Positions 1 to 64,000 of a stretch of 64,000 nt of DNA are shown piece by piece (position 1 is the stretch's first letter; the number at the start of each line of letters is the position of its first letter). Under the pieces are notes generated by a model, which had not been told where the DNA came from, ran no database searches, and worked only from the letters and a program-made list of their open reading frames with translations. The position numbers were made by a program, and so were the translations under genes. Source of the stretch: Pseudarthrobacter siccitolerans (lineage in GTDB: Bacteria; Actinomycetota; Actinomycetes; Actinomycetales; Micrococcaceae); NCBI RefSeq assembly GCF_030823375.1, contig NZ_JAUSXB010000001.1:2666001-2730000 (forward strand), written 5' to 3'.

Positions 1-1176
1 GACGAAGATGAGAACGTCGACGCCGGCTACATCAGTTACTCCGACACGCATCCCAGCCAGGTTAATCCTTACCGCAGCGCGCCCGTTGTGCCGCCCAGGC
101 CGCCGGCACGCCCCGCGGCGACGCCCGCGGCGACGCCCGCGGCCGGACGCAAGCCCTCTGGTGCCTCCGCTCTGGGTGGCGCCGCCGGTGCCGCCGCTTT
201 GAGTGGGTCGGAGCGCCCCGGTAACCCGTCGCCGCAGTCTGAAGAGCCGGCGACTGCCAGTTTCGACTCCAGCCCGAAGAGCCAGGAGGCGGCGCCTGCG
301 TCCGGGAAGCCGAAGGTCTCCCTGTGGTCCGAGGACGACTATGCCAATTCCGGTGACCAGGGCCGGTATGAAGATGTTCCGGTGGAAGAAGAACCACGGC
401 CCGCCAAGAAAAAATCTTCCGTCTTTGCTCGGCCAGCAGCCGCCGGCGCTGCTTCAGGCGGCGTATCGGGTGCCTCCTACGGCGGCCAGGACGGCTACGA
501 TGACGACGACCAGGATGCCCCGGAACGTGAACCACGCTCCATGCGCTGGCTGGTGGGCGGTCTCCTGGCAGTGGTCCTGATTGCCGGCCTCGTATTCGCT
601 GTGACCAATCTTGGCAGCCTGTTCTCTTCCCAGCCCCAGGCCAACCCGACTGCTGCCGCCCCGAACAGCAGCGCCCCCGAAGGGTCCCCTGCAGCGACCC
701 AGGCGACTCCTTCCGCGCCGCCCGCTGTCCCGCCCGCCATTGAGGGGGTCAGCCGCCAGGGTGACTTCGACTTTGCCGCCACATTCGACGGTGACCTGGT
801 GAAGGCCTACGACGGCAACGCTGCCAGCTACTGGTCGGACATGGAATTTGCTAGCGAAAACTGGGGCGGACTCGCGCCCCAGGGTGTGCCGCTGGTGGTG
901 AAGCTGAAGACTCCCGCCACCGTCTCGTCGATCACGCTGTCACAGCTGGGCGGCTCCGGTGGAAACATCACGGTCTACACCAACGATCGGCCCTCCATGG
1001 ACGGGGCCAAGGCAGTGGGAACAAACAGCTTCACGTCCACGGACCTGAACATCCCGCTGGCAGAGCCCGTGCGGGCGCAGTACGTGATCGTTTCGATCAA
1101 CGCGCTTCCGCGGCTGGCCGCTCCCAAGACCCGTTATGGTTACGGACTCCGGCTGGCAGAAATCAAGGTCCAGTAG
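1..1176 (+). CDS. C-terminal part of MurJ-neighbour membrane protein (pseudokinase/discoidin-like)
   Basis: The reading frame is open from base 1, so the start lies upstream of the window; about 391 residues are visible. They run as a Pro/Ala-rich acidic cytoplasmic linker, one membrane segment (nt 541-627, beginning MRWLVGGLLAVVLIAG), a Ser/Ala/Pro-rich spacer and an extracellular beta-rich domain containing YDGNAASYWSD, which resembles discoidin/galactose-binding folds. In mycobacteria the lipid II flippase MurJ carries a pseudokinase, a membrane segment and such a domain at its C-terminus. In Arthrobacter relatives this part is often a separate gene between murJ and trxB. I infer that this is the tail of that pseudokinase-like protein, with a role in cell-wall control; the kinase lobe itself is outside the window. 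Confidence 0.6.
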   Translation, partial: DEDENVDAGYISYSDTHPSQVNPYRSAPVVPPRPPARPAATPAATPAAGRKPSGASALGGAAGAAALSGSERPGNPSPQSEEPATASFDSSPKSQEAAPASGKPKVSLWSEDDYANSGDQGRYEDVPVEEEPRPAKKKSSVFARPAAAGAASGGVSGASYGGQDGYDDDDQDAPEREPRSMRWLVGGLLAVVLIAGLVFAVTNLGSLFSSQPQANPTAAAPNSSAPEGSPAATQATPSAPPAVPPAIEGVSRQGDFDFAATFDGDLVKAYDGNAASYWSDMEFASENWGGLAPQGVPLVVKLKTPATVSSITLSQLGGSGGNITVYTNDRPSMDGAKAVGTNSFTSTDLNIPLAEPVRAQYVIVSINALPRLAAPKTRYGYGLRLAEIKVQ

Positions 1177-1217
1177 CTTCAGATGCACCGGTGGTGTGTC
1201 TTGAGGCCCATCCGGTG

Positions 1218-1260
1218 AAGTGCCGCCGACCAGGCTGACTGGTCGGCGGCACTTGCCTTT
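1218..1260 (+). terminator. Hairpin terminator after the MurJ-neighbour gene
   Basis: A perfect 15-bp stem (AAGTGCCGCCGACCA at 1218-1232 with its complement at 1240-1254) closes a 7-nt loop and is followed by a short pyrimidine stretch. It lies 42 bp after the stop and ahead of trxB. Confidence 0.8.
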
Positions 1261-1426
1261 GCCCCGGGACGGTAGTCTGGAAAGAGCGCCTAACGGAGGT
1301 GGCCTAGTGCTGCCTGCCGGTTTTCCGCTCTGGTGGGCGCCGGAATATTCAGCCAGCAGTATCAGTTGTGCCATGTGGCCGGCCTCCAAGGCGGGCGCGT
1401 CTAATAAGGAAGAGGTTCACCGTCCA

Positions 1427-2383
1427 GTGACCATCGCAGAGAACACCGCGTCGGACGTACGTGATGTCATCATCGTCGGCTCAGGCCCGGCTGGTTACAC
1501 GGCAGCTGTCTACACTGCCCGCGCCAACCTGAAGCCCCTGATGCTGGCAGGTTCCGTCACAGCCGGCGGTGAACTGATGAACACCACCGATGTGGAGAAC
1601 TTCCCGGGATTTCCGGAAGGCATCATGGGACCGGACCTCATGGAGAACTTCGAGAAGCAGGCAGCACGCTTCGGCACGGAGATCCAGTTCGAAGACGTCA
1701 CGTCCCTTCAGCTCGAAGGACCGGTCAAGAAGGTCACCATCGCCACGGGTGAGACTTTCCAGGCGAAGGCCGTGATTCTCTCCACCGGTTCTGCGTACCG
1801 CGAGCTTGGCCTACCCAATGAGAAGCGGCTTTCAGGACACGGCGTCAGCTGGTGTGCAACCTGCGATGGTTTCTTTTTCAAGGACCAGGACATTGCAGTT
1901 ATTGGTGGGGGAGACTCCGCCATGGAAGAGGCGCTGTTCCTGACCAAGTTCGCGAAATCCGTAACGGTTGTTCACCGCCGTGATTCCCTGAAGGCATCCA
2001 AGATCATGGCCGATCGGGCGCTGGCGCACGAGAAGATCAGCTTCATCTGGAACAGCACGGTTGATGACGTGGTCGGTGCAGACAAGGTCAGCGGCTTGAA
2101 GTTGAAGAACCTTGTTGACGGTTCAGTTTCCGATCTCGCGGTCACGGGAGTTTTCGTGGCCATCGGTAACGATCCGCGCACCGACCTGGTCAAGGACATC
2201 CTTGAGCTGACGCCCGAGGGCACCATCGCCGTCCAGGGGAGGAGTTCCAGGACGAGCCTGCCAGGTGTCTTTGCCGCCGGCGACGTCGTGGATCCGACCT
2301 ATCGCCAGGCCATCACTGCGTCGGGTTCGGGCTGTGTAGCAGCCATCGACGTGGAGCACTACCTCGCAGACCTGCACCTATAA
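1427..2383 (+). CDS. trxB: Thioredoxin reductase (NADPH)
   Basis: FAD- and NADPH-dependent cytoplasmic enzyme that reduces thioredoxin. The N-terminal FAD-binding motif [10 protein letters not shown], the redox-active CATCDG and the second nucleotide motif [10 protein letters not shown] are all present, and the protein ends with the usual FAD-binding segment ([18 protein letters not shown]). The open frame extends upstream to about 1220, but that extension is low-complexity and crosses the preceding hairpin. I therefore start at the GTG at 1427, which follows AAGGAAGAG and gives 318 residues, normal for the family. trxA follows after 37 bp, so the two probably form an operon. Confidence 0.95.
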
Positions 2384-2420
2384 GCCCCCCTTTAGCGACA
2401 TCGAAGAGAGAGACAAGGTT

Positions 2421-2747
2421 ATGAGCAACGCAAAAGATGTAACAGACGCAAGTTTCGGCACGGACGTACTGTCCTCTGACAAGCCGGTTATCGTTGATTT
2501 CTGGGCAGAATGGTGCGGTCCCTGCCGCAAGCTCGGTCCTATCCTCGACGAGATCTCAGTTGAGTACAGCGAGAAGGTTGATGTCGTAAAACTGAATGTT
2601 GACGACAACCCTGCCATTGCAGCTGAGTACGGCATCACCTCTATTCCCGCGGTTTACCTGTTCCAAGGTGGCGAAGTGAAGAGCACCGTTATTGGCGCGA
2701 AGCCGAAGCAGTTTTTCGAGAAGGAATTTGCTGACGTCCTGTCCTAG
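2421..2747 (+). CDS. trxA: Thioredoxin
   Basis: A 108-residue thioredoxin with the canonical WCGPC active site at about residues 32-36 and the cis-proline loop SIPA. It carries disulfide-reducing equivalents from the adjacent TrxB to cytoplasmic targets such as ribonucleotide reductase and peroxiredoxins. A purine-rich ribosome-binding site (AAGAGAGAGACAAGG) precedes the ATG. A strong terminator follows, so trxB-trxA looks like a closed two-gene unit. Confidence 0.96.
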   Translation: MSNAKDVTDASFGTDVLSSDKPVIVDFWAEWCGPCRKLGPILDEISVEYSEKVDVVKLNVDDNPAIAAEYGITSIPAVYLFQGGEVKSTVIGAKPKQFFEKEFADVLS

Positions 2748-2786
2748 CGGGCGGATGTTGTTGGAGGTCGAGCAACCATAAGAGGT

Positions 2787-2818
2787 GGCCACCGCTCTAC
2801 GAGCGGTGGCCCCTTTTT
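2787..2818 (+). terminator. Rho-independent terminator of trxBA
   Basis: A perfect 11-bp stem (GGCCACCGCTC / GAGCGGTGGCC) closes a three-base TAC loop and is followed by CCTTTTT. It ends the rightward thioredoxin unit at the edge of the gene-free tract. Confidence 0.92.
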
Positions 2819-2843
2819 GTTTGCCCTCGATGGTGAAGGTAGC

Positions 2844-2857
2844 GTTTCACGTGAAAC
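2844..2857. other. parS site (exact palindrome)
   Basis: Exact GTTTCACGTGAAAC, the 14-bp ParB nucleation palindrome. It is the outermost site on the trxA side. Confidence 0.95.
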
Positions 2858-3414
2858 AGGGCAGGACTCCCTATCGTGCTGACGAGAAGGATGTTGTGTG
2901 CTGCTTAGCGATGTTCCTGGCCAAACGGCGCGGGCAAAATGGGGCATCTGCACATCAGAAGGTGGCTCTTTCAAGGCTCGGAGTCTTTCTGTGTCGGGGA
3001 TGGCTATTTCCAGTTCTCCTAGGTCGCCCGCCTGCGGCGTTCGACAAAGACGGTGCGCCAGATCGAGGTCCTAACGTTCGCTCACTGGTCGCGCCAGAAA
3101 CGGCGAAATTCGATGCCCGACGTCATTTCGTCCTCTCGGGGGTCGGGTACCCGGGAGCCAGAGTCTGCGGGACAAAGCCGGCTTTCGCGGGGGTCCGCCC
3201 GCACCGCCATAGCATCATGCGTGAAAGTTCCGCTATTTGCAATGCGGGAGTCGGCATCGCATTGCGTAGGTCCTCGCCAAAAGGGCCGTACTCATCCATA
3301 TGCGGCTGAAGCGGATGGATAACCCGGTTTAGTGATCGCTAAAGTTCGATCGGCAGTAGAGCACGAAATGGCGGAGGCCCTATTACCTGGATGACATCTG
3401 CTTAGCTACGACTT

Positions 3415-3428
3415 GTTTCACGTGAAAC
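3415..3428. other. parS site (exact palindrome)
   Basis: Exact GTTTCACGTGAAAC with the extended T...A flanks, in the gene-free region. Confidence 0.95.
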
Positions 3429-4080
3429 AGAAGGGCGGCTGCCTGCACGAATGCAGTTGTTGGGCCGCGAGGATGAAGAGATCCGTTGCCTCCCATTACC
3501 GAGGCACAGCCTTGTGGGTTCGCCCGCTACGGATGTATCCACACCCCAGGCACGGAGATCTGCCCCTCTGAGAAGGTCGGTGGATATTGCCCGGGAGGTA
3601 ATCCGGCGAGAACTCATCATTTCTACAGTCAGCCCGCACCAACTGACAACGGAGCCAACCGCGACTGCCGCTGGCATATGACGGGCCCCCCATCCATAGT
3701 CGTCGACGCATGTTGGACTACAGGTCTCAGGGCTCCTTCCGACCAAGGCGCCATAAGACTTTCCGAGAATGGGACGTTTAGAAGCGGACAGGCCGATAGT
3801 TCCACTGGCTGCGGTGTCTGCTCACCAGGAGGGACCATCAGGGCCAGGGGAGGCACTGTCAGCGTTCACCGACAAAGAGGGAAGGTCCGAACAGGACAGA
3901 CGTCCGGGCAGCTCATCAGCGTCGGAGTAGTAAAGAGCGGTCACAGCACGCATCGAGGTCAAGAGGAGGTCGAGCCCGGGTGTCGGCCACTGCTGACGGT
4001 CACCATGAGGAGGGAAAGTCATCCAACTCCGGGCCTCCTACCGGCCGGCTAACGGGCAGTGCCGTCCTGATCAGGTTCCT

Positions 4081-4094
4081 GTTTCACGTGAAAC
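4081..4094. other. parS site (exact palindrome)
   Basis: Exact GTTTCACGTGAAAC with extended T...A flanks, so the full 16-bp palindrome is present. Confidence 0.95.
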
Positions 4095-4914
4095 AGGACC
4101 GACCATCCCTCTTATCGTCAGTCAGCTGCCTATCGCAACTATTCACTTGGCGAAGGCACACGCCCGCGTCATCGGATCGCCACATCCGTCGCTCCGACTA
4201 CAGCAGGGGAACCAACGGGCCCGAGCGCAGCCCGAAGCTAAGCCTCCTTACCATCGAGCCCAGCCCCAAGGGCGGAAAACAAACGAAAAAACAATAGCGT
4301 CGTCAGGCTACGGGCGTTCATCCTTCCTCACGTGCAGAGCGCTCCAGACGGTGAACGGCATCAGCCAAGACTAGTCATTGGCGCAGGCCGCCCAGCTACC
4401 TTCGAACAGTGCCATGGATGGGACCGGATGAAACGGGTGTTTTGGCGCTGTAGTCTGCGCTCGATGCATGGAGCTGCAGAGAGCCCACCCTTCCAAGGTC
4501 GAGCGCCAGTAGAATGCAAGCCGCGTCTGGCCATAGCGTGCTGTGCCCGTCCCGCTAGTGAGATGGGCACAGGGAGCGGACCGCTATCGGCGCAATAGCA
4601 GCGTCCCGCTGGCGCACCGTCCAGGGATAAGGTGTCTGTTTGAGTGACACGTTGTCTAAGTGCAACCCACGGTCAAGTCGCTTCCGACCGTTGCTGAGTG
4701 GTGCCGGCTGTAGTTTCGACGATCCCTTTGTGTGGAGCCGGGTGACCTGTAACCCGGCTTGCCCGCACACGAACACCTGACGGCAACGTCCCGTGCCTAG
4801 GGGAGCAGCGGACCACGGGCCCAAGGGCCAAGCCTAGGAGCCGGGCACAGGAACGAGCCGGAGCCGCCGGGAGTAGTCCCAGTTCAAGTGCCCGCGCGCG
4901 TCAGTTGAACTAGG

Positions 4915-4969
4915 TTATCCCCACTTTATCCACAGCACTCGGTCCCCATTATCCACACGGTTATCCACA
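4915..4969. other. DnaA-box cluster within the parS region
   Basis: Three perfect TTATCCACA boxes (4926-4934, 4949-4957, 4961-4969) and one single-mismatch box TTATCCCCA (4915-4923), all in the same orientation within 55 bp. This density is as high as in oriC spacers, yet it lies about 8.7 kb from dnaA. Confidence 0.8.
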
Positions 4970-5192
4970 GCGCCTGCACCCAGGGCGAGCCCATTTCTAA
5001 CAGCTGCGGTGACTACGATAAGGGCTGGCCCTCCAGAGGAGGCAGGCAGTTGCCTAAGGGGGACCACGTATCAGGCCGAACCGAACCCTGCGGGCATCCT
5101 GTATTGCCCATAAATAAACCAGAAACGGCCGCTGACGCGAGGAAGCAGCGCCAATATAGGCAGCACGGTGCGATGTCACTGACGGCCGGGCC

Positions 5193-5206
5193 GTTCCACG
5201 TGAAAC
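5193..5206. other. parS site (one mismatch)
   Basis: GTTCCACGTGAAAC, one change from the exact palindrome in the left arm. The same variant recurs at 7166. Confidence 0.85.
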
Positions 5207-5281
5207 ATGAGACGCGACCGCCCCTCCGACTCCGGACAGCCGCTGCAGCTGCCGACCGGATGCTGACCTGAGATAGCCCTC

Positions 5282-5336
5282 ACATCCACAGGGAAGGCCG
5301 CGATTATCCACGCGGTTATCCACAGCCTTATCCACC
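5282..5336. other. Second DnaA-box cluster within the parS region
   Basis: One perfect TTATCCACA (5316-5324) lies with TTATCCACG (5304-5312), TTATCCACC (5328-5336) and a weaker ACATCCACA (5282-5290), all in the same orientation as the group 350 bp to the left. Confidence 0.75.
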
Positions 5337-5897
5337 GTCCACTTACCTATTAATCACACCGCTTTTGAGCTGCCCGCTGATCAGTCCAAGCAGCGTCATC
5401 CCCTCGGCGCGAGGCTGGCGTTGGACGCAGAGATGTGCATCTCCTGATCCCGGACACTCAACCGATGCGACGCTGAGGCGAGCCGCGTGAGGAGTGCCGG
5501 ACTTTTTGGCGCGATCACAGTATGAATTGCAATTCCTTCCTCCCTGGCTCTCCTGCCCGCACCGTCTCAAAGGTTAGACAACGCAGTGCGATTCCTTCGC
5601 TCGCCCGCAAGCAGCGACGAACGTACGGCTGTCGAGGTCCTGTCAGGATCTGCTGGGCGGGGGACGGCATGTTGAATTGTCACCGGGCAAAAGGCAACGC
5701 GCGGGGCGTGCAAATATCCAGTAGTTCGACCAGCATTCGCTAGTCCCTAGAGGCCCATCAGTTCGAGCCACATCTGATGCTTTCAGGGGCTTGGTAACTC
5801 ATTGCCTCACTGGAACCCGCCTATCACTCATTCCGCCAAAGAGGGGGGTGACAGAACTCCAAATCCTGCCGAAGGCGAACGGGCGCAAACCCAATAC

Positions 5898-5911
5898 GTT
5901 TCACGTGAAAC
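5898..5911. other. parS site (exact palindrome)
   Basis: Exact GTTTCACGTGAAAC in the gene-free region. Confidence 0.95.
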
Positions 5912-6622
5912 AACTGGCGCATCGAGCTGCGCCTGCGCCGCTCCGCGTTCCTAAACGTGGGCCTCAAATAGAAGGGCTTGAGGGATTCAGTCGGCACCAG
6001 CGACTGCGCTGAGTTGCCCCATTGCAGGTGCGCTTCTTCCCATCTCAAGACGACATCGAACTGGTGACAGCTGAACGCCGCGACTTCGCGGGGGAGCCCT
6101 GCCGTAGGCAGGGTATGGCCAATTCATAAAGGCAAGAGAGGATTTGGGCCTGGCCGATCAATCGAGGTCGGCCAGTTGCAAACACAAACAAACCCAAGGA
6201 ACACGAGTAGACCGGAGGACGCGTTTGCTAAGCCAGACTTCTTCGGGCATCAGGACATCGACACTTTCTGGCTTCAGGTACTACGAATAGCGGGGAAGGG
6301 CAGAGCCATTCGGCCGGACCCCAGATTCTATCCAGTCGGTCGGACTCACTGGCAGCGGGGCCGCCTCATACCGCCTACGCCTACTCCCATGTCGCAATAG
6401 CCAAGGTGTCTCAGCACGCACGACAGCAGGGCTAGGACGCCGATGTGAACACGCCCCTTGAAAAGGACACGACAGCACCTGGCCTTTGTCTGGTCACTCT
6501 GTCTACCTGGCAGGGAACAACCGCTAACGCCATGTGGTGCCGCGCTCATCCCCACCGCCAAGGCTCCTGTGAATGACCCTGGTTCAAGCCATGTCCCAAT
6601 CCGTCTCAACCTGGGTCGCACC

Positions 6623-6636
6623 GTTTCACGTGAAAC
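6623..6636. other. parS site (exact palindrome)
   Basis: Exact GTTTCACGTGAAAC in the gene-free region. Confidence 0.95.
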
Positions 6637-7165
6637 CGGAACGCGAATGGAAGTGGCTCATATTATGTTGGGCCACTAGGCCGTTCGGAACGAATCGTGC
6701 GGCGGCGTCCGGGCTCCACCAGAAGGCTGCGCACCGTCGGCCAGAAAGGATGAATACATGAACATACCCGAGTTAGGGCGCGTGACCCTACCCGGCTTCT
6801 GACGAAAAATCGCCTATTCGGCAATTCTTGAAGCGCGCTTGGCAAACATAGCGACGCCGTCGGAACGCAGTCTCAAGCCACGACTGATGCTCACAGCACA
6901 AGACCGAGGGTTCCCCTTAGCGCCCCATGCTCACCCCGAGGCACGCGTCTGTGCCCCGGTCGGTGTAGGCGTTGGAGAGGACGAATTCGGGTTCGCCCAG
7001 CAGCAGTTTCGCCCTCAGGCAGGCAATTCCGAGGTTTACTACATCACAAAGGAGTACCCGACCGGAGCTGGGTGTGAGTCTCGAACGAATCGCGCCAGAG
7101 GTCCACCAACAAGGACGACAAAAGAATGAGGGGGACGACGGCAGCAAGCCACCCCCGCGGTCCAT

Positions 7166-7179
7166 GTTCCACGTGAAAC
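7166..7179. other. parS site (one mismatch)
   Basis: GTTCCACGTGAAAC, the same single-base variant as at 5193. It lies nearest to parB, about 290 bp beyond its stop. Confidence 0.85.
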
Positions 7180-7471
7180 ACAATGAGCACCGACGAAACC
7201 CAGTCCGGCGCAAGCAGCGAGCTAGTCCACCGACCTAGACCAGAATGGGTATGGCAAGGACAGGCCCACCATAGGCATCAGGATTAGCGACCTCACGGGA
7301 TCATCTCCCCGCAACGCGGCGGCTAAAACGGTTGCTGGGCCCACTAGAAACAGCCCAGCGGATGCCTAAGAAACTAGCGATGCATACGAAAACGGAGGAC
7401 CCGTGGGACAGCAGCGCAGCTGAAGTCTAACACTCAGTGTGTAGCAACGAACTGTGGGGCAACCGCGCTGG

Positions 7472-8809
7472 TTAGTTCTCTGCGCCCGGTGCGAGAACGT
7501 CCATGATTCGGTTGAGATCCTCGACGCTGGCAAATTCGATGCTGACCCGCCCCTTACGGACACCAAGCGAGATCTTGACGTTGGTATCCAGGCGGTCGGA
7601 GAGCGAAGAGGCCAAATAGTCGAGACGCTCGTGGCGCGCACCGGGACGGGGGATGTTGTTCTTGGCGGGCTTCGCGGGATCCTGGTACAGCGCGACTGCT
7701 TCTTCAGTGGCACGCACGGACATTCCTTCAGCCACGATGCGCTGGGCAAGACGTTCCATTGCAGCGGCGTCCGGCAGGCCCAGGAGGGCACGGGCGTGGC
7801 CTGCGGAGAGCACGCCAGCAGCCACCCTGCGCTGAACCAGGGGAGGCAGCTTCAGCAGCCGCAGGGTATTCGACACCTGCGGACGCGACCGGCCGATGCG
7901 GTCAGCCAGTTGCTCGTGCGTAGTACCGAAATCCTCAAGAAGCTGCTGATAGGCGGCGGCTTCTTCCAGCGGGTTCAGCTGGCTTCGGTGCAGGTTTTCG
8001 AGCAGTGCGTCACGCAGGAGATCATCATCGGTGGTGTCCCTGACGATTGCGGGAATAGTTTCCAGCCCCGCGGCCTGTACTGCACGCCAGCGGCGTTCGC
8101 CCATAACGAGCTCATACGGTTCCCCACCGGCTTCGGTTGAGTTCCGGACAACAATTGGCTGCAGGACACCTATTTCGCGAACAGAGTGAACAAGCTCCGC
8201 CATGTCGTCTTCATCGAAGACAGAACGGGGCTGTTTGCGGTTCGGGTGGATGTCCGTCACGGAGATCTCGGCGAAGCGGACGCCTGGAACCTCTACGAGA
8301 TCGACGCCGTTGTCCGTTATCGATGCATCGCTGGGTTCAGCGGGGAGGGCTGCCGGAACCGGAGTGGGCTCGGTACTGGGTGCCTCAGGTGCCTCGGGAG
8401 AGTTCTTGGCCGAGGTCGTCGGCTTGCCGGCACCATTGGCGCTGGCGTTGGTCTTTGTAGCCGACCCGTTGGAATTGGACGTTGCTGATACCGACGTGCT
8501 CTTTGCCGTCGACGACCTTGTGGCGGAGGGGTTGACGGAGCCGTTGCCTGCCGTGGTGGAAGCTGATTTCCTGGTGGCTGTGTCCGCCCGCTCAGCTGTC
8601 GAGGACTTCGCAGTTGTGCCGGCCGCCGGCTCTTCCGTTGCGGCTGAATCAAGAACAGCGTCCGAGGGATCAGGCTTCCTGCGTCCCTCGGGGAAGAAGA
8701 GATCGACCGGGCGCGCCACGGCTGTACCGTTGCCCGCCCCATTAGCACCGGCGGAACTCGGAATCAGTGCGCCAAGACCGCGGCCTAAGCCCCGTCGCTT
8801 CTCGCTCAT
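7472..8809 (-). CDS. parB: Chromosome-partitioning protein ParB
   Basis: CTP-dependent clamp that loads at parS and spreads, organising the origin for segregation with ParA. The N-terminus [17 protein letters not shown] is the conserved ParA-contacting segment. The ParB/Srx domain has the CTP-binding GERRWRA at residues 237-243, followed by a helix-turn-helix ([19 protein letters not shown]) and a C-terminal dimerisation part. At 445 residues it is long, because residues about 45-165 are a Ser/Thr/Ala-rich low-complexity linker. It is 66 bp downstream of parA in the same leftward run. Eight parS sites lie within about 7 kb of it. Confidence 0.96.
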
Positions 8810-8875
8810 GGGTAAATCCCTCCAGTGGAAGAGCCAGGACCAGCCGGGCTCCAGTTGTTGCAGTTCTTGAAGATT

Positions 8876-9943
8876 TTAGCGTTCTGCTATTTCGGCGGCG
8901 GCTTCCAGGTAGGACAGGGCGCCGCTGGATGAGGGGTCGTAAGTCATTACTGTCTGCTGGTAGCTCGGAGCTTCCGAGATGCGCACCGAACGCGGCACCA
9001 CGGCAGAGAGGACTTGTTCCGGGAAATGCTGACGGACCTCGGCGGCAACCTGTGCGGCAAGATTGGTGCGGCCGTCGTACATGGTGAGCAGGATGGTGGA
9101 GACCACGAGGTCGGCATTGAGGTGCTTCTGGATCATCTCGATGTTCTTGAGCAGCTGGCTCAAACCTTCCAGGGCGTAGTACTCGCATTGGATGGGGATG
9201 AGGACTTCGTTGGCTGCACAGAACGCGTTGACCGTCAGAAGGCCAAGGCTTGGCGGGCAGTCGATGAAGATGTAGTCCAGGCGCCGTTCGCCGTTTTTCT
9301 CACGGACCTTCGCGTAAACATCGATAGCGCGGCGGAGCCGCTGCTCGCGCGCCACCAGGGACACCAATTCAATTTCGGCACCTGCCAGGTGGATGGTGGC
9401 CGGCGCGCAAATCAGGTTTCCGATGTCCGGGCACTGCGCCACAACGTCAGCCAGGGGGACGTCGTTAATCAGGACGTCATAGATGCTGTCGACATCAGCA
9501 TGGTGTTCGATTCCCAGAGCTGTTGACGCGTTGCCCTGGGGGTCAATGTCGATAACCAGGACATTGAGCCCGGCTGCAGCCAGAGCTGCGGCGATGTTAA
9601 CGGTGGTGGTGGTCTTGCCGACGCCACCCTTTTGGTTGGAAACGGTGAAGATGCGAGTCTTCTCCGGACGGGGCAGCTGGCGGCCCACCAACCGTTCGCG
9701 CCGGCGGGTCTCATGCGCCAGCTCCCGTGCAATGGGACTGGAGTCATCAATAGCGTCCATGATGTTCCCCCTACCCGTCGAGGTTGTTTCACGTGAAACG
9801 AATAAGGGAGAGGAGCTCGCTACCGCACCAGGTTGATTTCCAAGTACACCGGAGGCGCCCGAGACAGTCCCAGCGAAAGAACGTGCTGACCCCAAAGACA
9901 CAAACGGGGGTATCCGTTGTGTGGAGGCTTCGCTACTGGTCAC
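8876..9943 (-). CDS. parA: Chromosome-partitioning ATPase ParA
   Basis: Walker-type ATPase that moves ParB-parS complexes apart after origin duplication. The deviant Walker A motif KGGVGKTTTTVN, DIDPQGNAS and the FIDCPPSLG Walker B-like segment are visible. Two starts are possible. The GTG at 9943 gives 355 residues, close to mycobacterial ParA, and includes a VSRET segment that those proteins also carry. The ATG at 9760 gives 294 residues and has the better ribosome-binding site (AGGGGGAAC). I list the long form for its length and conserved N-terminus. The VSRET codons are a parS site (9786-9799). Confidence 0.93.
   Translation of the reverse strand: MTSSEASTQRIPPFVSLGSARSFAGTVSGASGVLGNQPGAVASSSPLFVSRETTSTGRGNIMDAIDDSSPIARELAHETRRRERLVGRQLPRPEKTRIFTVSNQKGGVGKTTTTVNIAAALAAAGLNVLVIDIDPQGNASTALGIEHHADVDSIYDVLINDVPLADVVAQCPDIGNLICAPATIHLAGAEIELVSLVAREQRLRRAIDVYAKVREKNGERRLDYIFIDCPPSLGLLTVNAFCAANEVLIPIQCEYYALEGLSQLLKNIEMIQKHLNADLVVSTILLTMYDGRTNLAAQVAAEVRQHFPEQVLSAVVPRSVRISEAPSYQQTVMTYDPSSSGALSYLEAAAEIAER
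9786..9799. other. parS site inside the 5' end of parA
   Basis: Exact GTTTCACGTGAAAC. If parA starts at 9943 it is translated as VSRET; if at 9760 it lies 26 bp upstream of the start codon, in the promoter/leader. Either way ParB bound here sits on the 5' end of the par operon. Confidence 0.95.
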
Positions 9944-10032
9944 TGGGGCACACTCACTCTCGTTCAGCTATTTTTGCTGCCGTTGACTAGCCTAACTGCT
10001 TACCCCGGCAGACTGCGGCTGCCGAGCCTACA

Positions 10033-10683
10033 CTAGGGCTTCTTTTGGGACTTGTTTACAACGATGCGTACTACGGTGGTGGGCTCTTCGAGCAGGTTGT
10101 CGCCAACCGTTACGACGGATGTCTCAACACCGCCCAGCTTCCGGATAACTTTGGCGGCCTTGTCGATTTCCTCGGCCGCGCTGCGCCCCTTGATGGCAAC
10201 TACCTCACCCTTGCCTGCAAGCAGGGGGATGGTGAGGCCAGCAAGGTTGCTCAGCGCCGAGACAGCACGTGCGGTCACAACATCGGCGTCAATGTGCCCC
10301 ACTGCCAGCTCAGCGCGGGTGCGCATGACTGTGACGTTGTCCAGGCCGAGATCGTCCACTACCTCCTGCAGCCAGATCACCCGGCGTTCGAGCGGCTCGA
10401 TCAGGGTCAGTTCCAGGTCTGGGCGGGCGATGGCGAGGCACAGACCCGGCAGTCCAGCGCCGCTTCCGACGTCGGCAACATGGCTTCCCTGCGCGATCTC
10501 GCTTTCGATGACGGCACAGTTGAGGACATGCCGGCTCCAAAGCCGGGGAATCTCACGTGGGCCAATCAGGCCACGTTCAGTTCCCGAGGTGGCAAGGTGC
10601 TCTACGTAACGCTTGGCCAAGTCCAGGCGGTCACCGAAAATCTTCTCAGCTGCCAAAAGCTCAGCCGGCGTGATGTCAACCAT
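10033..10683 (-). CDS. rsmG: 16S rRNA (guanine-N7)-methyltransferase RsmG
   Basis: Class I SAM-dependent methyltransferase that modifies G527 (E. coli numbering) of 16S rRNA; its loss gives low-level streptomycin resistance in many bacteria. The SAM-binding motif VADVGSGAGLPG lies at residues 69-80, followed by LTLIEPLERR (motif II) and VTARAVSAL. At 216 residues it has normal length. It lies 21 bp after khpB/jag and upstream of parA, the conserved actinobacterial order. Confidence 0.95.
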   Translation of the reverse strand: MVDITPAELLAAEKIFGDRLDLAKRYVEHLATSGTERGLIGPREIPRLWSRHVLNCAVIESEIAQGSHVADVGSGAGLPGLCLAIARPDLELTLIEPLERRVIWLQEVVDDLGLDNVTVMRTRAELAVGHIDADVVTARAVSALSNLAGLTIPLLAGKGEVVAIKGRSAAEEIDKAAKVIRKLGGVETSVVTVGDNLLEEPTTVVRIVVNKSQKKP

Positions 10684-10704
10684 GATCAGCGAATCAGCAA
10701 TTCT

Positions 10705-11271
10705 CTAGTTCGCGGAAACAACAATGTGGCGTCCGGCGCCTTCGCCCTCGGACTCGCTCACCAGGCCGAGGTCCGCAACGGCGTCGTGGACGATCTTGCG
10801 TTCGTAGGCGCTCATCGGTTCCAAGGCCACTGCCTCGCCGGTCTTCTTCACAGCGGCTGCAGCATCTTCGGCGATCTTCTGCAGGTGGCCGGTACGCTCC
10901 TGCCGGTAGCCGTTGATGTCCAGTACCAGGCGTGAACGGTTCTCCGTAGCGGACAGCACCGCGAGGCGGGTCAGCTCCTGCAGGGCTTCAAGGACTTCGC
11001 CGTCCTCGCCCACCAGGCTGTCCAGGCTGTCCGACTCCTCCTCGGTGACGATGGAGATGTAGGTGCGCCCGTTCCGGACCTCAATGTCGATGTCGCCATC
11101 GATGTCCGCAATGTCCAGCAGCTCCTCGAGGTAATCGGCTGCGACGTCTCCTTCTTCCTCCAGACGGCTCGCTGATGAAGCCTTGGGGGAGGAAACGTCG
11201 TTGTCCACGGACTCGTCCTGCTCGTCGATAATCTCTTCAGAAAGGGCCTGTTCGGTACTCTCGGCTGACAT
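10705..11271 (-). CDS. khpB: KH/R3H RNA-binding protein (Jag/KhpB)
   Basis: A 188-residue single-stranded nucleic-acid-binding protein with an acidic N-terminal tail of about 45 residues, a KH domain (about 50-115) and a C-terminal R3H domain (REx-type RQERTGHL, YERKIVHDAV). Its start overlaps the yidC stop by one base (TAATG), indicating translational coupling. Family members (KhpB/EloR/Jag) bind RNA and affect cell elongation; the exact role in this group is inferred. Confidence 0.92.
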   Translation of the reverse strand: MSAESTEQALSEEIIDEQDESVDNDVSSPKASSASRLEEEGDVAADYLEELLDIADIDGDIDIEVRNGRTYISIVTEEESDSLDSLVGEDGEVLEALQELTRLAVLSATENRSRLVLDINGYRQERTGHLQKIAEDAAAAVKKTGEAVALEPMSAYERKIVHDAVADLGLVSESEGEGAGRHIVVSAN

Positions 11272-12239
11272 TACTTCTTCTTCCTGTTCTTGCGTTGTGG
11301 CTGAATGCGCTGACCTTTTGCCTCTATCACGGCAGCAGCGGCGGCGGCGTCCGCAGCCTCGTCCTTCTTACCGGTCAGGATCGAAAGGGCCGGAAGGCCC
11401 TTGGCGGCACGGCGCTCGGCGAGGGCCTTCGCTGCGGGGGATCCCGGCGTCGGCATGCGGCGGATGACAAAGAACTGCTGGCCCATGGTCCAGAGGTTGG
11501 TGGTGGTCCAGTAGATGAGGACACCAATGGGGAAGTTAATGCCGCCCACGCCGAAAACGAGGGGCAGGATGTAGAGCATCATCTTCTGCTGGCGCATGAA
11601 GGGGCTGGCCATGGCTTCTTCAGACATGTTCTTGGCCATGATCTGTTTCTGCGTGATGAACTGCGACGCCGTCATGGCCAGGATCATCAGGATGCTCAGA
11701 ACAACGACGGCCACGTTGGTGGCGCCGCCGTGAAGCAGTGCGGCAGACAGCGGAGCCCCGAAAATGCTGGACTCGTCGAACTGCACCACCTGCTCCTGGC
11801 TCATGGCACCGATGCCTTTGCCTTGGGTCTTGGCGGAACTGATGCCGGACAGCACCTGGAACAGGGCGAAGAAGAAGGGCATCTGGATCAGCATGGGCAA
11901 GCAGGCCGAGAACGGGTTGGTCCCGTGCTTCTTGTACATGGCCATCTGCTCCTGGGCCATGGCCTGGCGGGACAGCTGGTCGGTTTTGCCCTTGTACTTG
12001 TCCTGGAGCTTCTTCAGGTCGGGCTGGAGCAGCTGCATGCCGCGCTGCGCCTTGATCTGCTTGACGAATACGGGAATCAGGGCAGCGCGGATCACCAGCA
12101 CCAGGCCGATGATGGACAACGTCCACGTCCAGCCCGATGCCTCCGGCAGGCCGATCGCGCTCAGGCCCTCATGGAAGCCCACCATAATGACGGACACAAG
12201 CCACTTGAACGGAAACATGATTGTTTCAAAGAAGTCCAT
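11271..12239 (-). CDS. yidC: Membrane protein insertase YidC
   Basis: Polytopic Oxa1/YidC insertase that helps membrane proteins insert, alone or with SecYEG. The 322-residue protein shows hydrophobic segments near residues 10-30, 35-58, 105-125, 170-195 and 215-240, with the family regions MLIQMPFFFALFQVL and YWTTTNLWTMGQ. The C-terminus is basic (QPQRKNRKKK), as expected for ribosome contact. It lies between yidD (15 bp gap) and khpB (1-base overlap). Confidence 0.96.
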   Translation of the reverse strand: MDFFETIMFPFKWLVSVIMVGFHEGLSAIGLPEASGWTWTLSIIGLVLVIRAALIPVFVKQIKAQRGMQLLQPDLKKLQDKYKGKTDQLSRQAMAQEQMAMYKKHGTNPFSACLPMLIQMPFFFALFQVLSGISSAKTQGKGIGAMSQEQVVQFDESSIFGAPLSAALLHGGATNVAVVVLSILMILAMTASQFITQKQIMAKNMSEEAMASPFMRQQKMMLYILPLVFGVGGINFPIGVLIYWTTTNLWTMGQQFFVIRRMPTPGSPAAKALAERRAAKGLPALSILTGKKDEAADAAAAAAVIEAKGQRIQPQRKNRKKK

Positions 12240-12254
12240 ACTTATCCCTATTCG

Positions 12255-12647
12255 TCAGGCCGCCGTGCGGCCTTCTCCATCAGTCCGAGCAGCCAGGTAT
12301 TTGTCCGGGTTGTTCAGCACAACAATTGTGGGGGTATGGCTGGCAGGCCATTCCCGGTGCCCGGCGGGGACGTGGTCCACACCGCCGGCATTCCATGGGT
12401 GGCAGCGGCCAAGGCGGCGCACCGCGAGCCAGCTTCCCTTGGCGGCACCATGGACGGTAATCGCTTCAAGGGCATAGGCCGAGCATGAAGGAAAGAATCT
12501 GCAGACCTGGCCGTACAAGGGAGAAACCACCTTGCGGTAGGCCTTAAGCAGAAGAATGAGGATGTTTCGCGGCAGGTTCCAGAGGAACAGCGCCACTGCG
12601 GCCACAACAGGATGAAGATGGGCGACGACGGCGGTGGTGTTACGCAC
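12255..12647 (-). CDS. yidD: Membrane protein insertion efficiency factor YidD
   Basis: A small membrane-associated protein with the family core YRKVVSPLYGQVCRFFPSCS and CHPWNAGGVDHVP, containing the conserved cysteines. It assists YidC-dependent insertion. The GTG start overlaps the end of rnpA by 8 bp. The 130-residue length includes a variable C-terminal extension past residue about 105. Confidence 0.93.
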   Translation of the reverse strand: MRNTTAVVAHLHPVVAAVALFLWNLPRNILILLLKAYRKVVSPLYGQVCRFFPSCSAYALEAITVHGAAKGSWLAVRRLGRCHPWNAGGVDHVPAGHREWPASHTPTIVVLNNPDKYLAARTDGEGRTAA

Positions 12648-13047
12648 GCGGTGTCCCCTTCTGTGTTGTACCGGCCGAACCGTTGGCGGCTGCCCGGGGG
12701 CGGCCGGCCAGCCGGGTCATTGTCGACTCCAGTGCAGCGTTGTAATCCGCCAGCAACTGGTCCCAGCTCGCGGACGCGGACGCAGGCAGCGCCCTGACCA
12801 CTATGGCGAACCCGGTACCGTACTCGCGCAGCGAGGCAGCACCGGCTTCCCTCAGTCTCCTCTTAACGAGGTTCCTGACCACAGCGTTCCCGACACCCTT
12901 GGAAACAATGAACCCGATCCGGCTGGGTTCGTCAGCAGCAATAGCTGCCGCATATAACACTACGTTCCGGCGTCCATTGCGGACACCGGAACGTACAGTT
13001 GTTGAAAAATCGGTTGCAGTCCTCAAACGGTTGCGGGTGGCCAGCAC
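12640..13047 (-). CDS. rnpA: Ribonuclease P protein component
   Basis: Basic protein subunit of RNase P, which binds the catalytic RNA and pre-tRNA 5' leaders. The RNR signature lies in KGVGNAVVRNLVKRRLRE and the N-terminus MLATRNRLRTATDF is typical. The last about 20 residues (Ala/Gly/Thr-rich) are variable. It sits between rpmH (40 bp upstream) and yidD (8-bp overlap). Confidence 0.95.
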   Translation of the reverse strand: MLATRNRLRTATDFSTTVRSGVRNGRRNVVLYAAAIAADEPSRIGFIVSKGVGNAVVRNLVKRRLREAGAASLREYGTGFAIVVRALPASASASWDQLLADYNAALESTMTRLAGRPRAAANGSAGTTQKGTPRA

Positions 13048-13087
13048 CTTAAACTCGCAAAGAAACGTCTACCGACAAGTCAGTTAT

Positions 13088-13225
13088 TTACGCCGACAGC
13101 TCGGTACGGCCCTTGCCACGACGGGCTGCCAGGATGGCGCGGCCGGCACGGGTACGCATACGAAGGCGGAAGCCGTGCTTCTTGGCTCGACGGCGGTTAT
13201 TCGGCTGAAAAGTCCGCTTGCTCAC
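13088..13225 (-). CDS. rpmH: 50S ribosomal protein L34
   Basis: A 45-residue, very basic protein beginning [20 protein letters not shown] and ending GKGRTELSA, which is unmistakably L34. It starts at a GTG preceded by GGAG with 8-base spacing. It heads the leftward rpmH-rnpA-yidD-yidC-khpB-rsmG-parA-parB series, and its promoter must lie in the spacer shared with dnaA. Confidence 0.97.
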
Positions 13226-13693
13226 GTTAGTTACTCCAGTGGATCAAAGGTGCGCCCACCCGATCAATATGGGGAAGAACTGGCCGACGCTAAGTTTTGT
13301 ATATGCACGCTTCCCCCGGCTGCTCACACGCACTGCGTCTGAGAGATTCAGATGGGGCCAAAAAGCGCACACAAAGGACTTCACAACGTTAGGGCAATTC
13401 AGGGCCCCTAGTCAAACCGGAGCAGGCCACCGGCACTATCCCCAGCTGTGGCAAACCTGCCCTTCGAGCCTGTGGATGAAGTGGCTCACAGGCTGCTTTT
13501 TAGAACCACAACAGTGTAATTATCCACAAGCTACTGGCCAGCTATCTTCTAGGCTTTTCATCCCCTAGAGTTGCCCAGTAGCCGATTATCCACGTGCTGT
13601 GTATAACCCTGTGGATGAAGCTGAACCTGATCCTGGTTCCGCGCTTGCGGCTGCAGGCAATGCAGGCAAAGCAAGTTTTGAGGGAACCCATTG
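13226..13693. other. rpmH-dnaA spacer with DnaA boxes (part of oriC)
   Basis: This 468-bp divergent spacer must hold the rpmH and dnaA promoters. DnaA boxes visible: a perfect TTATCCACA (13520-13528), TTATCCACG (13586-13594), TGTGTATAA (13598-13606, complement TTATACACA) and two TGTGGATGA (13471-13479, 13610-13618). The boxes crowd the dnaA side, which fits autoregulation by DnaA. I could not assign a promoter with confidence. Confidence 0.75.
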
Positions 13694-15115
13694 ATGACAG
13701 TAGACGAAGCCAACCACGCCAATACTGTCGGAAGTTCCTGGCGGCGCGTTGTCAGCCTGCTGGAGCAGGACCACCGCGTTTCACCGCGGCAGCGTGGCTT
13801 TGTCATCCTCGCCCAGGCCCAGGGCCTGATCGGTTCCACCCTGCTGGTGGCAGTACCCAACGAACTCACCCGCGAAGTGCTGCAGACCCAGGTCAAGGAC
13901 GCACTGGATGATGCACTGCACAGCGTCTTCTCCGAAGACATCCGCTGTGCCATTGACGTGGACACGGACCTGGTGCCCATCCACGAAGAGCCCGAGCCCG
14001 TCGTCGAGCCTTCCTTCTCGCCGGACCAGCTGATCGAGCAGAAGCCGCAGCCCATGCTGCCCAGCACCTCCCACGAGTTCGGCCGGCTCAACCCTAAATA
14101 CGTCTTCGATACCTTCGTGATTGGTTCGTCCAACCGCTTTGCCCACGCTGCGGCCGTCGCCGTGGCGGAAGCGCCGGCCAAGGCCTACAACCCGCTGTTC
14201 ATCTATGGCGACTCGGGCTTGGGAAAGACCCACCTCCTGCATGCGATCGGGCACTATGCCCGGCGGCTCTACAGCGGCATCCGGGTCCGGTACGTCAATT
14301 CGGAAGAATTCACCAACGACTTCATCAACTCCATCCGTGACGATGAAGGCGCCAGCTTCAAGACCACCTACCGCAACGTGGACGTCCTGCTGATCGATGA
14401 CATCCAGTTCCTGGCCGGCAAGGACCGGACGCTGGAAGAGTTCTTCCACACGTTCAATTCGCTGCACAACAACAACAAGCAGGTGGTCATCACCTCGGAC
14501 CAGCCGCCCAAGCTGCTCGCCGGGTTTGAGGACCGCATGAAGTCCCGCTTCGAATGGGGCCTCCTGACGGACATCCAGCCTCCGGAACTGGAAACCCGTA
14601 TCGCCATTCTCCGCAAGAAGGCCCTGAGCGAAGGTCTTTCCGCTCCGGATGACGCCCTCGAGTACATCGCGTCCAAGATTTCCAGCAACATCCGTGAACT
14701 TGAAGGCGCCCTCATCAGGGTCACAGCGTTTGCCAGCCTCAACCGCCAGCCCGTGGATGTGGCCCTGGCGGAGATGGTGCTGAAGGATCTCATCACCGAC
14801 GACGGTGCCCAGGAGATCACGTCCAGCCAGATCCTGCAGCAGACGGCCGAGTACTTCAAGCTCAGCATGGAAGAGCTCTGCAGCAAGTCCCGCACCAGGA
14901 CCCTGGTTACCGCGCGCCAGATCGCCATGTACCTGTGCCGCGAACTCACGGACATGTCGCTTCCCAAGATTGGCCAGGAACTCGGCGGCCGCGACCACAC
15001 CACGGTGATCCACGCTGACCGCAAAATCCGTGAACTGATGGCAGAGCGGCGTGTGATCTACAACCAGGTGACCGAGCTGACCAACCGGATCAAGCAACAG
15101 CAGCGCGATTCCTGA
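13694..15115 (+). CDS. dnaA: Chromosomal replication initiator DnaA
   Basis: AAA+ ATPase that binds DnaA boxes and melts oriC. Visible: N-terminal DnaB-interacting domain I, an acidic/Pro-rich linker (about residues 85-120), Walker A GDSGLGKT (about 172-179), Walker B LLIDDIQF, and the C-terminal DNA-binding signature [15 protein letters not shown] lies just before the ATG at 13694; the ATG is better spaced (7 bases) from GAGGGAA, giving 473 residues. It is flanked on both sides by DnaA-box spacers. Confidence 0.98.
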
Positions 15116-15641
15116 CGAAGCATCTATACCTTATTAACAGGTGCATGTGGATAAGCCTGTGGATACTTAAGGGGACAACCGCGGTTAATGGGCTTAAAAC
15201 CCTTAAGCCGCCTGTGGATCGGGAAAAGCGCCAAAATTTTTATCCCCATCCACACCCTGTTTAAAACCTGCTCCGCCCACAGTCCATGAACAGGGCTTAA
15301 CCGCCGGATCCCGCGGCCGGAGGCAGTTATCCACAGTTTCCACAGCAGTTATTAACACTACTAATCCCAAAAAATTGAAGTCCCTCAAACAACAAGATCG
15401 ATTCGCCCGTTCCGCACCGAGGGGCCACCGGCCCCAAGGGGCCAGCGCCGCAAAGTGGGGATGGGTTAATCGCGGATCTTCCGGCTAAGCTGTCAGCAGC
15501 GGTCCCATCCTTGGGTTTCTGCGTGGTTCAGGCAGCAGCACGGACCATGCAGGTTCAGGACGCGGGGCATCCCTTTATGGGGCTTCCTGCGGGAAGTTTC
15601 GAAGAAACCAATGCAGCAGCAATGAAAGGCGGCACCCTTCC
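15116..15641. other. dnaA-dnaN spacer, probable core of oriC
   Basis: 526 bp without a gene. DnaA boxes: perfect at 15146-15154 (minus) and 15327-15335 (plus); near matches TGTGGATAC (15158-15166), TGTGGATCG (15213-15221) and GTTTCCACA (15336-15344). An AT-rich stretch around 15231-15246 (CCAAAATTTTTATCCCC) is the best unwinding-element candidate, helped by repeated TTAA steps at 15168-15206. dnaA-dnaN is the usual oriC site in Actinobacteria. The right half (about 15420-15640) shows no boxes and presumably carries the dnaN promoter. Confidence 0.8.
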
Positions 15642-16766
15642 GTGAAGTTCAGAGTCGATCGGGACGTCCTGGCAGAAGCCGTTACCTGGACAGCCCGCTC
15701 GTTGTCTCCGCGGCCGCCCGTTCCCGTCCTTTCCGGACTCCTTTTGAAGGCTGAAGCAGGCACAGTCAGCCTCTCGAGCTTCGACTACGAAACCTCCGCA
15801 CGCCTGGAGATCGCCGCGGACATCCGGGACGAGGGGACCATCCTGGTCTCCGGCCGCCTTCTCGCGGATATCTGCCGCAGCCTGCCTTCGGCACCGGTCG
15901 ACGTCGAAACGGACGGCAACAAAGTCACGCTCACCTGCCGCCGAAGCAGCTTCCACCTGGCTACGATGCCCGAGGCGGAATACCCGCCGCTTCCGGCCCT
16001 GCCCACCGTCAGCGGAACAGTCCCGGGTGACTCTTTTGCCCAGGCCGTCTCCCAGGTAATCATTGCCGCCAGCAAGGACGACACCCTGCCCATCCTCACC
16101 GGCGTGCGGATGGAGATTGAGGACGACCTGATCACGCTGCTGGCCACTGACCGTTACCGCCTGGCCATGCGCGAGGTGCCGTGGAAGCCCGTCACTCCGG
16201 GCATCTCCACCAGCGCGCTCGTCAAGGCAAAAACCCTGAACGAAGTGGCCAAGACCCTGGGCAACAGCGGAGACATCCAGTTGGCCCTCTCGGACGATGA
16301 CAGCCGGCTTATCGGTTTCGAAAGCGGCGGCCGCACCACCACATCCCTGCTGGTGGACGGCGACTACCCGAAGATCCGGTCGCTTTTCCCTGACTCCACG
16401 CCCATCCACGCAACGGTCCAGACCCAGGAACTCGTGGAGGCCGTCCGCCGCGTCTCGCTGGTGGCAGAGCGCAACACCCCGGTCCGCCTGGCATTCACCC
16501 AGGGCCTGCTCAACCTGGACGCAGGCACCGGCGAGGACGCCCAGGCCTCCGAGGAACTCGAAGCCCAGCTTTCGGGTGACGACATCACGGTGGCCTTCAA
16601 CCCGCACTACCTGGTGGAAGGACTGAGCGTCATCGAAACCAAGTTTGTCCGGTTCTCGTTCACCACGGCACCGAAGCCGGCCATGATCACGGCGCAGGCA
16701 GACGCGGACGGCGAAGACCAGGATGACTACCGTTACCTCGTCATGCCGGTCCGCCTCCCCAACTAG
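15642..16766 (+). CDS. dnaN: DNA polymerase III sliding clamp (beta)
   Basis: A 374-residue ring-forming processivity clamp that tethers the replicative polymerase. It shows the three-fold repeated clamp-domain pattern, with typical segments WTARSLSPRPPVPVLSGLLL, DRYRLAMRE and the C-terminal YRYLVMPVRLPN. The start is a GTG preceded by GAAAGGCGGC. It follows dnaA across the oriC spacer. Confidence 0.97.
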   Translation: MKFRVDRDVLAEAVTWTARSLSPRPPVPVLSGLLLKAEAGTVSLSSFDYETSARLEIAADIRDEGTILVSGRLLADICRSLPSAPVDVETDGNKVTLTCRRSSFHLATMPEAEYPPLPALPTVSGTVPGDSFAQAVSQVIIAASKDDTLPILTGVRMEIEDDLITLLATDRYRLAMREVPWKPVTPGISTSALVKAKTLNEVAKTLGNSGDIQLALSDDDSRLIGFESGGRTTTSLLVDGDYPKIRSLFPDSTPIHATVQTQELVEAVRRVSLVAERNTPVRLAFTQGLLNLDAGTGEDAQASEELEAQLSGDDITVAFNPHYLVEGLSVIETKFVRFSFTTAPKPAMITAQADADGEDQDDYRYLVMPVRLPN

Positions 16767-16892
16767 TCCCCAGCGCCCCCCTCGCCTTGCAAGCCCGGCC
16801 AGGGAACCCTGGCGGCGTGGGCCCAGACAGTTGTTGTCGTTCCGGGCCCCAAAACGACAACCGACACCCAATGCAGAAAGAGAAACCGCATC

Positions 16893-17777
16893 ATGCATAT
16901 TGGACTGATCGGCCTTGGCAAAATGGGATTCAACATGCGCGAACGCCTGCGCAAGGGCGGCATTGAGGTCACCGGTTATGACCGGAACCCGGAGGTCACG
17001 GACACCGGCTCCATTGATGAGCTCATCGCAGCCCTCCCCACGCCACGGCTCCTTTGGGTGATGGTGCCGGCCGGCGACATCACGGACGCCGTCGTCAAGG
17101 AACTCAGCGAAAAGCTGGACGAGGGTGACCTGGTGATCGACGGCGGCAACTCCCGCTTCACCGAGGACCAGAAACACGGCGAACTCCTCGCCGCCAAGGG
17201 CATCCACTTCGCGGACTGCGGTGTGTCCGGCGGTGTGTGGGGGCTGCAGAACGGTTACGGCCTGATGGCCGGCGGAGATGCCGCGGACATTGAACGTGCG
17301 CTTCCCGTCTTTGACGCCCTTCGCCCTGAAGGCGAACGGGCTGACAGCTTTGTGCACGTGGGCGGGATCGGCGCAGGCCACTACGCCAAGATGGTCCACA
17401 ACGGCATCGAGTACGGCCTGATGCAGGCGTACGCCGAGGGCTACCAGCTACTCGCGTCCAAGGACATCATCAACGATCTGCCCGGAACCTTCCGGGCCTG
17501 GCAAAAGGGCACCGTGGTCCGGTCCTGGCTGCTGGACCTCCTCGTCAAAGCGCTGGACGAGGATCCGGGACTGCAGAACATTGACGACTACGTCGAGGAC
17601 TCGGGCGAGGGCAGGTGGACTGTGGAAGAAGCCATTGCCAACGCCATTCCCGCACCGGCCATCACGGCCGCCCTGTTTGCCCGCTTCGAGTCCCGCGAGG
17701 ACAGCTCGCCGGCCATGAAGATGGTGTCTGCCCTGCGCCACCAGTTCGGCGGGCACGCAACCCGTCCCGCCAAGTAG
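16893..17777 (+). CDS. gnd: 6-phosphogluconate dehydrogenase, decarboxylating (short, GndA-type)
   Basis: Converts 6-phosphogluconate to ribulose 5-phosphate with CO2 release. An N-terminal Rossmann motif GLIGLGKMGFNM, the substrate motif DCGVSGGVWGLQNGYGLMAGG and GAGHYAKMVHNGIEYG (catalytic Lys/Asn) identify it. At 294 residues it belongs to the short class, which in many Actinobacteria lies between dnaN and recF. An RBS-like AAAGAGAAA precedes the ATG. Confidence 0.95.
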   Translation: MHIGLIGLGKMGFNMRERLRKGGIEVTGYDRNPEVTDTGSIDELIAALPTPRLLWVMVPAGDITDAVVKELSEKLDEGDLVIDGGNSRFTEDQKHGELLAAKGIHFADCGVSGGVWGLQNGYGLMAGGDAADIERALPVFDALRPEGERADSFVHVGGIGAGHYAKMVHNGIEYGLMQAYAEGYQLLASKDIINDLPGTFRAWQKGTVVRSWLLDLLVKALDEDPGLQNIDDYVEDSGEGRWTVEEAIANAIPAPAITAALFARFESREDSSPAMKMVSALRHQFGGHATRPAK

Positions 17778-17822
17778 CAGCCAGCGGGGACCTGCCCGGT
17801 TCCCAGAATTGCCTAAAACCGC

Positions 17823-19025
17823 GTGTACATAGAACACCTCTCGCTGACTGATTTCCGCAGCTATGCCCAGGTTGACCTTGCCCTGGGCCCGGGCGTCACC
17901 GTCCTGGTGGGGTACAACGGCATTGGCAAGACCAACCTGATGGAAGCCATCGGGTACCTCGCCACCCTCAGCTCGCACCGCGTCAGCTCCGACGGGCCGC
18001 TGCTGCGGTTCGGCACCGACCGCGCCCTGGTCCGGGCCCGGCTGGTCCGGGGCGGGCAGGTCACGGTCCTCGAACTGGAAATCAACGCGGGCCGGGCTAA
18101 CCGCGGCAGGATCAACCGCAGCAATCCCGTCCGCGCACGCGATCTTCTGGGCATCTGCCAGACGGTGCTCTTCGCACCGGAGGACCTGGCCCTGGTTAAA
18201 GGCGATCCGTCCAACCGCCGCCGGTTCCTGGATGAGCTCCTCGCCAGCCTGATCCCGCACCACGCCGCCACCCGCAGCGATTACGACCGGGTGTTGAAAC
18301 AGCGCAATGCGTTGCTGAAGTCTGCCCGCTCGGGCAAATTCACGTCAGCGCATGAAGCGACGCTCGATGTGTGGGACCAGCATATGGCCAGGGCCGGTGC
18401 CGAACTGCTGCACGCCCGGCTTGAGCTCGTGGAACGCCTCCGGCCGCACCTGGCAACTGCATACGCCGGGCTGACAGATACCTCCAAGCCCGCCGACGCG
18501 GTCTACCGTTCCACCCTCCAGAACCAGATGGACGACGACGGCGCCCCGGAGTTGCGTGCTGCCGGCAACGGAGACGGAGGTACTACCGCCGAAGCCGAGG
18601 ACCTGCGCCGGCTCACTGTGGAGGAGCTCACTGGGCGGTATGTTCGCGCCTTCGCCGACGCCCGGCGGAAGGAACGGGAACGCGGCATCTCGCTGGTGGG
18701 TCCCCACCGCGACGAACTGGAACTGATCCTCGGCCAGGCACCCGCCAAGGGGTATGCATCCCACGGTGAAACGTGGTCCATGTGCCTGGCACTGCGGCTC
18801 GCTTCGTATTACGTCATGCTGGACGATGCCCGGACCGGCGGCTCCGCACCGATCCTGATCCTTGATGACGTTTTTGCCGAGCTGGACGTGCAGCGCAGGC
18901 GTAAACTGGCCGCAATAGTCTCGGGTGCGGAACAGGTCCTGGTGACCGCCGCCGTCGACGCCGATATCCCGGAAGAGCTGTCCGGACGGCGGGTGAAGGT
19001 CATCGCGGGAGGAATCGATGAGTAG
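17823..19025 (+). CDS. recF: DNA replication and repair protein RecF
   Basis: SMC-like ATPase that loads RecA at gaps. Walker A GYNGIGKT lies at residues 30-37, and the signature and Walker B regions LVGPHRDELEL and ILILDDVFAELD lie near the C-terminus. GTG start, 400 residues. The end overlaps the DciA-like gene by 8 bp, so the two are translationally coupled. Confidence 0.96.
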   Translation: MYIEHLSLTDFRSYAQVDLALGPGVTVLVGYNGIGKTNLMEAIGYLATLSSHRVSSDGPLLRFGTDRALVRARLVRGGQVTVLELEINAGRANRGRINRSNPVRARDLLGICQTVLFAPEDLALVKGDPSNRRRFLDELLASLIPHHAATRSDYDRVLKQRNALLKSARSGKFTSAHEATLDVWDQHMARAGAELLHARLELVERLRPHLATAYAGLTDTSKPADAVYRSTLQNQMDDDGAPELRAAGNGDGGTTAEAEDLRRLTVEELTGRYVRAFADARRKERERGISLVGPHRDELELILGQAPAKGYASHGETWSMCLALRLASYYVMLDDARTGGSAPILILDDVFAELDVQRRRKLAAIVSGAEQVLVTAAVDADIPEELSGRRVKVIAGGIDE

Positions 19026-19575
19026 GGACGAAAAAGACGCCGGACGGCAGCCCGGCCGCGAGCCCGACAACATCGATGCGCCGCAGGCAGCCCTGAACAG
19101 AATGCGCGAGGCCGCCGCCGCCCGTGGCGAAATCCGCAGGGCCGCAATTCGGCCCGGGTCCCAAAAAGCCAAACGCAGTATCCGGGACACCCGCGGTTTC
19201 AGCCAGTTCCACTCCACCGGCCGGGATCCCCTCGGACTGGGCAAGGTAGTGGGCCGCCTGGTGGCCGAACGCGGCTGGACCTCCCCGGTTGCCGTCGGCT
19301 CAGTGATGGCAGAATGGGCCACCCTGGTGGGGCCTGAAATTTCAGCACACTGCACACCCGAAAGCTTCACGGACACCACGCTGCACGTCAGGTGTGATTC
19401 AACGGCCTGGGCCACGCAGCTCCGGCTCCTCAGCCTGAGCCTGCTCGAGAAATTCCGGGTGGAGCTGGGTGACGGTGTGGTCACCAGCATCCAGGTCCTC
19501 GGCCCCACCGCACCGAGCTGGCGCAAGGGCGGCCGGACAGTCAACGGACGCGGACCGCGGGACACTTACGGGTAG
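19018..19575 (+). CDS. dciA: DciA-like DUF721 protein (replicative helicase loader candidate)
   Basis: A 185-residue protein with a basic, disordered N-terminus (about 1-60) and the DUF721 domain, with VVGRLVAERGWTSPVAVGSVMAEWATLVG and LHVRCDSTAWATQLRLL. DciA replaces DnaC/DnaI as DnaB operator in most bacteria and sits between recF and gyrB in Actinobacteria, as here. It overlaps recF by 8 bp. Confidence 0.93.
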   Translation: MSRDEKDAGRQPGREPDNIDAPQAALNRMREAAAARGEIRRAAIRPGSQKAKRSIRDTRGFSQFHSTGRDPLGLGKVVGRLVAERGWTSPVAVGSVMAEWATLVGPEISAHCTPESFTDTTLHVRCDSTAWATQLRLLSLSLLEKFRVELGDGVVTSIQVLGPTAPSWRKGGRTVNGRGPRDTYG

Positions 19576-19955
19576 CCCGGAGCCGGACTCTTGAAAATCC
19601 CCTGATGGGCGTGTAGCGCCCTGGAAGGGCCGGAGGGTGTATAGGCACCCGCAGGCCGGAGTTTCGGAGCGCCAAAGGCGCAGTCTGTGGCTCGCAGCGG
19701 GCACATTGCCCGCCATCCACGGCCCTGGAATGCGGGAATCAGGGCTGTTTCACGGTAGAATCGATGTAGATAACTGGGCGTCGGTGAAACGTTGACTGAG
19801 TCCGTTCTCCGCACGCTTCCAGCACGCGGATCGCGGATCCCACCATCAGCTAGTAGCCGGCGCCATAAGTTTGCGCCTGTTGGCGGACTGCTTTTCCATG
19901 CCTGGAAGAGCTTTCCAGCCGGCCATCATCGAGAACAGAGGAGTCGACAGCGCCT
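19576..19955. other. dciA-gyrB spacer, gyrB control region
   Basis: 380 bp with no gene. A TAGAAT hexamer at 19756-19761 could be a -10 box for gyrB, but no convincing -35 is seen. No DnaA boxes or parS. A GTTTCAC half-site at 19747 lacks the other arm. A GC-rich imperfect hairpin lies around 19600-19690. Confidence 0.45.
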
Positions 19956-22046
19956 GTGGCTAACGACAATACAGATATTCTGGCAGTTGAACCCGCAGTC
20001 GAGGATGCCCGCACGCCTGACACCCCGGCAGAAGCAGCCACACCGCGCGAGTACGGTGCCAGCGACATTACCGTCCTTGAGGGCCTGGAAGCTGTCCGGA
20101 AGCGTCCCGGTATGTACATCGGCTCCACTGGACCCCGCGGACTCCACCACCTGGTCTACGAAGTGGTGGACAACTCCGTCGATGAGGCCCTGGCCGGCTA
20201 CTGTACACATATCGAGGTTGTGCTGCAGGCCGACGGCGGCGTGAAGGTTGTTGACGACGGCCGCGGCATCCCCGTGGACATGCACCCCACTGAGCACAAA
20301 CCCACGGTTGAAGTGGTGATGACCATCCTGCACGCCGGCGGCAAGTTCGGCGGCGGTGGCTACGCCGTGTCCGGCGGCCTGCACGGAGTGGGTATCTCCG
20401 TTGTCAACGCCCTCTCCAGCAGGGTGGACACCGAGGTCCGCCGGCAGGGCCACGTCTGGCGGATGTCCTTCGCCGACGGCGGCAAGCCCCAGGGCAGCCT
20501 GGTGCAGGGCGAAGAAACGGATCTCACCGGGACCACCCAGACGTTCTACCCCGACGCCTCAATTTTCGAGAGCACCGAGTTCGATTTCGAGACCCTCCGT
20601 GCCCGCTTTCAGCAGATGGCCTTCCTCAACAAGGGCCTGCGCATCACGCTGACCGACGAGCGCACGTCCGCCAGCGATAACGAAGCCGATGCGGATCTGG
20701 ACCTGGACGGCGTTGTCACCGAAGGCGAAGTCAGCGCCGAGCACCGCACCGTGGTCTACCAGTACAACGAGGGCCTGCTGGACTACGTCAAGCACCTGAA
20801 TTCAGGAAAGAAGGTGGAAGTAGTCCACGAGGACGTCATCGCCTTCGAAACCGAGGACACGGAACGCAAGATTGCCCTGGAAATGGCGATGCAGTGGACC
20901 AATGCCTATTCCGAGAGCGTCCACACCTACGCCAACACCATCAACACCCATGAGGGCGGTACCCACGAAGAGGGTTTCCGCGCTGCCATGACGTCACTGA
21001 TCAACCGCTATGCGCGTGAAAAGGGCATCATCAAGGAAAAGGACGACAACCTCACAGGCGATGACATCCGTGAGGGCCTCACCGCCGTCATTTCCGTCAA
21101 GCTCGCAGAGCCCCAGTTCGAGGGCCAGACCAAGACCAAGCTGGGCAACTCCGAGGTCAAGGGTTTCGTCCAGCGTGTGGTGACCGACGGGCTTGGCGAC
21201 TGGCTCGAACGCAATCCCGGCCCCGCCCGCGACGTCATCCGCAAGGCCATCTCGGCAGCGCAGGCCCGCATGGCTGCGCGCAAAGCCCGTGACAACGCGC
21301 GCCGTAAGAGCCCGCTGGAGTCCTTCGGCATGCCAGGCAAGCTGTCCGACTGCTCCTCCAAGAACCCGGAGAAGTGCGAGGTCTACATCGTGGAGGGTGA
21401 CTCGGCCGGCGGTTCCGCCAAGCGCGGCCGCAACCCCGAGACCCAGGCCATCCTTCCCCTCCGGGGCAAGATCCTGAACGTGGAGCGTGCCCGCCTGGAC
21501 AAGGCCCTGGGCAACACCGAAGTCCAGTCCATGATCACGGCCTTTGGCACCGGCATCGGGGAGGACTTCGACCTCTCCAAGCTTCGGTACCACAAGATCG
21601 TTTTGATGGCCGACGCCGACGTGGACGGCCAGCACATCACCACGCTGCTGATGACGCTGCTGTTCCGCTACATGCGGCCATTGATCGAAAACGGTTACGT
21701 CTACCTGGCCCAGCCGCCGCTGTACCGGATCAAGTGGTCGAACGCTGCGCACGATTACGTGTACAGCGACAAAGAACGTGACGCCAAGCTCCTCGCGGGA
21801 CAGGCAGCCGGGCGCCGCATCCCGAAGGACAACGGCATCCAGCGCTACAAGGGCCTCGGCGAGATGGACTACACGGAACTGTGGGACACCACCATGGATC
21901 CGGACAACCGCACCCTGTTGCAGGTCACCATGGACGACGCATTGGCTGCCGACCAGATCTTCTCCGTCCTGATGGGCGAGGACGTGGAATCACGCCGCAA
22001 CTTCATTCAGCAGAACGCCAAGGACGTCAGGTTCCTGGATATCTAA
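19956..22046 (+). CDS. gyrB: DNA gyrase subunit B
   Basis: ATPase subunit of the supercoiling gyrase. The GHKL ATP-binding region ([40 protein letters not shown]) is N-terminal; the TOPRIM motif [13 protein letters not shown] and the DADVDGQHI metal-binding segment are in the C-terminal half. 696 residues, GTG start downstream of AGAGGAG. gyrA follows after 54 bp. Confidence 0.98.
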
Positions 22047-22100
22047 AGGTAATTCCCTTCGTATTCCAGAGCTGACATATACCTGAAACGGAAATAGAAA

Positions 22101-24779
22101 ATGAGCGACGAAACACCCGAGAACCCGGCCCCCGAAGCCGGGAACCCGGACACCGTTCTTGAAGGCGACGTGCTGGTGGACCGCGTGGAGCAGGTGGACC
22201 TGCAGACGGAAATGCAGCGGTCCTACTTGGACTACGCGATGGCCGTCATCGTGGGCCGTGCCCTCCCTGACGTCCGCGACGGCCTTAAACCCGTACACCG
22301 CCGGGTGCTGTACGCCATGTTCGACGGCGGCTACCGCCCCGAGCGATCCTTCAACAAGTGCGCCCGCGTGGTGGGCGAGGTCATGGGCCAGTACCACCCC
22401 CACGGCGACACCGCGATCTACGACGCCCTGGTACGCCTCATCCAGGACTGGACCATGCGCTACCCGTTGGCCCTGGGCCAGGGCAACTTCGGTTCGCCGG
22501 GCAACGATGGCGCCGCTGCGCCCCGTTACACCGAAACCAAGATGGCCCCGCTGGCCATGGAGATGGTCCGCGACATCGATGAGGAAACCGTCGATTTCCA
22601 GGACAACTACGACGGCAAGAACCAGGAACCCACCATCCTGCCGGCCCGGTTCCCCAACCTGCTGGTCAACGGCTCCTCGGGCATCGCCGTGGGTATGGCC
22701 ACCAACATCCCGCCGCACAACCTCCGCGAGGTGGCCGACGGCGTGCAGTGGTACCTGGCCAACCCCCAGGCCACCCGCGAGGAACTGCTGGAAGAACTCC
22801 TGCTGCGGGTCAAGGGCCCCGATTTCCCCACCGGTGCCACCATCCTTGGCCACAAGGGCATCGAGGACGCCTACCGCACCGGCCGCGGCTCCGTCACCAT
22901 GCGCGCCGTGGTGAACGTGGAGGAACTGCAGGGCCGCACCTGCCTGGTGGTTACCGAACTGCCGTACCAGGCCAACCCGGACAACCTCGCCATCAAGATT
23001 GCCGAACTGGTGAAGGACGGCAAGATCCAGGGCATCGCCGACCTGCGGGATGAAACCTCCGGCCGCACCGGCCAGCGGCTGGTCATCGTGCTGAAACGCG
23101 ATGCCGTGGCCAAGGTGGTGCTGAACAACCTCTACAAGCACACCGAACTGCAGAGCAACTTCTCCGCCAATATGCTGGCGATCGTTGACGGAGTGCCCCG
23201 GACCCTGAGCCTGGATGCCTTCATCCGGCACTGGGTCACCCACCAGATGGACGTCATTGCCCGCCGCACCAGGTACAGGCTGCGCAAGGCCGAAGAAGAA
23301 GCCCACATCCTGCGGGCACTGCTGAAGGCGCTGGACATGCTGGACGAGGTCATTGCCCTCATCCGTGCTTCCAACACCACCGAAGCCGCCCGCGACGGCC
23401 TGATGGAACTGCTGGACATCGACGAACTGCAGGCCCGGGCCATCCTGGACATGCAGCTGCGCCGCCTTGCGGCCCTGGAACGCCAGAAGATCCAGGACCG
23501 GCATTCAGAGCTCGAGGCCCTCATTGCCGAGTACAACGCGATCCTCGCCTCCGAGCAGCGCCAGCGCGAAATCATCAGCACCGAGCTTGGCGAAATCGTG
23601 GACAAGCACGGCGATGACCGCCGCACGAAGATCCTGATGGGCTTCGACGGCGACATGTCCATGGAGGACCTCATCCCCGAAGAGGAGATGGTGGTCACCA
23701 TCACCCGCGGCGGGTACGTGAAGCGGACCCGGAGCGATAACTACCGTTCCCAGCAGCGCGGCGGCAAGGGCATCAAGGGTGCCCAGCTGCGCGGGGACGA
23801 CGTGGTGGAGCACTTCTTTGTCACCACCACCCACCACTGGCTCCTGTTCTTCACCAACCTTGGCCGGGTTTACCGCGCGAAGGCCTACGAGCTGATGGAA
23901 GCCGGCCGTGACGCCAAGGGCCAGCACGTGGCCAACCTGATGGCGTTCCAGCCCGATGAGCACATCGCCCAGGTGCTGGACCTGAAGGACTACCAGCAGG
24001 CGCCCTACCTGGTACTCGCCACCAAGCGCGGGCTGGTCAAGAAGACGCGGCTGGAGGACTACGACACCAACCGCTCCGCGGGTGTGATCGCCATCAACCT
24101 CCGCGACGGCGATGAACTGGTGTCCGCGCAGCTGGTTTCCGAAACCGACGACCTGCTCCTCGTGTCCCGGAAGGGGCAGTCCATCCGCTTCACCGCCACC
24201 GAGGACGCCCTGCGCCCCATGGGCCGGGCAACCTCCGGCGTCACCGGCATGAAGTTCCGCGAGGACGACGAGCTGCTCGCCGCCAACGTGGTGACCGACG
24301 GCTCCTTCGTGTTCATCGTGACCGAGGGCGGCTACGCCAAGCGCACCGCCGTCGAGGAGTACCGCCTCCAGGGCCGCGGCGGGCTGGGCATCAAGGTTGC
24401 CAAGCTCGCCGAAGAACGCGGTGACCTGGTGGGCGCGCTTATTGTCCAGGAAGAGGATGAGGTGCTGGTGGTCATGGAGGGCGGCAAGGTTGTCCGCTCC
24501 TCGGTGGCCGGCGTCCCCGCGAAGGGCCGCGACACCATGGGCGTCATCTTCGCCAAACCGGACAAAAACGACCGGATCATCGAGGTGGCACGCAACAGCG
24601 AACGCGGCATCGAGGGCGAGGAATCGCTGGAGGATGACGTAACGTTGGCTGAAGATGGCGGTTCCCCTGGGGAAGCCGCAGAGTCAGCACTGGCAGATGA
24701 ATCACCGGCCGTTGAGTCAGAGGACGCCTCGGGCGACGCTGAGCCGAACGAAGACAACACGGAGGTAACGAATGAGTAA
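22101..24779 (+). CDS. gyrA: DNA gyrase subunit A
   Basis: Breakage-reunion subunit. The catalytic tyrosine is in [10 protein letters not shown], and the quinolone-determining region reads [15 protein letters not shown] near residue 100. C-terminal beta-pinwheel repeats with a GyrA-box-like [10 protein letters not shown] follow, and then an acidic, low-complexity tail of about 60 residues. 892 residues. Its end overlaps the DUF3566 gene by 8 bp. Confidence 0.98.
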
Positions 24780-25473
24780 TCCCGACTCATTTCCCAAGCC
24801 GAACACTTCAGCTCCCGAGGGAAGCCGGCCCTCGGCTGCACCCCGCGTGAACGCTCCTGTTCGTCCGCAGCAGCGGCCAGCCGCGCCCGCGGCAGCTCCC
24901 GGACAACGCCCGGCAGTCCCCGGCCAGCGTCCCCTCCAGGGTGAACGGCCGACGCCGGGACAGGCCGCACCGCGCACGGCTGCGGGACCATCCGTCTCCG
25001 GCCAGCGTCCGGCACCGGGCCAACGCCCGATGCAGGGAAACCAGGGCCAGGGAGGCCAGCGGCCGGCCCAGGGGACACCGGGACTCGTCAAGCCCGCCCC
25101 TAAGGCCAAAGTGCGGCGCGCGCGGCTGCTGATCAGCAAGGTGGACCCATGGTCTGTCCTGAAGATGGCCTTCCTGCTGTCCGTGGCGCTGGGAATCGTC
25201 ACGGTGGTCGCCGCCATCGTCCTGTGGACCGTCCTGGACCTCACCGGAATCTTTGACCAGGTGGACAGCCTGCTCGGTACCCTTGCCGGCTCCGAAGGCG
25301 GCGGCTTCGAACTGAAGAAGGTTGCCTCCCTCGGCCAGGTGGCCTCGTTCGCCACCATCATCGCCGTGGTGAACGTGGTCCTGCTGACCGCGCTCTCCAT
25401 GCTCTCTGCCGTCCTGTACAACATTGCAGCCACCCTGGTGGGCGGCATCGGCGTTACCCTCACCGACGATTAG
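24772..25473 (+). CDS. DUF3566 membrane protein downstream of gyrA
   Basis: 233 residues: a disordered N-terminal half rich in Pro, Gln, Arg and Gly with repeated GQRP motifs (about 20-100), then a DUF3566 domain beginning [27 protein letters not shown] with two membrane segments (about 130-150 and 190-220). Equivalent genes follow gyrA in mycobacteria and streptomycetes. Function unknown; coupling to gyrA is clear from the 8-bp overlap. Confidence 0.88.
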
Positions 25474-25479
25474 GTCCCT

Positions 25480-25508
25480 GCTTTCACCGGCAAATTTGCG
25501 GTGAAAGC
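25480..25508 (+). terminator. Hairpin after the gyrBA operon
   Basis: A perfect 10-bp stem (GCTTTCACCG / CGGTGAAAGC) with a 9-nt loop begins 6 bp after the DUF3566 stop. There is no T-run, so intrinsic termination is uncertain. Confidence 0.55.
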
Positions 25509-25515
25509 GCCCGAT

Positions 25516-25545
25516 TTGAGATCGGGCCGGGATGTGCTGTAAAGT
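25516..25545 (+). promoter_or_regulatory. Probable tRNA-Ile promoter
   Basis: TTGAGA (25516-25521) and TAAAGT (25540-25545) are separated by 18 bp and lie 25 bp upstream of the tRNA 5' end, as expected for a housekeeping-sigma promoter. Confidence 0.5.
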
Positions 25546-25570
25546 CATGTCTCGGCCCGATGAGGTATCG

Positions 25571-25644
25571 GGGCGTATAGCTCAGGCGGTTAGAGCGCTT
25601 CGCTGATAACGAAGAGGTCCCAGGTTCAAGTCCTGGTACGCCCA
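25571..25644 (+). tRNA. tRNA-Ile (GAT)
   Basis: A 74-nt cloverleaf: acceptor GGGCGTA pairs with TACGCCC, the anticodon loop in TTCGCTGATAACGAA gives GAT, and the T-loop GGTTCAAGTCC is present. CCA is not encoded directly after the discriminator A. It follows gyrA as in other Actinobacteria. Confidence 0.96.
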
Positions 25645-25712
25645 CGGAACCTGTGCAGGTTCAAGTGGAGGTTTGGTCCGCATCACAGCGGCCGGACCGG
25701 AACGGGGAGCAT

Positions 25713-25829
25713 GTGAAGAAGTTGCTTGTACTGGCAGCTGCAATCGCAGGCGTCCTCGTCTACCGGAAAGCACAGGAATCCGAAGCCCGGAAAACAGTCT
25801 GGAGCAAGTCCACCGATTCGGTTGGCTAG
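25713..25829 (+). CDS. DLW-39 family small protein
   Basis: A 38-residue protein starting MKKLLVLAAAIAGVLVYRKA, a hydrophobic N-terminus followed by a charged tail with a VWSKSTD segment matching the family's usual DLW position. The GTG start follows GGGGAG. Such short proteins are annotated between the tRNA-Ile and tRNA-Ala genes of many Actinobacteria; the function is unknown. Family assignment is from pattern memory. Confidence 0.8.
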   Translation: MKKLLVLAAAIAGVLVYRKAQESEARKTVWSKSTDSVG

Positions 25830-25901
25830 GCCGGACGCCCCGTCCTGGGGCTGGTCAGCAGCCCCAAGGTTCTAGGGTATGATGGACGGGTTGCTTCTTA
25901 T

Positions 25902-25977
25902 GGGGGCATGGCGCAATTGGTAGCGCACCTGCTTTGCAAGCAGGGGGTTCGGGGTTCGAGTCCCCGTGCCTCCACCA
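25902..25977 (+). tRNA. tRNA-Ala (TGC)
   Basis: Acceptor GGGGGCA pairs with TGCCTCC (one G-T), the anticodon arm CTGCTTTGCAAGCAG gives TGC, the T-arm is GGGGTTCGAGTCCCC, and CCA is encoded. A TATGAT -10-like hexamer lies at 25878-25883. Confidence 0.96.
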
Positions 25978-25983
25978 TAAGAG

Positions 25984-26020
25984 AGTCCCGGTTCAGCGGA
26001 AACGCTGGCCGGGACTTTTG
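25984..26020 (+). terminator. Rho-independent terminator after tRNA-Ala
   Basis: AGTCCCGG..CAGC pairs with GCTG.CCGGGACT around a GGAAAC loop (two unpaired bases on the left, one on the right), and TTTTGTTTT follows. Confidence 0.88.
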
Positions 26021-26064
26021 TTTTGCCCGAGACATATAGGCCTGAGAAATATAGGGGTGGATGG

Positions 26065-27012
26065 GTGGCCTACTTTATTGCAGCCCTTGGCGTGCTGGGT
26101 GTTGCCTCCTCCGGTCCCCTGATAGCAGCCACGCTGGGAGCCACCAGTGTCAGTGCGCTGGCCATAGCCTTCTGGCGCAACGCCATCGGCGCCGTCGTGA
26201 TGGCCACCCCTACCCTCATCCGGGAGCCGGCCTTGTTCGGCAGGGTGACCCGGAGGGAGTTCCGCTGGTCGCTGCTCGCCGCCGTCGCCCTGGCCCTGCA
26301 CTTTGCCTGCTTCATCACCTCGCTGCAGCTGACGTCCGTTGCTGCGGCCACGGCCCTGGTGTGCCTCCAATCGGCATGGATTGCCGTCTTCCAGCTCTTC
26401 AGGGGAACCAGGCACCGCTGGCAGGTGCTCGCCGGCCTGGGCATCGCCTTTGGCGGAGTCGTGGCCATCACCGGCTTCGACATGGGATCTTCCCCGGAAG
26501 CCCTCGCAGGTGACTTGCTGGCAGTGGCCGGCGGAGCCCTGGCCGGGCTGTACACGCTGGCGGGTGGCAAGGCCCGGCAGAGCATGACCACCGGGACTTA
26601 CACCACGCTCTGCTACGGAATGTGCGCTGCCCTCGTGGCCCTCCTCGCGCTGCTGGGCGGACAACCGCTGGTGGGCTTCGACGCTGGCGGCTGGCTCGGT
26701 ATCGCGGCAATCACTGTGTGCGCCCAACTGGTGGGCCATACCGCGTTCAACCACCTGCTCGCCACGATGGGTCCGCTGCTGGTGTCCATGATCATCCTGC
26801 TGGAAATCCCCGGCGCGGCGCTCCTGGCAGCCATGTTCCTGCAGGAAACACTTCCCGCAGGCACCTACGCAGGGCTGGCCCTGATCCTGGTGGGGCTCGC
26901 CGTCGTTGTACTCGGCCAAAAGCCCGCAAGGGCAGGAAGGCGGGGCCGCCCGGGAGGGTCAGGGGAACAGGATGGACCGGAACGTCCGCTGGCGGAACTC
27001 GGGACAGACTGA
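26065..27012 (+). CDS. EamA/DMT-superfamily transporter
   Basis: About ten hydrophobic segments in two EamA repeats (for example VAYFIAALGVLGVASSGP and TAFNHLLATMGPLLVSMIILLEIPGAALLA) mark a drug/metabolite exporter. The substrate cannot be predicted. The frame is open from a TTG at 26023 that falls in the T-run of the preceding terminator, so I use the GTG at 26065 after GGGGTGG, giving 315 residues. The C-terminal 30 residues are Gly/Arg-rich and variable. Confidence 0.85.
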   Translation: MAYFIAALGVLGVASSGPLIAATLGATSVSALAIAFWRNAIGAVVMATPTLIREPALFGRVTRREFRWSLLAAVALALHFACFITSLQLTSVAAATALVCLQSAWIAVFQLFRGTRHRWQVLAGLGIAFGGVVAITGFDMGSSPEALAGDLLAVAGGALAGLYTLAGGKARQSMTTGTYTTLCYGMCAALVALLALLGGQPLVGFDAGGWLGIAAITVCAQLVGHTAFNHLLATMGPLLVSMIILLEIPGAALLAAMFLQETLPAGTYAGLALILVGLAVVVLGQKPARAGRRGRPGGSGEQDGPERPLAELGTD

Positions 27013-27044
27013 CCCCTGGCCAGGAAAGCCCGGGAGGGAGAGGC

Positions 27045-27920
27045 CTACTGCCCGCCGCGGCGGGTTGGCTGTGCAGTATTAACGGTGTGGATGGCCCGCA
27101 GGAGCTTGGCCGGGAAGTACACCGAGAAAAACACCACCATCGGTGCCTTGAGGGCCATCTTCTTCACGTTGTGGGCCTTGTACGTGCGGTCAAACCGGGT
27201 GACGTAGTAGCGGTAGTCCCGGGGGGAATCCTCCAGCCGGCGCGCGGACATGCCGGACACCATCTGGGGGCAGTAGTTGATCTTCAGGTCGTGGTCGGCG
27301 AGGTGCAGCGAAAGATCGATGTCTTCATGCATCTCGTCCTTCTCGTCGCGGCACGTCTCTGAGCGGATGATCTCCCAGGCCGAAGAGCGCAGGGCCATGT
27401 TGGAGCCGAACAGGAAATGGTATTGGTGCTTGGCCAGCTTCAGCATGAGCTGGCGCATTTTGTCGTCCGCTTTGAGGCCGAAGCGGCGCATGGGCATGTC
27501 GTAATAGACGACTGGCCCGGTGGCGGCCTGGACTGACGGGTCACCGAAGGCGCGCTGCACCTGTTCCACCCAGTCCGGTTCCACCACGGAGTCCGCGTCG
27601 ATGCGGCCGAGGATGTCCCCGGTGGCGTTGTCCAGGCCGAAGTTGCGGGTGGGAATGAGCCCCTGTTCCTGGTCCTGGCTCAGCAGGACGATGGGGCTTT
27701 CCGGATACTCAAGTTGCATCTGGCGGACGATGTCAGCGGTCCGGTCCTTGGAGAGGTTGTCCACCACGATGATTTCGTGGGCGGGCACCGACTGGTAGAT
27801 GGCAGCTATAAGGCACTGCCGGATGACGCTCTCCTCGTTATATGCCGGGATGACAATGGACACGCGGGCCTGCTGTGCTGCGTCGTTCAAGGCATCCTCA
27901 GAGGATTGGTCGGCTGACAT
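27045..27920 (-). CDS. Family 2 glycosyltransferase
   Basis: A 291-residue GT-A fold enzyme: VSIVIPAYNEESVIRQCL at the N-terminus, the DxD motif in GRIDADSVVEPDWV, and EMHEDIDLSLHL (ED acceptor motif). The C-terminus contains a hydrophobic stretch (MVVFFSVYFPAKLL) that may contact the membrane. The donor and acceptor are unknown; it likely works in cell-envelope polysaccharide or lipid glycosylation. It is transcribed leftward, convergent with the EamA gene. Confidence 0.88.
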   Translation of the reverse strand: MSADQSSEDALNDAAQQARVSIVIPAYNEESVIRQCLIAAIYQSVPAHEIIVVDNLSKDRTADIVRQMQLEYPESPIVLLSQDQEQGLIPTRNFGLDNATGDILGRIDADSVVEPDWVEQVQRAFGDPSVQAATGPVVYYDMPMRRFGLKADDKMRQLMLKLAKHQYHFLFGSNMALRSSAWEIIRSETCRDEKDEMHEDIDLSLHLADHDLKINYCPQMVSGMSARRLEDSPRDYRYYVTRFDRTYKAHNVKKMALKAPMVVFFSVYFPAKLLRAIHTVNTAQPTRRGGQ

Positions 27921-27985
27921 CAGTTCAAATCTAGCATCGATCCGGTGCCCTCCCGGGGAGCGCGGCGGTGTGCGGAGATGAATAA

Positions 27986-28026
27986 AGGGCCCCGCTCCAG
28001 TGAACTTGTCACCGAAGCGGGGCCCT
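27986..28026 (-). terminator. Terminator of the 11-mer-repeat membrane protein gene
   Basis: On the minus strand a perfect 11-bp stem (AGGGCCCCGCT / AGCGGGGCCCT) is followed by TTATTC; it begins 18 bp past the stop of the upstream gene. Confidence 0.8.
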
Positions 28027-28044
28027 CATCCAAGGCGGGGAATG

Positions 28045-28995
28045 CTAGGACTGGGTGGCATCCTTGTCCAGAGTGGACTTGTCCCCGTTGCCGGTGTTGG
28101 ACGAGACGTTCTTGGTGGCCGTCTTGGCGTCGGTTGAAACCGGGGCTGTTTCGCCGGGAGCGTCCTCAGCCACGTGCTTGGCCTTGTCCGCGGTGTCAGC
28201 ATCCTCGTCCGCCACAACGCCTGGCGCCTCGTCCGCCACAACGCCGCTGGTGGCCTCAGGAACTTCGTTCACCGTGGTTGCCGGGACAGGGGCGGGCGTG
28301 GACGTGACTGGGGAAGGAGTCTTCCAGGGGTCCTCGACCGGCTTGGAGGCCTTCCAGGCAGCCACACCGGCGGCAACGGCCGCCGCGATTACGCCAAAGA
28401 CCAGCCAGCCGCGCTTCCCGGGCTTCTCCGGTTCGGCGAGCTGGGTGCCCGCCGTCCGGCCGGCTTCGGTCGCGACTACCTTGAGCCGGGGGGCGGCGGC
28501 CTGGGCCTGCTCCTGGATGGTGTGGATGATTCCCACATCGCCGAGCTTCTGCGCAATGGCGTCCACGTGGGCCGGCGTGTTTTCGAGTGTGCGGTGCACG
28601 GCGTTGGAGGCGACACCGATCTGGTCGGACAGTCGGGGCAGGTAATCCACAACGACGCGGTCGCGGGCACTGAGGACAACCGGCGTTGCTTTGTCCAGCG
28701 CCTCGTGCAGCCGCGGGGATGCTCCATCCACTGCCTCATTGATCCGCGGAGCGAGCTGCGCCAGGCCGCCCTGGATGCGGGGAGTCACGGTGGCAACGCC
28801 GCCGGCCAGGTTGTGGGCCGCTGACTTCAGGCCTTCCTGGATTTTGGGAGATGCGTTATCCAGGCTCTGCTGCAGGCGGGGAACGGCCCACTCAACGGCT
28901 GCTTCCACGCGGGGGCTTGCCCACTCCCTGGCGTGCTCCACAGCTCTGGTGACTGACAGCTCAAGGTCACGGGCAATACGATCCGATTTCTTCAC
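28045..28995 (-). CDS. Membrane protein with tandem 11-residue amphipathic repeats
   Basis: Not recognised as a named family. The 316 residues show: eight tandem 11-residue units at about 26-113 of the form A-S-P-R-hydrophobic-x-x-A-hydrophobic-x-x (ASPRVEAAVEW, AVPRLQQSLDN, LAPRINEAVDG, ASPRLHEALDK); a further helical region to about 190; one membrane segment at about 196-214 (GWLVFGVIAAAVAAGVAAW); and an acidic low-complexity C-terminal tail. Eleven-residue helices of this kind occur in apolipoproteins and synucleins and bind curved membranes, so a membrane-surface role is plausible but inferred. It ends in its own terminator. Confidence 0.8.
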   Translation of the reverse strand: MKKSDRIARDLELSVTRAVEHAREWASPRVEAAVEWAVPRLQQSLDNASPKIQEGLKSAAHNLAGGVATVTPRIQGGLAQLAPRINEAVDGASPRLHEALDKATPVVLSARDRVVVDYLPRLSDQIGVASNAVHRTLENTPAHVDAIAQKLGDVGIIHTIQEQAQAAAPRLKVVATEAGRTAGTQLAEPEKPGKRGWLVFGVIAAAVAAGVAAWKASKPVEDPWKTPSPVTSTPAPVPATTVNEVPEATSGVVADEAPGVVADEDADTADKAKHVAEDAPGETAPVSTDAKTATKNVSSNTGNGDKSTLDKDATQS

Positions 28996-29150
28996 AACTA
29001 CCTCCCGATTAAAGTGACGGTCTGTGGTTAGCCTACGTTGGCTTGGTCTTCACCGGCTATTCCCTCTGCGGAATTTAGGCGGATTTCACCGAGCGCGGAA
29101 CTGCTGCCGCAGCAGTCCCCGCCCCGGACCGCCATGGAAGAATGGGCCGT

Positions 29151-29696
29151 ATGACTGCCATCGCAACTGCAAAAGCAACCATCCACACAAGCCTCGGCGA
29201 CATCGTCGTCAACCTCTTCGGCAACCACGCGCCCAAGACGGTCAAGAACTTCGTTGGCCTCGCCACGGGCGAGCAGGCGTGGACCCACCCGGAAACGGGC
29301 GAGGATAAGACCGGTACGCCCCTGTACAACGGCACCATCTTCCACCGCATCATCAAGGACTTCATGATCCAGGCCGGCGATCCCCTGGGCCGCGGCGTGG
29401 GCGGACCGGGCTACCAGTTCGACGACGAAATCCACCCCGAACTCAGCTTCAACCAGCCCTACAAGCTGGCCATGGCAAACGCCGGCATCCGCATGGGCAA
29501 GGGCACCAACGGGTCACAGTTCTTCATCACCACCATCCCCACCGACTGGCTGCAGGGCAAGCACAGCATCTTCGGTGAAGTAGCGGACGACGAATCCAAG
29601 AAGGTCGTGGACGCCATTGAAGGTGTCCGTACCGGCATGGGTGACCGCCCGGTGGAGGACGTCACCATCAACAGCATCGACATCGAACAGCTGTAA
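29151..29696 (+). CDS. ppiA: Peptidyl-prolyl cis-trans isomerase (cyclophilin A)
   Basis: Cytoplasmic cyclophilin that accelerates proline isomerisation. FHRIIKDFMIQAGDP carries the catalytic Arg, and GTNGSQFFITT and HSIFGEV complete the active site. An in-frame ATG at 29142 is possible; the ATG at 29151 gives MTAIATAKATIHTS, the usual start, and 181 residues. In mycobacteria ppiA also lies between gyrA and crgA. Confidence 0.95.
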   Translation: MTAIATAKATIHTSLGDIVVNLFGNHAPKTVKNFVGLATGEQAWTHPETGEDKTGTPLYNGTIFHRIIKDFMIQAGDPLGRGVGGPGYQFDDEIHPELSFNQPYKLAMANAGIRMGKGTNGSQFFITTIPTDWLQGKHSIFGEVADDESKKVVDAIEGVRTGMGDRPVEDVTINSIDIEQL

Positions 29697-29705
29697 TCCC
29701 CCTCC

Positions 29706-30584
29706 ATGAGTTACGGAATTCCGTCGGCTGAGCCGTCCGCGCAGGTTCCGGTCTGCCCCCGGCATCCGGACCGGCCATCCTACGTGCGCTGTCAGCGGTG
29801 CGGACGCCCCGCGTGCCCGGACTGCCAGCGGGCGGCCGCCGTCGGATTCCAGTGCATTGACTGCGTCAACGAAACAAGGCGTACGACGCCGGAAGTGCGG
29901 ACGGTCTACGGCGGCGCCGCAACTGCCGGCAAACCATTGGTGACGTACGGCATCATCGCAGCGTGCGTGCTGGTGTACGTGCTGCAGTGGATCATCCCCG
30001 GCCAGGCCGTTTATGAACAGTTCGCCTACAACAACGTCTTCGCCACCCCTAAATACGGGGCCTTCGAGCCTTGGCGGATGCTCACGGCAGCATTCCTGCA
30101 CTCGCCGGATTCCGTGCTGCACATTGTCCTTAACATGTACACGCTGTGGATCTTCGGCCAGGCACTCGAGCCGCTCCTGGGCCGCATCCGCTTCCTGGCC
30201 CTCTACCTGATTTCGGCCATTGGCGGCTCGGTGGGATACCTGCTCCTGAACCCGCTGCTGGTGCCCGGGCAAGGCCTGGTGGGAGTAGTGGGCGCTTCAG
30301 GTGCCATCTTCGGGCTCTTCGGTGCCATGCTGTTGGTACAGCGGCAGCGCGGCGGAGATACCCGCCAGCTGTGGGTGCTGATCGCCATCAACGGTGTGAT
30401 CGGCTTCCTCATCCCCCAGATCGCCTGGCAGGCGCACCTTGGCGGCCTGGTCACCGGCGGGCTCTGCGCGGCGGTCCTCGCCTACACTCCCCGCGGACGC
30501 CGGCAGGGCCTGGTCCAGGCAGCCGGCCTGGTAGCGGTCCTCGCCCTGCTGGTTGCCGCCAGCTGGATCCGAATTTCGCTCTAG
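29706..30584 (+). CDS. Rhomboid family intramembrane serine protease with zinc-finger N-terminus
   Basis: 292 residues. The N-terminus (about 15-58) has Cys/His pairs (CPRHPDRPSYVRCQRCGRPAC, CIDC) forming a B-box-like zinc-binding module. Six or seven membrane segments follow, with the catalytic serine in GASGAIFGLFG and the histidine in QAHLGGLVTG. Such proteins cleave substrates in the membrane plane. It starts 9 bp after ppiA, so they probably share transcription. Its terminator was split by the IS30 element. Confidence 0.93.
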   Translation: MSYGIPSAEPSAQVPVCPRHPDRPSYVRCQRCGRPACPDCQRAAAVGFQCIDCVNETRRTTPEVRTVYGGAATAGKPLVTYGIIAACVLVYVLQWIIPGQAVYEQFAYNNVFATPKYGAFEPWRMLTAAFLHSPDSVLHIVLNMYTLWIFGQALEPLLGRIRFLALYLISAIGGSVGYLLLNPLLVPGQGLVGVVGASGAIFGLFGAMLLVQRQRGGDTRQLWVLIAINGVIGFLIPQIAWQAHLGGLVTGGLCAAVLAYTPRGRRQGLVQAAGLVAVLALLVAASWIRISL

Positions 30585-30653
30585 ATCCCAAGGCTGCAGC
30601 CCGCTTTACCTTCCTAGACGAAAGGCCCCGACATCCCCAAGGCGAATTCTAGG

Positions 30654-30666
30654 GGTCGTTGCAACA
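30654..30666 (+). repeat. IS30 left terminal inverted repeat
   Basis: GGTCGTTGCAACA at the transposase 3' end of the element. Confidence 0.85.
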
Positions 30667-30674
30667 CCTGTTGG

Positions 30675-32123
30675 TTAGGTGGTTAGTAGTAGATCACGTA
30701 AACGCTCGGCTGGAGTATTCCAGCCGAGCGTTTTGCGTGGGCGGCCGTTGAGTTCCTGCGCGACGTGTTCGAGATCTTCGGGTCCGTAGACGGACAGGTC
30801 GGTGCCTTTGGGGAAGTACTGGCGCAGGAGCCCGTTGGTGTTCTCGTTGGAGCCGCGTTGCCAGGGGCTGGCGGGATCGCAGAAGTAGACGGGCATGTCG
30901 GTGGCAAGGGTGAATGATTTGTGGGTGGCCATTTCCGCGCCCTGGTCCCAGGTCAGGGAGCCTCGCAGGTGGGCCGGCAGGGTGGTCATGGTTTTGACGA
31001 GTCCGTCGCGGACTGTTTCGGCGGTGTGGTCATTTGGCAGGTGGATGAGCATTACGTAGCGGGTGGTGCGTTCGACCAGGGTCGCGATCGCTGACTGGTT
31101 GTAGGCGCCGGTGATGAGGTCCCCTTCCCAATGGCCTGGCACGGCGCGGTCCTCGATCTCAGGCGGGCGCTCGGAAATCATGACCATCGGGTCCACAAAC
31201 CGGGGAGTGCGCTGCTCGCCGCTGCGGTGGGGTTTGCGGCGGGTCCGGCCGGTGCGCAGGGCTGCCTGGATTTCGCGTTTGAGTCCGCCTCTGGCCTGGA
31301 CGTAGAGGGCTTGATAAATCGTCTCTGGGCTCACACGCATCTCCGGTTGGTCAGGGAACTCTCCGACCAGCGTGTGGCTGATCTGCTCCGGAGACCAGCG
31401 TAGGAGCAGCTTGTCCTTCACGTAGTCACGCAGGTCCGAGTCGCCTGCGAGTTTGGCCGCCTTGGGCCGCGTCCGGCGGGCAGCGGCAGCACGGTGCGCC
31501 GCATAGGGCTGGTAACCGTCGTTCCGTCCGTTGCGGGCGAGCTCACGGCTGATGGTGGACGGTGACCTGCCCAGCGCGGCAGCGATGGCCTGCTGCGAGG
31601 CACCGTGTCCGGACAGGTCCCGGATCCGCTCCCGGTCCTCCAGAGACAGGTAGCGCGGATCAATGGGTTTTTCCAGTGCGGTGATGCCCGGGGCGGGCAT
31701 AGCCATTACGCCGGCCGGGGTGTCAAAGGAGTTCACTCCCCGTTTGTAGTCGATCACCCATCCGTCAGGGTAAATGCGTCGATTGCTCGACTTCCGGATT
31801 CCCTGGTCCCAGTCCCTGGCCGTGCGAATGTTCACGCCAACTGTCCGTGCCGCTTCACGACGGGAAACACCGGCCTTGCGCAGCCGGAAGAACTCTTCCC
31901 TTCCCGGATGCGGGCCGGCGCCCGGAGTCCCGCGGCCTCTCAGACCGGCTTTCCTGACCCAGCCAGCGCATGTGTTGGCATTGAGTTCCAGCTCCCTGGC
32001 CGCTGCCCTCGTACTTCCAAGACGGTCAAAAACCGCGAAAAACGCAGCCTTCTGATCCTGGCCCGAACGCACTCCACTTGATGATTCACGGCTTAAACGA
32101 GACACGGTCGTTGCAACTCCCAA
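30675..32123 (-). CDS. IS30-family DDE transposase
   Basis: 482 residues. An N-terminal helix-turn-helix pair (SRREAARTVGVNIRTARDWDQG, then GHGASQQAIAAALGRSPSTISRELARNG) precedes the catalytic domain with D in HWEGDLI, D in TWDQGAEM and E in SNENTNGLLRQYFPKG. The frame looks intact, so the element may be active. The longest start is a TTG at 32123 lying between the two subterminal repeats; a GTG at 32105 is an alternative. Confidence 0.95.
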   Translation of the reverse strand: MGVATTVSRLSRESSSGVRSGQDQKAAFFAVFDRLGSTRAAARELELNANTCAGWVRKAGLRGRGTPGAGPHPGREEFFRLRKAGVSRREAARTVGVNIRTARDWDQGIRKSSNRRIYPDGWVIDYKRGVNSFDTPAGVMAMPAPGITALEKPIDPRYLSLEDRERIRDLSGHGASQQAIAAALGRSPSTISRELARNGRNDGYQPYAAHRAAAARRTRPKAAKLAGDSDLRDYVKDKLLLRWSPEQISHTLVGEFPDQPEMRVSPETIYQALYVQARGGLKREIQAALRTGRTRRKPHRSGEQRTPRFVDPMVMISERPPEIEDRAVPGHWEGDLITGAYNQSAIATLVERTTRYVMLIHLPNDHTAETVRDGLVKTMTTLPAHLRGSLTWDQGAEMATHKSFTLATDMPVYFCDPASPWQRGSNENTNGLLRQYFPKGTDLSVYGPEDLEHVAQELNGRPRKTLGWNTPAERLRDLLLTT

Positions 32124-32146
32124 AATTCTGGATGTTGCAACGACCG
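32105..32146. repeat. IS30 right end: terminal repeat plus inverted internal copy
   Basis: CGGTCGTTGCAAC (32105-32117) and its complement (32134-32146) form a 13-bp perfect stem around a 16-nt loop. The outer copy is the terminal repeat; the inner one overlaps the transposase 5' end. Confidence 0.75.
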
Positions 32147-32179
32147 CTAGAACCCAAGCAACGGATGCCGGGGCCTTCT

Positions 32180-32563
32180 TTATCCACAGCAGTTATCCAC
32201 AATGTTGGTAACTTACACGCCTGTAGTTCAGGTGCGGAAAACAACTTTCCCGCCAACTGGCACGACCTCTTCGCAATATCCCCCCAGTTAGTCCACAACT
32301 GTGGATAACTCTTGGGGATAGAACTGTGCTTAAGTGGACAAAGCTGCCCCGAAACCCTGCTTCTGTGGAAAAACACTGGGAAAGCGGCCGGGCTGGATGC
32401 TTAAGGTCGGTTTGCACCTCCCCTTTCAACAGGCTTTTGCACAGTGTTAATAACTGACAGCGACGTAGTTTCTTGTGGAAAATGCCCGGAGTACGGTGCC
32501 GGAAGGCCAGGAGCCACCCCATTTCCCCCAAGGTTTCCACAACTGTGGATAACTTGTGGGTAT
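32180..32563. other. DnaA-box cluster upstream of the AhpD-like gene
   Basis: The 32147-32699 spacer holds no gene but has four perfect DnaA boxes: plus strand 32180-32188 and 32193-32201, minus strand 32300-32308 and 32544-32552. Weaker boxes are TGTGGAAAA (32364, 32474), GTTTCCACA (32533) and TGTGGGTAT (32555). It lies about 17-19 kb from oriC and begins immediately after the split terminator. The promoter of the following gene must lie inside it. Confidence 0.85.
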
Positions 32564-32699
32564 CCGGATGTTGGTAAGTGGAAAAGACGAGATCGTTGGT
32601 GTGCAAAGCTGGGGTTGCAACGGGCAGCCACCTACGCCTTCACTGGAAGGTACGCCTGCCAGTTAGTCCCGCACGTTGTGTTCCGATCAGGAGAATCCT

Positions 32700-33167
32700 T
32701 TGAGCGCCACTACGCAGCACATCTACCTCGATAAGCAGCATCCCGCCCTGTGGAGAGCCCTTAACGGACTGGGACTGAAGGTGCGGGAGGCCGCCGAAGC
32801 GGCAGGCCTGGACGAATCCACCGTGGAGCTCCTGCGGGTCCGCGTTTCACAGCTCAATGGATGTGCCTACTGCCTCGACCTTCATGTAAGGGAAGCAATG
32901 GAGGCAGGCGAAACGGTGCAGCGAATTGCCGTACTCCCGGCATGGCGCGAGACAGCTCTCTTTACCGAGAAGGAGCGGGCCGCACTCGCACTGGCCGAGA
33001 GCATTACGGAACTGCCGGGCCACAGCCAGCAGGGGAACGAGGAGGCCTACGCCCGGGAGCACCTCTCGGAGGAGGAGTTCTCGGCGGTGAGCTGGTTGGC
33101 CATTGCCATGAATGCGTTTAACCGCGTCTCAATCACCAGCCACCATCCGGTTACCCGGGACCGGTAA
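32700..33167 (+). CDS. AhpD-like carboxymuconolactone decarboxylase family protein
   Basis: A 155-residue all-helical protein with the family active-site segment LNGCAYCLDLHVREA (CxxC followed by His), typical of alkylhydroperoxidase AhpD-type thiol peroxidases. TTG start at 32700 after AGGAG with 7-base spacing; an upstream ATG in the same frame at 32676 lacks such a site. It stands alone and is bracketed on both sides by DnaA boxes. The natural reductant is unknown. Confidence 0.9.
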   Translation: MSATTQHIYLDKQHPALWRALNGLGLKVREAAEAAGLDESTVELLRVRVSQLNGCAYCLDLHVREAMEAGETVQRIAVLPAWRETALFTEKERAALALAESITELPGHSQQGNEEAYAREHLSEEEFSAVSWLAIAMNAFNRVSITSHHPVTRDR

Positions 33168-33195
33168 ACAGCCTGGCTGCACATATTCGGGTAGG

Positions 33196-33344
33196 TTATC
33201 CACAGGTCTTCCACATTGTTAATAACCGCATCCGTGCGGACCGCTACACGCTTTGGTACGGCAGGGCGCAGGATGCTGATCCGGTCGAGGGGCCGCCAAG
33301 GAGTTTTCAACAGTGTGGATAACTTTCCCAACAGTTGTGGAAAA
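33196..33344. other. DnaA-box cluster downstream of the AhpD-like gene
   Basis: Perfect boxes at 33196-33204 (plus) and 33314-33322 (minus), with TGTGGAAAA at 33336-33344. Together with the upstream group this makes six perfect boxes in about 1.15 kb. The last boxes approach the end of the leftward tag-like gene. Confidence 0.82.
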
Positions 33345-33352
33345 CGGTGTTG

Positions 33353-33973
33353 CTAGGCGCTGGGACCGGGCCAGACTCCGGAAGATCCGCGCCGGTGGCT
33401 GTCCAAAAGATGGGTATCCACCATGCCGATGGCTTCCATCAGGGCAAACATGGTGGTGGGCCCTACGAAGGAGAAGCCCTTCTTCCGCAGCGCCTTGGAC
33501 AGGGCGGCCGACTCAGGGGACTGTGTGGGGATGTCGGAGTGGACTGCCGGGCTGGGCGTCGCAGCGGGTTTGAACTGCCAGACGAACTCCACCAGGCCGC
33601 CTTCCTGCCGCAGTGCGAGCGTGGCCCGGGCATTGGTGATGGCGGAGCGGACTTTCAGGCGGTTCCGCACAATGCCTGGGTCCTGCATCAGGCGCTCAAC
33701 GTCATTATCAGTAAACAACGCCACAGCGTCAGGGTTGAAGCCGGCGAAGGCCGCCCGGAACGCGGGGCGCTTCCGGAGGATGGTGGCCCAGGAGAGCCCT
33801 GCCTGGAAGCCCTCAAGGCAGATCCGCTCGTAGAGCCCGTGTTCATCAGTGACCGGCAGGCCCCACTCGGTGTCGTAGTACTCGCGCAGGAGCGGATCGA
33901 CGGAGGCCCACAGAGGCCGGGCCAGTCCGTCCTCACCCACTACGGCGCCGCTGTCAGTAGCTATGAACGCCAC
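33353..33973 (-). CDS. tag: Tag-like DNA-3-methyladenine glycosylase I lacking the zinc ligands
   Basis: Helix-hairpin-helix glycosylase that removes 3-methyladenine. The conserved body is clear: LLREYYDTEWGLPVTDEHGLYERICLEGFQAGLSW, TILRKRPAFRAAFAGF and SKALRKKGFSFVGPTT. In E. coli Tag a structural zinc is held by Cys4, His17, His175 and Cys179; by eye three of these four are replaced here (PLWAS, YYDTEW and HLLDS contexts). The frame opens at 34039 inside crgA; I prefer the GTG at 33973, giving 206 residues just after the crgA stop. Glycosylase activity is probable but the missing zinc site makes it less certain. Confidence 0.82.
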   Translation of the reverse strand: MAFIATDSGAVVGEDGLARPLWASVDPLLREYYDTEWGLPVTDEHGLYERICLEGFQAGLSWATILRKRPAFRAAFAGFNPDAVALFTDNDVERLMQDPGIVRNRLKVRSAITNARATLALRQEGGLVEFVWQFKPAATPSPAVHSDIPTQSPESAALSKALRKKGFSFVGPTTMFALMEAIGMVDTHLLDSHRRGSSGVWPGPSA

Positions 33974-34212
33974 CGGGTGGTCATGAGGAACCCGACGATC
34001 GCGATGCCGAACCCGGCCACGATGTTCCAGGATTCCCATGCCTGGACCGGGAGGCGGCCTTCGCTGATGTAGAAGGTGATGATCCAGAGGAGGCCGATGA
34101 TCATCAGGCCGAACATCACCGGCTTGAACCAGACGGGGTTCGGCTTGTAGGCCTGCGACGAAGCCTGCTGGGTGGTGCTGGCGGTCTTCTTGCGTGGCTT
34201 TGACTCGGGCAC
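33961..34212 (-). CDS. crgA: Cell division protein CrgA
   Basis: An 83-residue protein with a Lys/Ser/Thr-rich N-terminus and two membrane segments (WFKPVMFGLMIIGLLWIITFY and WNIVAGFGIAIVGFLMT) separated by the conserved SEGRLPVQAWESWN. CrgA binds FtsZ, FtsQ and FtsI and coordinates septation in actinomycetes. GTG start at 34212 after AAGGAGAG. Divergent from the sortase gene, as in relatives. Confidence 0.92.
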   Translation of the reverse strand: MPESKPRKKTASTTQQASSQAYKPNPVWFKPVMFGLMIIGLLWIITFYISEGRLPVQAWESWNIVAGFGIAIVGFLMTTRWRS

Positions 34213-34386
34213 TGGCTCTCCTTGGCGGGCTGAGGCAAGCTCGGCGTTCCGGGCTTGATATCCTGCAAGAAGGAAGTTGCCAGCGGTCTGCGCGATCTTG
34301 GTCAAATCTGGATTCTTACTAGCAGCCAATTCTAGTCGTAGTTCATGGGGCACCAGTGCCCGCCGCAACCGCCCGGAGGAGAACGC

Positions 34387-35175
34387 GTGGTACTGCAGGA
34401 GAAGGCGAGGCCGGCCGCTGCGCCGCGTGCCGGCGTCGTATTTCTGCGCGGAACCATCCAGGTACTGGGTGAGCTGCTCATTACCGCCGGGGTTATCCTG
34501 CTGCTCTTTGTGGCCTGGCAGCTGTGGTGGACCAACATTGAATCGGACGCCAAGCAGAGCGAAGTGATCAAGGAGTTCGCCCAGGACCTCGGCACCCCGG
34601 CACCAGCCGCGCCGGAAGCCCCCTCCGCCCCCGCGGCTCCCGCCGACTTCGGCCAGCCGGTAGTGGGGACCGCGCCGGGCCACGCCGGCACCATCGGCAT
34701 CATGTACATTCCGCGGTTCGGCGGGAACTACACCAGGCCCATCGTCCAAGGCACCAGCCAGGATGTGTTGGACACCCTGGGCCTGGGGCACTACAGCAAC
34801 ACGGCCATGCCGGGAGCGGTGGGAAACTTCGCTGTTGCCGGGCATCGCCAGACGCACGGCGCCGTCCTGGACAATATCCACACCCTGGTGCCCGGGGACA
34901 AGATCTACGTTCAGACGAAGGACGGTTTTTACGTCTATGTTTTCCGCAACAACCAGATCGTGATGCCGTCCCGCACTGACGTCCTGGATCCGGTGCCCGC
35001 CCAGCCGGGCGTCGCCCCCACGGAAAGCTTCCTCACCATGACCAGCTGCAATCCCCGCTTTGGTGCCGAAGAGCGAATCATCGCCTACGCCCTGCTGGAC
35101 ACCTGGCGCCCCGCATCAGCCGGTCCGCCCGCGGAAATTGCAGCGCAGGTAGCCGCAGCGACTGGAAGAGGCTGA
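34387..35175 (+). CDS. srtE: Class E sortase
   Basis: Membrane-anchored cysteine transpeptidase attaching LAXTG-type proteins to the cell wall. One N-terminal membrane segment (LGELLITAGVILLLFVAWQLWW), a Pro/Ala linker, then the catalytic domain with His in AGHRQTHG, Cys in LTMTSCNPRF and a downstream Arg. Start chosen at the GTG at 34387, which follows GGAGGAGA with 5-base spacing; an ATG at 34345 has none. 262 residues. Confidence 0.92.
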   Translation: MVLQEKARPAAAPRAGVVFLRGTIQVLGELLITAGVILLLFVAWQLWWTNIESDAKQSEVIKEFAQDLGTPAPAAPEAPSAPAAPADFGQPVVGTAPGHAGTIGIMYIPRFGGNYTRPIVQGTSQDVLDTLGLGHYSNTAMPGAVGNFAVAGHRQTHGAVLDNIHTLVPGDKIYVQTKDGFYVYVFRNNQIVMPSRTDVLDPVPAQPGVAPTESFLTMTSCNPRFGAEERIIAYALLDTWRPASAGPPAEIAAQVAAATGRG

Positions 35176-35177
35176 TC

Positions 35178-35348
35178 ATGTACGCCTGGATTTTCCGTCA
35201 TCTGCCCGGGCCGCTCTGGCTGCGGATCGCCACCTCGCTGGTGCTGATCGCCGTCGCACTGGTATTGATGGTGCAGTTCCTTTTCCCGTGGATGTCCGAG
35301 TACACCCAGTTCACCGACTCAACGATTGGTTCCGCAAACCAGCCATGA
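35178..35348 (+). CDS. Small membrane protein between sortase and pabA
   Basis: A 56-residue protein starting MYAWIFRHLPGPLWLRI, with one membrane segment (LVLIAVALVLMVQFLFPW) and a polar C-terminus (EYTQFTDSTIGSANQP). It begins 2 bp after the sortase stop and overlaps pabA by 4 bp (ATGA). Mycobacteria have a membrane protein gene in the same place between crgA and trpG/pabA. The function is unknown. Confidence 0.82.
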   Translation: MYAWIFRHLPGPLWLRIATSLVLIAVALVLMVQFLFPWMSEYTQFTDSTIGSANQP

Positions 35349-35986
35349 CCACAACCAAAATCCTCGTGGTGGATAACTACGACAGCTTCGTCTACACCCT
35401 GGTGGGCTACCTTCAGGAACTCGGCGCCGAGACCACCGTGGTCCGCAATGACGACGTCACCCTCGCCGAAGCCATCGAACTGGCAGGCACCCGCGACGGC
35501 GTCCTCATTTCCCCGGGCCCCGGCAACCCTGCCGAGGCCGGCGTCTGCATTGAACTGATCAGATGGTGTGGCGAAAACAGCGTGCCCATGTTCGGTGTGT
35601 GCCTGGGGCACCAGGCGTTGGCGGAGGCGTTCGGCGGCAAGGTGACCCACGCGCCGGAACTGATGCACGGCAAAACATCCCTCGTGGAGCACATCGGCAC
35701 CAGCGTCTTTTCGGGGCTCCCCTCCCCCGTCACCGCCACCCGCTACCACTCGCTGGCCGCCGTCCGGGACACCCTTCCGGATGTCCTGGAAGTCACTGCG
35801 GAAACCGCGTCCGGCGTAGTGATGGGGCTTCAGCACCGCACCGCGCCCCTGTGCGGGGTACAGTTCCACCCCGAATCCGTGCTCACGGAGGGCGGCTACC
35901 AGATGCTGGGGAACTGGCTTGAGTCCCTGGGCATGAAGGGTGCGGCCGCCCGCGCTGCGAAGCTGAGCCCGCTCATCCAGCGTTAG
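35345..35986 (+). CDS. pabA: Glutamine amidotransferase of anthranilate/aminodeoxychorismate synthase
   Basis: Class I glutamine amidotransferase supplying ammonia for p-aminobenzoate and/or anthranilate synthesis. NYDSFVYTLVGYL starts the domain; the nucleophile is in GVCLGHQALAEAFGG, and the His/Glu pair in VQFHPESVL. 213 residues from the ATG at 35345, which overlaps the preceding gene by 4 bp. The gene beside pknB is called trpG or pabA in Actinobacteria; with no trp genes nearby I favour pabA. Confidence 0.9.
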   Translation: MTTTKILVVDNYDSFVYTLVGYLQELGAETTVVRNDDVTLAEAIELAGTRDGVLISPGPGNPAEAGVCIELIRWCGENSVPMFGVCLGHQALAEAFGGKVTHAPELMHGKTSLVEHIGTSVFSGLPSPVTATRYHSLAAVRDTLPDVLEVTAETASGVVMGLQHRTAPLCGVQFHPESVLTEGGYQMLGNWLESLGMKGAAARAAKLSPLIQR

Positions 35987-36015
35987 GTCCAGGCAGCACT
36001 GACGCTCCCTCGAGG

Positions 36016-37962
36016 CTAGTCCTTCTTGGTGGACGTCGGTTTGGGAGTGGGAGTGGGTGTCGGAGTAGGTGACGGCGGCGGGGGCGGCGCCTTGGCCACC
36101 ACGATGGCCACCGTCTTCCCCTGCGGCACCACGGAGTTCACGGGATCGCTTTGGTCCGTCACCCTGCCGGCCTCCACCTGTGCATTCTCCGCCTCGGTGA
36201 CCGCCGGTACCAGGCTGAGCTCCTTCAGGGCCGCCTCAGCTTCTTCCCGCGTCCGCCCACGGAGTTCGGGGACCGCCACCTTGCCGGTGGACACCACCAG
36301 CTCAACAGTGGTGCCGACGCCCACCATCTGCCCGGGGGCAGGGCTGGTGGTGATGACAATGCCGGCCGGAACGCTGGCGCTGTTGGCTGTGGTGGTGGAG
36401 GGCGCTCCGACCAGTCCGCTCTGGCGCAGGATATCCCGGGCCGCGGCTTCCGTCTTGCCGGGCAGGCTGTCCGGAATCTTCACGGCGCTGGGCCCTTCGG
36501 AAATGTTCAGGACTACATCGGCTCCGGGGTCCAGGGAGGTGCCGGACGCCGGATCCGTTCCGATGGCCGTGCCCTTGGGTACCGTGTCGTGCTGCAGGCG
36601 CACGATTTTCGGTTTGAGGTCCGCTCCATAGAGTTCCTGCAGCGCCGCGGATTCGGTCATCGTTGCCACCGCCGGGATCTGCACCTTGGGCGGCGGCGGG
36701 GCCGGACGGTTCACTGTGTTGTACACCCACAGCCCGCCCCCGGCGAGGACCAGGAGGGTGAAGACCACCAGGGTGGCTATCCAGGCACGACGGCGGGACT
36801 TCTGCCGGCCGGTCCGCTCACGCTCCGGAGGGAAGCCCAGGGGTAAGTCATCGCGGGCGGAAGGTTCGTAAACGGCGGAAGCGGTCTGTCCGCCGTCGTC
36901 CGCCAGGCTGCCTATGGCAGCCAGCCGGCCCGTCGGGGCATCATCAAGGAAGCCCGCGCCGGTGGCCGCGAACGCTTCGGTCACGGGCGCAGTGGAAGGG
37001 GCAGGGACGTGGTCATTAGGGTCGGTAGGGGCCTCGGAGGCTGGAGCTGCGGGCACCGGTACCCCCGCCCTTCCAGCCCGCAGGGCACGCTGGAAGCCGG
37101 CGGCGTCCTGGAACCTGTCGTTGCGGTTCTTCTGCAGCGCCTTGGCCAGCACGCTGTCCAGGGCTTCCGAAACTTCAGGGTTGAGGCTGCTGGCCGGGGC
37201 AGGAATTTCACGCACGTGCTGGTAGGCCACTGACACGGGACTGTCGCCGACGAACGGCGGGCGGGAAGTCAACATTTCGTAGAGGAGGCAGGCGGCAGAG
37301 TAGAGGTCGCTCCGGGCGTCGACTGTTTCGCCCCGGGCCTGCTCGGGAGAGAGGTACTGCGCAGTGCCCACCACGGCCTGCGTCTGGGTCATGGTGGCGG
37401 ACGAATCGGCGATGGCCCGGGCGATGCCGAAGTCCATGACCTTGACCGAGTCCGTGCCTTCGCAGTACATCACGTTGGCCGGCTTGATGTCCCGGTGCAC
37501 GATGCCGGCTTTGTGGCTGTACTCCAGCGCGCCGAGGACGCCCAGGCAGTAGTCGATGGCGTGGTTGATGCTGACCTCGTGGGCCCGGATCAAGTCCCGG
37601 ATGGTCCTGCCTTCGACGTATTCCATAACGATGTACGGCACCCGGACGTCGTCATCCGAACGGTCATGGACCATGTGCTCGCCCGTATCGTAAATCGCCA
37701 CGATCGACGGATGGTTCAGCGCGGCCACCGCCTGCGCCTCACGCTTGAACCGGGCCTGGAACTGCGGATCCCGGGCAAGGTCCGGACGGAGCAGCTTGAT
37801 GGCAACGGTCCGGCCCAGCCGGGTATCCATGCCGCGGTAAACGTCGGCCATCCCGCCGCGGCCGATGAGGGCGCCCAGTTCGTAGCGTCCGCTCAGGACA
37901 CGCTGGCTATCCACCGGGAGGCTTTCCTCCCGGTGCAACGGTGTGCGCGGTGACTCGTTCAC
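36016..37962 (-). CDS. pknB: Serine/threonine protein kinase PknB with PASTA repeats
   Basis: Receptor kinase linking peptidoglycan signals to growth and division. The kinase domain (about 27-290) has GRGGMADVY, AIKLL, HRDIKPANV and DFG. One membrane segment (AWIATLVVFTLLVLAGGGLWVY) is followed by three PASTA domains (KVQIPAVATM, VKIPDSLPG, VAVPELRGR), one fewer than mycobacterial PknB, and a Pro-rich tail. 648 residues, GTG start. It is the last gene of the leftward fhaA-to-pknB operon. Confidence 0.95.
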   Translation of the reverse strand: MNESPRTPLHREESLPVDSQRVLSGRYELGALIGRGGMADVYRGMDTRLGRTVAIKLLRPDLARDPQFQARFKREAQAVAALNHPSIVAIYDTGEHMVHDRSDDDVRVPYIVMEYVEGRTIRDLIRAHEVSINHAIDYCLGVLGALEYSHKAGIVHRDIKPANVMYCEGTDSVKVMDFGIARAIADSSATMTQTQAVVGTAQYLSPEQARGETVDARSDLYSAACLLYEMLTSRPPFVGDSPVSVAYQHVREIPAPASSLNPEVSEALDSVLAKALQKNRNDRFQDAAGFQRALRAGRAGVPVPAAPASEAPTDPNDHVPAPSTAPVTEAFAATGAGFLDDAPTGRLAAIGSLADDGGQTASAVYEPSARDDLPLGFPPERERTGRQKSRRRAWIATLVVFTLLVLAGGGLWVYNTVNRPAPPPPKVQIPAVATMTESAALQELYGADLKPKIVRLQHDTVPKGTAIGTDPASGTSLDPGADVVLNISEGPSAVKIPDSLPGKTEAAARDILRQSGLVGAPSTTTANSASVPAGIVITTSPAPGQMVGVGTTVELVVSTGKVAVPELRGRTREEAEAALKELSLVPAVTEAENAQVEAGRVTDQSDPVNSVVPQGKTVAIVVAKAPPPPPSPTPTPTPTPKPTSTKKD

Positions 37963-37977
37963 TGGTTGTCCTGGCGG

Positions 37978-39696
37978 TTACGGCTGGCAGGTAGGAGGCA
38001 GGCCGGGCAATTGGTTGTTTCCGCAGGCTGGCAGGGAGGACACAGCGGTCGGCGCGGCCGCAGGCGTGGTGGTGGGGGTAGGGGTGGGAGAGCTCGTGGT
38101 GGGCGCGGGCGACGGCGCCACCGCGTACGTCACCGTTACAGGTGAACCCACTTCCACCCTGCCTGAGCGGGACAGGGCGATCACCGTGTTGGGCGCCGAC
38201 TTCGCGTCAACCTGCGGCTGGACGCTGACGTCCAGGTTCAGTGCCGAGAGCTGCGACTGCACCGTCCTGTAGTCCTTGCCAAGGTAGGCCTCAGGGATGA
38301 CGTCCACGGTCTCCGGGGTAGGAGTGGGAGTCGCTGTGGGTGTGGCGCGCGTCTGTGTGGGTGTGGCCGACGGCGTAGTGCGCGTGGGGCTTGCGGACGT
38401 GGCCGGCGCGCTGGTGGAGGAAGGGCTGGATGAGGGATTGCCGGACGGCGAGAAGAGTCCGAGCTGGCTGACGAGGAACCCCACCAGGGCAAACAGGAGC
38501 AGCAGGATCAGGGCAATCAATGGCCAGGTCCACGGGCTGCGGCCCTTGCGCCGGGGCTCATCGGCGGGCTCGTCGTCGTACGTTGTTTCTTCCGGCGTCC
38601 AATTCCGCTCCGCCGCCAGGGCGTTTGCACGGGCCAGCGTTCCCTGCGGCTCACCATCCGCTGCGGACGAGCCGGCGGCGCCTGCCGCCATCCCCGCCGC
38701 CGCTCCTGCGGCGCCGGCACCCAGGACCGGCAGCGCCGAGGTGGCAGCAGAAGACGAGTCCCGCTGTGCACCGATCACGCCGGTGGGTGCGGTGGCCGTG
38801 TCCACGGGGGCGGTAATGGGACCTGTGTCGGCATCAAACAGAAGCATGCCCGGGACCGCCGCGCGGGCGGCACTGATGTCCCCGTTCCGGATGGCCTCCG
38901 CCGCTTCGGCAAGTTTAATGGCGTTCGCCGGCCGGTTCTTCGGGTCCTTGGCCAGCATGGACATCAGGAGGGCACGCACCGGGGCGGGAAGCGACTCGGG
39001 CAGGGGCGGCGGGGCATCGTTGACCTGGGCCAGGGCGATGGCAATCTGGGACTCGCCGGAGAACGGCCGGTGCCCCGAAAGGCACTCGTAGCCGATGACG
39101 CCGAGCGAGTAGATGTCAGAGGATCCCGTGGCGGTCTGTCCGGTAGCCTGCTCAGGTGCCAGGTACTGCGCGGTGCCCATCACCTGGCCGGTCTGCGTGA
39201 GCGGGACCTGGTCGGCGAGCCGGGCGATGCCGAAGTCGGTGACCTTCACCCGTCCGTCGGGGGTAATCAGGAGGTTGCCGGGCTTCACGTCGCGGTGCAC
39301 CAGGCCCTGGGCGTGGGCAACGGATAGCGCGCGGGCCGTCTGGGCGATCATGGACAGGGTGCGGTCCGGAGACAGCACCTGCTCATGCTCGATGATGCTG
39401 CTCAGCGGCTGGCCCGGAACGAGTTCCATCACCAGGTAGGCCGAGCCCTCTTCCTCGCCGTAGTCGAAGACATTGGCGATGCCCACGTGGTTGAGCAGGG
39501 CCGTGTGCCGGGCCTCCGCGCGGAAGCGCTGAAGGAAGCCGGGGTCCCCCGTGTATTCCTCTTTCAGCACCTTGATGGCGACGATGCGGCCCAGGACGAG
39601 GTCTTTGGCTTTCCAGACTTCACCCATGCCGCCAATCGCGATCCGCGTAGTCAGCTGGAATCTGCCGCCGAGGGTGATTCCGGTTGTAGGCCTCAC
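37978..39696 (-). CDS. pknA: Serine/threonine protein kinase PknA with one PASTA-like domain
   Basis: 572 residues. Kinase domain (about 10-270) with [23 protein letters not shown] and DFG; then an Ala/Pro-rich juxtamembrane stretch, a membrane segment ([21 protein letters not shown]) and a single PASTA-like domain ([20 protein letters not shown]). GTG start overlapping the pbpA stop (GTGA). Likely targets are cell-division and wall-synthesis proteins, from known PknA/PknB biology. Confidence 0.93.
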
Positions 39697-41153
39697 TTAT
39701 TCAACACCGCCTCAAAAATCTTCTTCGCGTTCGGACTGGTTAGCTGCGCGCCGGTGGTGATGTTCACGCCTTCCATAACGATCGTGACTCCCACCTGCGG
39801 GTTGTTTGCGGGGGCGAACCCGGTGAACCACGAGTTGTTGACGCCATTGCCCAACTCTGCGGTTCCTGTTTTGCCGGCCACCTGGACACCGGGGACTGCT
39901 GCCCTGTTGGCGATGCCCTGGCTGACCGCGCTGACCATCCATTCGGTGATCTGGTTGGCGATCTCCGGAGTGGTGGAGGTCCGCAGCTGCGCAGGCTGCG
40001 GTTCCTCGATGACCCGCAGGTCCGGGGAGCGCAGGGCCTTGACCAGGGTCGGTCTCATTTGAACCCCGTCATTGGCGATCGCTGCCGTCATCATGGCGAT
40101 CTGCAGCGGTGTGGCCCGGACGTCCCTTTGCCCGATGGCGGACTGGGCCAATCCCGGCGCGTCCAGGTCGTCGGGGAAACCGTTGCCCGGGGCGTAACCG
40201 AGCTTCAGCTGGTCGCCCATCTCCTCGCCAAAGCCGAACTTCCTGGCCTGTTCGGCGATGGCGTCCCGTCCCAGATCGAGGGCAATGCTGGCGAACGGGG
40301 TGTTGCAGGACTGCTGCAGGGCGAAAGCGAAGTCCGCGGTGTTCCGGGTGTAGCAGTTGCCGCCGGCGTAGTTGGGCAGCTTGTACTGGATGCCGTCGAA
40401 GGGCATTTCAGCCGGATTGGGAAGCTCGCTGTCCTTGTTGTACTTGCCGGAGGCGAGGGCAGCGGCGGTGTCCACCAGTTTGTAGACCGAGCCGGGTGCA
40501 AGGAGCTCGCCCGTGGGCCCGGAGACGTTGGAATTGAGGTTGATGCCGGGAACCTTGACGAGTTCGTTGATGTTGGCCGATTCCTCGTCAAGGTTCTGCG
40601 TGGCCACCAGGTTCGGGTTGTAGGACGGCTTGGACGCCATGGCCAGGATGGCCCCCGTCTTGGGGTTGGTCACGACGATCGAGCCGCGCTGGCCGTCCGG
40701 GATCAGGTCGTACGCGAGCTTCTGGATCTTGGGGTCGATGGTGAGTTCAACCGAGGCACCTTTGGGCTGGTTTCCCAGGAACAGCTGGCCTACCCGGTCC
40801 AGGAAGAGCTGGTCCGAATTGCCTGCCAGCTGCTGGCTCATGGCCTGTTCCAGGCCCGTGGCACCATAACTCTGGGAGAAATACCCGGTGATGCCGGCAT
40901 ACAGTTCAGGCTGCGGGTAGGTGCGCTGGAACTTGCACGTTTCCGAACCGCTCTCCACCGATTCCGCCACCGGACTGCCGCCCACGATGATGGCGCCGCG
41001 GTCATTGCAATAGTTCTGCAGGATGGCGCGCTGGTTCAGCGGGTTCGCCTTGAGGTCGTCCGCACCCACCACCTGGACGAAGCTGATGGCGCCGAAGAGC
41101 AGCGCGAACATGGCGACTGCCGCTACCCAAGAATGGCGTATTGCCTGGTTCAC
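39693..41153 (-). CDS. pbpA: Penicillin-binding transpeptidase PbpA
   Basis: Class B PBP. One N-terminal anchor ([20 protein letters not shown]), then a transpeptidase domain with SxxK in GSVYKL, SxN in QSCNTPF and KTG in [10 protein letters not shown]. 486 residues, GTG start, overlapping rodA and pknA by 4 bp each. It partners the neighbouring SEDS glycosyltransferase. Confidence 0.95.
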
Positions 41154-42538
41154 GGGTGCTTCACCGCCTCGGTAGGAGTATCAATGCCCATGGAATCGGC
41201 TTCTTTTGCGGCTGGCAGCGGAGTGGTATCCACCGGTCCGCGGGCAGTATGGGAAATCATCAGGAGCAGGCCTACGATGATCCAGTTGGCCAGCAGTGAG
41301 GATCCGCCAGCGGCCAGGAACGGGGTGGTGAGGCCGGTCAACGGAATGAGCCGCGTGACGCCGCCGATCACCACGAAGCACTGCAGCGCCACGGCGAAGG
41401 ACAGGCCGCAGGCCAGCAGTTTGCCGAATGCGTCCCGCGTTCCGAGCGCGGCGCGGAAACCCCGGGTGAACAGCAGCAGGTACATCAGGACGAGGGCAAA
41501 CAGTCCGATCAGCCCCAGCTCCTCGCCCAGGGAGGCGATGATCATGTCACTGTTGGCGAAGGGCACCAGATCAGGGCGGCCTTGGCCCAGGCCCGTGCCC
41601 ACCAGGCCGCCGTTGGCCATGCCGAAGAGACCCTGGATCACCTGCCGGCTGCCATTCTCATAAACCTCGGGGGAAAAGGCATTGAGCCATCCGAAGACGC
41701 GCTGCTGAACGTGGGAAAACACCTGCGCCGCCACGAACCCGCCTCCAAGGATGAGGGCCAGGCCGATCACCACCCAGCTGATACGGCTGGTGGCCACGTA
41801 GATCATCACGATGAAGAGACCGAAGAACAGGACCGAGGAACCCAAGTCGCGCTGGAAGATGAGCACGCCAATGCTGACCAGCCAGGCCGTGATCATGGGA
41901 CCCATGTCCTTGAAACGGGGGAACTGCAGCGGCCCGATCTTCCGGCCCGCCAGCAGGATGAGGTCGCGGTTGGACGATAGATACCCGGCAAAGAATATGG
42001 CGAGGGTGATCTTTGCGACTTCGCCCGGCTGGAACGTCATGGGGCCCAGCCGGATCCACACGCGCGCGCCCAGGATCTCGCCGGCGCTGATCCCGGGAAT
42101 CAGCGGCAGCAACAGCAGCAGGGCGCTGGCGGCCAGGGAGATGAACGTAAACCTTCGCAGGACCCGGTGGTCCTTCAGGAACCAGATCACGGCAATGGCA
42201 ACGGCCATGGCGATGAGGGTCCACCGGAGCTGGTTGTTGCCGGTATCGTCCCCGGGGGCATCAAGGCGGTGGATCATGGCCAGGCCAAGTCCGTTCAGGG
42301 CCACCACCAGGGGAAGTATTATCGGGTCGGCATATTTCGCCCGGAACCGCAGCACACCGTGGAAGACCAGGGCGGCCACGGCGAGGAGGCTCGACTGGAA
42401 CCAGAAATCCGAATCGAAGGCCTTTTCCTGGTCTACGCCCACCAGCATGTTGGCGCCGATGCCTACTGCGAGGGCAAGCAGGAGCAGGGCGAGTTCCACG
42501 TTCCGTCGTGGCTTGGGCGTGGTACTGAGCTGGCTCAT
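41150..42538 (-). CDS. rodA: SEDS peptidoglycan glycosyltransferase (RodA/FtsW family)
   Basis: 462 residues with about ten hydrophobic segments and family regions RVWIRLGPMTFQPGEVAKI and GGVTRLIPLTGLTTPFLAAGGSS. It polymerises lipid II with its class B PBP partner, here PbpA. ATG start overlapping pstP by 4 bp. The position matches mycobacterial rodA, though sequence alone does not separate RodA from FtsW. Confidence 0.94.
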   Translation of the reverse strand: MSQLSTTPKPRRNVELALLLLALAVGIGANMLVGVDQEKAFDSDFWFQSSLLAVAALVFHGVLRFRAKYADPIILPLVVALNGLGLAMIHRLDAPGDDTGNNQLRWTLIAMAVAIAVIWFLKDHRVLRRFTFISLAASALLLLLPLIPGISAGEILGARVWIRLGPMTFQPGEVAKITLAIFFAGYLSSNRDLILLAGRKIGPLQFPRFKDMGPMITAWLVSIGVLIFQRDLGSSVLFFGLFIVMIYVATSRISWVVIGLALILGGGFVAAQVFSHVQQRVFGWLNAFSPEVYENGSRQVIQGLFGMANGGLVGTGLGQGRPDLVPFANSDMIIASLGEELGLIGLFALVLMYLLLFTRGFRAALGTRDAFGKLLACGLSFAVALQCFVVIGGVTRLIPLTGLTTPFLAAGGSSLLANWIIVGLLLMISHTARGPVDTTPLPAAKEADSMGIDTPTEAVKHP

Positions 42539-44298
42539 TGGCCCACCTCGCAGGTGATTGTGGGACTGGGTGTGGGGGACGGAGCTGCCGCCGACGGGGC
42601 CGCGGGAGTGGCTGACGCGCCAGGTGCCGGTGCGGGTTCCCCCGTGGTCGGGGGGCTGGGCGGGGGCGTGGAGGCAGCAGGGGATGCCGACGGCGTGGCG
42701 CAGCCTTCTTCCGGCGAGGTGGTGCCGGTAAGTTCGAGGTTCTTCACGATGCGCTGGGCGTCGTAGAGGTCTTTGGCGGGGACCGTCTGGCGGACCCGTT
42801 GCTGCGAGAACGGTGGGAGCGAGTCCATCCGGATCTCGGTGACCGTTTCGAGGGTGGAAAGCTGGATGGGTCCGAGCCGTTGGGAGACCCCGTTGAAAAT
42901 GGCCACCCGGGAGTCGGCCTCACCTATGTAGTAGCGGGTTTGGGTCCAGGCGTAGCCGAGCCAGAGCCCCACCGTCAGGACTACCAGCACGGCGGCGGCG
43001 ATGGACCAGGTCACCCACCGGCGCGGCTTGAGTGGCACCAGGGTCTCTTCACCGTCACCGGCCTGGGGGTCAGCCTTGTGCGTGAGTAGGGTGGCGGCCC
43101 GCCGAGCCACGGTGCGGCCGGCAATGGTGGGGATGGATCCGGTTTCCGCAGCCGCTGCGGCTGCTCCCACAAGTTCGTGCGGGCGGGAGGCAAGTTCTTC
43201 CCGCAATACTTCCGCCGTCAGGTGTTCGCCGAGGTGCGGGTCCGTGGAGCCGGCATCAGCGGAAGCCTGCTCGGGCGAGGGTGATTCGGGGTCTGCTTCC
43301 GAGCCTGATTTCTCGCCGTTTTTGCCTGGTTCCGCCGCGGCAGGGTCCCCACCGGTACCTTTTGGCGGGTTGGCGGCAGGTGTTTGTGCTGGGGCGGCAG
43401 CAGGTGGTTCTGCGGCTGCCCCTTGAGGCGCCTTGGCTGCAAGGGGACGTGCGCTCTCCACCGCGGCGGGGGCTTTGGTGGTTCCCGGGGGAGGAATTAC
43501 TTCGACGGCGGCCGTACTGACGTCGTCGGGCGTTTCCTCAACGATCTCGAGCATCACCACGGTGACGTTGTCCGGGGAGCCGGCCTCGAGGGTGAGGTCC
43601 ACCAGGGTTTCCACGCATTCGCGCAGGTCCCTGGTCTCGCGCACGGTCCGTTCAACGGCGTGCCCGGCCACGTAGTTGAGCCCATCGGAGCAGAGGAGCC
43701 AGCGTTCGCCCGGCCTGACCTCGAGTGTGTCCAGGTCCAGTTCCGGGCTGGCATCCACATCGCCCAGGACCCGCATCAGGACGTTTTTGTGCGGATGGGT
43801 TTCGGCCTCCTCGGGGCGGAGCCGTCCTTCGTCGATGAGCCGCTGCACAAAAGTGTGGTCAATGCTGACCTGCTCGAACTTGCCGTCCCGCAGGCGGTAC
43901 GCGCGTGAGTCGCCGATGTGGGCGAAGTGCAGCTTCCCTTCGGCGAGCAGGAGCGCGGTGACGGTGGTGCCCATGCCGGCCAGTTTGGGGTTGATGTGCA
44001 CCAGCTCGGACAGGAGGGAGTTGGCGGTCTGGATCTCGTCCGCCAGGGTGGTGCCGGCGTCGCCCTCGTAATCGCCGCGGTCCAGGTGGATCATGTCCAG
44101 CACGGTGGCAGCAGAGGCAACGTCGCCGCCCGCGTGGCCGCCCATGCCGTCGGCGACTACGGCCAGATGGCGTCCTGCGTAGGCGGAGTCATCGTTTTTC
44201 GAGCGGATTTTGCCGACGTCCGACTGCGCGGCGAAGCGCATGATGAGCGGCCGCTCCACCGGCTTGGGGTCGGTTGCGGGGCTTTGCGGTTCGGCCAC
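42535..44298 (-). CDS. pstP: PP2C-family Ser/Thr phosphatase PstP
   Basis: Reverses phosphorylation by PknA/PknB. The PP2C domain (about 20-250) has RSKNDDSAYAG, VADGMGGHAGGDVAS, GDSRAYRLRDG and GSPDNVTVV metal-binding motifs. A long Ala/Pro-rich linker, a membrane segment (WSIAAAVLVVLTVGLWLGYAW), an extracellular part and a Pro/Ala tail follow. 587 residues, GTG start just after the fhaB stop. Confidence 0.94.
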   Translation of the reverse strand: MAEPQSPATDPKPVERPLIMRFAAQSDVGKIRSKNDDSAYAGRHLAVVADGMGGHAGGDVASAATVLDMIHLDRGDYEGDAGTTLADEIQTANSLLSELVHINPKLAGMGTTVTALLLAEGKLHFAHIGDSRAYRLRDGKFEQVSIDHTFVQRLIDEGRLRPEEAETHPHKNVLMRVLGDVDASPELDLDTLEVRPGERWLLCSDGLNYVAGHAVERTVRETRDLRECVETLVDLTLEAGSPDNVTVVMLEIVEETPDDVSTAAVEVIPPPGTTKAPAAVESARPLAAKAPQGAAAEPPAAAPAQTPAANPPKGTGGDPAAAEPGKNGEKSGSEADPESPSPEQASADAGSTDPHLGEHLTAEVLREELASRPHELVGAAAAAAETGSIPTIAGRTVARRAATLLTHKADPQAGDGEETLVPLKPRRWVTWSIAAAVLVVLTVGLWLGYAWTQTRYYIGEADSRVAIFNGVSQRLGPIQLSTLETVTEIRMDSLPPFSQQRVRQTVPAKDLYDAQRIVKNLELTGTTSPEEGCATPSASPAASTPPPSPPTTGEPAPAPGASATPAAPSAAAPSPTPSPTITCEVGQ

Positions 44299-44300
44299 GC

Positions 44301-44783
44301 CTATGGCCTCAATTCGATGACCGTCTTGCCGATCCTCACGGGAACGCCAGGTTCAACGGGCAGGGCGCGGGTCAGCTGCTGGTCGCCCAAATAGGTGCCG
44401 TTGGTGGAGCCGAGGTCCTCAATGAACCAGCGGCTGCCCTGGGGAAAGAGCCTGGCATGCCGGCCGGACGCATAGTCATCCTCCAGGACCAGGGTGGCCT
44501 CCTGCGCGCGGCCCAGCAGGATGGGGCTTGCGGCCAGCGGAAGCGTTGAACCCTTGAGCGGGCCTTCGACCACCACGAGCTGCCTGGCTTGCTGCTTGAC
44601 CGGCTGCGGCGGCCCCTCGGCCAGTTCCGGGTTTTTCCGGACCTGCCGGGCGGTGGGGGCGCCTGCAGCTGCTTTGCGGCCCACCATGAGGTCGCGGCGC
44701 ATGGCCGAAACGATGCTGAAGATCAGCACCCACAGCAGCAGCAGGAAGCCGAACCGCAGGGCGGTGATGGTCAGTTCACTCAT
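44301..44783 (-). CDS. fhaB: FHA-domain membrane protein FhaB
   Basis: 160 residues: one N-terminal membrane segment (ALRFGFLLLLWVLIFSIVSA), a basic linker and a C-terminal FHA domain (PILLGRAQEATLVLEDDYASGRH, DLGSTNGTYLG) that reads phosphothreonine. The ATG overlaps the fhaA stop by 4 bp. FhaB (FipA) couples PknA/B signals to division in mycobacteria. Confidence 0.93.
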   Translation of the reverse strand: MSELTITALRFGFLLLLWVLIFSIVSAMRRDLMVGRKAAAGAPTARQVRKNPELAEGPPQPVKQQARQLVVVEGPLKGSTLPLAASPILLGRAQEATLVLEDDYASGRHARLFPQGSRWFIEDLGSTNGTYLGDQQLTRALPVEPGVPVRIGKTVIELRP

Positions 44784-45523
44784 GCGGAGCCACCAGGGCC
44801 GGTCGGGAGCAGGCGGAAGATGATCTTTGTCCGTCCCATCGTGATGGTGGAGCCGTCGGTAAGTTCGGTGCTGCCGGAAACCTTGTGCCCGTTGACGTAG
44901 CTGCCGTTGGTGGAGCCCATGTCCACGGCGCTGGTAACGCCGTTGGCCGTCCGGATTTCGAGATGGCGGCGTGAAACGCCGGTGTCCTCGACGTGGATGT
45001 CGGCCTCTGACGACCTGCCCAGCACGATGGACGGAGCGTTCAATGAGTACCGCTGCCCATCGATGTCCAGAACGGGCTGCAGACGGACGGGCTGGCGGCT
45101 GGGAGCGGCCGGCACGCTGGGACGGGCCGGAGCAGTACCGGCAGCGCCCTGGGACTTTTCCGTCGAGGAAACAATCTCGAAGTCGCCGGGCCGCAATTCG
45201 GACTCGCGCCGGAAGGAAATCCGCACCGGGCCCTGCAGGATATAGCCCTGGCTGCGCACATGGTTGATCACCACGTCGCACAGTTCCTCGGCCAGCGCGG
45301 TGCCCCATTCCTGGGCCCGTTTGAAGTCCTCATCGCTGAGCTGGACGTCGAAAACGTTTGGCACCAGGGTGCGTCCGGCAGAAACGGTGAGGGACTTGTG
45401 GTCCACTTCCCGCCGGAGCCGGCTGGCGACCTCCACAGGTTCCACCTGGGCGCGCGAGCCGGTGGAGAAGACGCCGCGGACGGCCTTTTCGATGCCGCGC
45501 TCCACCTTGTCCAGCAGACCCAT
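44780..45523 (-). CDS. fhaA: DUF3662 and FHA-domain protein FhaA
   Basis: 247 residues. The N-terminal DUF3662 domain starts MGLLDKVERGIEKAVRGVF, and a linker leads to a C-terminal FHA domain (PSIVLGRSSEADIHVEDTGVSRRH, MGSTNGSYVNG). FhaA binds the phosphorylated MurJ-linked pseudokinase in mycobacteria; the likely partner gene here is the one cut by the left edge of the window. Start at the ATG at 45523 after AAAGGAG; the frame is open to 45613 but without a better site. It heads the kinase operon. Confidence 0.94.
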   Translation of the reverse strand: MGLLDKVERGIEKAVRGVFSTGSRAQVEPVEVASRLRREVDHKSLTVSAGRTLVPNVFDVQLSDEDFKRAQEWGTALAEELCDVVINHVRSQGYILQGPVRISFRRESELRPGDFEIVSSTEKSQGAAGTAPARPSVPAAPSRQPVRLQPVLDIDGQRYSLNAPSIVLGRSSEADIHVEDTGVSRRHLEIRTANGVTSAVDMGSTNGSYVNGHKVSGSTELTDGSTITMGRTKIIFRLLPTGPGGSA

Positions 45524-45898
45524 GGTTCTTCTCCTTTCCCCCCGGCTGCGGGGCAGTTTTCGTTCCGTAAGTTCACGTGCAGCGCTGTTCGCAGGCGTGC
45601 GGTGTGCCCGCATACAGCAGCCACTCCTACATCAGATACTACTGGGCAGGCCTGTGAATGACCTTAATCCACAACGGCCGGGCGCCGCCAAAAGTTCAGC
45701 TCCCTACCGTCAGCAGCGCGGTGCCGGGCCCGTTGTTTGCTGATGTGAGGGGTTCATTTGGTCCCTTGTTGCCGGCGCCAAGGAGCGGGTCCGGGGCTCA
45801 ATTGGTGTTTTCCCGCCAATGTCCGTTATGCTTGATCTCGCTGCTTTTACAGGGTTGCGGATCCGGGAAACCGGCCGGAATTCAGTAAAGGAAGTTGC
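45524..45898. other. fhaA-tRNA-Leu spacer
   Basis: 375 bp without a gene. It must carry the leftward operon promoter and the rightward tRNA promoter. TTGGTG (45802-45807) and TATGCT (45827-45832) with 19-bp spacing are a weak candidate for the tRNA. Confidence 0.4.
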
Positions 45899-45981
45899 GC
45901 GCGAGTGGCGGAACGGCAGACGCGCTGGCTTCAGGTGCCAGTATCCGAAAGGGTGTGGGGGTTCAAATCCCCCCTCGCGCA
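45899..45981 (+). tRNA. tRNA-Leu (CAG)
   Basis: An 83-nt class II tRNA: acceptor GCGCGAG pairs with CTCGCGC, anticodon arm CTGGC-TTCAGGT-GCCAG gives CAG, a long variable arm (GTATCCGAAAGGGTGTG region) and a GGGGTTCAAATCCCC T-arm. CCA is not encoded. Confidence 0.96.
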
Positions 45982-45989
45982 CGCAAATG

Positions 45990-46025
45990 AAGAGCCCCGG
46001 TCAGTAGACCGGGGCTCTTCTGTTT
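45990..46025 (+). terminator. Rho-independent terminator after tRNA-Leu
   Basis: A perfect 13-bp stem (AAGAGCCCCGGTC / GACCGGGGCTCTT) with AGTA loop, followed by CTGTTT. Confidence 0.9.
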
Positions 46026-46145
46026 AACCTCTGACCGCGGGTCCTGGGCTTGGCCGCTGACCCTTGTTCGCGGATCCGGGCCTTGAAGGTTCGGATCCGC
46101 GAAGAGGTTTAGGATGCGGCACAATTCCCCGGGACGTGTCTCGGG

Positions 46146-46844
46146 TCAGGGGCGCGCGGAAGCCTTGAACCGTCGTCGTGAGTTGGCCAGGTGGCTGCGC
46201 ATGGCAGCCGCTGCGGCAGCCTCGTCACCGTCGGCGATGGCGTCCGAGATGGAACGGTGCTCCTGGACCACCTGGTCGAAGTGGTCACGGGCGTAATGTT
46301 TGACGCCGGTCATCAGCCGGGTGCGCGGCATCGCGATCATCGTCTGGCCGAGGGCAGCCAGGCAGTCTGAGTAATAGGGGTTGCCGGAAGCGGCGGCCAC
46401 GGCGCGGTGGAACTCGAAATCGGACTTCATCGCATGCGCGGGGTGGCCGGCGCTGGCTGCGAACTCCTCGAGTGCCGCGGTGACGGCCCGCAGTTGCCGC
46501 TCGGTGTGGTTACGGGCGGCCAGCGCAGCAGCTTCGGTCTCGACGCCCATGCGGAATTCGAGCAGGTGGAGCCTGTCCTCCATGCTGGCTACCGGACGGG
46601 CCCCGGGTGCTGCCTGGGGCCCGTCCGACGGCGGGGTGAGGGCGAAGCTGCCACGCCCCCGTTCGGTTTCAACAAGTCCCTCGGCCTGGAGCCGGGTGAG
46701 CGCTGATCGGACAACCGTCCGGCTCACGCCGAAGTCGCTGATGAGCGTGTTCTCGCTGGGGAGCTTCTCGCCCGGCTGGATGACGCCGTCGACGATGCGG
46801 GTGCGAAGGTCCGCGGCGAGGTCCGCGGTGAGGTTCCGGCTCAT
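46146..46844 (-). CDS. FadR/GntR-family transcriptional regulator
   Basis: 232 residues: an N-terminal winged helix-turn-helix (LRTRIVDGVIQPGEKLPSENTLISDFGVSRTVVRSALTRLQAEGLVE) and a helical FCD effector domain with a histidine-containing metal/ligand site. It starts 10 bp after the stop of the acid-sugar dehydratase, probably in one operon and controlling it. A palindrome upstream of the dehydratase (48039-48053) matches the FadR-subfamily operator pattern. The effector is probably a sugar acid. Confidence 0.9.
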   Translation of the reverse strand: MSRNLTADLAADLRTRIVDGVIQPGEKLPSENTLISDFGVSRTVVRSALTRLQAEGLVETERGRGSFALTPPSDGPQAAPGARPVASMEDRLHLLEFRMGVETEAAALAARNHTERQLRAVTAALEEFAASAGHPAHAMKSDFEFHRAVAAASGNPYYSDCLAALGQTMIAMPRTRLMTGVKHYARDHFDQVVQEHRSISDAIADGDEAAAAAAMRSHLANSRRRFKASARP

Positions 46845-46854
46845 GGCAACAAGG

Positions 46855-47982
46855 TTACGCGCCGAACTCCACGGATTCGGTGGTCCAGGCGCGTGCCTGG
46901 TCGCTGAGGGTGACGCCGAGGCCGGGGCGGTCCGGGACAATCATGCGGCCGTTCTTGGTTTCGAGACGCTCGTTGAACAGGGGATCGAGCCAGTCGAAGT
47001 GTTCTACCCAAGGCTCGCGCGGGTAGGCGGCGGCCAGGTGCAGGTGGATTTCCATAGCGAAGTGCGGAGCCAGGCCCAGCCCGCGCTCGTCCGCAAGGGC
47101 GGCGAGGCGGAGGAATTGCGTGATGCCGCCGACGCGGGGTGCGTCGGGCTGGATGATGTCGCAGCCGTTGGCGTTGATGAGGCCCTTGTGTTCGGCTACG
47201 GAGGCGAGCATTTCACCGGTGGCGATGGGGGTGTCCAGGATGTTTGCCAGGTGTGCGTGGCCCTCGAAGTCGTAGGCGTCCAGGGGTTCTTCGATCCAGA
47301 TGAGGTTGAATTCCTCGAGCTGGCGGCCCATGCGGAGGGCTGTGGCGCGGTCCCACTGCTGGTTGGCGTCCACCATGAGCGGGACGTCCCAGCCGATGTG
47401 CTCGCGGATACCGGCGACGCGGCGCAGGTCTTCCTTGCTGTCCGGGAGGCCCACTTTGATCTTGATGCCGCCGATGCCCTCTTCGATGGACTGCGTGGCG
47501 CGTGCCTTCACTTCGTCCAGGGTGGCGTTGAGGAAGCCGCCGGAGGTGTTGTAGGTCTGGACCGCGTCGCGGTAGGAGCCGAGGAACTTGGCCAGCGGCA
47601 GGCCGGCGCGCTTGGCCTTGAGGTCGTAGAGGGCGATGTCGATGGCGGCCAATGCCTGGGTGGCGACGCCGGAGCGGCCTACCGAGGCACCTGCCCAGAG
47701 GAGTTTGGTGTAGATCTTGGCGATGTCGTTGGGGTCCTCGCCGATGATGCCCTGCGCCACTTCCTTGGCGTGGGCGTACTGGGCGGGGCCGCCGGCGCGC
47801 TTGGAGTAGCTGAAGCCGACGCCGGTGTGCCCCAGTTCGGTGGTGATCTCGGCGAAGAGGAAGACCACCTCCGTCATGGGCTTCTGCCGGCCCGTGAAGA
47901 CCTTGGCGTCGCTGATGGGAACGGCGAGGGGGAGGCGGGCGGTGGACAGTTTGACGTGCCGGATCAGATCGACGGTACTCAT
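46855..47982 (-). CDS. Enolase-superfamily acid-sugar dehydratase (L-talarate/galactarate type)
   Basis: 375 residues of the mandelate racemase subgroup. A KIKVG catalytic lysine motif, metal ligands in LMVDANQQWD, WIEEPLD and GEMLAS, and the histidine in APHFAMEIHLHLAAAYP are present. This C-terminal motif and the general pattern recall L-talarate/galactarate dehydratases, which form 5-keto-4-deoxy-glucarate; other aldonates are possible. AAAGGAGA precedes the ATG. It leads a two-gene unit with the GntR regulator. Confidence 0.85.
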   Translation of the reverse strand: MSTVDLIRHVKLSTARLPLAVPISDAKVFTGRQKPMTEVVFLFAEITTELGHTGVGFSYSKRAGGPAQYAHAKEVAQGIIGEDPNDIAKIYTKLLWAGASVGRSGVATQALAAIDIALYDLKAKRAGLPLAKFLGSYRDAVQTYNTSGGFLNATLDEVKARATQSIEEGIGGIKIKVGLPDSKEDLRRVAGIREHIGWDVPLMVDANQQWDRATALRMGRQLEEFNLIWIEEPLDAYDFEGHAHLANILDTPIATGEMLASVAEHKGLINANGCDIIQPDAPRVGGITQFLRLAALADERGLGLAPHFAMEIHLHLAAAYPREPWVEHFDWLDPLFNERLETKNGRMIVPDRPGLGVTLSDQARAWTTESVEFGA

Positions 47983-48038
47983 GGGTTCTCCTTTGGGCGG
48001 GGGCTCCTTCGCCCGCCCTCTTAGGATATAAGTTTGCT

Positions 48039-48053
48039 ACTTGTATTACAAGT
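48039..48053. promoter_or_regulatory. Probable GntR/FadR operator
   Basis: ACTTGTATTACAAGT is a perfect 7+1+7 palindrome and contains TTGTATTACAA, which fits the FadR-subfamily consensus TNGTNNNACNA exactly. It is 57 bp upstream of the dehydratase start. Confidence 0.75.
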
Positions 48054-48220
48054 GGCCTTCTTGAGTTGGGAGCTCCAGGGTATTGGTCGTAGTGTTGCCG
48101 GGCCCGCTATCTCTCTGTCGCCGTTGCTTCCAGCGTGGGCACTGTGGGATCGGTCGATGCAATGAAGCAATTAATGACAGGGCTATAAGACCCTGTAGCC
48201 GGTTCTGAGCATGAACCCAC

Positions 48221-48257
48221 GAAGGCAGGGTCTAAACATCGCTTGGACCCTGCCTTC
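48221..48257. terminator. Hairpin downstream of the FAH-family gene
   Basis: A perfect 12-bp stem (GAAGGCAGGGTC / GACCCTGCCTTC) closes a 13-nt loop and lies 14 bp past the stop of the leftward FAH gene. There is no T-run on that side, so intrinsic termination is only probable. Confidence 0.55.
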
Positions 48258-48270
48258 GCCGTTTCTGGTT

Positions 48271-49512
48271 CTAGCCGCGGCTTGAAGAAGTACTCGGCAG
48301 CAACCGGTTCTGCAGTTGTTCTTCCCGCTTTGCTGCCGAGTGAACTGGGACTTGATTAAGCCGCGACAGGTATTTCATGAGATCGCGTATGCCAAAAGTC
48401 CACGGTGGGAGGTCTTCAGTCGTGCCCGTGGTGTTGATCAGTGATCCGAGGTTGGCGCTGTGGATAGCGACTTTATCTGCTGGTTTATGGGTGAATCCCG
48501 AGCCTGGCACGTCCCGGTCCTTTGTGGGGGCGAAAAGCGTCCCTGTAAACAGGGCAAATCCGTCCGGGTATTGGTGATGTTTGCCGAAAGCGGCACCGAT
48601 CAATTCTTCGAATGGCCGGCTGATCCGCGTCAGGCTGTTCTGCCCTTCCAGCCGATAACCGTCTGCTCCCTCCACGGTTAGCGTGATGTCCTCCGTCCTC
48701 AGGGTCTCGAGGGTGAATCCATCGTGGAACAGGCGCACGAAAGGGCCGATCGAACAGGAGCCCGTATTGTCTTTGGCCATGCCGAGAAGTAGCGCGCTGC
48801 GGCCTTCTACATCACGCAGGTTCACGTCGTTGCCCAGGGTTGCGCCGCGTACTCGGCCTTGTGCGTCCACGATCAGCACGAGTTCCGGTTCCGGGTTGTT
48901 CCACTGTGAAAATGTGGGTATGCCGATTTGAGCACCAAAACCGACACTGGAGAGGACCGGGGCTTTGGTGAAGACCTCGGGGTCCGGACCAAGTCCGACC
49001 TCCAGGTACTGGGACCACATTCCCTTGGACGTGAGAACCTCTTTTACCTGCCGGGCCTGCTCAGAACCCGGCTGCACTGATGCAATGTCTGCACCGAGAA
49101 CGGCGAGGACGGATTCGCGAACGGCCGCGGCTTTATGGAAGTCTCCTCCGCACCGTTCTTCGATGACCCGCTCGATCATGCTGTCCACGAACGTTACACC
49201 GCAGGCTTTGACGACCTGCAGGTCCACGGGGGCCAGGAGGTGGGCGCGTTCGGGGTCCTGCGCCAAGGAAGCATCGACCAGCGCAGCAAGGTCCCACCGG
49301 CGTGACTCCCGGCAGGAGGTGATGAACTCGCCGGGGTCGTCAAGGTCCATGAGTTCTGAGACGGTGCCTACATCAGCAGTATGGTCGAAGACGTCCTGCC
49401 CCCTGACCGAGACTACCCGGGGGCCGCCGGACTCCGGGTCCCAGACGCGCCCCACCAGTAGGGCCGTGTCCGCGTCAACGGGCAGGATCTGGTCTGCAGT
49501 AGCGGTGTTCAT
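48271..49512 (-). CDS. FAH-family 2-keto-3-deoxy acid dehydratase (XylX-like)
   Basis: 413 residues with the fumarylacetoacetate-hydrolase fold. The C-terminal half has TLGNDVNLRDVEGRSALLLGMAKDN, HHQYPDGFALFTGTLFAPTKDRD and GFTHKPADKV, which resemble the XylX-type 2-keto-3-deoxy-D-xylonate/arabinonate dehydratases making 2-oxoglutarate semialdehyde. The start overlaps the stop of the semialdehyde dehydrogenase gene by 4 bp (ATGA), which supports the pathway assignment. The specific substrate is not settled by sequence. Confidence 0.82.
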   Translation of the reverse strand: MNTATADQILPVDADTALLVGRVWDPESGGPRVVSVRGQDVFDHTADVGTVSELMDLDDPGEFITSCRESRRWDLAALVDASLAQDPERAHLLAPVDLQVVKACGVTFVDSMIERVIEERCGGDFHKAAAVRESVLAVLGADIASVQPGSEQARQVKEVLTSKGMWSQYLEVGLGPDPEVFTKAPVLSSVGFGAQIGIPTFSQWNNPEPELVLIVDAQGRVRGATLGNDVNLRDVEGRSALLLGMAKDNTGSCSIGPFVRLFHDGFTLETLRTEDITLTVEGADGYRLEGQNSLTRISRPFEELIGAAFGKHHQYPDGFALFTGTLFAPTKDRDVPGSGFTHKPADKVAIHSANLGSLINTTGTTEDLPPWTFGIRDLMKYLSRLNQVPVHSAAKREEQLQNRLLPSTSSSRG

Positions 49513-50981
49513 AGGGTTTCTGCTTTCTGTCCGGCAGGTTCATGGATTCCGTCCACCCGTCTGGCGATGTTCCAGGGGTTCTCGTCCTGCAGGGCAGGCG
49601 GAAGTTGTTGAGGGGCGAAGGAGTCGTAGGCAACGGGGCGCATGAACCTTCCTATGGCTGCCGTGCCTACTGATGTCGTGGAGGCGGCGGTAGTAGCGGG
49701 GTAGGGCCCGCCGTGCTGCTGCGCATAGGTGACGCTGACTCCTGTTGGCCAGGCGTTCCATACCAGGCGTCCGCTCCGTTCGCGCAGGACCGTCAGCAGT
49801 TCATCGAGCTCTTCCTCCGGCTCGCCGTGCACTGTGGCCGTCAACTGGCCCTCCAGCAGGGCGGCCAGTTCGGCGAGGTCGGTTCCGCGGCGGTACCGGA
49901 TCAGGAGGGTGGCGGGCCCGAACATCTCCTGCTCCAGCAGCTCCGGGTTCGCCAGTACTTCCTCCGCTGTAGTGGCCAGAACGGTGGGACGTGGTGCTTC
50001 CGAATCGTCGCCTTGAACCAGCACGTCCACCCCGGGGGCGGACCGTACTCGATCCAGCGCTGTGTCGAATCCCTCCCGCAGCTTCGGGCTCAGGAGCGGC
50101 GCTGCGGTCTTGGTTTCGAGTTCCTGCTGGAGAAGGTCCGCGACGATGTCGGAATCCTCCACGGGGGCGAAGAGCAGCCCCGGTTTCGTACAGAACTGGC
50201 CCATGCCTGCTGTGAAGGAAGTGGCGTAGCCGGAAAGTATGGCGTCCCGGCGGGCAGTCCAGGCCTGCTCCGTGACGAACACGGGGTTGATGCTGCCCAG
50301 TTCTCCGTAGAAGGGTACGGGGGTGGGACGGCGGCAGGCCCGGTTAAAGAGCGTCCGGCCGCCGGCAGTGGAACCGGTGAAGCCAATGGCCTTGGTGAGC
50401 GGGTGGTCAACGAGGGCTTCCGCAGCCTGCCTGCCCACCACCGCGGAAAAGAGCCCCTTCGGCGTTCCTGCTGCAGCAAGGGCTTCCTCGACCACGGCGG
50501 CGGTCCGCAGCGCGAGCTGCAGGTGGCCTTCATGGATTTTGTGGACCACGGCGCAGCCTGCGGCCAGGGCGGAGGCAGTGTCTCCCCCCATGACACTGAA
50601 GGCAAAGGGGAAGTTGGAGGCGCCAAAGACGCCTACGACGCCGAGCGGCACGTTGATTTTGCGGATATCGGGCCTTGGGCCCATTCCCCATTCGGCGTCG
50701 GCGTGGTCGATAACGGCACCAAGGTGCTCCCCGGATAGGATTTCGCTGCGGAAGAGGCGCAGTTGGAAGACCGAGCGCTTCAGTTCGAAGCGCAGCCTTC
50801 CCTCGTCCAGATGGGTTTCCTGGGTCCCGAGGCCGACGAGTTCGTCGGCGTCATCTTCCAAGGCAGAGGCGATGGCCTCCAGCCAGGAACCGCGAACGGC
50901 CGGTTCCACATCGCGGGCCTTTTCGTAGGCTGCATGGGCGGCGAGTATTTGATTCTCGACTTGCTCAGGCGTGGTTTGCAT
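49509..50981 (-). CDS. 2-Oxoglutarate semialdehyde dehydrogenase (NADP-dependent aldehyde dehydrogenase)
   Basis: 490 residues. Catalytic glutamate in FYGELGSINPVF and cysteine in GMGQFCTKPGL; GFTGSTAGG is the cofactor motif. The GSINP/GQFCTKPG pattern matches type III 2-oxoglutarate-semialdehyde dehydrogenases (the HypX/YcbD-like group). The frame opens at 51002, but the second ATG (50981) follows AGGAG at 8-base spacing and is preferred. Last step of sugar-acid oxidation to 2-oxoglutarate. Confidence 0.88.
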   Translation of the reverse strand: MQTTPEQVENQILAAHAAYEKARDVEPAVRGSWLEAIASALEDDADELVGLGTQETHLDEGRLRFELKRSVFQLRLFRSEILSGEHLGAVIDHADAEWGMGPRPDIRKINVPLGVVGVFGASNFPFAFSVMGGDTASALAAGCAVVHKIHEGHLQLALRTAAVVEEALAAAGTPKGLFSAVVGRQAAEALVDHPLTKAIGFTGSTAGGRTLFNRACRRPTPVPFYGELGSINPVFVTEQAWTARRDAILSGYATSFTAGMGQFCTKPGLLFAPVEDSDIVADLLQQELETKTAAPLLSPKLREGFDTALDRVRSAPGVDVLVQGDDSEAPRPTVLATTAEEVLANPELLEQEMFGPATLLIRYRRGTDLAELAALLEGQLTATVHGEPEEELDELLTVLRERSGRLVWNAWPTGVSVTYAQQHGGPYPATTAASTTSVGTAAIGRFMRPVAYDSFAPQQLPPALQDENPWNIARRVDGIHEPAGQKAETL

Positions 50982-51059
50982 GGGGTGATCTCCTAGTTTC
51001 ATCTTTTAGTCCTCCTCGTCCCGGAAAAGGGAACATTGTTAGCGGGCCAAGGCCATTGG

Positions 51060-51087
51060 ACTTCGAACTATGTGCGATATTTCGAAC
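51060..51087. promoter_or_regulatory. Paired TTCGAA operators, IclR control region
   Basis: ACTTCGAAC (51060-51068) and ATTTCGAAC (51079-51087) lie 19 bp apart between the divergent dehydrogenase and iclR-type genes. The complement GTTCGAAAT recurs at two other promoters of the cluster. Confidence 0.6.
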
Positions 51088-51144
51088 GAAGCGCATAGAC
51101 TGGAAGTTGCATCAGGACCAGTACGCCCAACGAAAGGACAGTAA

Positions 51145-51900
51145 GTGCCCCGCCTGACTCCCGCCGTCGTCAGAAGCCTTGACGTTTTGGAGCTCTTTAT
51201 GGATGCCCGCCACGGGCTTTCTGCCCCTGAGGTGGTGCAGAGAACAGGGCTTCCCCGTACCACCGTCCATGAACTGCTCACCACCTTGACGGAGCGCAAG
51301 TATCTGCATCGGGACGATCCCACTGCCACGTACCATCTGGGGCTGAGCGTCTTCCGGCTGGGTAACGCGTTTGCTGAACGGCTGGATCTGCACGCCGTGG
51401 GGCTGCGCGTTGCCGAGTCCGTTGCCAGGGAGTGCGACGAGACGGTCCACGTGGGAATTCTCGACGGTGCGGATGTGGTGTACGTGTGCAAGGTTGACAG
51501 CACACAGTCGGTGCGGATGGTTTCGCGCATGGGCGGCCGGGTTCCGGCGAGTTGCACTGCCGTGGGCAAGGCCCTTCTGGCGCACCTCCCTGATGCCGAG
51601 CGCAAGCGGCTCTTCAAAAAGGGGCTCGCCAAGCTGACTGCCAAAAGCATCACGGAGCCGCATGTGCTCGCAAACGTGCTGGATGAGATCCGCGCCTCCG
51701 GCCTGGCATTTGAGTCCGGCGAGTCCAACCCGGACGTTTCCTGTGTTGCCGCGCCCGTGCGGGATCACAGTGGCGAGGTGGTGGCAGCCATGAGCATCTC
51801 CGTCCCCGACATGCGCTGGAACCAGCGGCCGGTGGCGGAGTGGTCGGCGCTGGCAGCGGAGGGCGCTGCCCGCTTCAGTACCGAGCTCGGCTTCCGCTGA
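51145..51900 (+). CDS. IclR-family transcriptional regulator
   Basis: 251 residues: an N-terminal winged helix (LDVLELFMDARHGLSAPEVVQRTGLPRTTVHELLTTLTERKYL) and a C-terminal IclR ligand-binding domain (MVSRMGGRVPASCTAVGKALLAHLPD). GTG start after AAAGGA. Divergent from the semialdehyde dehydrogenase and 31 bp from the convergent hydroxy-acid oxidase gene. IclR regulators typically respond to a catabolic intermediate; here probably a keto-deoxy sugar acid. Confidence 0.92.
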   Translation: MPRLTPAVVRSLDVLELFMDARHGLSAPEVVQRTGLPRTTVHELLTTLTERKYLHRDDPTATYHLGLSVFRLGNAFAERLDLHAVGLRVAESVARECDETVHVGILDGADVVYVCKVDSTQSVRMVSRMGGRVPASCTAVGKALLAHLPDAERKRLFKKGLAKLTAKSITEPHVLANVLDEIRASGLAFESGESNPDVSCVAAPVRDHSGEVVAAMSISVPDMRWNQRPVAEWSALAAEGAARFSTELGFR

Positions 51901-51931
51901 AGGGCGGGGGAGGCTGGCTGCCCCACGGCCG

Positions 51932-53146
51932 TCAGTGCGCCAACGCCACATGATCGCTCGAAATGCCGGCCGTGGACTTGACGCCAAGCAACTGCATTGA
52001 CCGTATGTATTGGGAGCGCAGGATCTTCACGGCATGGGCAGCGCCCCGTTCGCCGCCGGCCATCAGCCCGTACAGGTAGGCGCGGCCCACCATCGCCGCG
52101 TCGGCGCCAAGGCCTACGGCAGCCAAAATGTCACTCCCGGACAAGATTCCACTATCGATAAGGACAGTCGGTTCGGTGCCCAGAGCCTCGCGGACTTGGG
52201 GGAGGATCCGAAGGATGGTGGGCGACCGGTCCAGCTGCCGTCCCCCGTGGTTGGAGAGCACAACGCCGTCGCACCCCAATTCCATCACGCGTTCCGCATC
52301 ACGGACGGTTTGGATCCCCTTGACAAGCAGCTTGTGTGGCCATACCCGGCGCAGCCAGGCGACGTCCTCGAAGGTCAGGGCCGGATCAAAGACCTGGTCG
52401 GCCACCTCGGCCGAGTTTCCGCCGAAGCCCCGGAGCGAAGCGAACTCGATCGGCGGGGTGGTGAGTTTATCCAGCCACCAGGCCGGGTGAAGCGCCATGT
52501 CCGCAAAGGTCTTTGGCGTCAGCGTGGGCGGGATGGTGAGCCCGTCCCGCAGCTCCCTGGTCCGGGACCCGCCTACCTGCGTATCGACGGTGACCATCAG
52601 CACTTTGTAGCCGCTGCCCAGGACACGCTCCAGGAGTCCCTCGGTTTTGCTGCGGTCCTTGGCGACGTAGAGCTGGAACCAGTTGTTTCCTTCGGGCACG
52701 GCCTCCGCAAGGTCTTCCACGGTTGTGGTGCCGACGGTTGAAAGGGTGTAAGGGATCTTGTTCCGGGCGGCTACCCGGGCCACCGCCTTCTCGCCATCGT
52801 TGTGCATCATCCTTGTATAACCGGTCGGTGCCAGGACCAGCGGGAAATCGATGGTCTGGCCGAGGAGTTCGGTGGAGGGATCCGGATCTGAGACGTCACG
52901 GAGCACTGCGGGGGAGAATTCCACGTCCCTGTATGCCTGCCGGCACCTGGCGATCGTGATCTCCTCCTCTGCGGCGCCGTCCGTGTAATTGAAGACCGCC
53001 TTGGGTGTTGTCTTCTTTGCCATCTCACGAAGGTCGGCAATCGTGAACGCCCGGGCAAGCCTGCGCTGCACCGGATCCTTCTCAAAGCTCCGGAACCGCA
53101 CAAGTTCCCGAATCTCCGACCACTTGGGCAGCTGACGGTCGTCCAT
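51932..53146 (-). CDS. FMN-dependent alpha-hydroxy-acid oxidase/dehydrogenase
   Basis: 404 residues. Family hallmarks: N-terminal FNYTDGAAEEE, FPLVLAPTGYTRMMH, the KGIQTVRDAERV lysine, the catalytic SNHGGRQLD and DSGILSGSDILAAVGLGADAAMVGRAYLYG for the phosphate. It oxidises an L-2-hydroxy acid (lactate, glycolate or a sugar-derived acid) to the 2-oxo acid. The ATG at 53146 has AAAGGGG upstream; a TTG at 53155 is also in frame but crowds that site. A GTTCGAAAT site lies 20 bp upstream. Confidence 0.87.
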   Translation of the reverse strand: MDDRQLPKWSEIRELVRFRSFEKDPVQRRLARAFTIADLREMAKKTTPKAVFNYTDGAAEEEITIARCRQAYRDVEFSPAVLRDVSDPDPSTELLGQTIDFPLVLAPTGYTRMMHNDGEKAVARVAARNKIPYTLSTVGTTTVEDLAEAVPEGNNWFQLYVAKDRSKTEGLLERVLGSGYKVLMVTVDTQVGGSRTRELRDGLTIPPTLTPKTFADMALHPAWWLDKLTTPPIEFASLRGFGGNSAEVADQVFDPALTFEDVAWLRRVWPHKLLVKGIQTVRDAERVMELGCDGVVLSNHGGRQLDRSPTILRILPQVREALGTEPTVLIDSGILSGSDILAAVGLGADAAMVGRAYLYGLMAGGERGAAHAVKILRSQYIRSMQLLGVKSTAGISSDHVALAH

Positions 53147-53165
53147 AAGGAACAACCCCTTTCAC

Positions 53166-53174
53166 GTTCGAAAT
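53166..53174. promoter_or_regulatory. TTCGAA operator upstream of the hydroxy-acid oxidase
   Basis: GTTCGAAAT, identical to the complement of 51079-51087, 20 bp upstream of the start. Confidence 0.5.
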
Positions 53175-53379
53175 TTAGTACAAGGATCAAGCCTCGGACA
53201 CTCTGGAGCCACGATCTGCGACGGCAAAGGCATGGAGCGCTGAGCGAAACGCGGCTGCAGAACAGCCTCTGCAGGCTACTTGAAGCGGCAAGCTTGACGG
53301 ATTGGGGACGCCTCCCTAGACTCCATTGTGTTCCCGATCACCCTACCTCAGCAATCGCATGATCGCCACTTCGACCAAC

Positions 53380-53388
53380 GTTCGAAAT
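53380..53388. promoter_or_regulatory. TTCGAA operator upstream of the MFS-dehydratase operon
   Basis: GTTCGAAAT, 50 bp upstream of the MFS start; ACCGAAC follows closely (53389-53395). The 291-bp divergent spacer 53147-53437 holds no gene. Confidence 0.5.
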
Positions 53389-53437
53389 ACCGAACAAACA
53401 AGCGCACAAAGCAGTGTGTTTTCCGAAAGGACCACCT

Positions 53438-54919
53438 ATGTCAGCTGTTCCCAACCCTGCTGGACAACCAAGCGGGCGCCTTGTCCTGCGCTCAGCGCAG
53501 GATGTGACCAATTTGATCAACAGCGGGGGCCTGCAGAAGGGCAAGTCCTTCGCCATCACCCTCATCGCCCTGGGCGGGATCTTCCTGGATGCCTACGACT
53601 TCACGTCGCTGGCTTTCGGCATGCCCTATATCGCCAAGGACTTCGGCCTTACTCCCGGAATGCTCGCACTGGTCTCCGCCTCGATCATGGTGGGCGCCCT
53701 CGTTGGTTCGGTATTTGGCGGATACTTCGTCGACAAGCTTGGACGCTTCAAGGTCTTCATGGCAGACATGGTGTTCTTCGTCGTTGCCGCGATCGCCTGC
53801 GCACTCGCCCCCGACGTCTGGACCCTCATCATCGCGCGCTTCATCATGGGCGTGGGTATTGGCGTTGACTTCCCGGTGGCCTTCAGCTTCCTTGCCGAGT
53901 ACGCCTCGCGGAAGAAAAAGGGCGGCACCGTGTCGCTTTGGCAGCCGATGTGGTACGTGGCCGTGGCCTCGACCTTCGCGCTCCTCATCCCTGTCTACTT
54001 CCTGTTCCAGAACATGCATTGGGGTGAAAACCACATGTGGCGGATCGTGGTCGGATTCGGTGCCGTACCGGCGATTCTGATCATGATCTTCCGCCAAAAG
54101 TACATGGCCGAGTCACCATCGTGGGCAGCTCAGAACCTGGGCCTTCATGAAGCAGCGAAGATCCTCAAGCAGACCTACGGCGTCGACGCGGAAGTGGCCC
54201 CGGACGCAGCAGATCCCCGCGCCGAGCGCAAACAGTTCCAAATGACCCTGACCCAGGCGTGGGGCAAGCTCGTGAGCAAGAAGTACCGCGCCCGGACCGT
54301 CCTGTCCGCCGTCATTAACGCGGGCCAGTCCATGGAATACTACGCCGTCGGCTTCTTCGTCGGCCAGATCGTGCTCGCCATGCTGCACACCCAGAACGTG
54401 ATGACCAACATCATCTCCTCCCTCATCCTGAACCTCTGCTTCGGCGTCACCGGCGGACTCGTCGGGGCAAGGCTCTCCGGCAGGATCGGCCCGCGCAAAC
54501 TCGCACTGTTCGGATTCTGCGGAACGTTCGTCTGCATGCTGATCGCCGGCAGCCTGAGCAACGTCGAAGGCGCCTGGTCCCTTGTGGGTGCTGTTGTCAT
54601 CGGCCTCTTGATCTTCTGCCACGCCGCAGGCCCCGGTGCCCAGGGAATGACGATGGCGACCATGTCCTACCCCACATCACTCCGCGGTGCCGGCACCGGT
54701 TTCACCCAGATCGGCGTCCGCCTCGGAGCAATCGCAGGCCTCGTGTTCTGGCCCTTGGCCACAGCAGCCCTGGGCACCAAAGCCCTGCTTGTCCTCGCCG
54801 CTGTTCCTGCGATCGCCATCGTAGTCATCCTCGTCAACAAGTGGGACCCGCATGGACGTGACATCGACGCCGAGGACTACGAGACCGAAGCTGCCCCTGT
54901 CCTGGCACGAAACCACTGA
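53438..54919 (+). CDS. MFS sugar-acid/organic-acid transporter
   Basis: 493 residues with about twelve membrane segments. The MFS loop 2-3 motif GSVFGGYFVDKLGRFKVFM, and IARFIMGVGIGVDFPVAFSFLAEY after it, place it near the sugar/aromatic-acid symporters. ATG at 53438 follows GAAAGGACC. It leads the rightward operon with the DHDPS-family dehydratase, so import of the acid degraded here is the natural inference. Confidence 0.87.
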   Translation: MSAVPNPAGQPSGRLVLRSAQDVTNLINSGGLQKGKSFAITLIALGGIFLDAYDFTSLAFGMPYIAKDFGLTPGMLALVSASIMVGALVGSVFGGYFVDKLGRFKVFMADMVFFVVAAIACALAPDVWTLIIARFIMGVGIGVDFPVAFSFLAEYASRKKKGGTVSLWQPMWYVAVASTFALLIPVYFLFQNMHWGENHMWRIVVGFGAVPAILIMIFRQKYMAESPSWAAQNLGLHEAAKILKQTYGVDAEVAPDAADPRAERKQFQMTLTQAWGKLVSKKYRARTVLSAVINAGQSMEYYAVGFFVGQIVLAMLHTQNVMTNIISSLILNLCFGVTGGLVGARLSGRIGPRKLALFGFCGTFVCMLIAGSLSNVEGAWSLVGAVVIGLLIFCHAAGPGAQGMTMATMSYPTSLRGAGTGFTQIGVRLGAIAGLVFWPLATAALGTKALLVLAAVPAIAIVVILVNKWDPHGRDIDAEDYETEAAPVLARNH

Positions 54920-54964
54920 ACAACCAGTGACTGACACCCATCAACAACCACAAAAGGAAACATC

Positions 54965-55876
54965 ATGAGTGCCATCACTGGCGTAATGCCGGTAGCGCCC
55001 ACTATCTTTACCGACGACGAGGAACTGGACCTTGAAGGCCAGCGCCGGGTCCTGGACTACCTCGTGGACGGCAAGTCCGACGCCGTCTGCATCCTGGCCA
55101 ACTACTCCGAGCAGTTCTCCCTCACCGACGACGAGCGTGAGGCAGTGCTCCGGACGACGATGGATCACCTGGGTGAACGGATGCCGGTCTGCGTCACCAC
55201 CAGCCACTTCAGCTCCCGCATTGCCCGGGAACGCAGCCTCCGCGCCCAGGAGCTGGGGGCCGCCATGGTCATGCTGATGCCCCCGTTTTTCGGCGCCACC
55301 ATGAAGGTCGACGACGAGGCGGTGGTCGAGTACTTCAAGCATGTCGCGGACGGCCTGGACATCGACATCATGATCCAGGACGCGCCGATGAGCACCACGC
55401 CCCTCTCCGTCGGACTCCTCGCCCGCATCGCACAGGAGGTTCCGCAAGTAAACTACGCCAAGATCGAGATGCCACAGGCCGCTGACAAGCTCCGAGCCCT
55501 TGCGGCCGCCGCCGGGCCCGCCCTTCCGGGCCTCTTTGACGGCGAAGAAGCAATCACGCTTATCCCGGACCTCGAGGCGGGCGCGCAGGGCACCATGAGC
55601 AGCTGCATGGTCCCGGACCAATTGGGGCAGATCGTGCGGGACTTCCACGCGGGCGAACGGGACAAGGCCATCCACGCCTGGGAAGACCTCCTGCCATTCA
55701 TCCACTTCGAGAACCGCCAATGCGGGCTGCGGGCAACGAAAGTGCTCATGAAAGAGGGCAACATCATCGCCAGTGACAGGACACGCGCGCCAATCGGCGA
55801 TCTGCACCCGGACACCAGGGCACAGCTTGTCGAGATGGCCAAGCGGAAGGACCCGCTGATCCTCAACTGGGCATGA
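54965..55876 (+). CDS. DHDPS-family L-2-keto-3-deoxyarabonate dehydratase-like protein
   Basis: 303 residues of the dihydrodipicolinate synthase/NAL fold. The Schiff-base lysine is in NYAKIEMP. Matches by eye to L-KDA dehydratase of Azospirillum (LANYSEQF, HFSSRIARERSLRAQELGAAMVM, ENRQCGLRATKVLMKEG) are stronger than to true DapA. It converts a 2-keto-3-deoxy-pentonate to 2-oxoglutarate semialdehyde; the dehydrogenase for that product is encoded at 49509-50981. Good ribosome-binding site AAAAGGAAA. Confidence 0.85.
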   Translation: MSAITGVMPVAPTIFTDDEELDLEGQRRVLDYLVDGKSDAVCILANYSEQFSLTDDEREAVLRTTMDHLGERMPVCVTTSHFSSRIARERSLRAQELGAAMVMLMPPFFGATMKVDDEAVVEYFKHVADGLDIDIMIQDAPMSTTPLSVGLLARIAQEVPQVNYAKIEMPQAADKLRALAAAAGPALPGLFDGEEAITLIPDLEAGAQGTMSSCMVPDQLGQIVRDFHAGERDKAIHAWEDLLPFIHFENRQCGLRATKVLMKEGNIIASDRTRAPIGDLHPDTRAQLVEMAKRKDPLILNWA

Positions 55877-55881
55877 GAGAT

Positions 55882-55919
55882 AGTGGGGCCGGCCGCCCGT
55901 GCCGGGCGCCGGCCCCACT
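55882..55919 (+). terminator. Intra-operon hairpin
   Basis: AGTGGGGCCGGC pairs with GCCGGCCCCACT (12 bp), and the inner GCCCG/CGGGC extends the stem past one bulged base, leaving a TGC loop. No T-run; it could attenuate expression of the next two genes or protect the upstream mRNA. Confidence 0.5.
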
Positions 55920-56028
55920 GGTCCCACACCCAGCAGAAACCCTCGCCCACCGGCGAAGGCCCGTTTTACGAAATCTGGCACATCCCGTCCGGTCTGGCCT
56001 GGCGGGCACGAAAAGGACAAAGACGAGC

Positions 56029-56994
56029 ATGCCCCGCATAGTCATCACAGACTACGAATTCGAAACGATTGACCACGAGCAGTCCGTAGCACACGCTAAC
56101 GGAATTGAGCTGGAGCGTGCGTACTGCACCACTGAGGAAGACGTGCTGAAATATGCCTCTGAGGCAGACGGCATCATCGTCCAGTACGCCCCCATCACGG
56201 AGCGCGTCCTCAAGGGCCTGCCCCGCCTCAAAGCCATCAGCCGCTACGGCGTAGGCGTAGACAACATTGATGTAGAGGCCGCAACGCAATGCGGGATTGC
56301 GGTGTCGAACGTGCCCGATTACGGTGTCGAGGACGTCAGCGACCATGCCATAGCGCTGGCCCTGACGCTCGGCCGCGGCATCCCTGACCTTGACCGTGGA
56401 ATCCGGTCGGGACAAAACCTCCTCAATTCGGTCAAGCCGCTCCGCCGCTTCTCCTCACAGACGTTTGGGGTTGTTGGGCTGGGCCTCATCGGCGCGGCAA
56501 CAGCTGCCAAAGCCAAATCCATCGGTTACCGAGTCCTAGGTTACGACCCCCTCCACGCCCCGGGCACAACGACGAAGGAAGGCGTTCCGGTGGTCTCCTT
56601 TGAGGACCTCCTGGCCGAATCCGACGTCGTATCCCTGCACGTTCCGTTGAACAGCCACACGCACCGCCTGATTAACCCGCACAGCCTGGGCCAGTTCAAG
56701 GAGGGTGCCACCCTCATCAACACCTGCCGCGGCGGGGTCGTGGACACCGAAGCCCTCGTTGACGCGCTGAAGATCGGTCGGATCCGGGCTGCCGGCCTGG
56801 ACGTCTTCGAGGAAGAACCCCTCCCTCTCAACAGTGCGCTGCTCGATCTTGACCGCGTCGTGCTCACACCGCACAGTGCCTGGTACACCGAGGAATCGAA
56901 CGACGAACTAAAGCGGCGCACCGCTGAGAACGTCGTGGAAGCCTGTTTGGGCCGACGGCCCCGCAATATCCTCAACCCCGAAGTACTCAGTTAG
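56029..56994 (+). CDS. D-2-hydroxyacid dehydrogenase (CtBP-like)
   Basis: 321 residues, NAD-dependent. Rossmann motif GVVGLGLIGAATAAKAKSIG, catalytic Arg in TCRGGVVDTEAL, Glu in DVFEEEPLP and His in LTPHSAWYTEE. Starts at the ATG at 56029; the frame opens at 55873 but that extension covers the hairpin. It may reduce 2-oxo acids produced by the pathway; the substrate is unknown. Confidence 0.87.
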   Translation: MPRIVITDYEFETIDHEQSVAHANGIELERAYCTTEEDVLKYASEADGIIVQYAPITERVLKGLPRLKAISRYGVGVDNIDVEAATQCGIAVSNVPDYGVEDVSDHAIALALTLGRGIPDLDRGIRSGQNLLNSVKPLRRFSSQTFGVVGLGLIGAATAAKAKSIGYRVLGYDPLHAPGTTTKEGVPVVSFEDLLAESDVVSLHVPLNSHTHRLINPHSLGQFKEGATLINTCRGGVVDTEALVDALKIGRIRAAGLDVFEEEPLPLNSALLDLDRVVLTPHSAWYTEESNDELKRRTAENVVEACLGRRPRNILNPEVLS

Positions 56995-57054
56995 AAGCCC
57001 CCTTGGGGAGGGGACGCCAGCCGGCCGAAGAAAGTCAAAAGTAAAGGCACGAAC

Positions 57055-58629
57055 ATGAACAAAACCGTTGATGTGGTCAGTGACCCGCAGCTTGGCGTGG
57101 AGATCGGACTCTTGGTCCTTCATCCCGAGGACAACGTCGGTACTGCCCTGCAGAAGGTCCCCGCCGATACGCACGTGTCTTTCGCGGGTGGAAACTTGCC
57201 GTGCGTGGGGGAGATCCCCACCGGCCACAAAGCGGCGTTGCGGACGATAGAGGCTGATGAACCGATCAGGAAGTATGGCCAGATCATCGGCTTCGCAGGG
57301 CGGCGGATCGAAAAGGGCGAACATGTTCACAGCCACAACGTTGATTACCGTGAGTTCGAGCGGAACGGACAGGCTGGCACCGCCCTGCGGAAAACGGAAT
57401 TCCTGCCCGAGAACCAGCGCGCCACTTTCCAGGGCTACCGCCGCGCCAACGGCTCGGTCGGTACCCGTAATTACGTCGGCATCCTAACTTCGGTTAACTG
57501 CTCTGCGACAGCGGCGAAACTCATCGCTTCCCGCATCGAAAACAGCGGCGTCCTGGATGATTATCCCAACGTCGACGGCGTCGTGGCGCTGACACATTCC
57601 TCGGGCTGCGGTACAGGCGGTGAAGGTAATTACGGCTTCGAGGTTCTGCGCCGGACCCTCCACGGGTATGCGAACCACCCTAACTTCGCCAGTATCCTCG
57701 TACTCGGCCTCGGCTGCGAAGTGAACCAGATCCAAGGACTCACGTCCGGATGGTCACTAAGCCCGGACAAGTCAGTCTCGAGCATGACCATTCAGGCGCA
57801 GGGCGGCACCCGGGCTACCGTGGCTGAAGGAGTGCGGCGCATCGAGGAACTTCTGCCCCGAATCAACAAGGCTACGAGGACGACCATTCCGGCAGCGGAA
57901 CTTATCCTCGCCATGGAATGCGGAGGCTCCGATGCCTTCTCAGGCATCACAGCCAACCCCGCCCTGGGATCAGCTGCAGATTTACTTGTCAGGCACGGCG
58001 GTACCGCTGTATTCGGCGAAACCACCGAAATCTACGGGGCGGAGCACCTGCTGACCTCACGTGCGGAATCCCAACGCGTCGCAAACAAACTCATGGAACG
58101 CGTTCGCTGGTGGGAACAGCATGTGGCCATCGACGGAAGCTCCATCAACAACAACCCCTCTCCCGGTAACAAGGCCGGCGGGCTTACCACCATCCTCGAA
58201 AAATCCCTCGGCGCAGTAGCCAAGGGTGGAACAACAAACCTCGTCGACGTCGTCGAGTACGCCGAACCCATCACGGCTCACGGCCTCGTGTACATGGACA
58301 CGCCAGGATATGACCCAGTCAACGCGACCGGCATGGTCGCTGGCGGCGCCCATGTCCTTGCATTCACGACTGGTCGTGGTTCCGCCTTTGGCTGCAAACC
58401 CACGCCAAGCATTAAACTCGCGACAAACACCCCGCTGTACGAACGCATGTCAGAGGACATCGACCTGAATTGTGGAGCAATAGCGGACGGGCGGTTCACT
58501 ATCGAGGAAATGGGACAGCAAATATTCGACCTCATCCTCAGGGTCGCTTCGGGCGAAGAAACCAAAAGCGAACAACTGGGCTACGGGGACAACGAATTCG
58601 TTCCCTGGCAGCTATCCACCGTTCTCTAG
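57055..58629 (+). CDS. UxaA/GarD-family sugar-acid dehydratase
   Basis: 524 residues, matching GarD in length. N-terminal SAF domain (to about 95), then the altronate/galactarate-dehydratase body with YRRANGSVGTRNYVGI, LGLGCEVNQIQG, AMECGGSDAFSGITANPALG, NNPSPGNKAGGLTTILEKSLG and FTTGRGSAFG. These dehydrate hexarates or hexonates in a metal-dependent way. It is a second acid-sugar dehydratase besides the enolase-type one at 46855; sequence does not tell galactarate from altronate. Its stop overlaps the convergent LLM gene by 4 bp. Confidence 0.87.
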   Translation: MNKTVDVVSDPQLGVEIGLLVLHPEDNVGTALQKVPADTHVSFAGGNLPCVGEIPTGHKAALRTIEADEPIRKYGQIIGFAGRRIEKGEHVHSHNVDYREFERNGQAGTALRKTEFLPENQRATFQGYRRANGSVGTRNYVGILTSVNCSATAAKLIASRIENSGVLDDYPNVDGVVALTHSSGCGTGGEGNYGFEVLRRTLHGYANHPNFASILVLGLGCEVNQIQGLTSGWSLSPDKSVSSMTIQAQGGTRATVAEGVRRIEELLPRINKATRTTIPAAELILAMECGGSDAFSGITANPALGSAADLLVRHGGTAVFGETTEIYGAEHLLTSRAESQRVANKLMERVRWWEQHVAIDGSSINNNPSPGNKAGGLTTILEKSLGAVAKGGTTNLVDVVEYAEPITAHGLVYMDTPGYDPVNATGMVAGGAHVLAFTTGRGSAFGCKPTPSIKLATNTPLYERMSEDIDLNCGAIADGRFTIEEMGQQIFDLILRVASGEETKSEQLGYGDNEFVPWQLSTVL

Positions 58630-59681
58630 AGCAAGCCTTGCCCAACCGTGGCGGGGGTCCATCCCAGGGCGGGACCCAGTTTGCCGGCGATGTCGGTCAG
58701 GATCTGGACATAGTCCTCGTGGTCGAAGCTGAAGGGCAGTGCGAACGCCACCTCGTCGACTTCCTGGAATCCTGCGTGTGCGTACAGCTGCTCGGCAATG
58801 TCATTGCTGGTGCCGACCAGGTCCGGGGCGAAGAGCATGCCCTTTGGCCCCTGCGGTGTTCGCGTGCGGGGAGTACGTTCATCGACATAGCGCTGGTACT
58901 TCTCCCGCTGAGCGGGGGATGCCGAATCGGTCGGTATCACCACAAGGCCCTGCGACACCCGTGCCGGTCCATCCACTTGTGCCGCTGCGGCGGCCTCACG
59001 GAAGGCGCGAATCTGTGATTGCTGAATAAGGGCAAAGTCCGGTTCCTGGTCTGTTTCGGGGAAAACCACGCTGCTGGAGAGCAGGTTAAAGCCGTTTGCC
59101 CCGGCCCATTCGGCCGACTTCCTGCTGCCTGCCCCGTACCAAAGGCGGTCCCGCAACCCGGGTGAGTGCGGCTCGACACGGTTGGAGAAGTCTTCGACCA
59201 CACCTTGCCTGCCGGAGAAGTCCCGCACCGGTTCCCCTGCTATGAGACGGGCCAGCCGATCCATCCGGGCGTAGCTGAAGTCCTCCAGCTCGGAGGACTC
59301 CGGGTACAGCTCGTGCTTCACCGTGTCGTAGTGCATCGGTTCCCCCACGCTCAACCCCGGATTGATCCGTCCCCCGGCGAGCAGGTCCACCGTGGCCAAG
59401 TCCTCGGCCAGGCGCAGCGGGTTTTCCCAGCCCAGCGGGGTCACAGCGGTTCCCAGCTCGATCCGGGAGGTGCGCTGGCTGGCCGCGGCCATCATCGCGA
59501 TGGGGGAGGAGATTCCGAACTGCAGATGGCGGTGGCGCAGCCAGGCACTGTCGAATCCCAGCCGCTCGCCGAGTTCGATGACCTGCAATGTGGATTCGTG
59601 TCCCGGGGCGGGGTCCGCCGGATCGAACAGGCCAATGGTGAGGAAACCAAGCTTGCGCAACGGACGTTTCGGGTCAGGCAC
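58626..59681 (-). CDS. LLM-class flavin-dependent oxidoreductase
   Basis: 351 residues of the luciferase-like fold (LGFLTIGLFDPADPAPG, RLGFDSAWLRHRHLQFG, LGTAVTPLGWENPLRLAEDLATVDLLAGGRINPGLSVGEP). It uses reduced FMN or F420; the substrate is not predictable. GTG start after AAGGAGCTCC. The gene is convergent with the dehydratase and lies 63 bp downstream of the TetR gene. Confidence 0.86.
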   Translation of the reverse strand: MPDPKRPLRKLGFLTIGLFDPADPAPGHESTLQVIELGERLGFDSAWLRHRHLQFGISSPIAMMAAASQRTSRIELGTAVTPLGWENPLRLAEDLATVDLLAGGRINPGLSVGEPMHYDTVKHELYPESSELEDFSYARMDRLARLIAGEPVRDFSGRQGVVEDFSNRVEPHSPGLRDRLWYGAGSRKSAEWAGANGFNLLSSSVVFPETDQEPDFALIQQSQIRAFREAAAAAQVDGPARVSQGLVVIPTDSASPAQREKYQRYVDERTPRTRTPQGPKGMLFAPDLVGTSNDIAEQLYAHAGFQEVDEVAFALPFSFDHEDYVQILTDIAGKLGPALGWTPATVGQGLL

Positions 59682-59744
59682 GGAGCTCCTTCAGGATCGG
59701 GGTGTGGCTCCTCCTCAGGATATGCGCCCGGACCGGAGAAGGTC

Positions 59745-60500
59745 TTACCCCCGGAGGGCACCCAGCCCGGAGATCAACGCCTCCAGTCCCAGCTCGAAGG
59801 CCACATCCGCCGGCCGCCCCGGCCCGCCGGAAGCGCCTTCCGGCGGGTTGGTAGCCGCGCTACGCACGGCCGCCGTGAAGTTCGGCGTCGACTCAGCCAT
59901 GGACCCGGAATCGAAGATATCCTCAGGAGCCGTGACGTCGTACGCCGAGCCGAAGATAAAGGACTCCAGCGCCACAATGGACGAGACAACCCGCTCCTGG
60001 GGAAAGCCGGCGTCGAGGAAGCCCTTGCTCACGGTCTCGTACATCGCCAGTGTCTGCGGCGCGTCGGTCACCGGGAGGACGGCAATCACCGGAATCAGCG
60101 GCGTGTGCTCCGCGAAGACATTCCGGTAGCTCCAGGCCCAGCTGCGCACGGCCTCCTCCCAGGGTGCCGCACCAAAATCGGACACGTCCACCAGCGAAGT
60201 GAGATGGTCCTCCACCAGGAGCAGTACGTCGCGTTTTGAGGCCACATGGTTATAAAGGGCCGACGGCGCCACGTCCAGTTCCTTGGCCAGGCCCGCCATC
60301 GTCAGGCCGTCATAGCCCCTGCGGTTGATGAGCTCCAGTGCCGCCACCGTGATTCCGGCCTTGTCCAACAGCGCGGCGGACGGGCGGCCCGCCCGCCTCC
60401 TGGCGGCGCCAGCGCCACCCCCGTTAGCGGCGGCACTGCCCCCACTAGCGGAGCCCGCGGCCTCCGCGGAGCGTCCCTGTATGGCTGGTACTGCCGGCAT
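59745..60500 (-). CDS. TetR-family regulator with C-terminal TetR_C domain
   Basis: About 251 residues: a Gly/Ala-rich N-terminus, a helix-turn-helix (AALELINRRGYDGLTMAGLAKELDVAPSALYNHVASKRDVLLLV) and a TetR_C-type ligand domain. The frame is open to 60563; I prefer the ATG at 60500 because GAAAGG lies 7 bp upstream. It is divergent from the amine oxidase, and the 21-bp palindrome between them is its probable operator. Confidence 0.88.
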   Translation of the reverse strand: MPAVPAIQGRSAEAAGSASGGSAAANGGGAGAARRRAGRPSAALLDKAGITVAALELINRRGYDGLTMAGLAKELDVAPSALYNHVASKRDVLLLVEDHLTSLVDVSDFGAAPWEEAVRSWAWSYRNVFAEHTPLIPVIAVLPVTDAPQTLAMYETVSKGFLDAGFPQERVVSSIVALESFIFGSAYDVTAPEDIFDSGSMAESTPNFTAAVRSAATNPPEGASGGPGRPADVAFELGLEALISGLGALRG

Positions 60501-60579
60501 TACTGGCCTTTCTCTGGTGGTCTCCAGCATTATTCCATCCGCCACTTCCCGTCTCCGCGCCAAAAGGCTATAGTTCTAA

Positions 60580-60600
60580 TAAATGAATGACATTCATTTA
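60580..60600. promoter_or_regulatory. Perfect 21-bp palindrome, probable TetR operator
   Basis: Arms TAAATGAATG and CATTCATTTA surround one central A, with no mismatch. It lies 80 bp upstream of the TetR start and 39 bp upstream of the amine oxidase start, so one repressor dimer could control both directions. It also excludes the in-frame ATG at 60583 as the likely oxidase start. Confidence 0.82.
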
Positions 60601-60639
60601 GTGCTCCCCGTCACAGGAGGGAGCTCAAGAGAGGACATC

Positions 60640-62025
60640 ATGCTGAACCTGAACCGCGACGTCGTTGTCGTTGGAGCCGGGCCCTCGGGACTTACCGCTG
60701 CCCGCGAACTGAAGAGGGCCGGCCTGAGCGTTGCCGTCCTGGAGGCGCGTGACCGCGTGGGTGGCCGCACCTGGACCGACACTGTGGACGGCGCCATGCT
60801 GGAAATCGGCGGCCAGTGGGTCTCGCCGGACCAGACCGTACTCCTGGACCTCCTCCAGGAACTGAACCTGCAGACCTACCCGCGGTACCGCGAGGGCGAG
60901 TCGATGTACATCGGGAAGGACGGCGTCCCCGTCCGGTACACAGGGGATACCTTCCCCGTGGACCCGGACACCGAAGCCGAGATGAACAAGCTCGTCACCC
61001 TGCTGGACGGGCTCGCCGCCGAGATCGGCCCCACCGAACCCTGGGCCCATCCGAAAGCGCGCGAACTGGACACCATCTCCTTCCATCACTGGCTCCGGCA
61101 GCACTCAGTCAACGAGGAAGCCTGCAACAACATCGGCCTGTTCATCGCCGGCGGCATGCTCACCAAGCCCGCCCATGCGTTCTCCGCGCTGCAGGCTGTC
61201 CTGATGGCCGCCTCCGCAGGGTCCTTCACCCACCTCACTGACGAGGACTTCATCCTGGACCGGCGCGTGGTGGGCGGCATGCAGCAGGTCTCCTTGCTGC
61301 TCGCACGGGAGCTGGGGGACGACGTCGTCCTTAACTCCCCGGTGCGGACCATCAACTGGGAGTCGGACGCCGACGGCGGGCACCGCGTCATGGTCGAGTC
61401 GGAGCAGGCGACGGTGAGCGCACGGTTCGTGATCATGGCCGTGCCGCCCAACCTGTACTCCCGCGTCTCGTTCAACCCGCCGCTGCCGCGCCGCCAGCAC
61501 CAGATGCACCAGCACCAGTCACTGGGCCTGGTCATCAAGGTTCACGCCGTCTACAGCCGGCCGTTCTGGCGGAATTCCGGCCTGTCCGGCACGTGCTTCG
61601 GCGCGGGATCCCTGGTCCAGGAGGTCTACGACAACACCAACTTCGGCGACACCAGGGGAACCCTGGTGGGCTTCATCTCGGATGAAAAGGCCGACGTGGT
61701 CTTCGAGTTGAGTGCAGCCGAACGCAAGCGCGCCGTCCTGGAGTCCATTGCCGGCTTCCTGGGCGCGGAGGCACTGGAGCCCGAGGTCTACTACGAGTCC
61801 GACTGGGGCTCGGAGGAATGGACCCGCGGCGCCTACGCCTCCAGCTACGATCTTGGTGGCCTCCACCGTTACGGCAAGGACCAGCACGCCCCGGTGGGCC
61901 CCATCTACTGGTCCTCCTCAGACCTCGCCGCCGAAGGCTATCAGCATGTGGACGGCGCCATTCGGATGGGCCGGCGCACGGCGGCAAGTATCTGCGAAGC
62001 AGCGAGAGTCACTGTTCCGGCCTGA
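60640..62025 (+). CDS. puo: Flavin amine oxidase, putrescine-oxidase-like
   Basis: 461 residues with FAD motif VVVVGAGPSGLTAARELKRAG, LEARDRVGGRTW and the C-terminal GYQHVDGAIRMGRRTA. The sequence recalls putrescine oxidases of Kocuria and Rhodococcus (WVSPDQT, GGMLTKPAHAF). It would convert putrescine to 4-aminobutanal with H2O2 release. ATG at 60640 after GAGAGGAC. Probably induced through the TetR regulator by an amine; the substrate is inferred. Confidence 0.85.
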   Translation: MLNLNRDVVVVGAGPSGLTAARELKRAGLSVAVLEARDRVGGRTWTDTVDGAMLEIGGQWVSPDQTVLLDLLQELNLQTYPRYREGESMYIGKDGVPVRYTGDTFPVDPDTEAEMNKLVTLLDGLAAEIGPTEPWAHPKARELDTISFHHWLRQHSVNEEACNNIGLFIAGGMLTKPAHAFSALQAVLMAASAGSFTHLTDEDFILDRRVVGGMQQVSLLLARELGDDVVLNSPVRTINWESDADGGHRVMVESEQATVSARFVIMAVPPNLYSRVSFNPPLPRRQHQMHQHQSLGLVIKVHAVYSRPFWRNSGLSGTCFGAGSLVQEVYDNTNFGDTRGTLVGFISDEKADVVFELSAAERKRAVLESIAGFLGAEALEPEVYYESDWGSEEWTRGAYASSYDLGGLHRYGKDQHAPVGPIYWSSSDLAAEGYQHVDGAIRMGRRTAASICEAARVTVPA

Positions 62026-62116
62026 AGCAGTCGCGTGCGGTGGTGGATTCTAAGCATGCTTACTAATAGGCTGGGCTGTGGGGAGCGTCCCCGTATTCAG
62101 ACGAACGAGGTGAGAC

Positions 62117-62599
62117 ATGACTGACACCGGGAGCATGAGCAAGGTAACGGACATCATCAACCATTCCCACATCGGAATGTTGACCACCGTCAACGAGGAA
62201 GGCGCGCTCGTCAGCCGGCCGCTGGCCGTCCAGGATGTCAAGGACGACGGCGACATGTGGTTCTTCACCGGCCTCGGCACCTCGCAGGTTGCGCACGTGC
62301 GGGCTGACCCGCGCGTCAACGTTTCGTTTGGGAAGAACACCGAGTGGGTTTCCGTGGCCGGGAGCGCCGAGGTGGTGACGGACCGGGAAACGATCCGCGA
62401 AAAGTGGAACCAGGCCGTTGAAGCGTGGTTCCCGGACGGTCCGGACACTCCCGAGGTGTGCCTGCTCCGCATCGATTCCGATTCGGCCGAATATTGGACC
62501 AGCCCCGGCGGAACGGCCGCCACAGTGTTCCAGTGGGTCAAGTCCAAGGTCACCCACAGCCGGATGAGCGTGGGCGAAAGCGGCACCGTAGAGCTGTAG
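62117..62599 (+). CDS. PPOX-fold general stress protein 26-like
   Basis: 160 residues of the pyridoxamine 5'-phosphate oxidase-like split-barrel fold (HIGMLTTVNEEGALVSRPLAVQD, WFFTGLGTSQVAHVRADPRVNVSF). Members bind FMN, F420 or heme. GAGGTGAG precedes the ATG. Function unknown; it is probably a stress or flavin protein. Confidence 0.86.
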   Translation: MTDTGSMSKVTDIINHSHIGMLTTVNEEGALVSRPLAVQDVKDDGDMWFFTGLGTSQVAHVRADPRVNVSFGKNTEWVSVAGSAEVVTDRETIREKWNQAVEAWFPDGPDTPEVCLLRIDSDSAEYWTSPGGTAATVFQWVKSKVTHSRMSVGESGTVEL

Positions 62600-62617
62600 T
62601 AACCCGGGAACCGGACG

Positions 62618-63217
62618 CTATGTGCCGGTCAGGGCGCCGAGGACGGCGGGCAGCAGTACGTCGTCCCGGCCCCAGGCCGGGTCCAGGATTTCCACGTACC
62701 AGGAGTCGGCCAGCAGCAGGGCCAGGTTGTCGTTGGTTTCCCCGGCCCAGTCCTGGATCTGGTCCTCGGTCACCGGGTTCTCGCTGGAGCCCAGCACCGT
62801 CACTACTTCGCCGCCGTCCAGTGTCACCGGGATGGCGGCGTTGCTGGACTCGCCGGGGGCATGGGCCACGGTCACCAACTCGGTCCGGGTGGAGAGGGCC
62901 AGGAGTTCGGCGGCAATTTCGGCACTGCAGAACGCCGTGACGTATTGCCGCTGGGAAACGCCGGCAGACTGCAGCCCGGGCTGGGACTCCTTCGTGAACA
63001 GGCCGTTCCGGTTCAGGGCAGCAAGCTCGACGGCGATAGGTGCGGTCTCGGCGTCGTACCTTGCCGTGAAGGTGGCTGGCTGGAATTCACTCTGCCCTTC
63101 GAGCCAGCGCGCGGTGAGTTCGCCCGCGCCCGCCAGCGTGGTGGCCTGGCGCCAGGCGCCCCGGTCCTCCAGCCGCCTGCCGAACCGGTCACGGTCTTGC
63201 GTTTCTTGAAGCTCCAT
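62618..63217 (-). CDS. DUF6919 protein
   Basis: 199 residues, no signal or membrane segment. WRQATTLAGAGELTARWLEG and LNRNGLFTKESQPG fit the DUF6919 family from memory; no function is known. The ATG at 63217 is chosen over a TTG at 63223. Convergent with the PPOX gene. Confidence 0.72.
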   Translation of the reverse strand: MELQETQDRDRFGRRLEDRGAWRQATTLAGAGELTARWLEGQSEFQPATFTARYDAETAPIAVELAALNRNGLFTKESQPGLQSAGVSQRQYVTAFCSAEIAAELLALSTRTELVTVAHAPGESSNAAIPVTLDGGEVVTVLGSSENPVTEDQIQDWAGETNDNLALLLADSWYVEILDPAWGRDDVLLPAVLGALTGT

Positions 63218-63290
63218 CCTCAAACGCTACGGTGCCCGGCCGCCGGACTCCAGTGACGGCGACACAGCAGTTAACGCGCGGAACAGCAAC

Positions 63291-63890
63291 TTAATGCCCG
63301 TTGGCAGGAATTCCTGCCGCCTGTTCAGCAGCGGCGAGGGCGCGGCGAAAACGTTCGACGGCGGGCGGGTACTCCTGGTGCCGCGCGGCCCGCAGCTGCT
63401 CGGCCTCGCGCATGGCCTTGATCACCGCAGCCGTGTGGGGCAGCCGCACATCGGTCATGGCCGGGAAATCGATGCAGTAGGCGGGATCCAGTTCGTAGCG
63501 GCGCCAGCGCTCCAGCAACAGGTTGTGCTCAATTTGCGCTGCCGAATAAAGGGGCAGGTACTCACGGCGTTGGCGCCGGTCCAGCAGCCAGGAGGCCAAC
63601 CGCGGGCTGCCCCGGTAGGCGGCAACGCCCGCTGCCACTGCCGCTCCTGTAAGGAACAGTCCCGCCCAGGCGGACGCGAGAGTCGGGATGAGCAGGGCGG
63701 GCAGGGCTACCGCGGAGCCCAGGAACAGGTCCCAGAACAGCTGGTCCGAACGCTCCGGCTCCCTGCCCGCGCCAGCCAGCGCCCGCCGTCGGACCTGGAA
63801 CACGGTGCCGGCCACACTCGCCACCAGCACAGACCCGCACAGCAGAAGGACCCACGCCCCCTGGAACAGGGATTCTGCGATGGCTGCCAC
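63291..63890 (-). CDS. Hypothetical two-region membrane protein
   Basis: 199 residues from the GTG at 63890, which follows GGAGGTG; the frame opens at 63971. Two hydrophobic stretches (LFQGAWVLLLCGSVLVASVAGTVF, and SAVALPALLIPTLASAWAGLFLTGAAVAAGVAAY) precede a basic, charged C-terminal half (RRQRREYLPLYSAAQIEHNLLLERWRRYELDP). No family recognised. Confidence 0.65.
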   Translation of the reverse strand: MAAIAESLFQGAWVLLLCGSVLVASVAGTVFQVRRRALAGAGREPERSDQLFWDLFLGSAVALPALLIPTLASAWAGLFLTGAAVAAGVAAYRGSPRLASWLLDRRQRREYLPLYSAAQIEHNLLLERWRRYELDPAYCIDFPAMTDVRLPHTAAVIKAMREAEQLRAARHQEYPPAVERFRRALAAAEQAAGIPANGH

Positions 63891-64000
63891 CTTGCACCTC
63901 CACGTCCACAGGCCCGGGCGGGAACGCCGGGCTGCTCCTTCCATTGGAGCGCCTTCCCGGGCCGCGGTCAATGGCTCCGCCAGTACCGGCCGAAGCCATG

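What the first reader, a model, noticed from the sequence alone, without database searches (positions are those of the whole stretch)
32180..33344. A second, denser DnaA-box locus 19 kb from oriC surrounding an AhpD-like gene
Six perfect TTATCCACA 9-mers (32180, 32193, 32300, 32544, 33196, 33314) plus at least four near matches lie in 1.15 kb; only three perfect boxes flank dnaA (13520, 15146, 15327). Four lie upstream of the AhpD-like gene and two downstream; in each spacer the plus-strand boxes come first and the minus-strand ones after. Remote DnaA-box loci such as E. coli datA, the B. subtilis clusters and one in Streptomyces modulate initiation, so this may be an actinobacterial DnaA-titration site, or may tie a redox enzyme gene to DnaA activity. 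Box positions are seen directly; function is inferred.
Basis: partly seen in the sequence, partly recalled or inferred. Interest (0 to 1): 0.75.

Follow-up and report, generated by a model that had tools for sequence, protein, structure and literature searches.

The report
Conserved DnaA control site near oriC
Near the replication origin of this actinobacterium lies a cluster of binding sites for the replication starter protein DnaA, built around a 50-letter element that many other actinobacteria carry at the same place, so that an unexplained DnaA site of mycobacteria now looks like one case of an old, shared control site.

Summary
Observation confirmed: six perfect DnaA boxes at 32180-33322 (13 in the window against 0.10 expected; 36 in the 4.5 Mb genome). 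The AhpD link fails: ahpD is at this locus in 2 of 80 relatives, and 27 of 29 relatives' AhpD genes have no perfect box within 1.5 kb. The cluster belongs to the stretch 3' of a rhomboid gene (rho), usually between rho and crgA: 60 of 61 such Micrococcaceae loci have boxes there (241 against 1.7 expected); in 20 relatives where the two genes are not neighbours, 19 keep boxes beside rho. Its core is a 50-bp element: two tandem boxes, an inverted box, a TTACA-N4-TGTAA palindrome; three copies here. A pattern scan of 84,980 species stopped at 120 stretches; 107 lie beside rho/crgA. The same interval in mycobacteria (Rv0010c-Rv0011c) is a published DnaA-binding site said to lack a counterpart. Best reading: an old oriC-proximal DnaA control locus, most likely a negative-feedback DnaA sink; the main rival is a DARS-like reactivating site, since box order matches E. 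coli DARS1. DnaA binding and function are untested here.

The parts
32180..32229 (+). Element copy A1: box1 32180-32188, box2 32193-32201, degenerate inverted box 32203-32211, palindrome AACTTACA-CGCC-TGTAGTT 32210-32228
   Evidence: profile 52.1 bits, E 5.5e-15 (this copy is in the training set)
32289..32308 (-). B1: perfect inverted box 32300-32308 facing weak + box TAGTCCACA 32289-32297
   Evidence: 120 bp after A1 start
32424..32470 (+). Element copy A2: boxes degenerate, palindrome part kept (2 mismatches)
   Evidence: profile 28.2 bits
32544..32552 (-). B2: perfect inverted box, 120 bp after A2 start
33194..33226 (+). Element copy A3 (partial; perfect box 33196-33204), 3' of ahpD
   Evidence: profile 21.0 bits
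33314..33322 (-). B3: perfect inverted box; TTTTCCACA follows at 33336-33344
29706..30584 (+). rhomboid-family gene (rho), the usual neighbour of the cluster in Micrococcaceae
   Evidence: PF01694 E 2e-30
30675..32123 (-). IS30-like transposase gene between rho and the cluster; an insertion, not part of the element
   Evidence: Pfam HTH_38 and rve; no tblastn hit in the 80 relatives' loci
32700..33167 (+). AhpD-like CMD-family gene lodged inside the cluster
   Evidence: PF02627 E 1.8e-19; at this locus in 2 of 80 relatives
33353..34039 (-). tag, DNA-3-methyladenine glycosylase
   Evidence: PF03352 E 1.3e-66
33961..34209 (-). crgA, pointing towards rho across the interval
   Evidence: PF06781
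13691..15115 (+). dnaA; boxes on both sides (13471-13618 and 15146-15335) are the presumed oriC and dnaA-promoter boxes
13503..13528 (-). Half-element (palindrome with 3 mismatches, overlapping box 13520) upstream of dnaA
   Evidence: a like sequence in 6 of 20 relatives' dnaA upstream stretches

Best explanation
The cluster is a conserved DnaA-binding control locus of actinobacteria, lying about 15 kb from dnaA in the stretch 3' of rho; it is not a feature of ahpD. Its unit is a 50-bp element: two tandem DnaA boxes 12-13 bp apart, an inverted box directly after them, and a palindrome TTACA-N4-TGTAA. In Micrococcaceae a perfect inverted box often follows 122-127 bp after the start, and the unit is often multiplied (three copies here). 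Most likely DnaA loads on these boxes; because the locus is copied almost at once after firing, its dosage doubles early and it draws active DnaA from the weaker boxes at oriC, delaying re-initiation (a sink, perhaps with ATP hydrolysis as at datA). The palindrome probably holds a partner protein that sets when this happens. Shown here: the boxes, the element, its conservation and its position. Shown elsewhere: DnaA binding at the corresponding mycobacterial interval. Inferred: DnaA binding here, direction of the effect, timing, the partner.
For: Boxes (TTRTCCACA): 241 observed against 1.71 expected in 61 family intervals, 63 against 0.18 in 53 class intervals; 1.54 per kb inside against 0.015 outside (family) and 1.43 against 0.007 (class), the oriC side upstream of gyrA being left out of 'outside'. 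In 20 relatives where rho and crgA are not neighbours, 19 keep a perfect box 3' of rho and none has one within 2 kb of crgA. DnaA-domain-to-element distance: median 14.95 kb, 53 of 56 within 12.5-25.8 kb. Pattern scan: the 80 listed titles are actinobacterial; 107 of 120 stretches lie beside rho/crgA. A profile trained on Micrococcaceae only finds the interval in 42 of 60 class loci at E <= 1e-3, in 32 of them over at least 40 of 53 positions; one Markov-resampled control gave no hit at E <= 1. In the usual class arrangement rho and crgA point at each other across a short interval (median 301 bp, 53 loci), and the element is inverted in some lineages (8 of 107; 7 of the 32 fuller class hits), so it is unlikely to be a promoter or terminator there. 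M. tuberculosis DnaA binds Rv0010c-Rv0011c in vitro, and ChIP-seq in M. smegmatis finds the homologous region. A review and a research paper say that clusters near oriC in B. subtilis and S. coelicolor repress untimely initiation. datA works near oriC and its dosage matters.
Against: No binding or replication data exist for this organism. In mycobacteria, site mutants have longer cells, like dnaA alleles whose phenotype is compared with hypomorphs; this fits loss of a positive element at least as well as loss of a sink, and those dnaA mutants showed no change of initiation rate. The order of the boxes is that of DARS1. Fifteen of 53 class intervals lack a perfect box; the full element is not evident in the eight g55 (probably Streptomyces) loci; the strict pattern matched only 21 of 197 class genomes. 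In Micrococcaceae the interval is often long (median 2.5 kb, up to 9 kb) and holds genes that I did not annotate, so a promoter role there is not excluded. Constant distance from dnaA partly reflects general gene-order conservation.
Confidence: 0.5

Rival explanations
1. A DARS-like DnaA-reactivating site: DnaA-ADP on the head-to-head pair (box2 and the inverted box), helped by the tandem box1, loses ADP and is recharged, so the locus promotes initiation.
For: E. coli DARS1 (bioD-uvrB) has the same order, tandem, tandem, inverted, and the element profile's best hit in 26 kb of E. coli DNA (three stretches fetched for DARS1, DARS2 and datA) is that core (E 0.017, 9.6 bits). The head-to-head pair is described as characteristic and essential for DARS. 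Mycobacterial site mutants resemble dnaA alleles compared with hypomorphs.
Against: The inverted box starts 10 bp after box2 here and 14 bp in DARS1. E = 0.017 is weak, and the DARS2 stretch gave only 6.1 bits. Like triples stand beside dnaA in the window (hits at 13586-13616 and 15132-15165, 14-16 bits), so the order is not special to this locus. DARS1 and DARS2 lie far from oriC, datA nearer (relative distances 0.33, 0.21, 0.10); a recharging site beside oriC would feed forward just after initiation (inference).
Confidence: 0.25
2. A DnaA-responsive operator: the element is a general DnaA regulatory site for transcription, and at rho-crgA it controls a neighbour or an unannotated RNA.
For: The element also stands between yidC and dnaA (L254, L282, L299), at the start of dnaE-like genes (L242, L290; recognised by eye) and upstream of gyrB (L295) in some actinobacteria. 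In M. tuberculosis it is 5' of Rv0010c; HigA2 binds a palindrome there, and Rv0010c rose in a higA2 mutant.
Against: In the usual class arrangement both flanking genes end at the site. The element can be inverted. Neighbours change (rho, crgA, tag, ahpD) while it stays. The mycobacterial neighbours' expression was not altered in dnaA mutants.
Confidence: 0.12
3. A structural or positioning site of the origin domain (for example for segregation) that uses DnaA.
For: Lies within about 15 kb of dnaA; another DnaA-box cluster of the window lies in the parS array.
Against: No parS-like site in the cluster at up to 3 mismatches; no direct evidence for this role.
Confidence: 0.08
4. DnaA-regulated ahpD: the boxes tie a redox gene to DnaA.
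For: Two A...B modules (four perfect boxes) lie upstream of ahpD in the window.
Against: ahpD is at the crgA locus in 2 of 80 relatives, while boxes are in the rho-crgA interval in 59 of 60 relatives that have it and 3' of rho in 19 of the 20 others; 27 of 29 relatives' AhpD genes have no TTATCCACA within 1.5 kb.
Confidence: 0.03

Closest known systems
Mycobacterial Rv0010c-Rv0011c DnaA-binding site (Hicks et al. 2020, PMC7738170; outline with abstract, passages and section 7 seen)
   Same: Next to crgA on the same side of the origin (that Rv0011c is crgA is recalled). Nine records titled Mycobacterium or Mycolicibacterium carry the element 67-76 bp from crgA. The site is bound by M. tuberculosis DnaA in vitro and found by ChIP-seq in M. 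smegmatis.
   Different: The nine records show one copy with partly degenerate boxes, and no rho was found there; the window has three copies and more perfect boxes. The paper sees no obvious correspondence in other species.
datA of E. coli
   Same: Non-coding DnaA-box cluster outside oriC, on the oriC side of the chromosome.
   Different: datA has an IHF site and other spacing; the profile's hit in the datA stretch is 7.8 bits. ATP hydrolysis untested here.
DARS1 of E. coli
   Same: Order tandem, tandem, inverted; head-to-head pair.
   Different: Inverted box offset 14 against 10; far from oriC; the profile hit ends before the palindrome (model positions 8-36); function untested here.
DnaA-box clusters of Bacillus subtilis and Streptomyces coelicolor (Okumura 2012; Smulczyk-Krawczyszyn 2006; primary papers not seen, only passages citing them)
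   Same: Clusters close to oriC, reported to repress untimely initiation.
   Different: Whether a Streptomyces cluster is this same locus could not be checked. Eight g55 loci (probably Streptomyces, unnamed) have at least three TTRTCCACA between rho and crgA, but the full element is not evident there.

Membership tests
Actinobacterial rho-crgA DnaA element (defined here; taken to include the mycobacterial site) | 50-bp element with two tandem boxes, inverted box and palindrome in the rho-3' / crgA interval | tested here: met
   32180-32229
Actinobacterial rho-crgA DnaA element (defined here; taken to include the mycobacterial site) | DnaA occupancy | not testable with these tools
   Published for mycobacteria only
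datA | IHF site at set spacing from essential DnaA boxes | not tested
   No IHF-site search was made; profile hit in the datA stretch only 7.8 bits
datA | Promotes DnaA-ATP hydrolysis; deletion causes over-initiation | not testable with these tools
   Needs bench work
DARS | Boxes III, II, I with I and II head-to-head | tested here: met
   Element consensus against DARS1 boxes
DARS | DARS1 spacing of the head-to-head pair | tested here: not met
   Offset 10 bp here, 14 bp in DARS1; so not filed as a DARS
DARS | ADP release from DnaA | not testable with these tools
   Needs bench work
DnaA-box cluster near oriC (B. subtilis / S. coelicolor kind) | Several DnaA boxes outside oriC but near it | tested here: met
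DnaA-box cluster near oriC (B. subtilis / S. coelicolor kind) | Deletion raises initiation frequency | not testable with these tools
   Needs bench work
Replication origin | AT-rich unwinding stretch beside the boxes | tested here: inconclusive
   Lowest 60-bp GC 0.38 at 32424, against 0.33 at 15344 beside dnaA; local GC skew follows gene strand and decides nothing

The most novel reading that the evidence does not exclude
Actinobacteria share an ancestral, oriC-linked DnaA-remodelling site in which a head-to-head DnaA triple works with an unknown protein that binds the TTACA-N4-TGTAA palindrome, the counterpart of IHF or Fis at datA and DARS2. The cryptic mycobacterial site is its reduced form, and the same element was reused near dnaA, dnaE and gyrB in some lineages.
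Probability: 0.35. Interest if true: 0.9.

Novelty: new variant of a known kind. Interest (0 to 1): 0.8.

Why it matters
How actinobacteria limit replication to once per cycle is poorly known (recalled). A defined 50-bp site with a set position, set internal geometry and a predicted partner can be tested in harmless soil strains. It also offers a counterpart to a mycobacterial DnaA site that its discoverers could not relate to other species, so results from Arthrobacter or Streptomyces would bear on it. The palindrome gives bait for finding the partner protein.

Tried and rejected
Link to ahpD: rejected as the reason for the cluster. Second origin: not supported; local GC skew follows gene strand and the cluster is less AT-rich than the stretch beside dnaA. 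Regulation of crgA: rejected as general, since boxes stay with rho when the two genes are apart. Palindrome as ordinary DnaA boxes: not decided; its commonest arms (TTACA) are not box-like, but the mycobacterial paper calls a palindrome at its site box-like. HigA2 as the general partner: doubtful; described for one species, bound the Rv0010c site essentially completely only at 8 uM, while most aligned elements have TTACA arms. My regular expressions had wrong gap lengths; corrected. Limits that count against reach: the strict pattern is insensitive, 21 of 197 class genomes (once each; 14 beside crgA, 5 elsewhere, 2 not determined, by comparing) and 7 of 197 phylum genomes (3 outside the class), with the reversed pattern at 0 in both. 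The palindrome alone with up to 2 mismatches is near chance in the own genome: 6 hits against 4 for the reversed control; only the exact hit is at this locus. Copy numbers for the family include the 79 training elements; only the class test is independent. The shuffled control is one first-order Markov resample.

Papers: 'DnaA boxes' with 'crgA' gave 0 papers; 'DnaA box', 'actinobacteria', 'conserved', 'outside oriC' gave 0; 'DnaA boxes', 'Streptomyces coelicolor', 'D78' gave 0; 'Rv0010c' with 'DnaA' gave 6, of which three were opened for passages; other searches were seen as listings. That library holds open-licence papers only. PMC13121528, PMC13152386, PMC4210621 and PMC3411110 were opened for passages and gave nothing on this locus. 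PMC4285127 passages list TTATCCACA and TTGTCCACA as high-affinity boxes, the ground for counting both.

Full report
What was checked. The six perfect boxes are real and in place, with three one-mismatch boxes. Thirteen perfect boxes in the window against 0.10 expected, and 36 in the whole 4.5 Mb genome, rule out chance.

What it belongs to. The gene order is gyrA, ppiA, rho (rhomboid, PF01694), an IS30-like transposase, the cluster with an AhpD-like gene (PF02627) inside it, tag (PF03352), crgA (PF06781), sortase. I located crgA in 149 family genomes, the window's included (149 of 149), and fetched 80 relatives' loci, at least one from each of 31 genera. In the 61 loci, window included, where rho precedes crgA, 60 have at least one TTRTCCACA in the interval and 57 at least two; the one miss is L098. 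Density is 1.54 per kb inside and 0.015 outside, with the oriC side left out of 'outside'; 241 boxes are observed against 1.71 in dinucleotide shuffles. ahpD is at the locus in 2 of 80 relatives, L061 and L062. Of 29 other AhpD genes read with 1.5 kb on each side, 27 have no TTATCCACA and 25 no TTRTCCACA.

A natural experiment. In the other 20 of the 80 relatives rho and crgA are not side by side in that order. I located rho in all 20 and read 1.1-1.4 kb after it. Nineteen of 20 keep a perfect TTRTCCACA there; the exception, G012, has five one-mismatch boxes. None of the 20 has a TTRTCCACA within 2 kb of crgA. rho is 13-21 kb from dnaA in 19 of the 20 and 62 kb in G101. crgA is on the same contig in 14 of them: 17 and 21 kb from dnaA in two (G104, G012), 33-152 kb in ten, and 2.4-2.6 Mb by contig coordinates in two single-contig genomes, about 0.3 and 0.6 Mb if these are circular. 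So in this family the boxes stay with rho and the origin, not with crgA.

Depth. In the class, 196 of 197 genomes have crgA. Of 60 loci fetched, 53 have rho before crgA and 38 of those have a perfect TTRTCCACA between them; 15 do not. 63 boxes are observed against 0.18 expected.

The element. Lining up the intervals showed more than boxes: box1, box2 at 12-13 bp, a degenerate inverted box starting 10 bp after box2, and a palindrome TTACA-N4-TGTAA, about 50 bp with sharp edges. Of 137 segments, 135 could be scored and 102 reach the score used. The alignment was anchored on ACA-N4-TGT, a few flanking letters and the two boxes; the columns of the inverted box were not used and are still strongly conserved. 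In the window the palindrome pattern is exact only at 32210-32228. In the whole genome five further hits have one or two mismatches (two of them the two strands of one site), but the reversed control gives four, so those mean little.

Tests. Of the 120, 107 lie within 4 kb of rho or crgA, 70 of them between the two; 99 have the orientation of the window and 8 are inverted; 13 lie elsewhere. Of those 13, three lie between yidC and dnaA, two at the start of a dnaE-like gene (by eye), one upstream of gyrB; the rest have other or undetermined neighbours. A profile trained on 79 Micrococcaceae elements, run on 60 class loci, gave no hit in one Markov resample at E up to 1, and hits at E <= 1e-3 in the interval in 42 of 60 loci, 32 of them over at least 40 of the 53 model positions; five further hits at that level lie upstream of gyrA, on the oriC side. 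The weaker ones rest mainly on the boxes. In the eight g55 loci (probably Streptomyces) the full element is not evident: five reach E <= 1e-3, over at most 40 positions, three do not. With the strict pattern only 21 of 197 class and 7 of 197 phylum genomes match (three of the seven outside the class), against 0 for the reversed pattern.

Anatomy in the window. Profile copies at 32180-32229, 32424-32470 and 33194-33226, each with a perfect inverted box 120 bp after its start. Across family and class intervals the distance from model start (2 bp before box1) to the next perfect inverted box within 60-200 bp is 122-127 bp in 58 of 104 copies, with a smaller group at 143-149; related genomes are counted separately. 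The element lies at median 14.95 kb from the DnaA domain in 56 family loci (of 60 syntenic relatives; the other four lack dnaA on the contig or a dnaA match); 53 of 56 fall between 12.5 and 25.8 kb, the others at 108, 149 and 330 kb.

Link to known work. Passages of PMC7738170 report that purified M. tuberculosis DnaA highly enriches five regions, among them Rv0010c-Rv0011c, that ChIP-seq in M. smegmatis found homologues of the same five, and that this site has no obvious correspondence in other species. Nine named mycobacterial records carry the element 67-76 bp from crgA. That Rv0011c is crgA is recalled. Passages of PMC11205783 report HigA2 binding 5' of Rv0010c through an ATCAC-N-GTGAT palindrome, called there the same site as the DnaA site; eight of the nine elements printed contain ATCAC-N6-GTGAT. 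Mutants of the mycobacterial site had longer cells, to a similar degree as dnaA alleles; dnaA mutants showed no change of initiation rate.

Mechanism. Two readings compete. A sink (datA or cluster kind) is favoured by the place next to oriC, by early duplication (inference), by multiplied perfect boxes, and by what a review and a paper say of B. subtilis and S. coelicolor clusters. A DARS-like role is favoured by box order: in E. coli DARS1 the boxes read tandem, tandem, inverted, and the profile's best hit in 26 kb of E. coli DNA is that core, though weakly (E 0.017). The spacing of the head-to-head pair differs, and like triples stand beside dnaA in the window. I commit to the sink at 0.5 and DARS-like at 0.25. 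An operator role is less likely because in the usual class arrangement the site lies between converging genes and can be inverted; in Micrococcaceae the interval is longer (median 2.5 kb) and its other genes were not annotated.

Limits. No binding, replication or expression data for this organism. The 2006 Streptomyces paper could not be read.

Noticed in passing
window 4915-5336: A third DnaA-box cluster (4 perfect, 3 one-mismatch, mostly tandem with 11-12 bp period) inside a parS array (perfect parS at 3414 and 4080; near matches 2843, 5192, 5897, 6622, 7165, 9785) between trxA and parB.
   Followed up: partly
window 30653-32145 (ends judged by eye): IS30-like element with terminal repeats of the kind GGTCGTTGCAACA / TGTTGCAACGACC between rho and the cluster; the sequence on both sides (AAGGCCCCGACATCC ... 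GGATGCCGGGGCCTT) suggests that it sits in the loop of the rho terminator.
   Followed up: no
window 13503-13528; L221-L224, L235, L237: A half-element (box plus palindrome) upstream of dnaA in 6 of 20 relatives read; full elements between yidC and dnaA in Peptidiphaga and Actinotignum (L254, L282, L299).
   Followed up: partly
L242 4172-4223; L290 3608-3657: The element stands at the start of a dnaE-like gene (recognised by eye) in an Acidimicrobiales MAG and another actinobacterial MAG.
   Followed up: no
G000:C1:2634753 and 2635052: Two perfect boxes 300 bp apart about 45 kb to the left of dnaA, outside the window.
   Followed up: no
G000:C1:181678-181697 and 4125946-4125964: Palindrome matches with one or two mismatches away from the origin; neighbourhoods not examined, and the reversed control gives as many such hits.
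   Followed up: no
L252, L309 (Brachybacterium), L269 (Rothia): Element copies away from rho/crgA, near a pyroglutamyl-peptidase-like gene or a superoxide-dismutase-like gene (by eye); two pattern copies in L309, a second weaker profile hit in L252.
   Followed up: no
Rv0010c-Rv0011c as described in PMC7738170: The paper reports repeated insertion of an IS element in this interval in clinical isolates; the window has an IS30-like element beside its cluster. Possibly coincidence.
   Followed up: no
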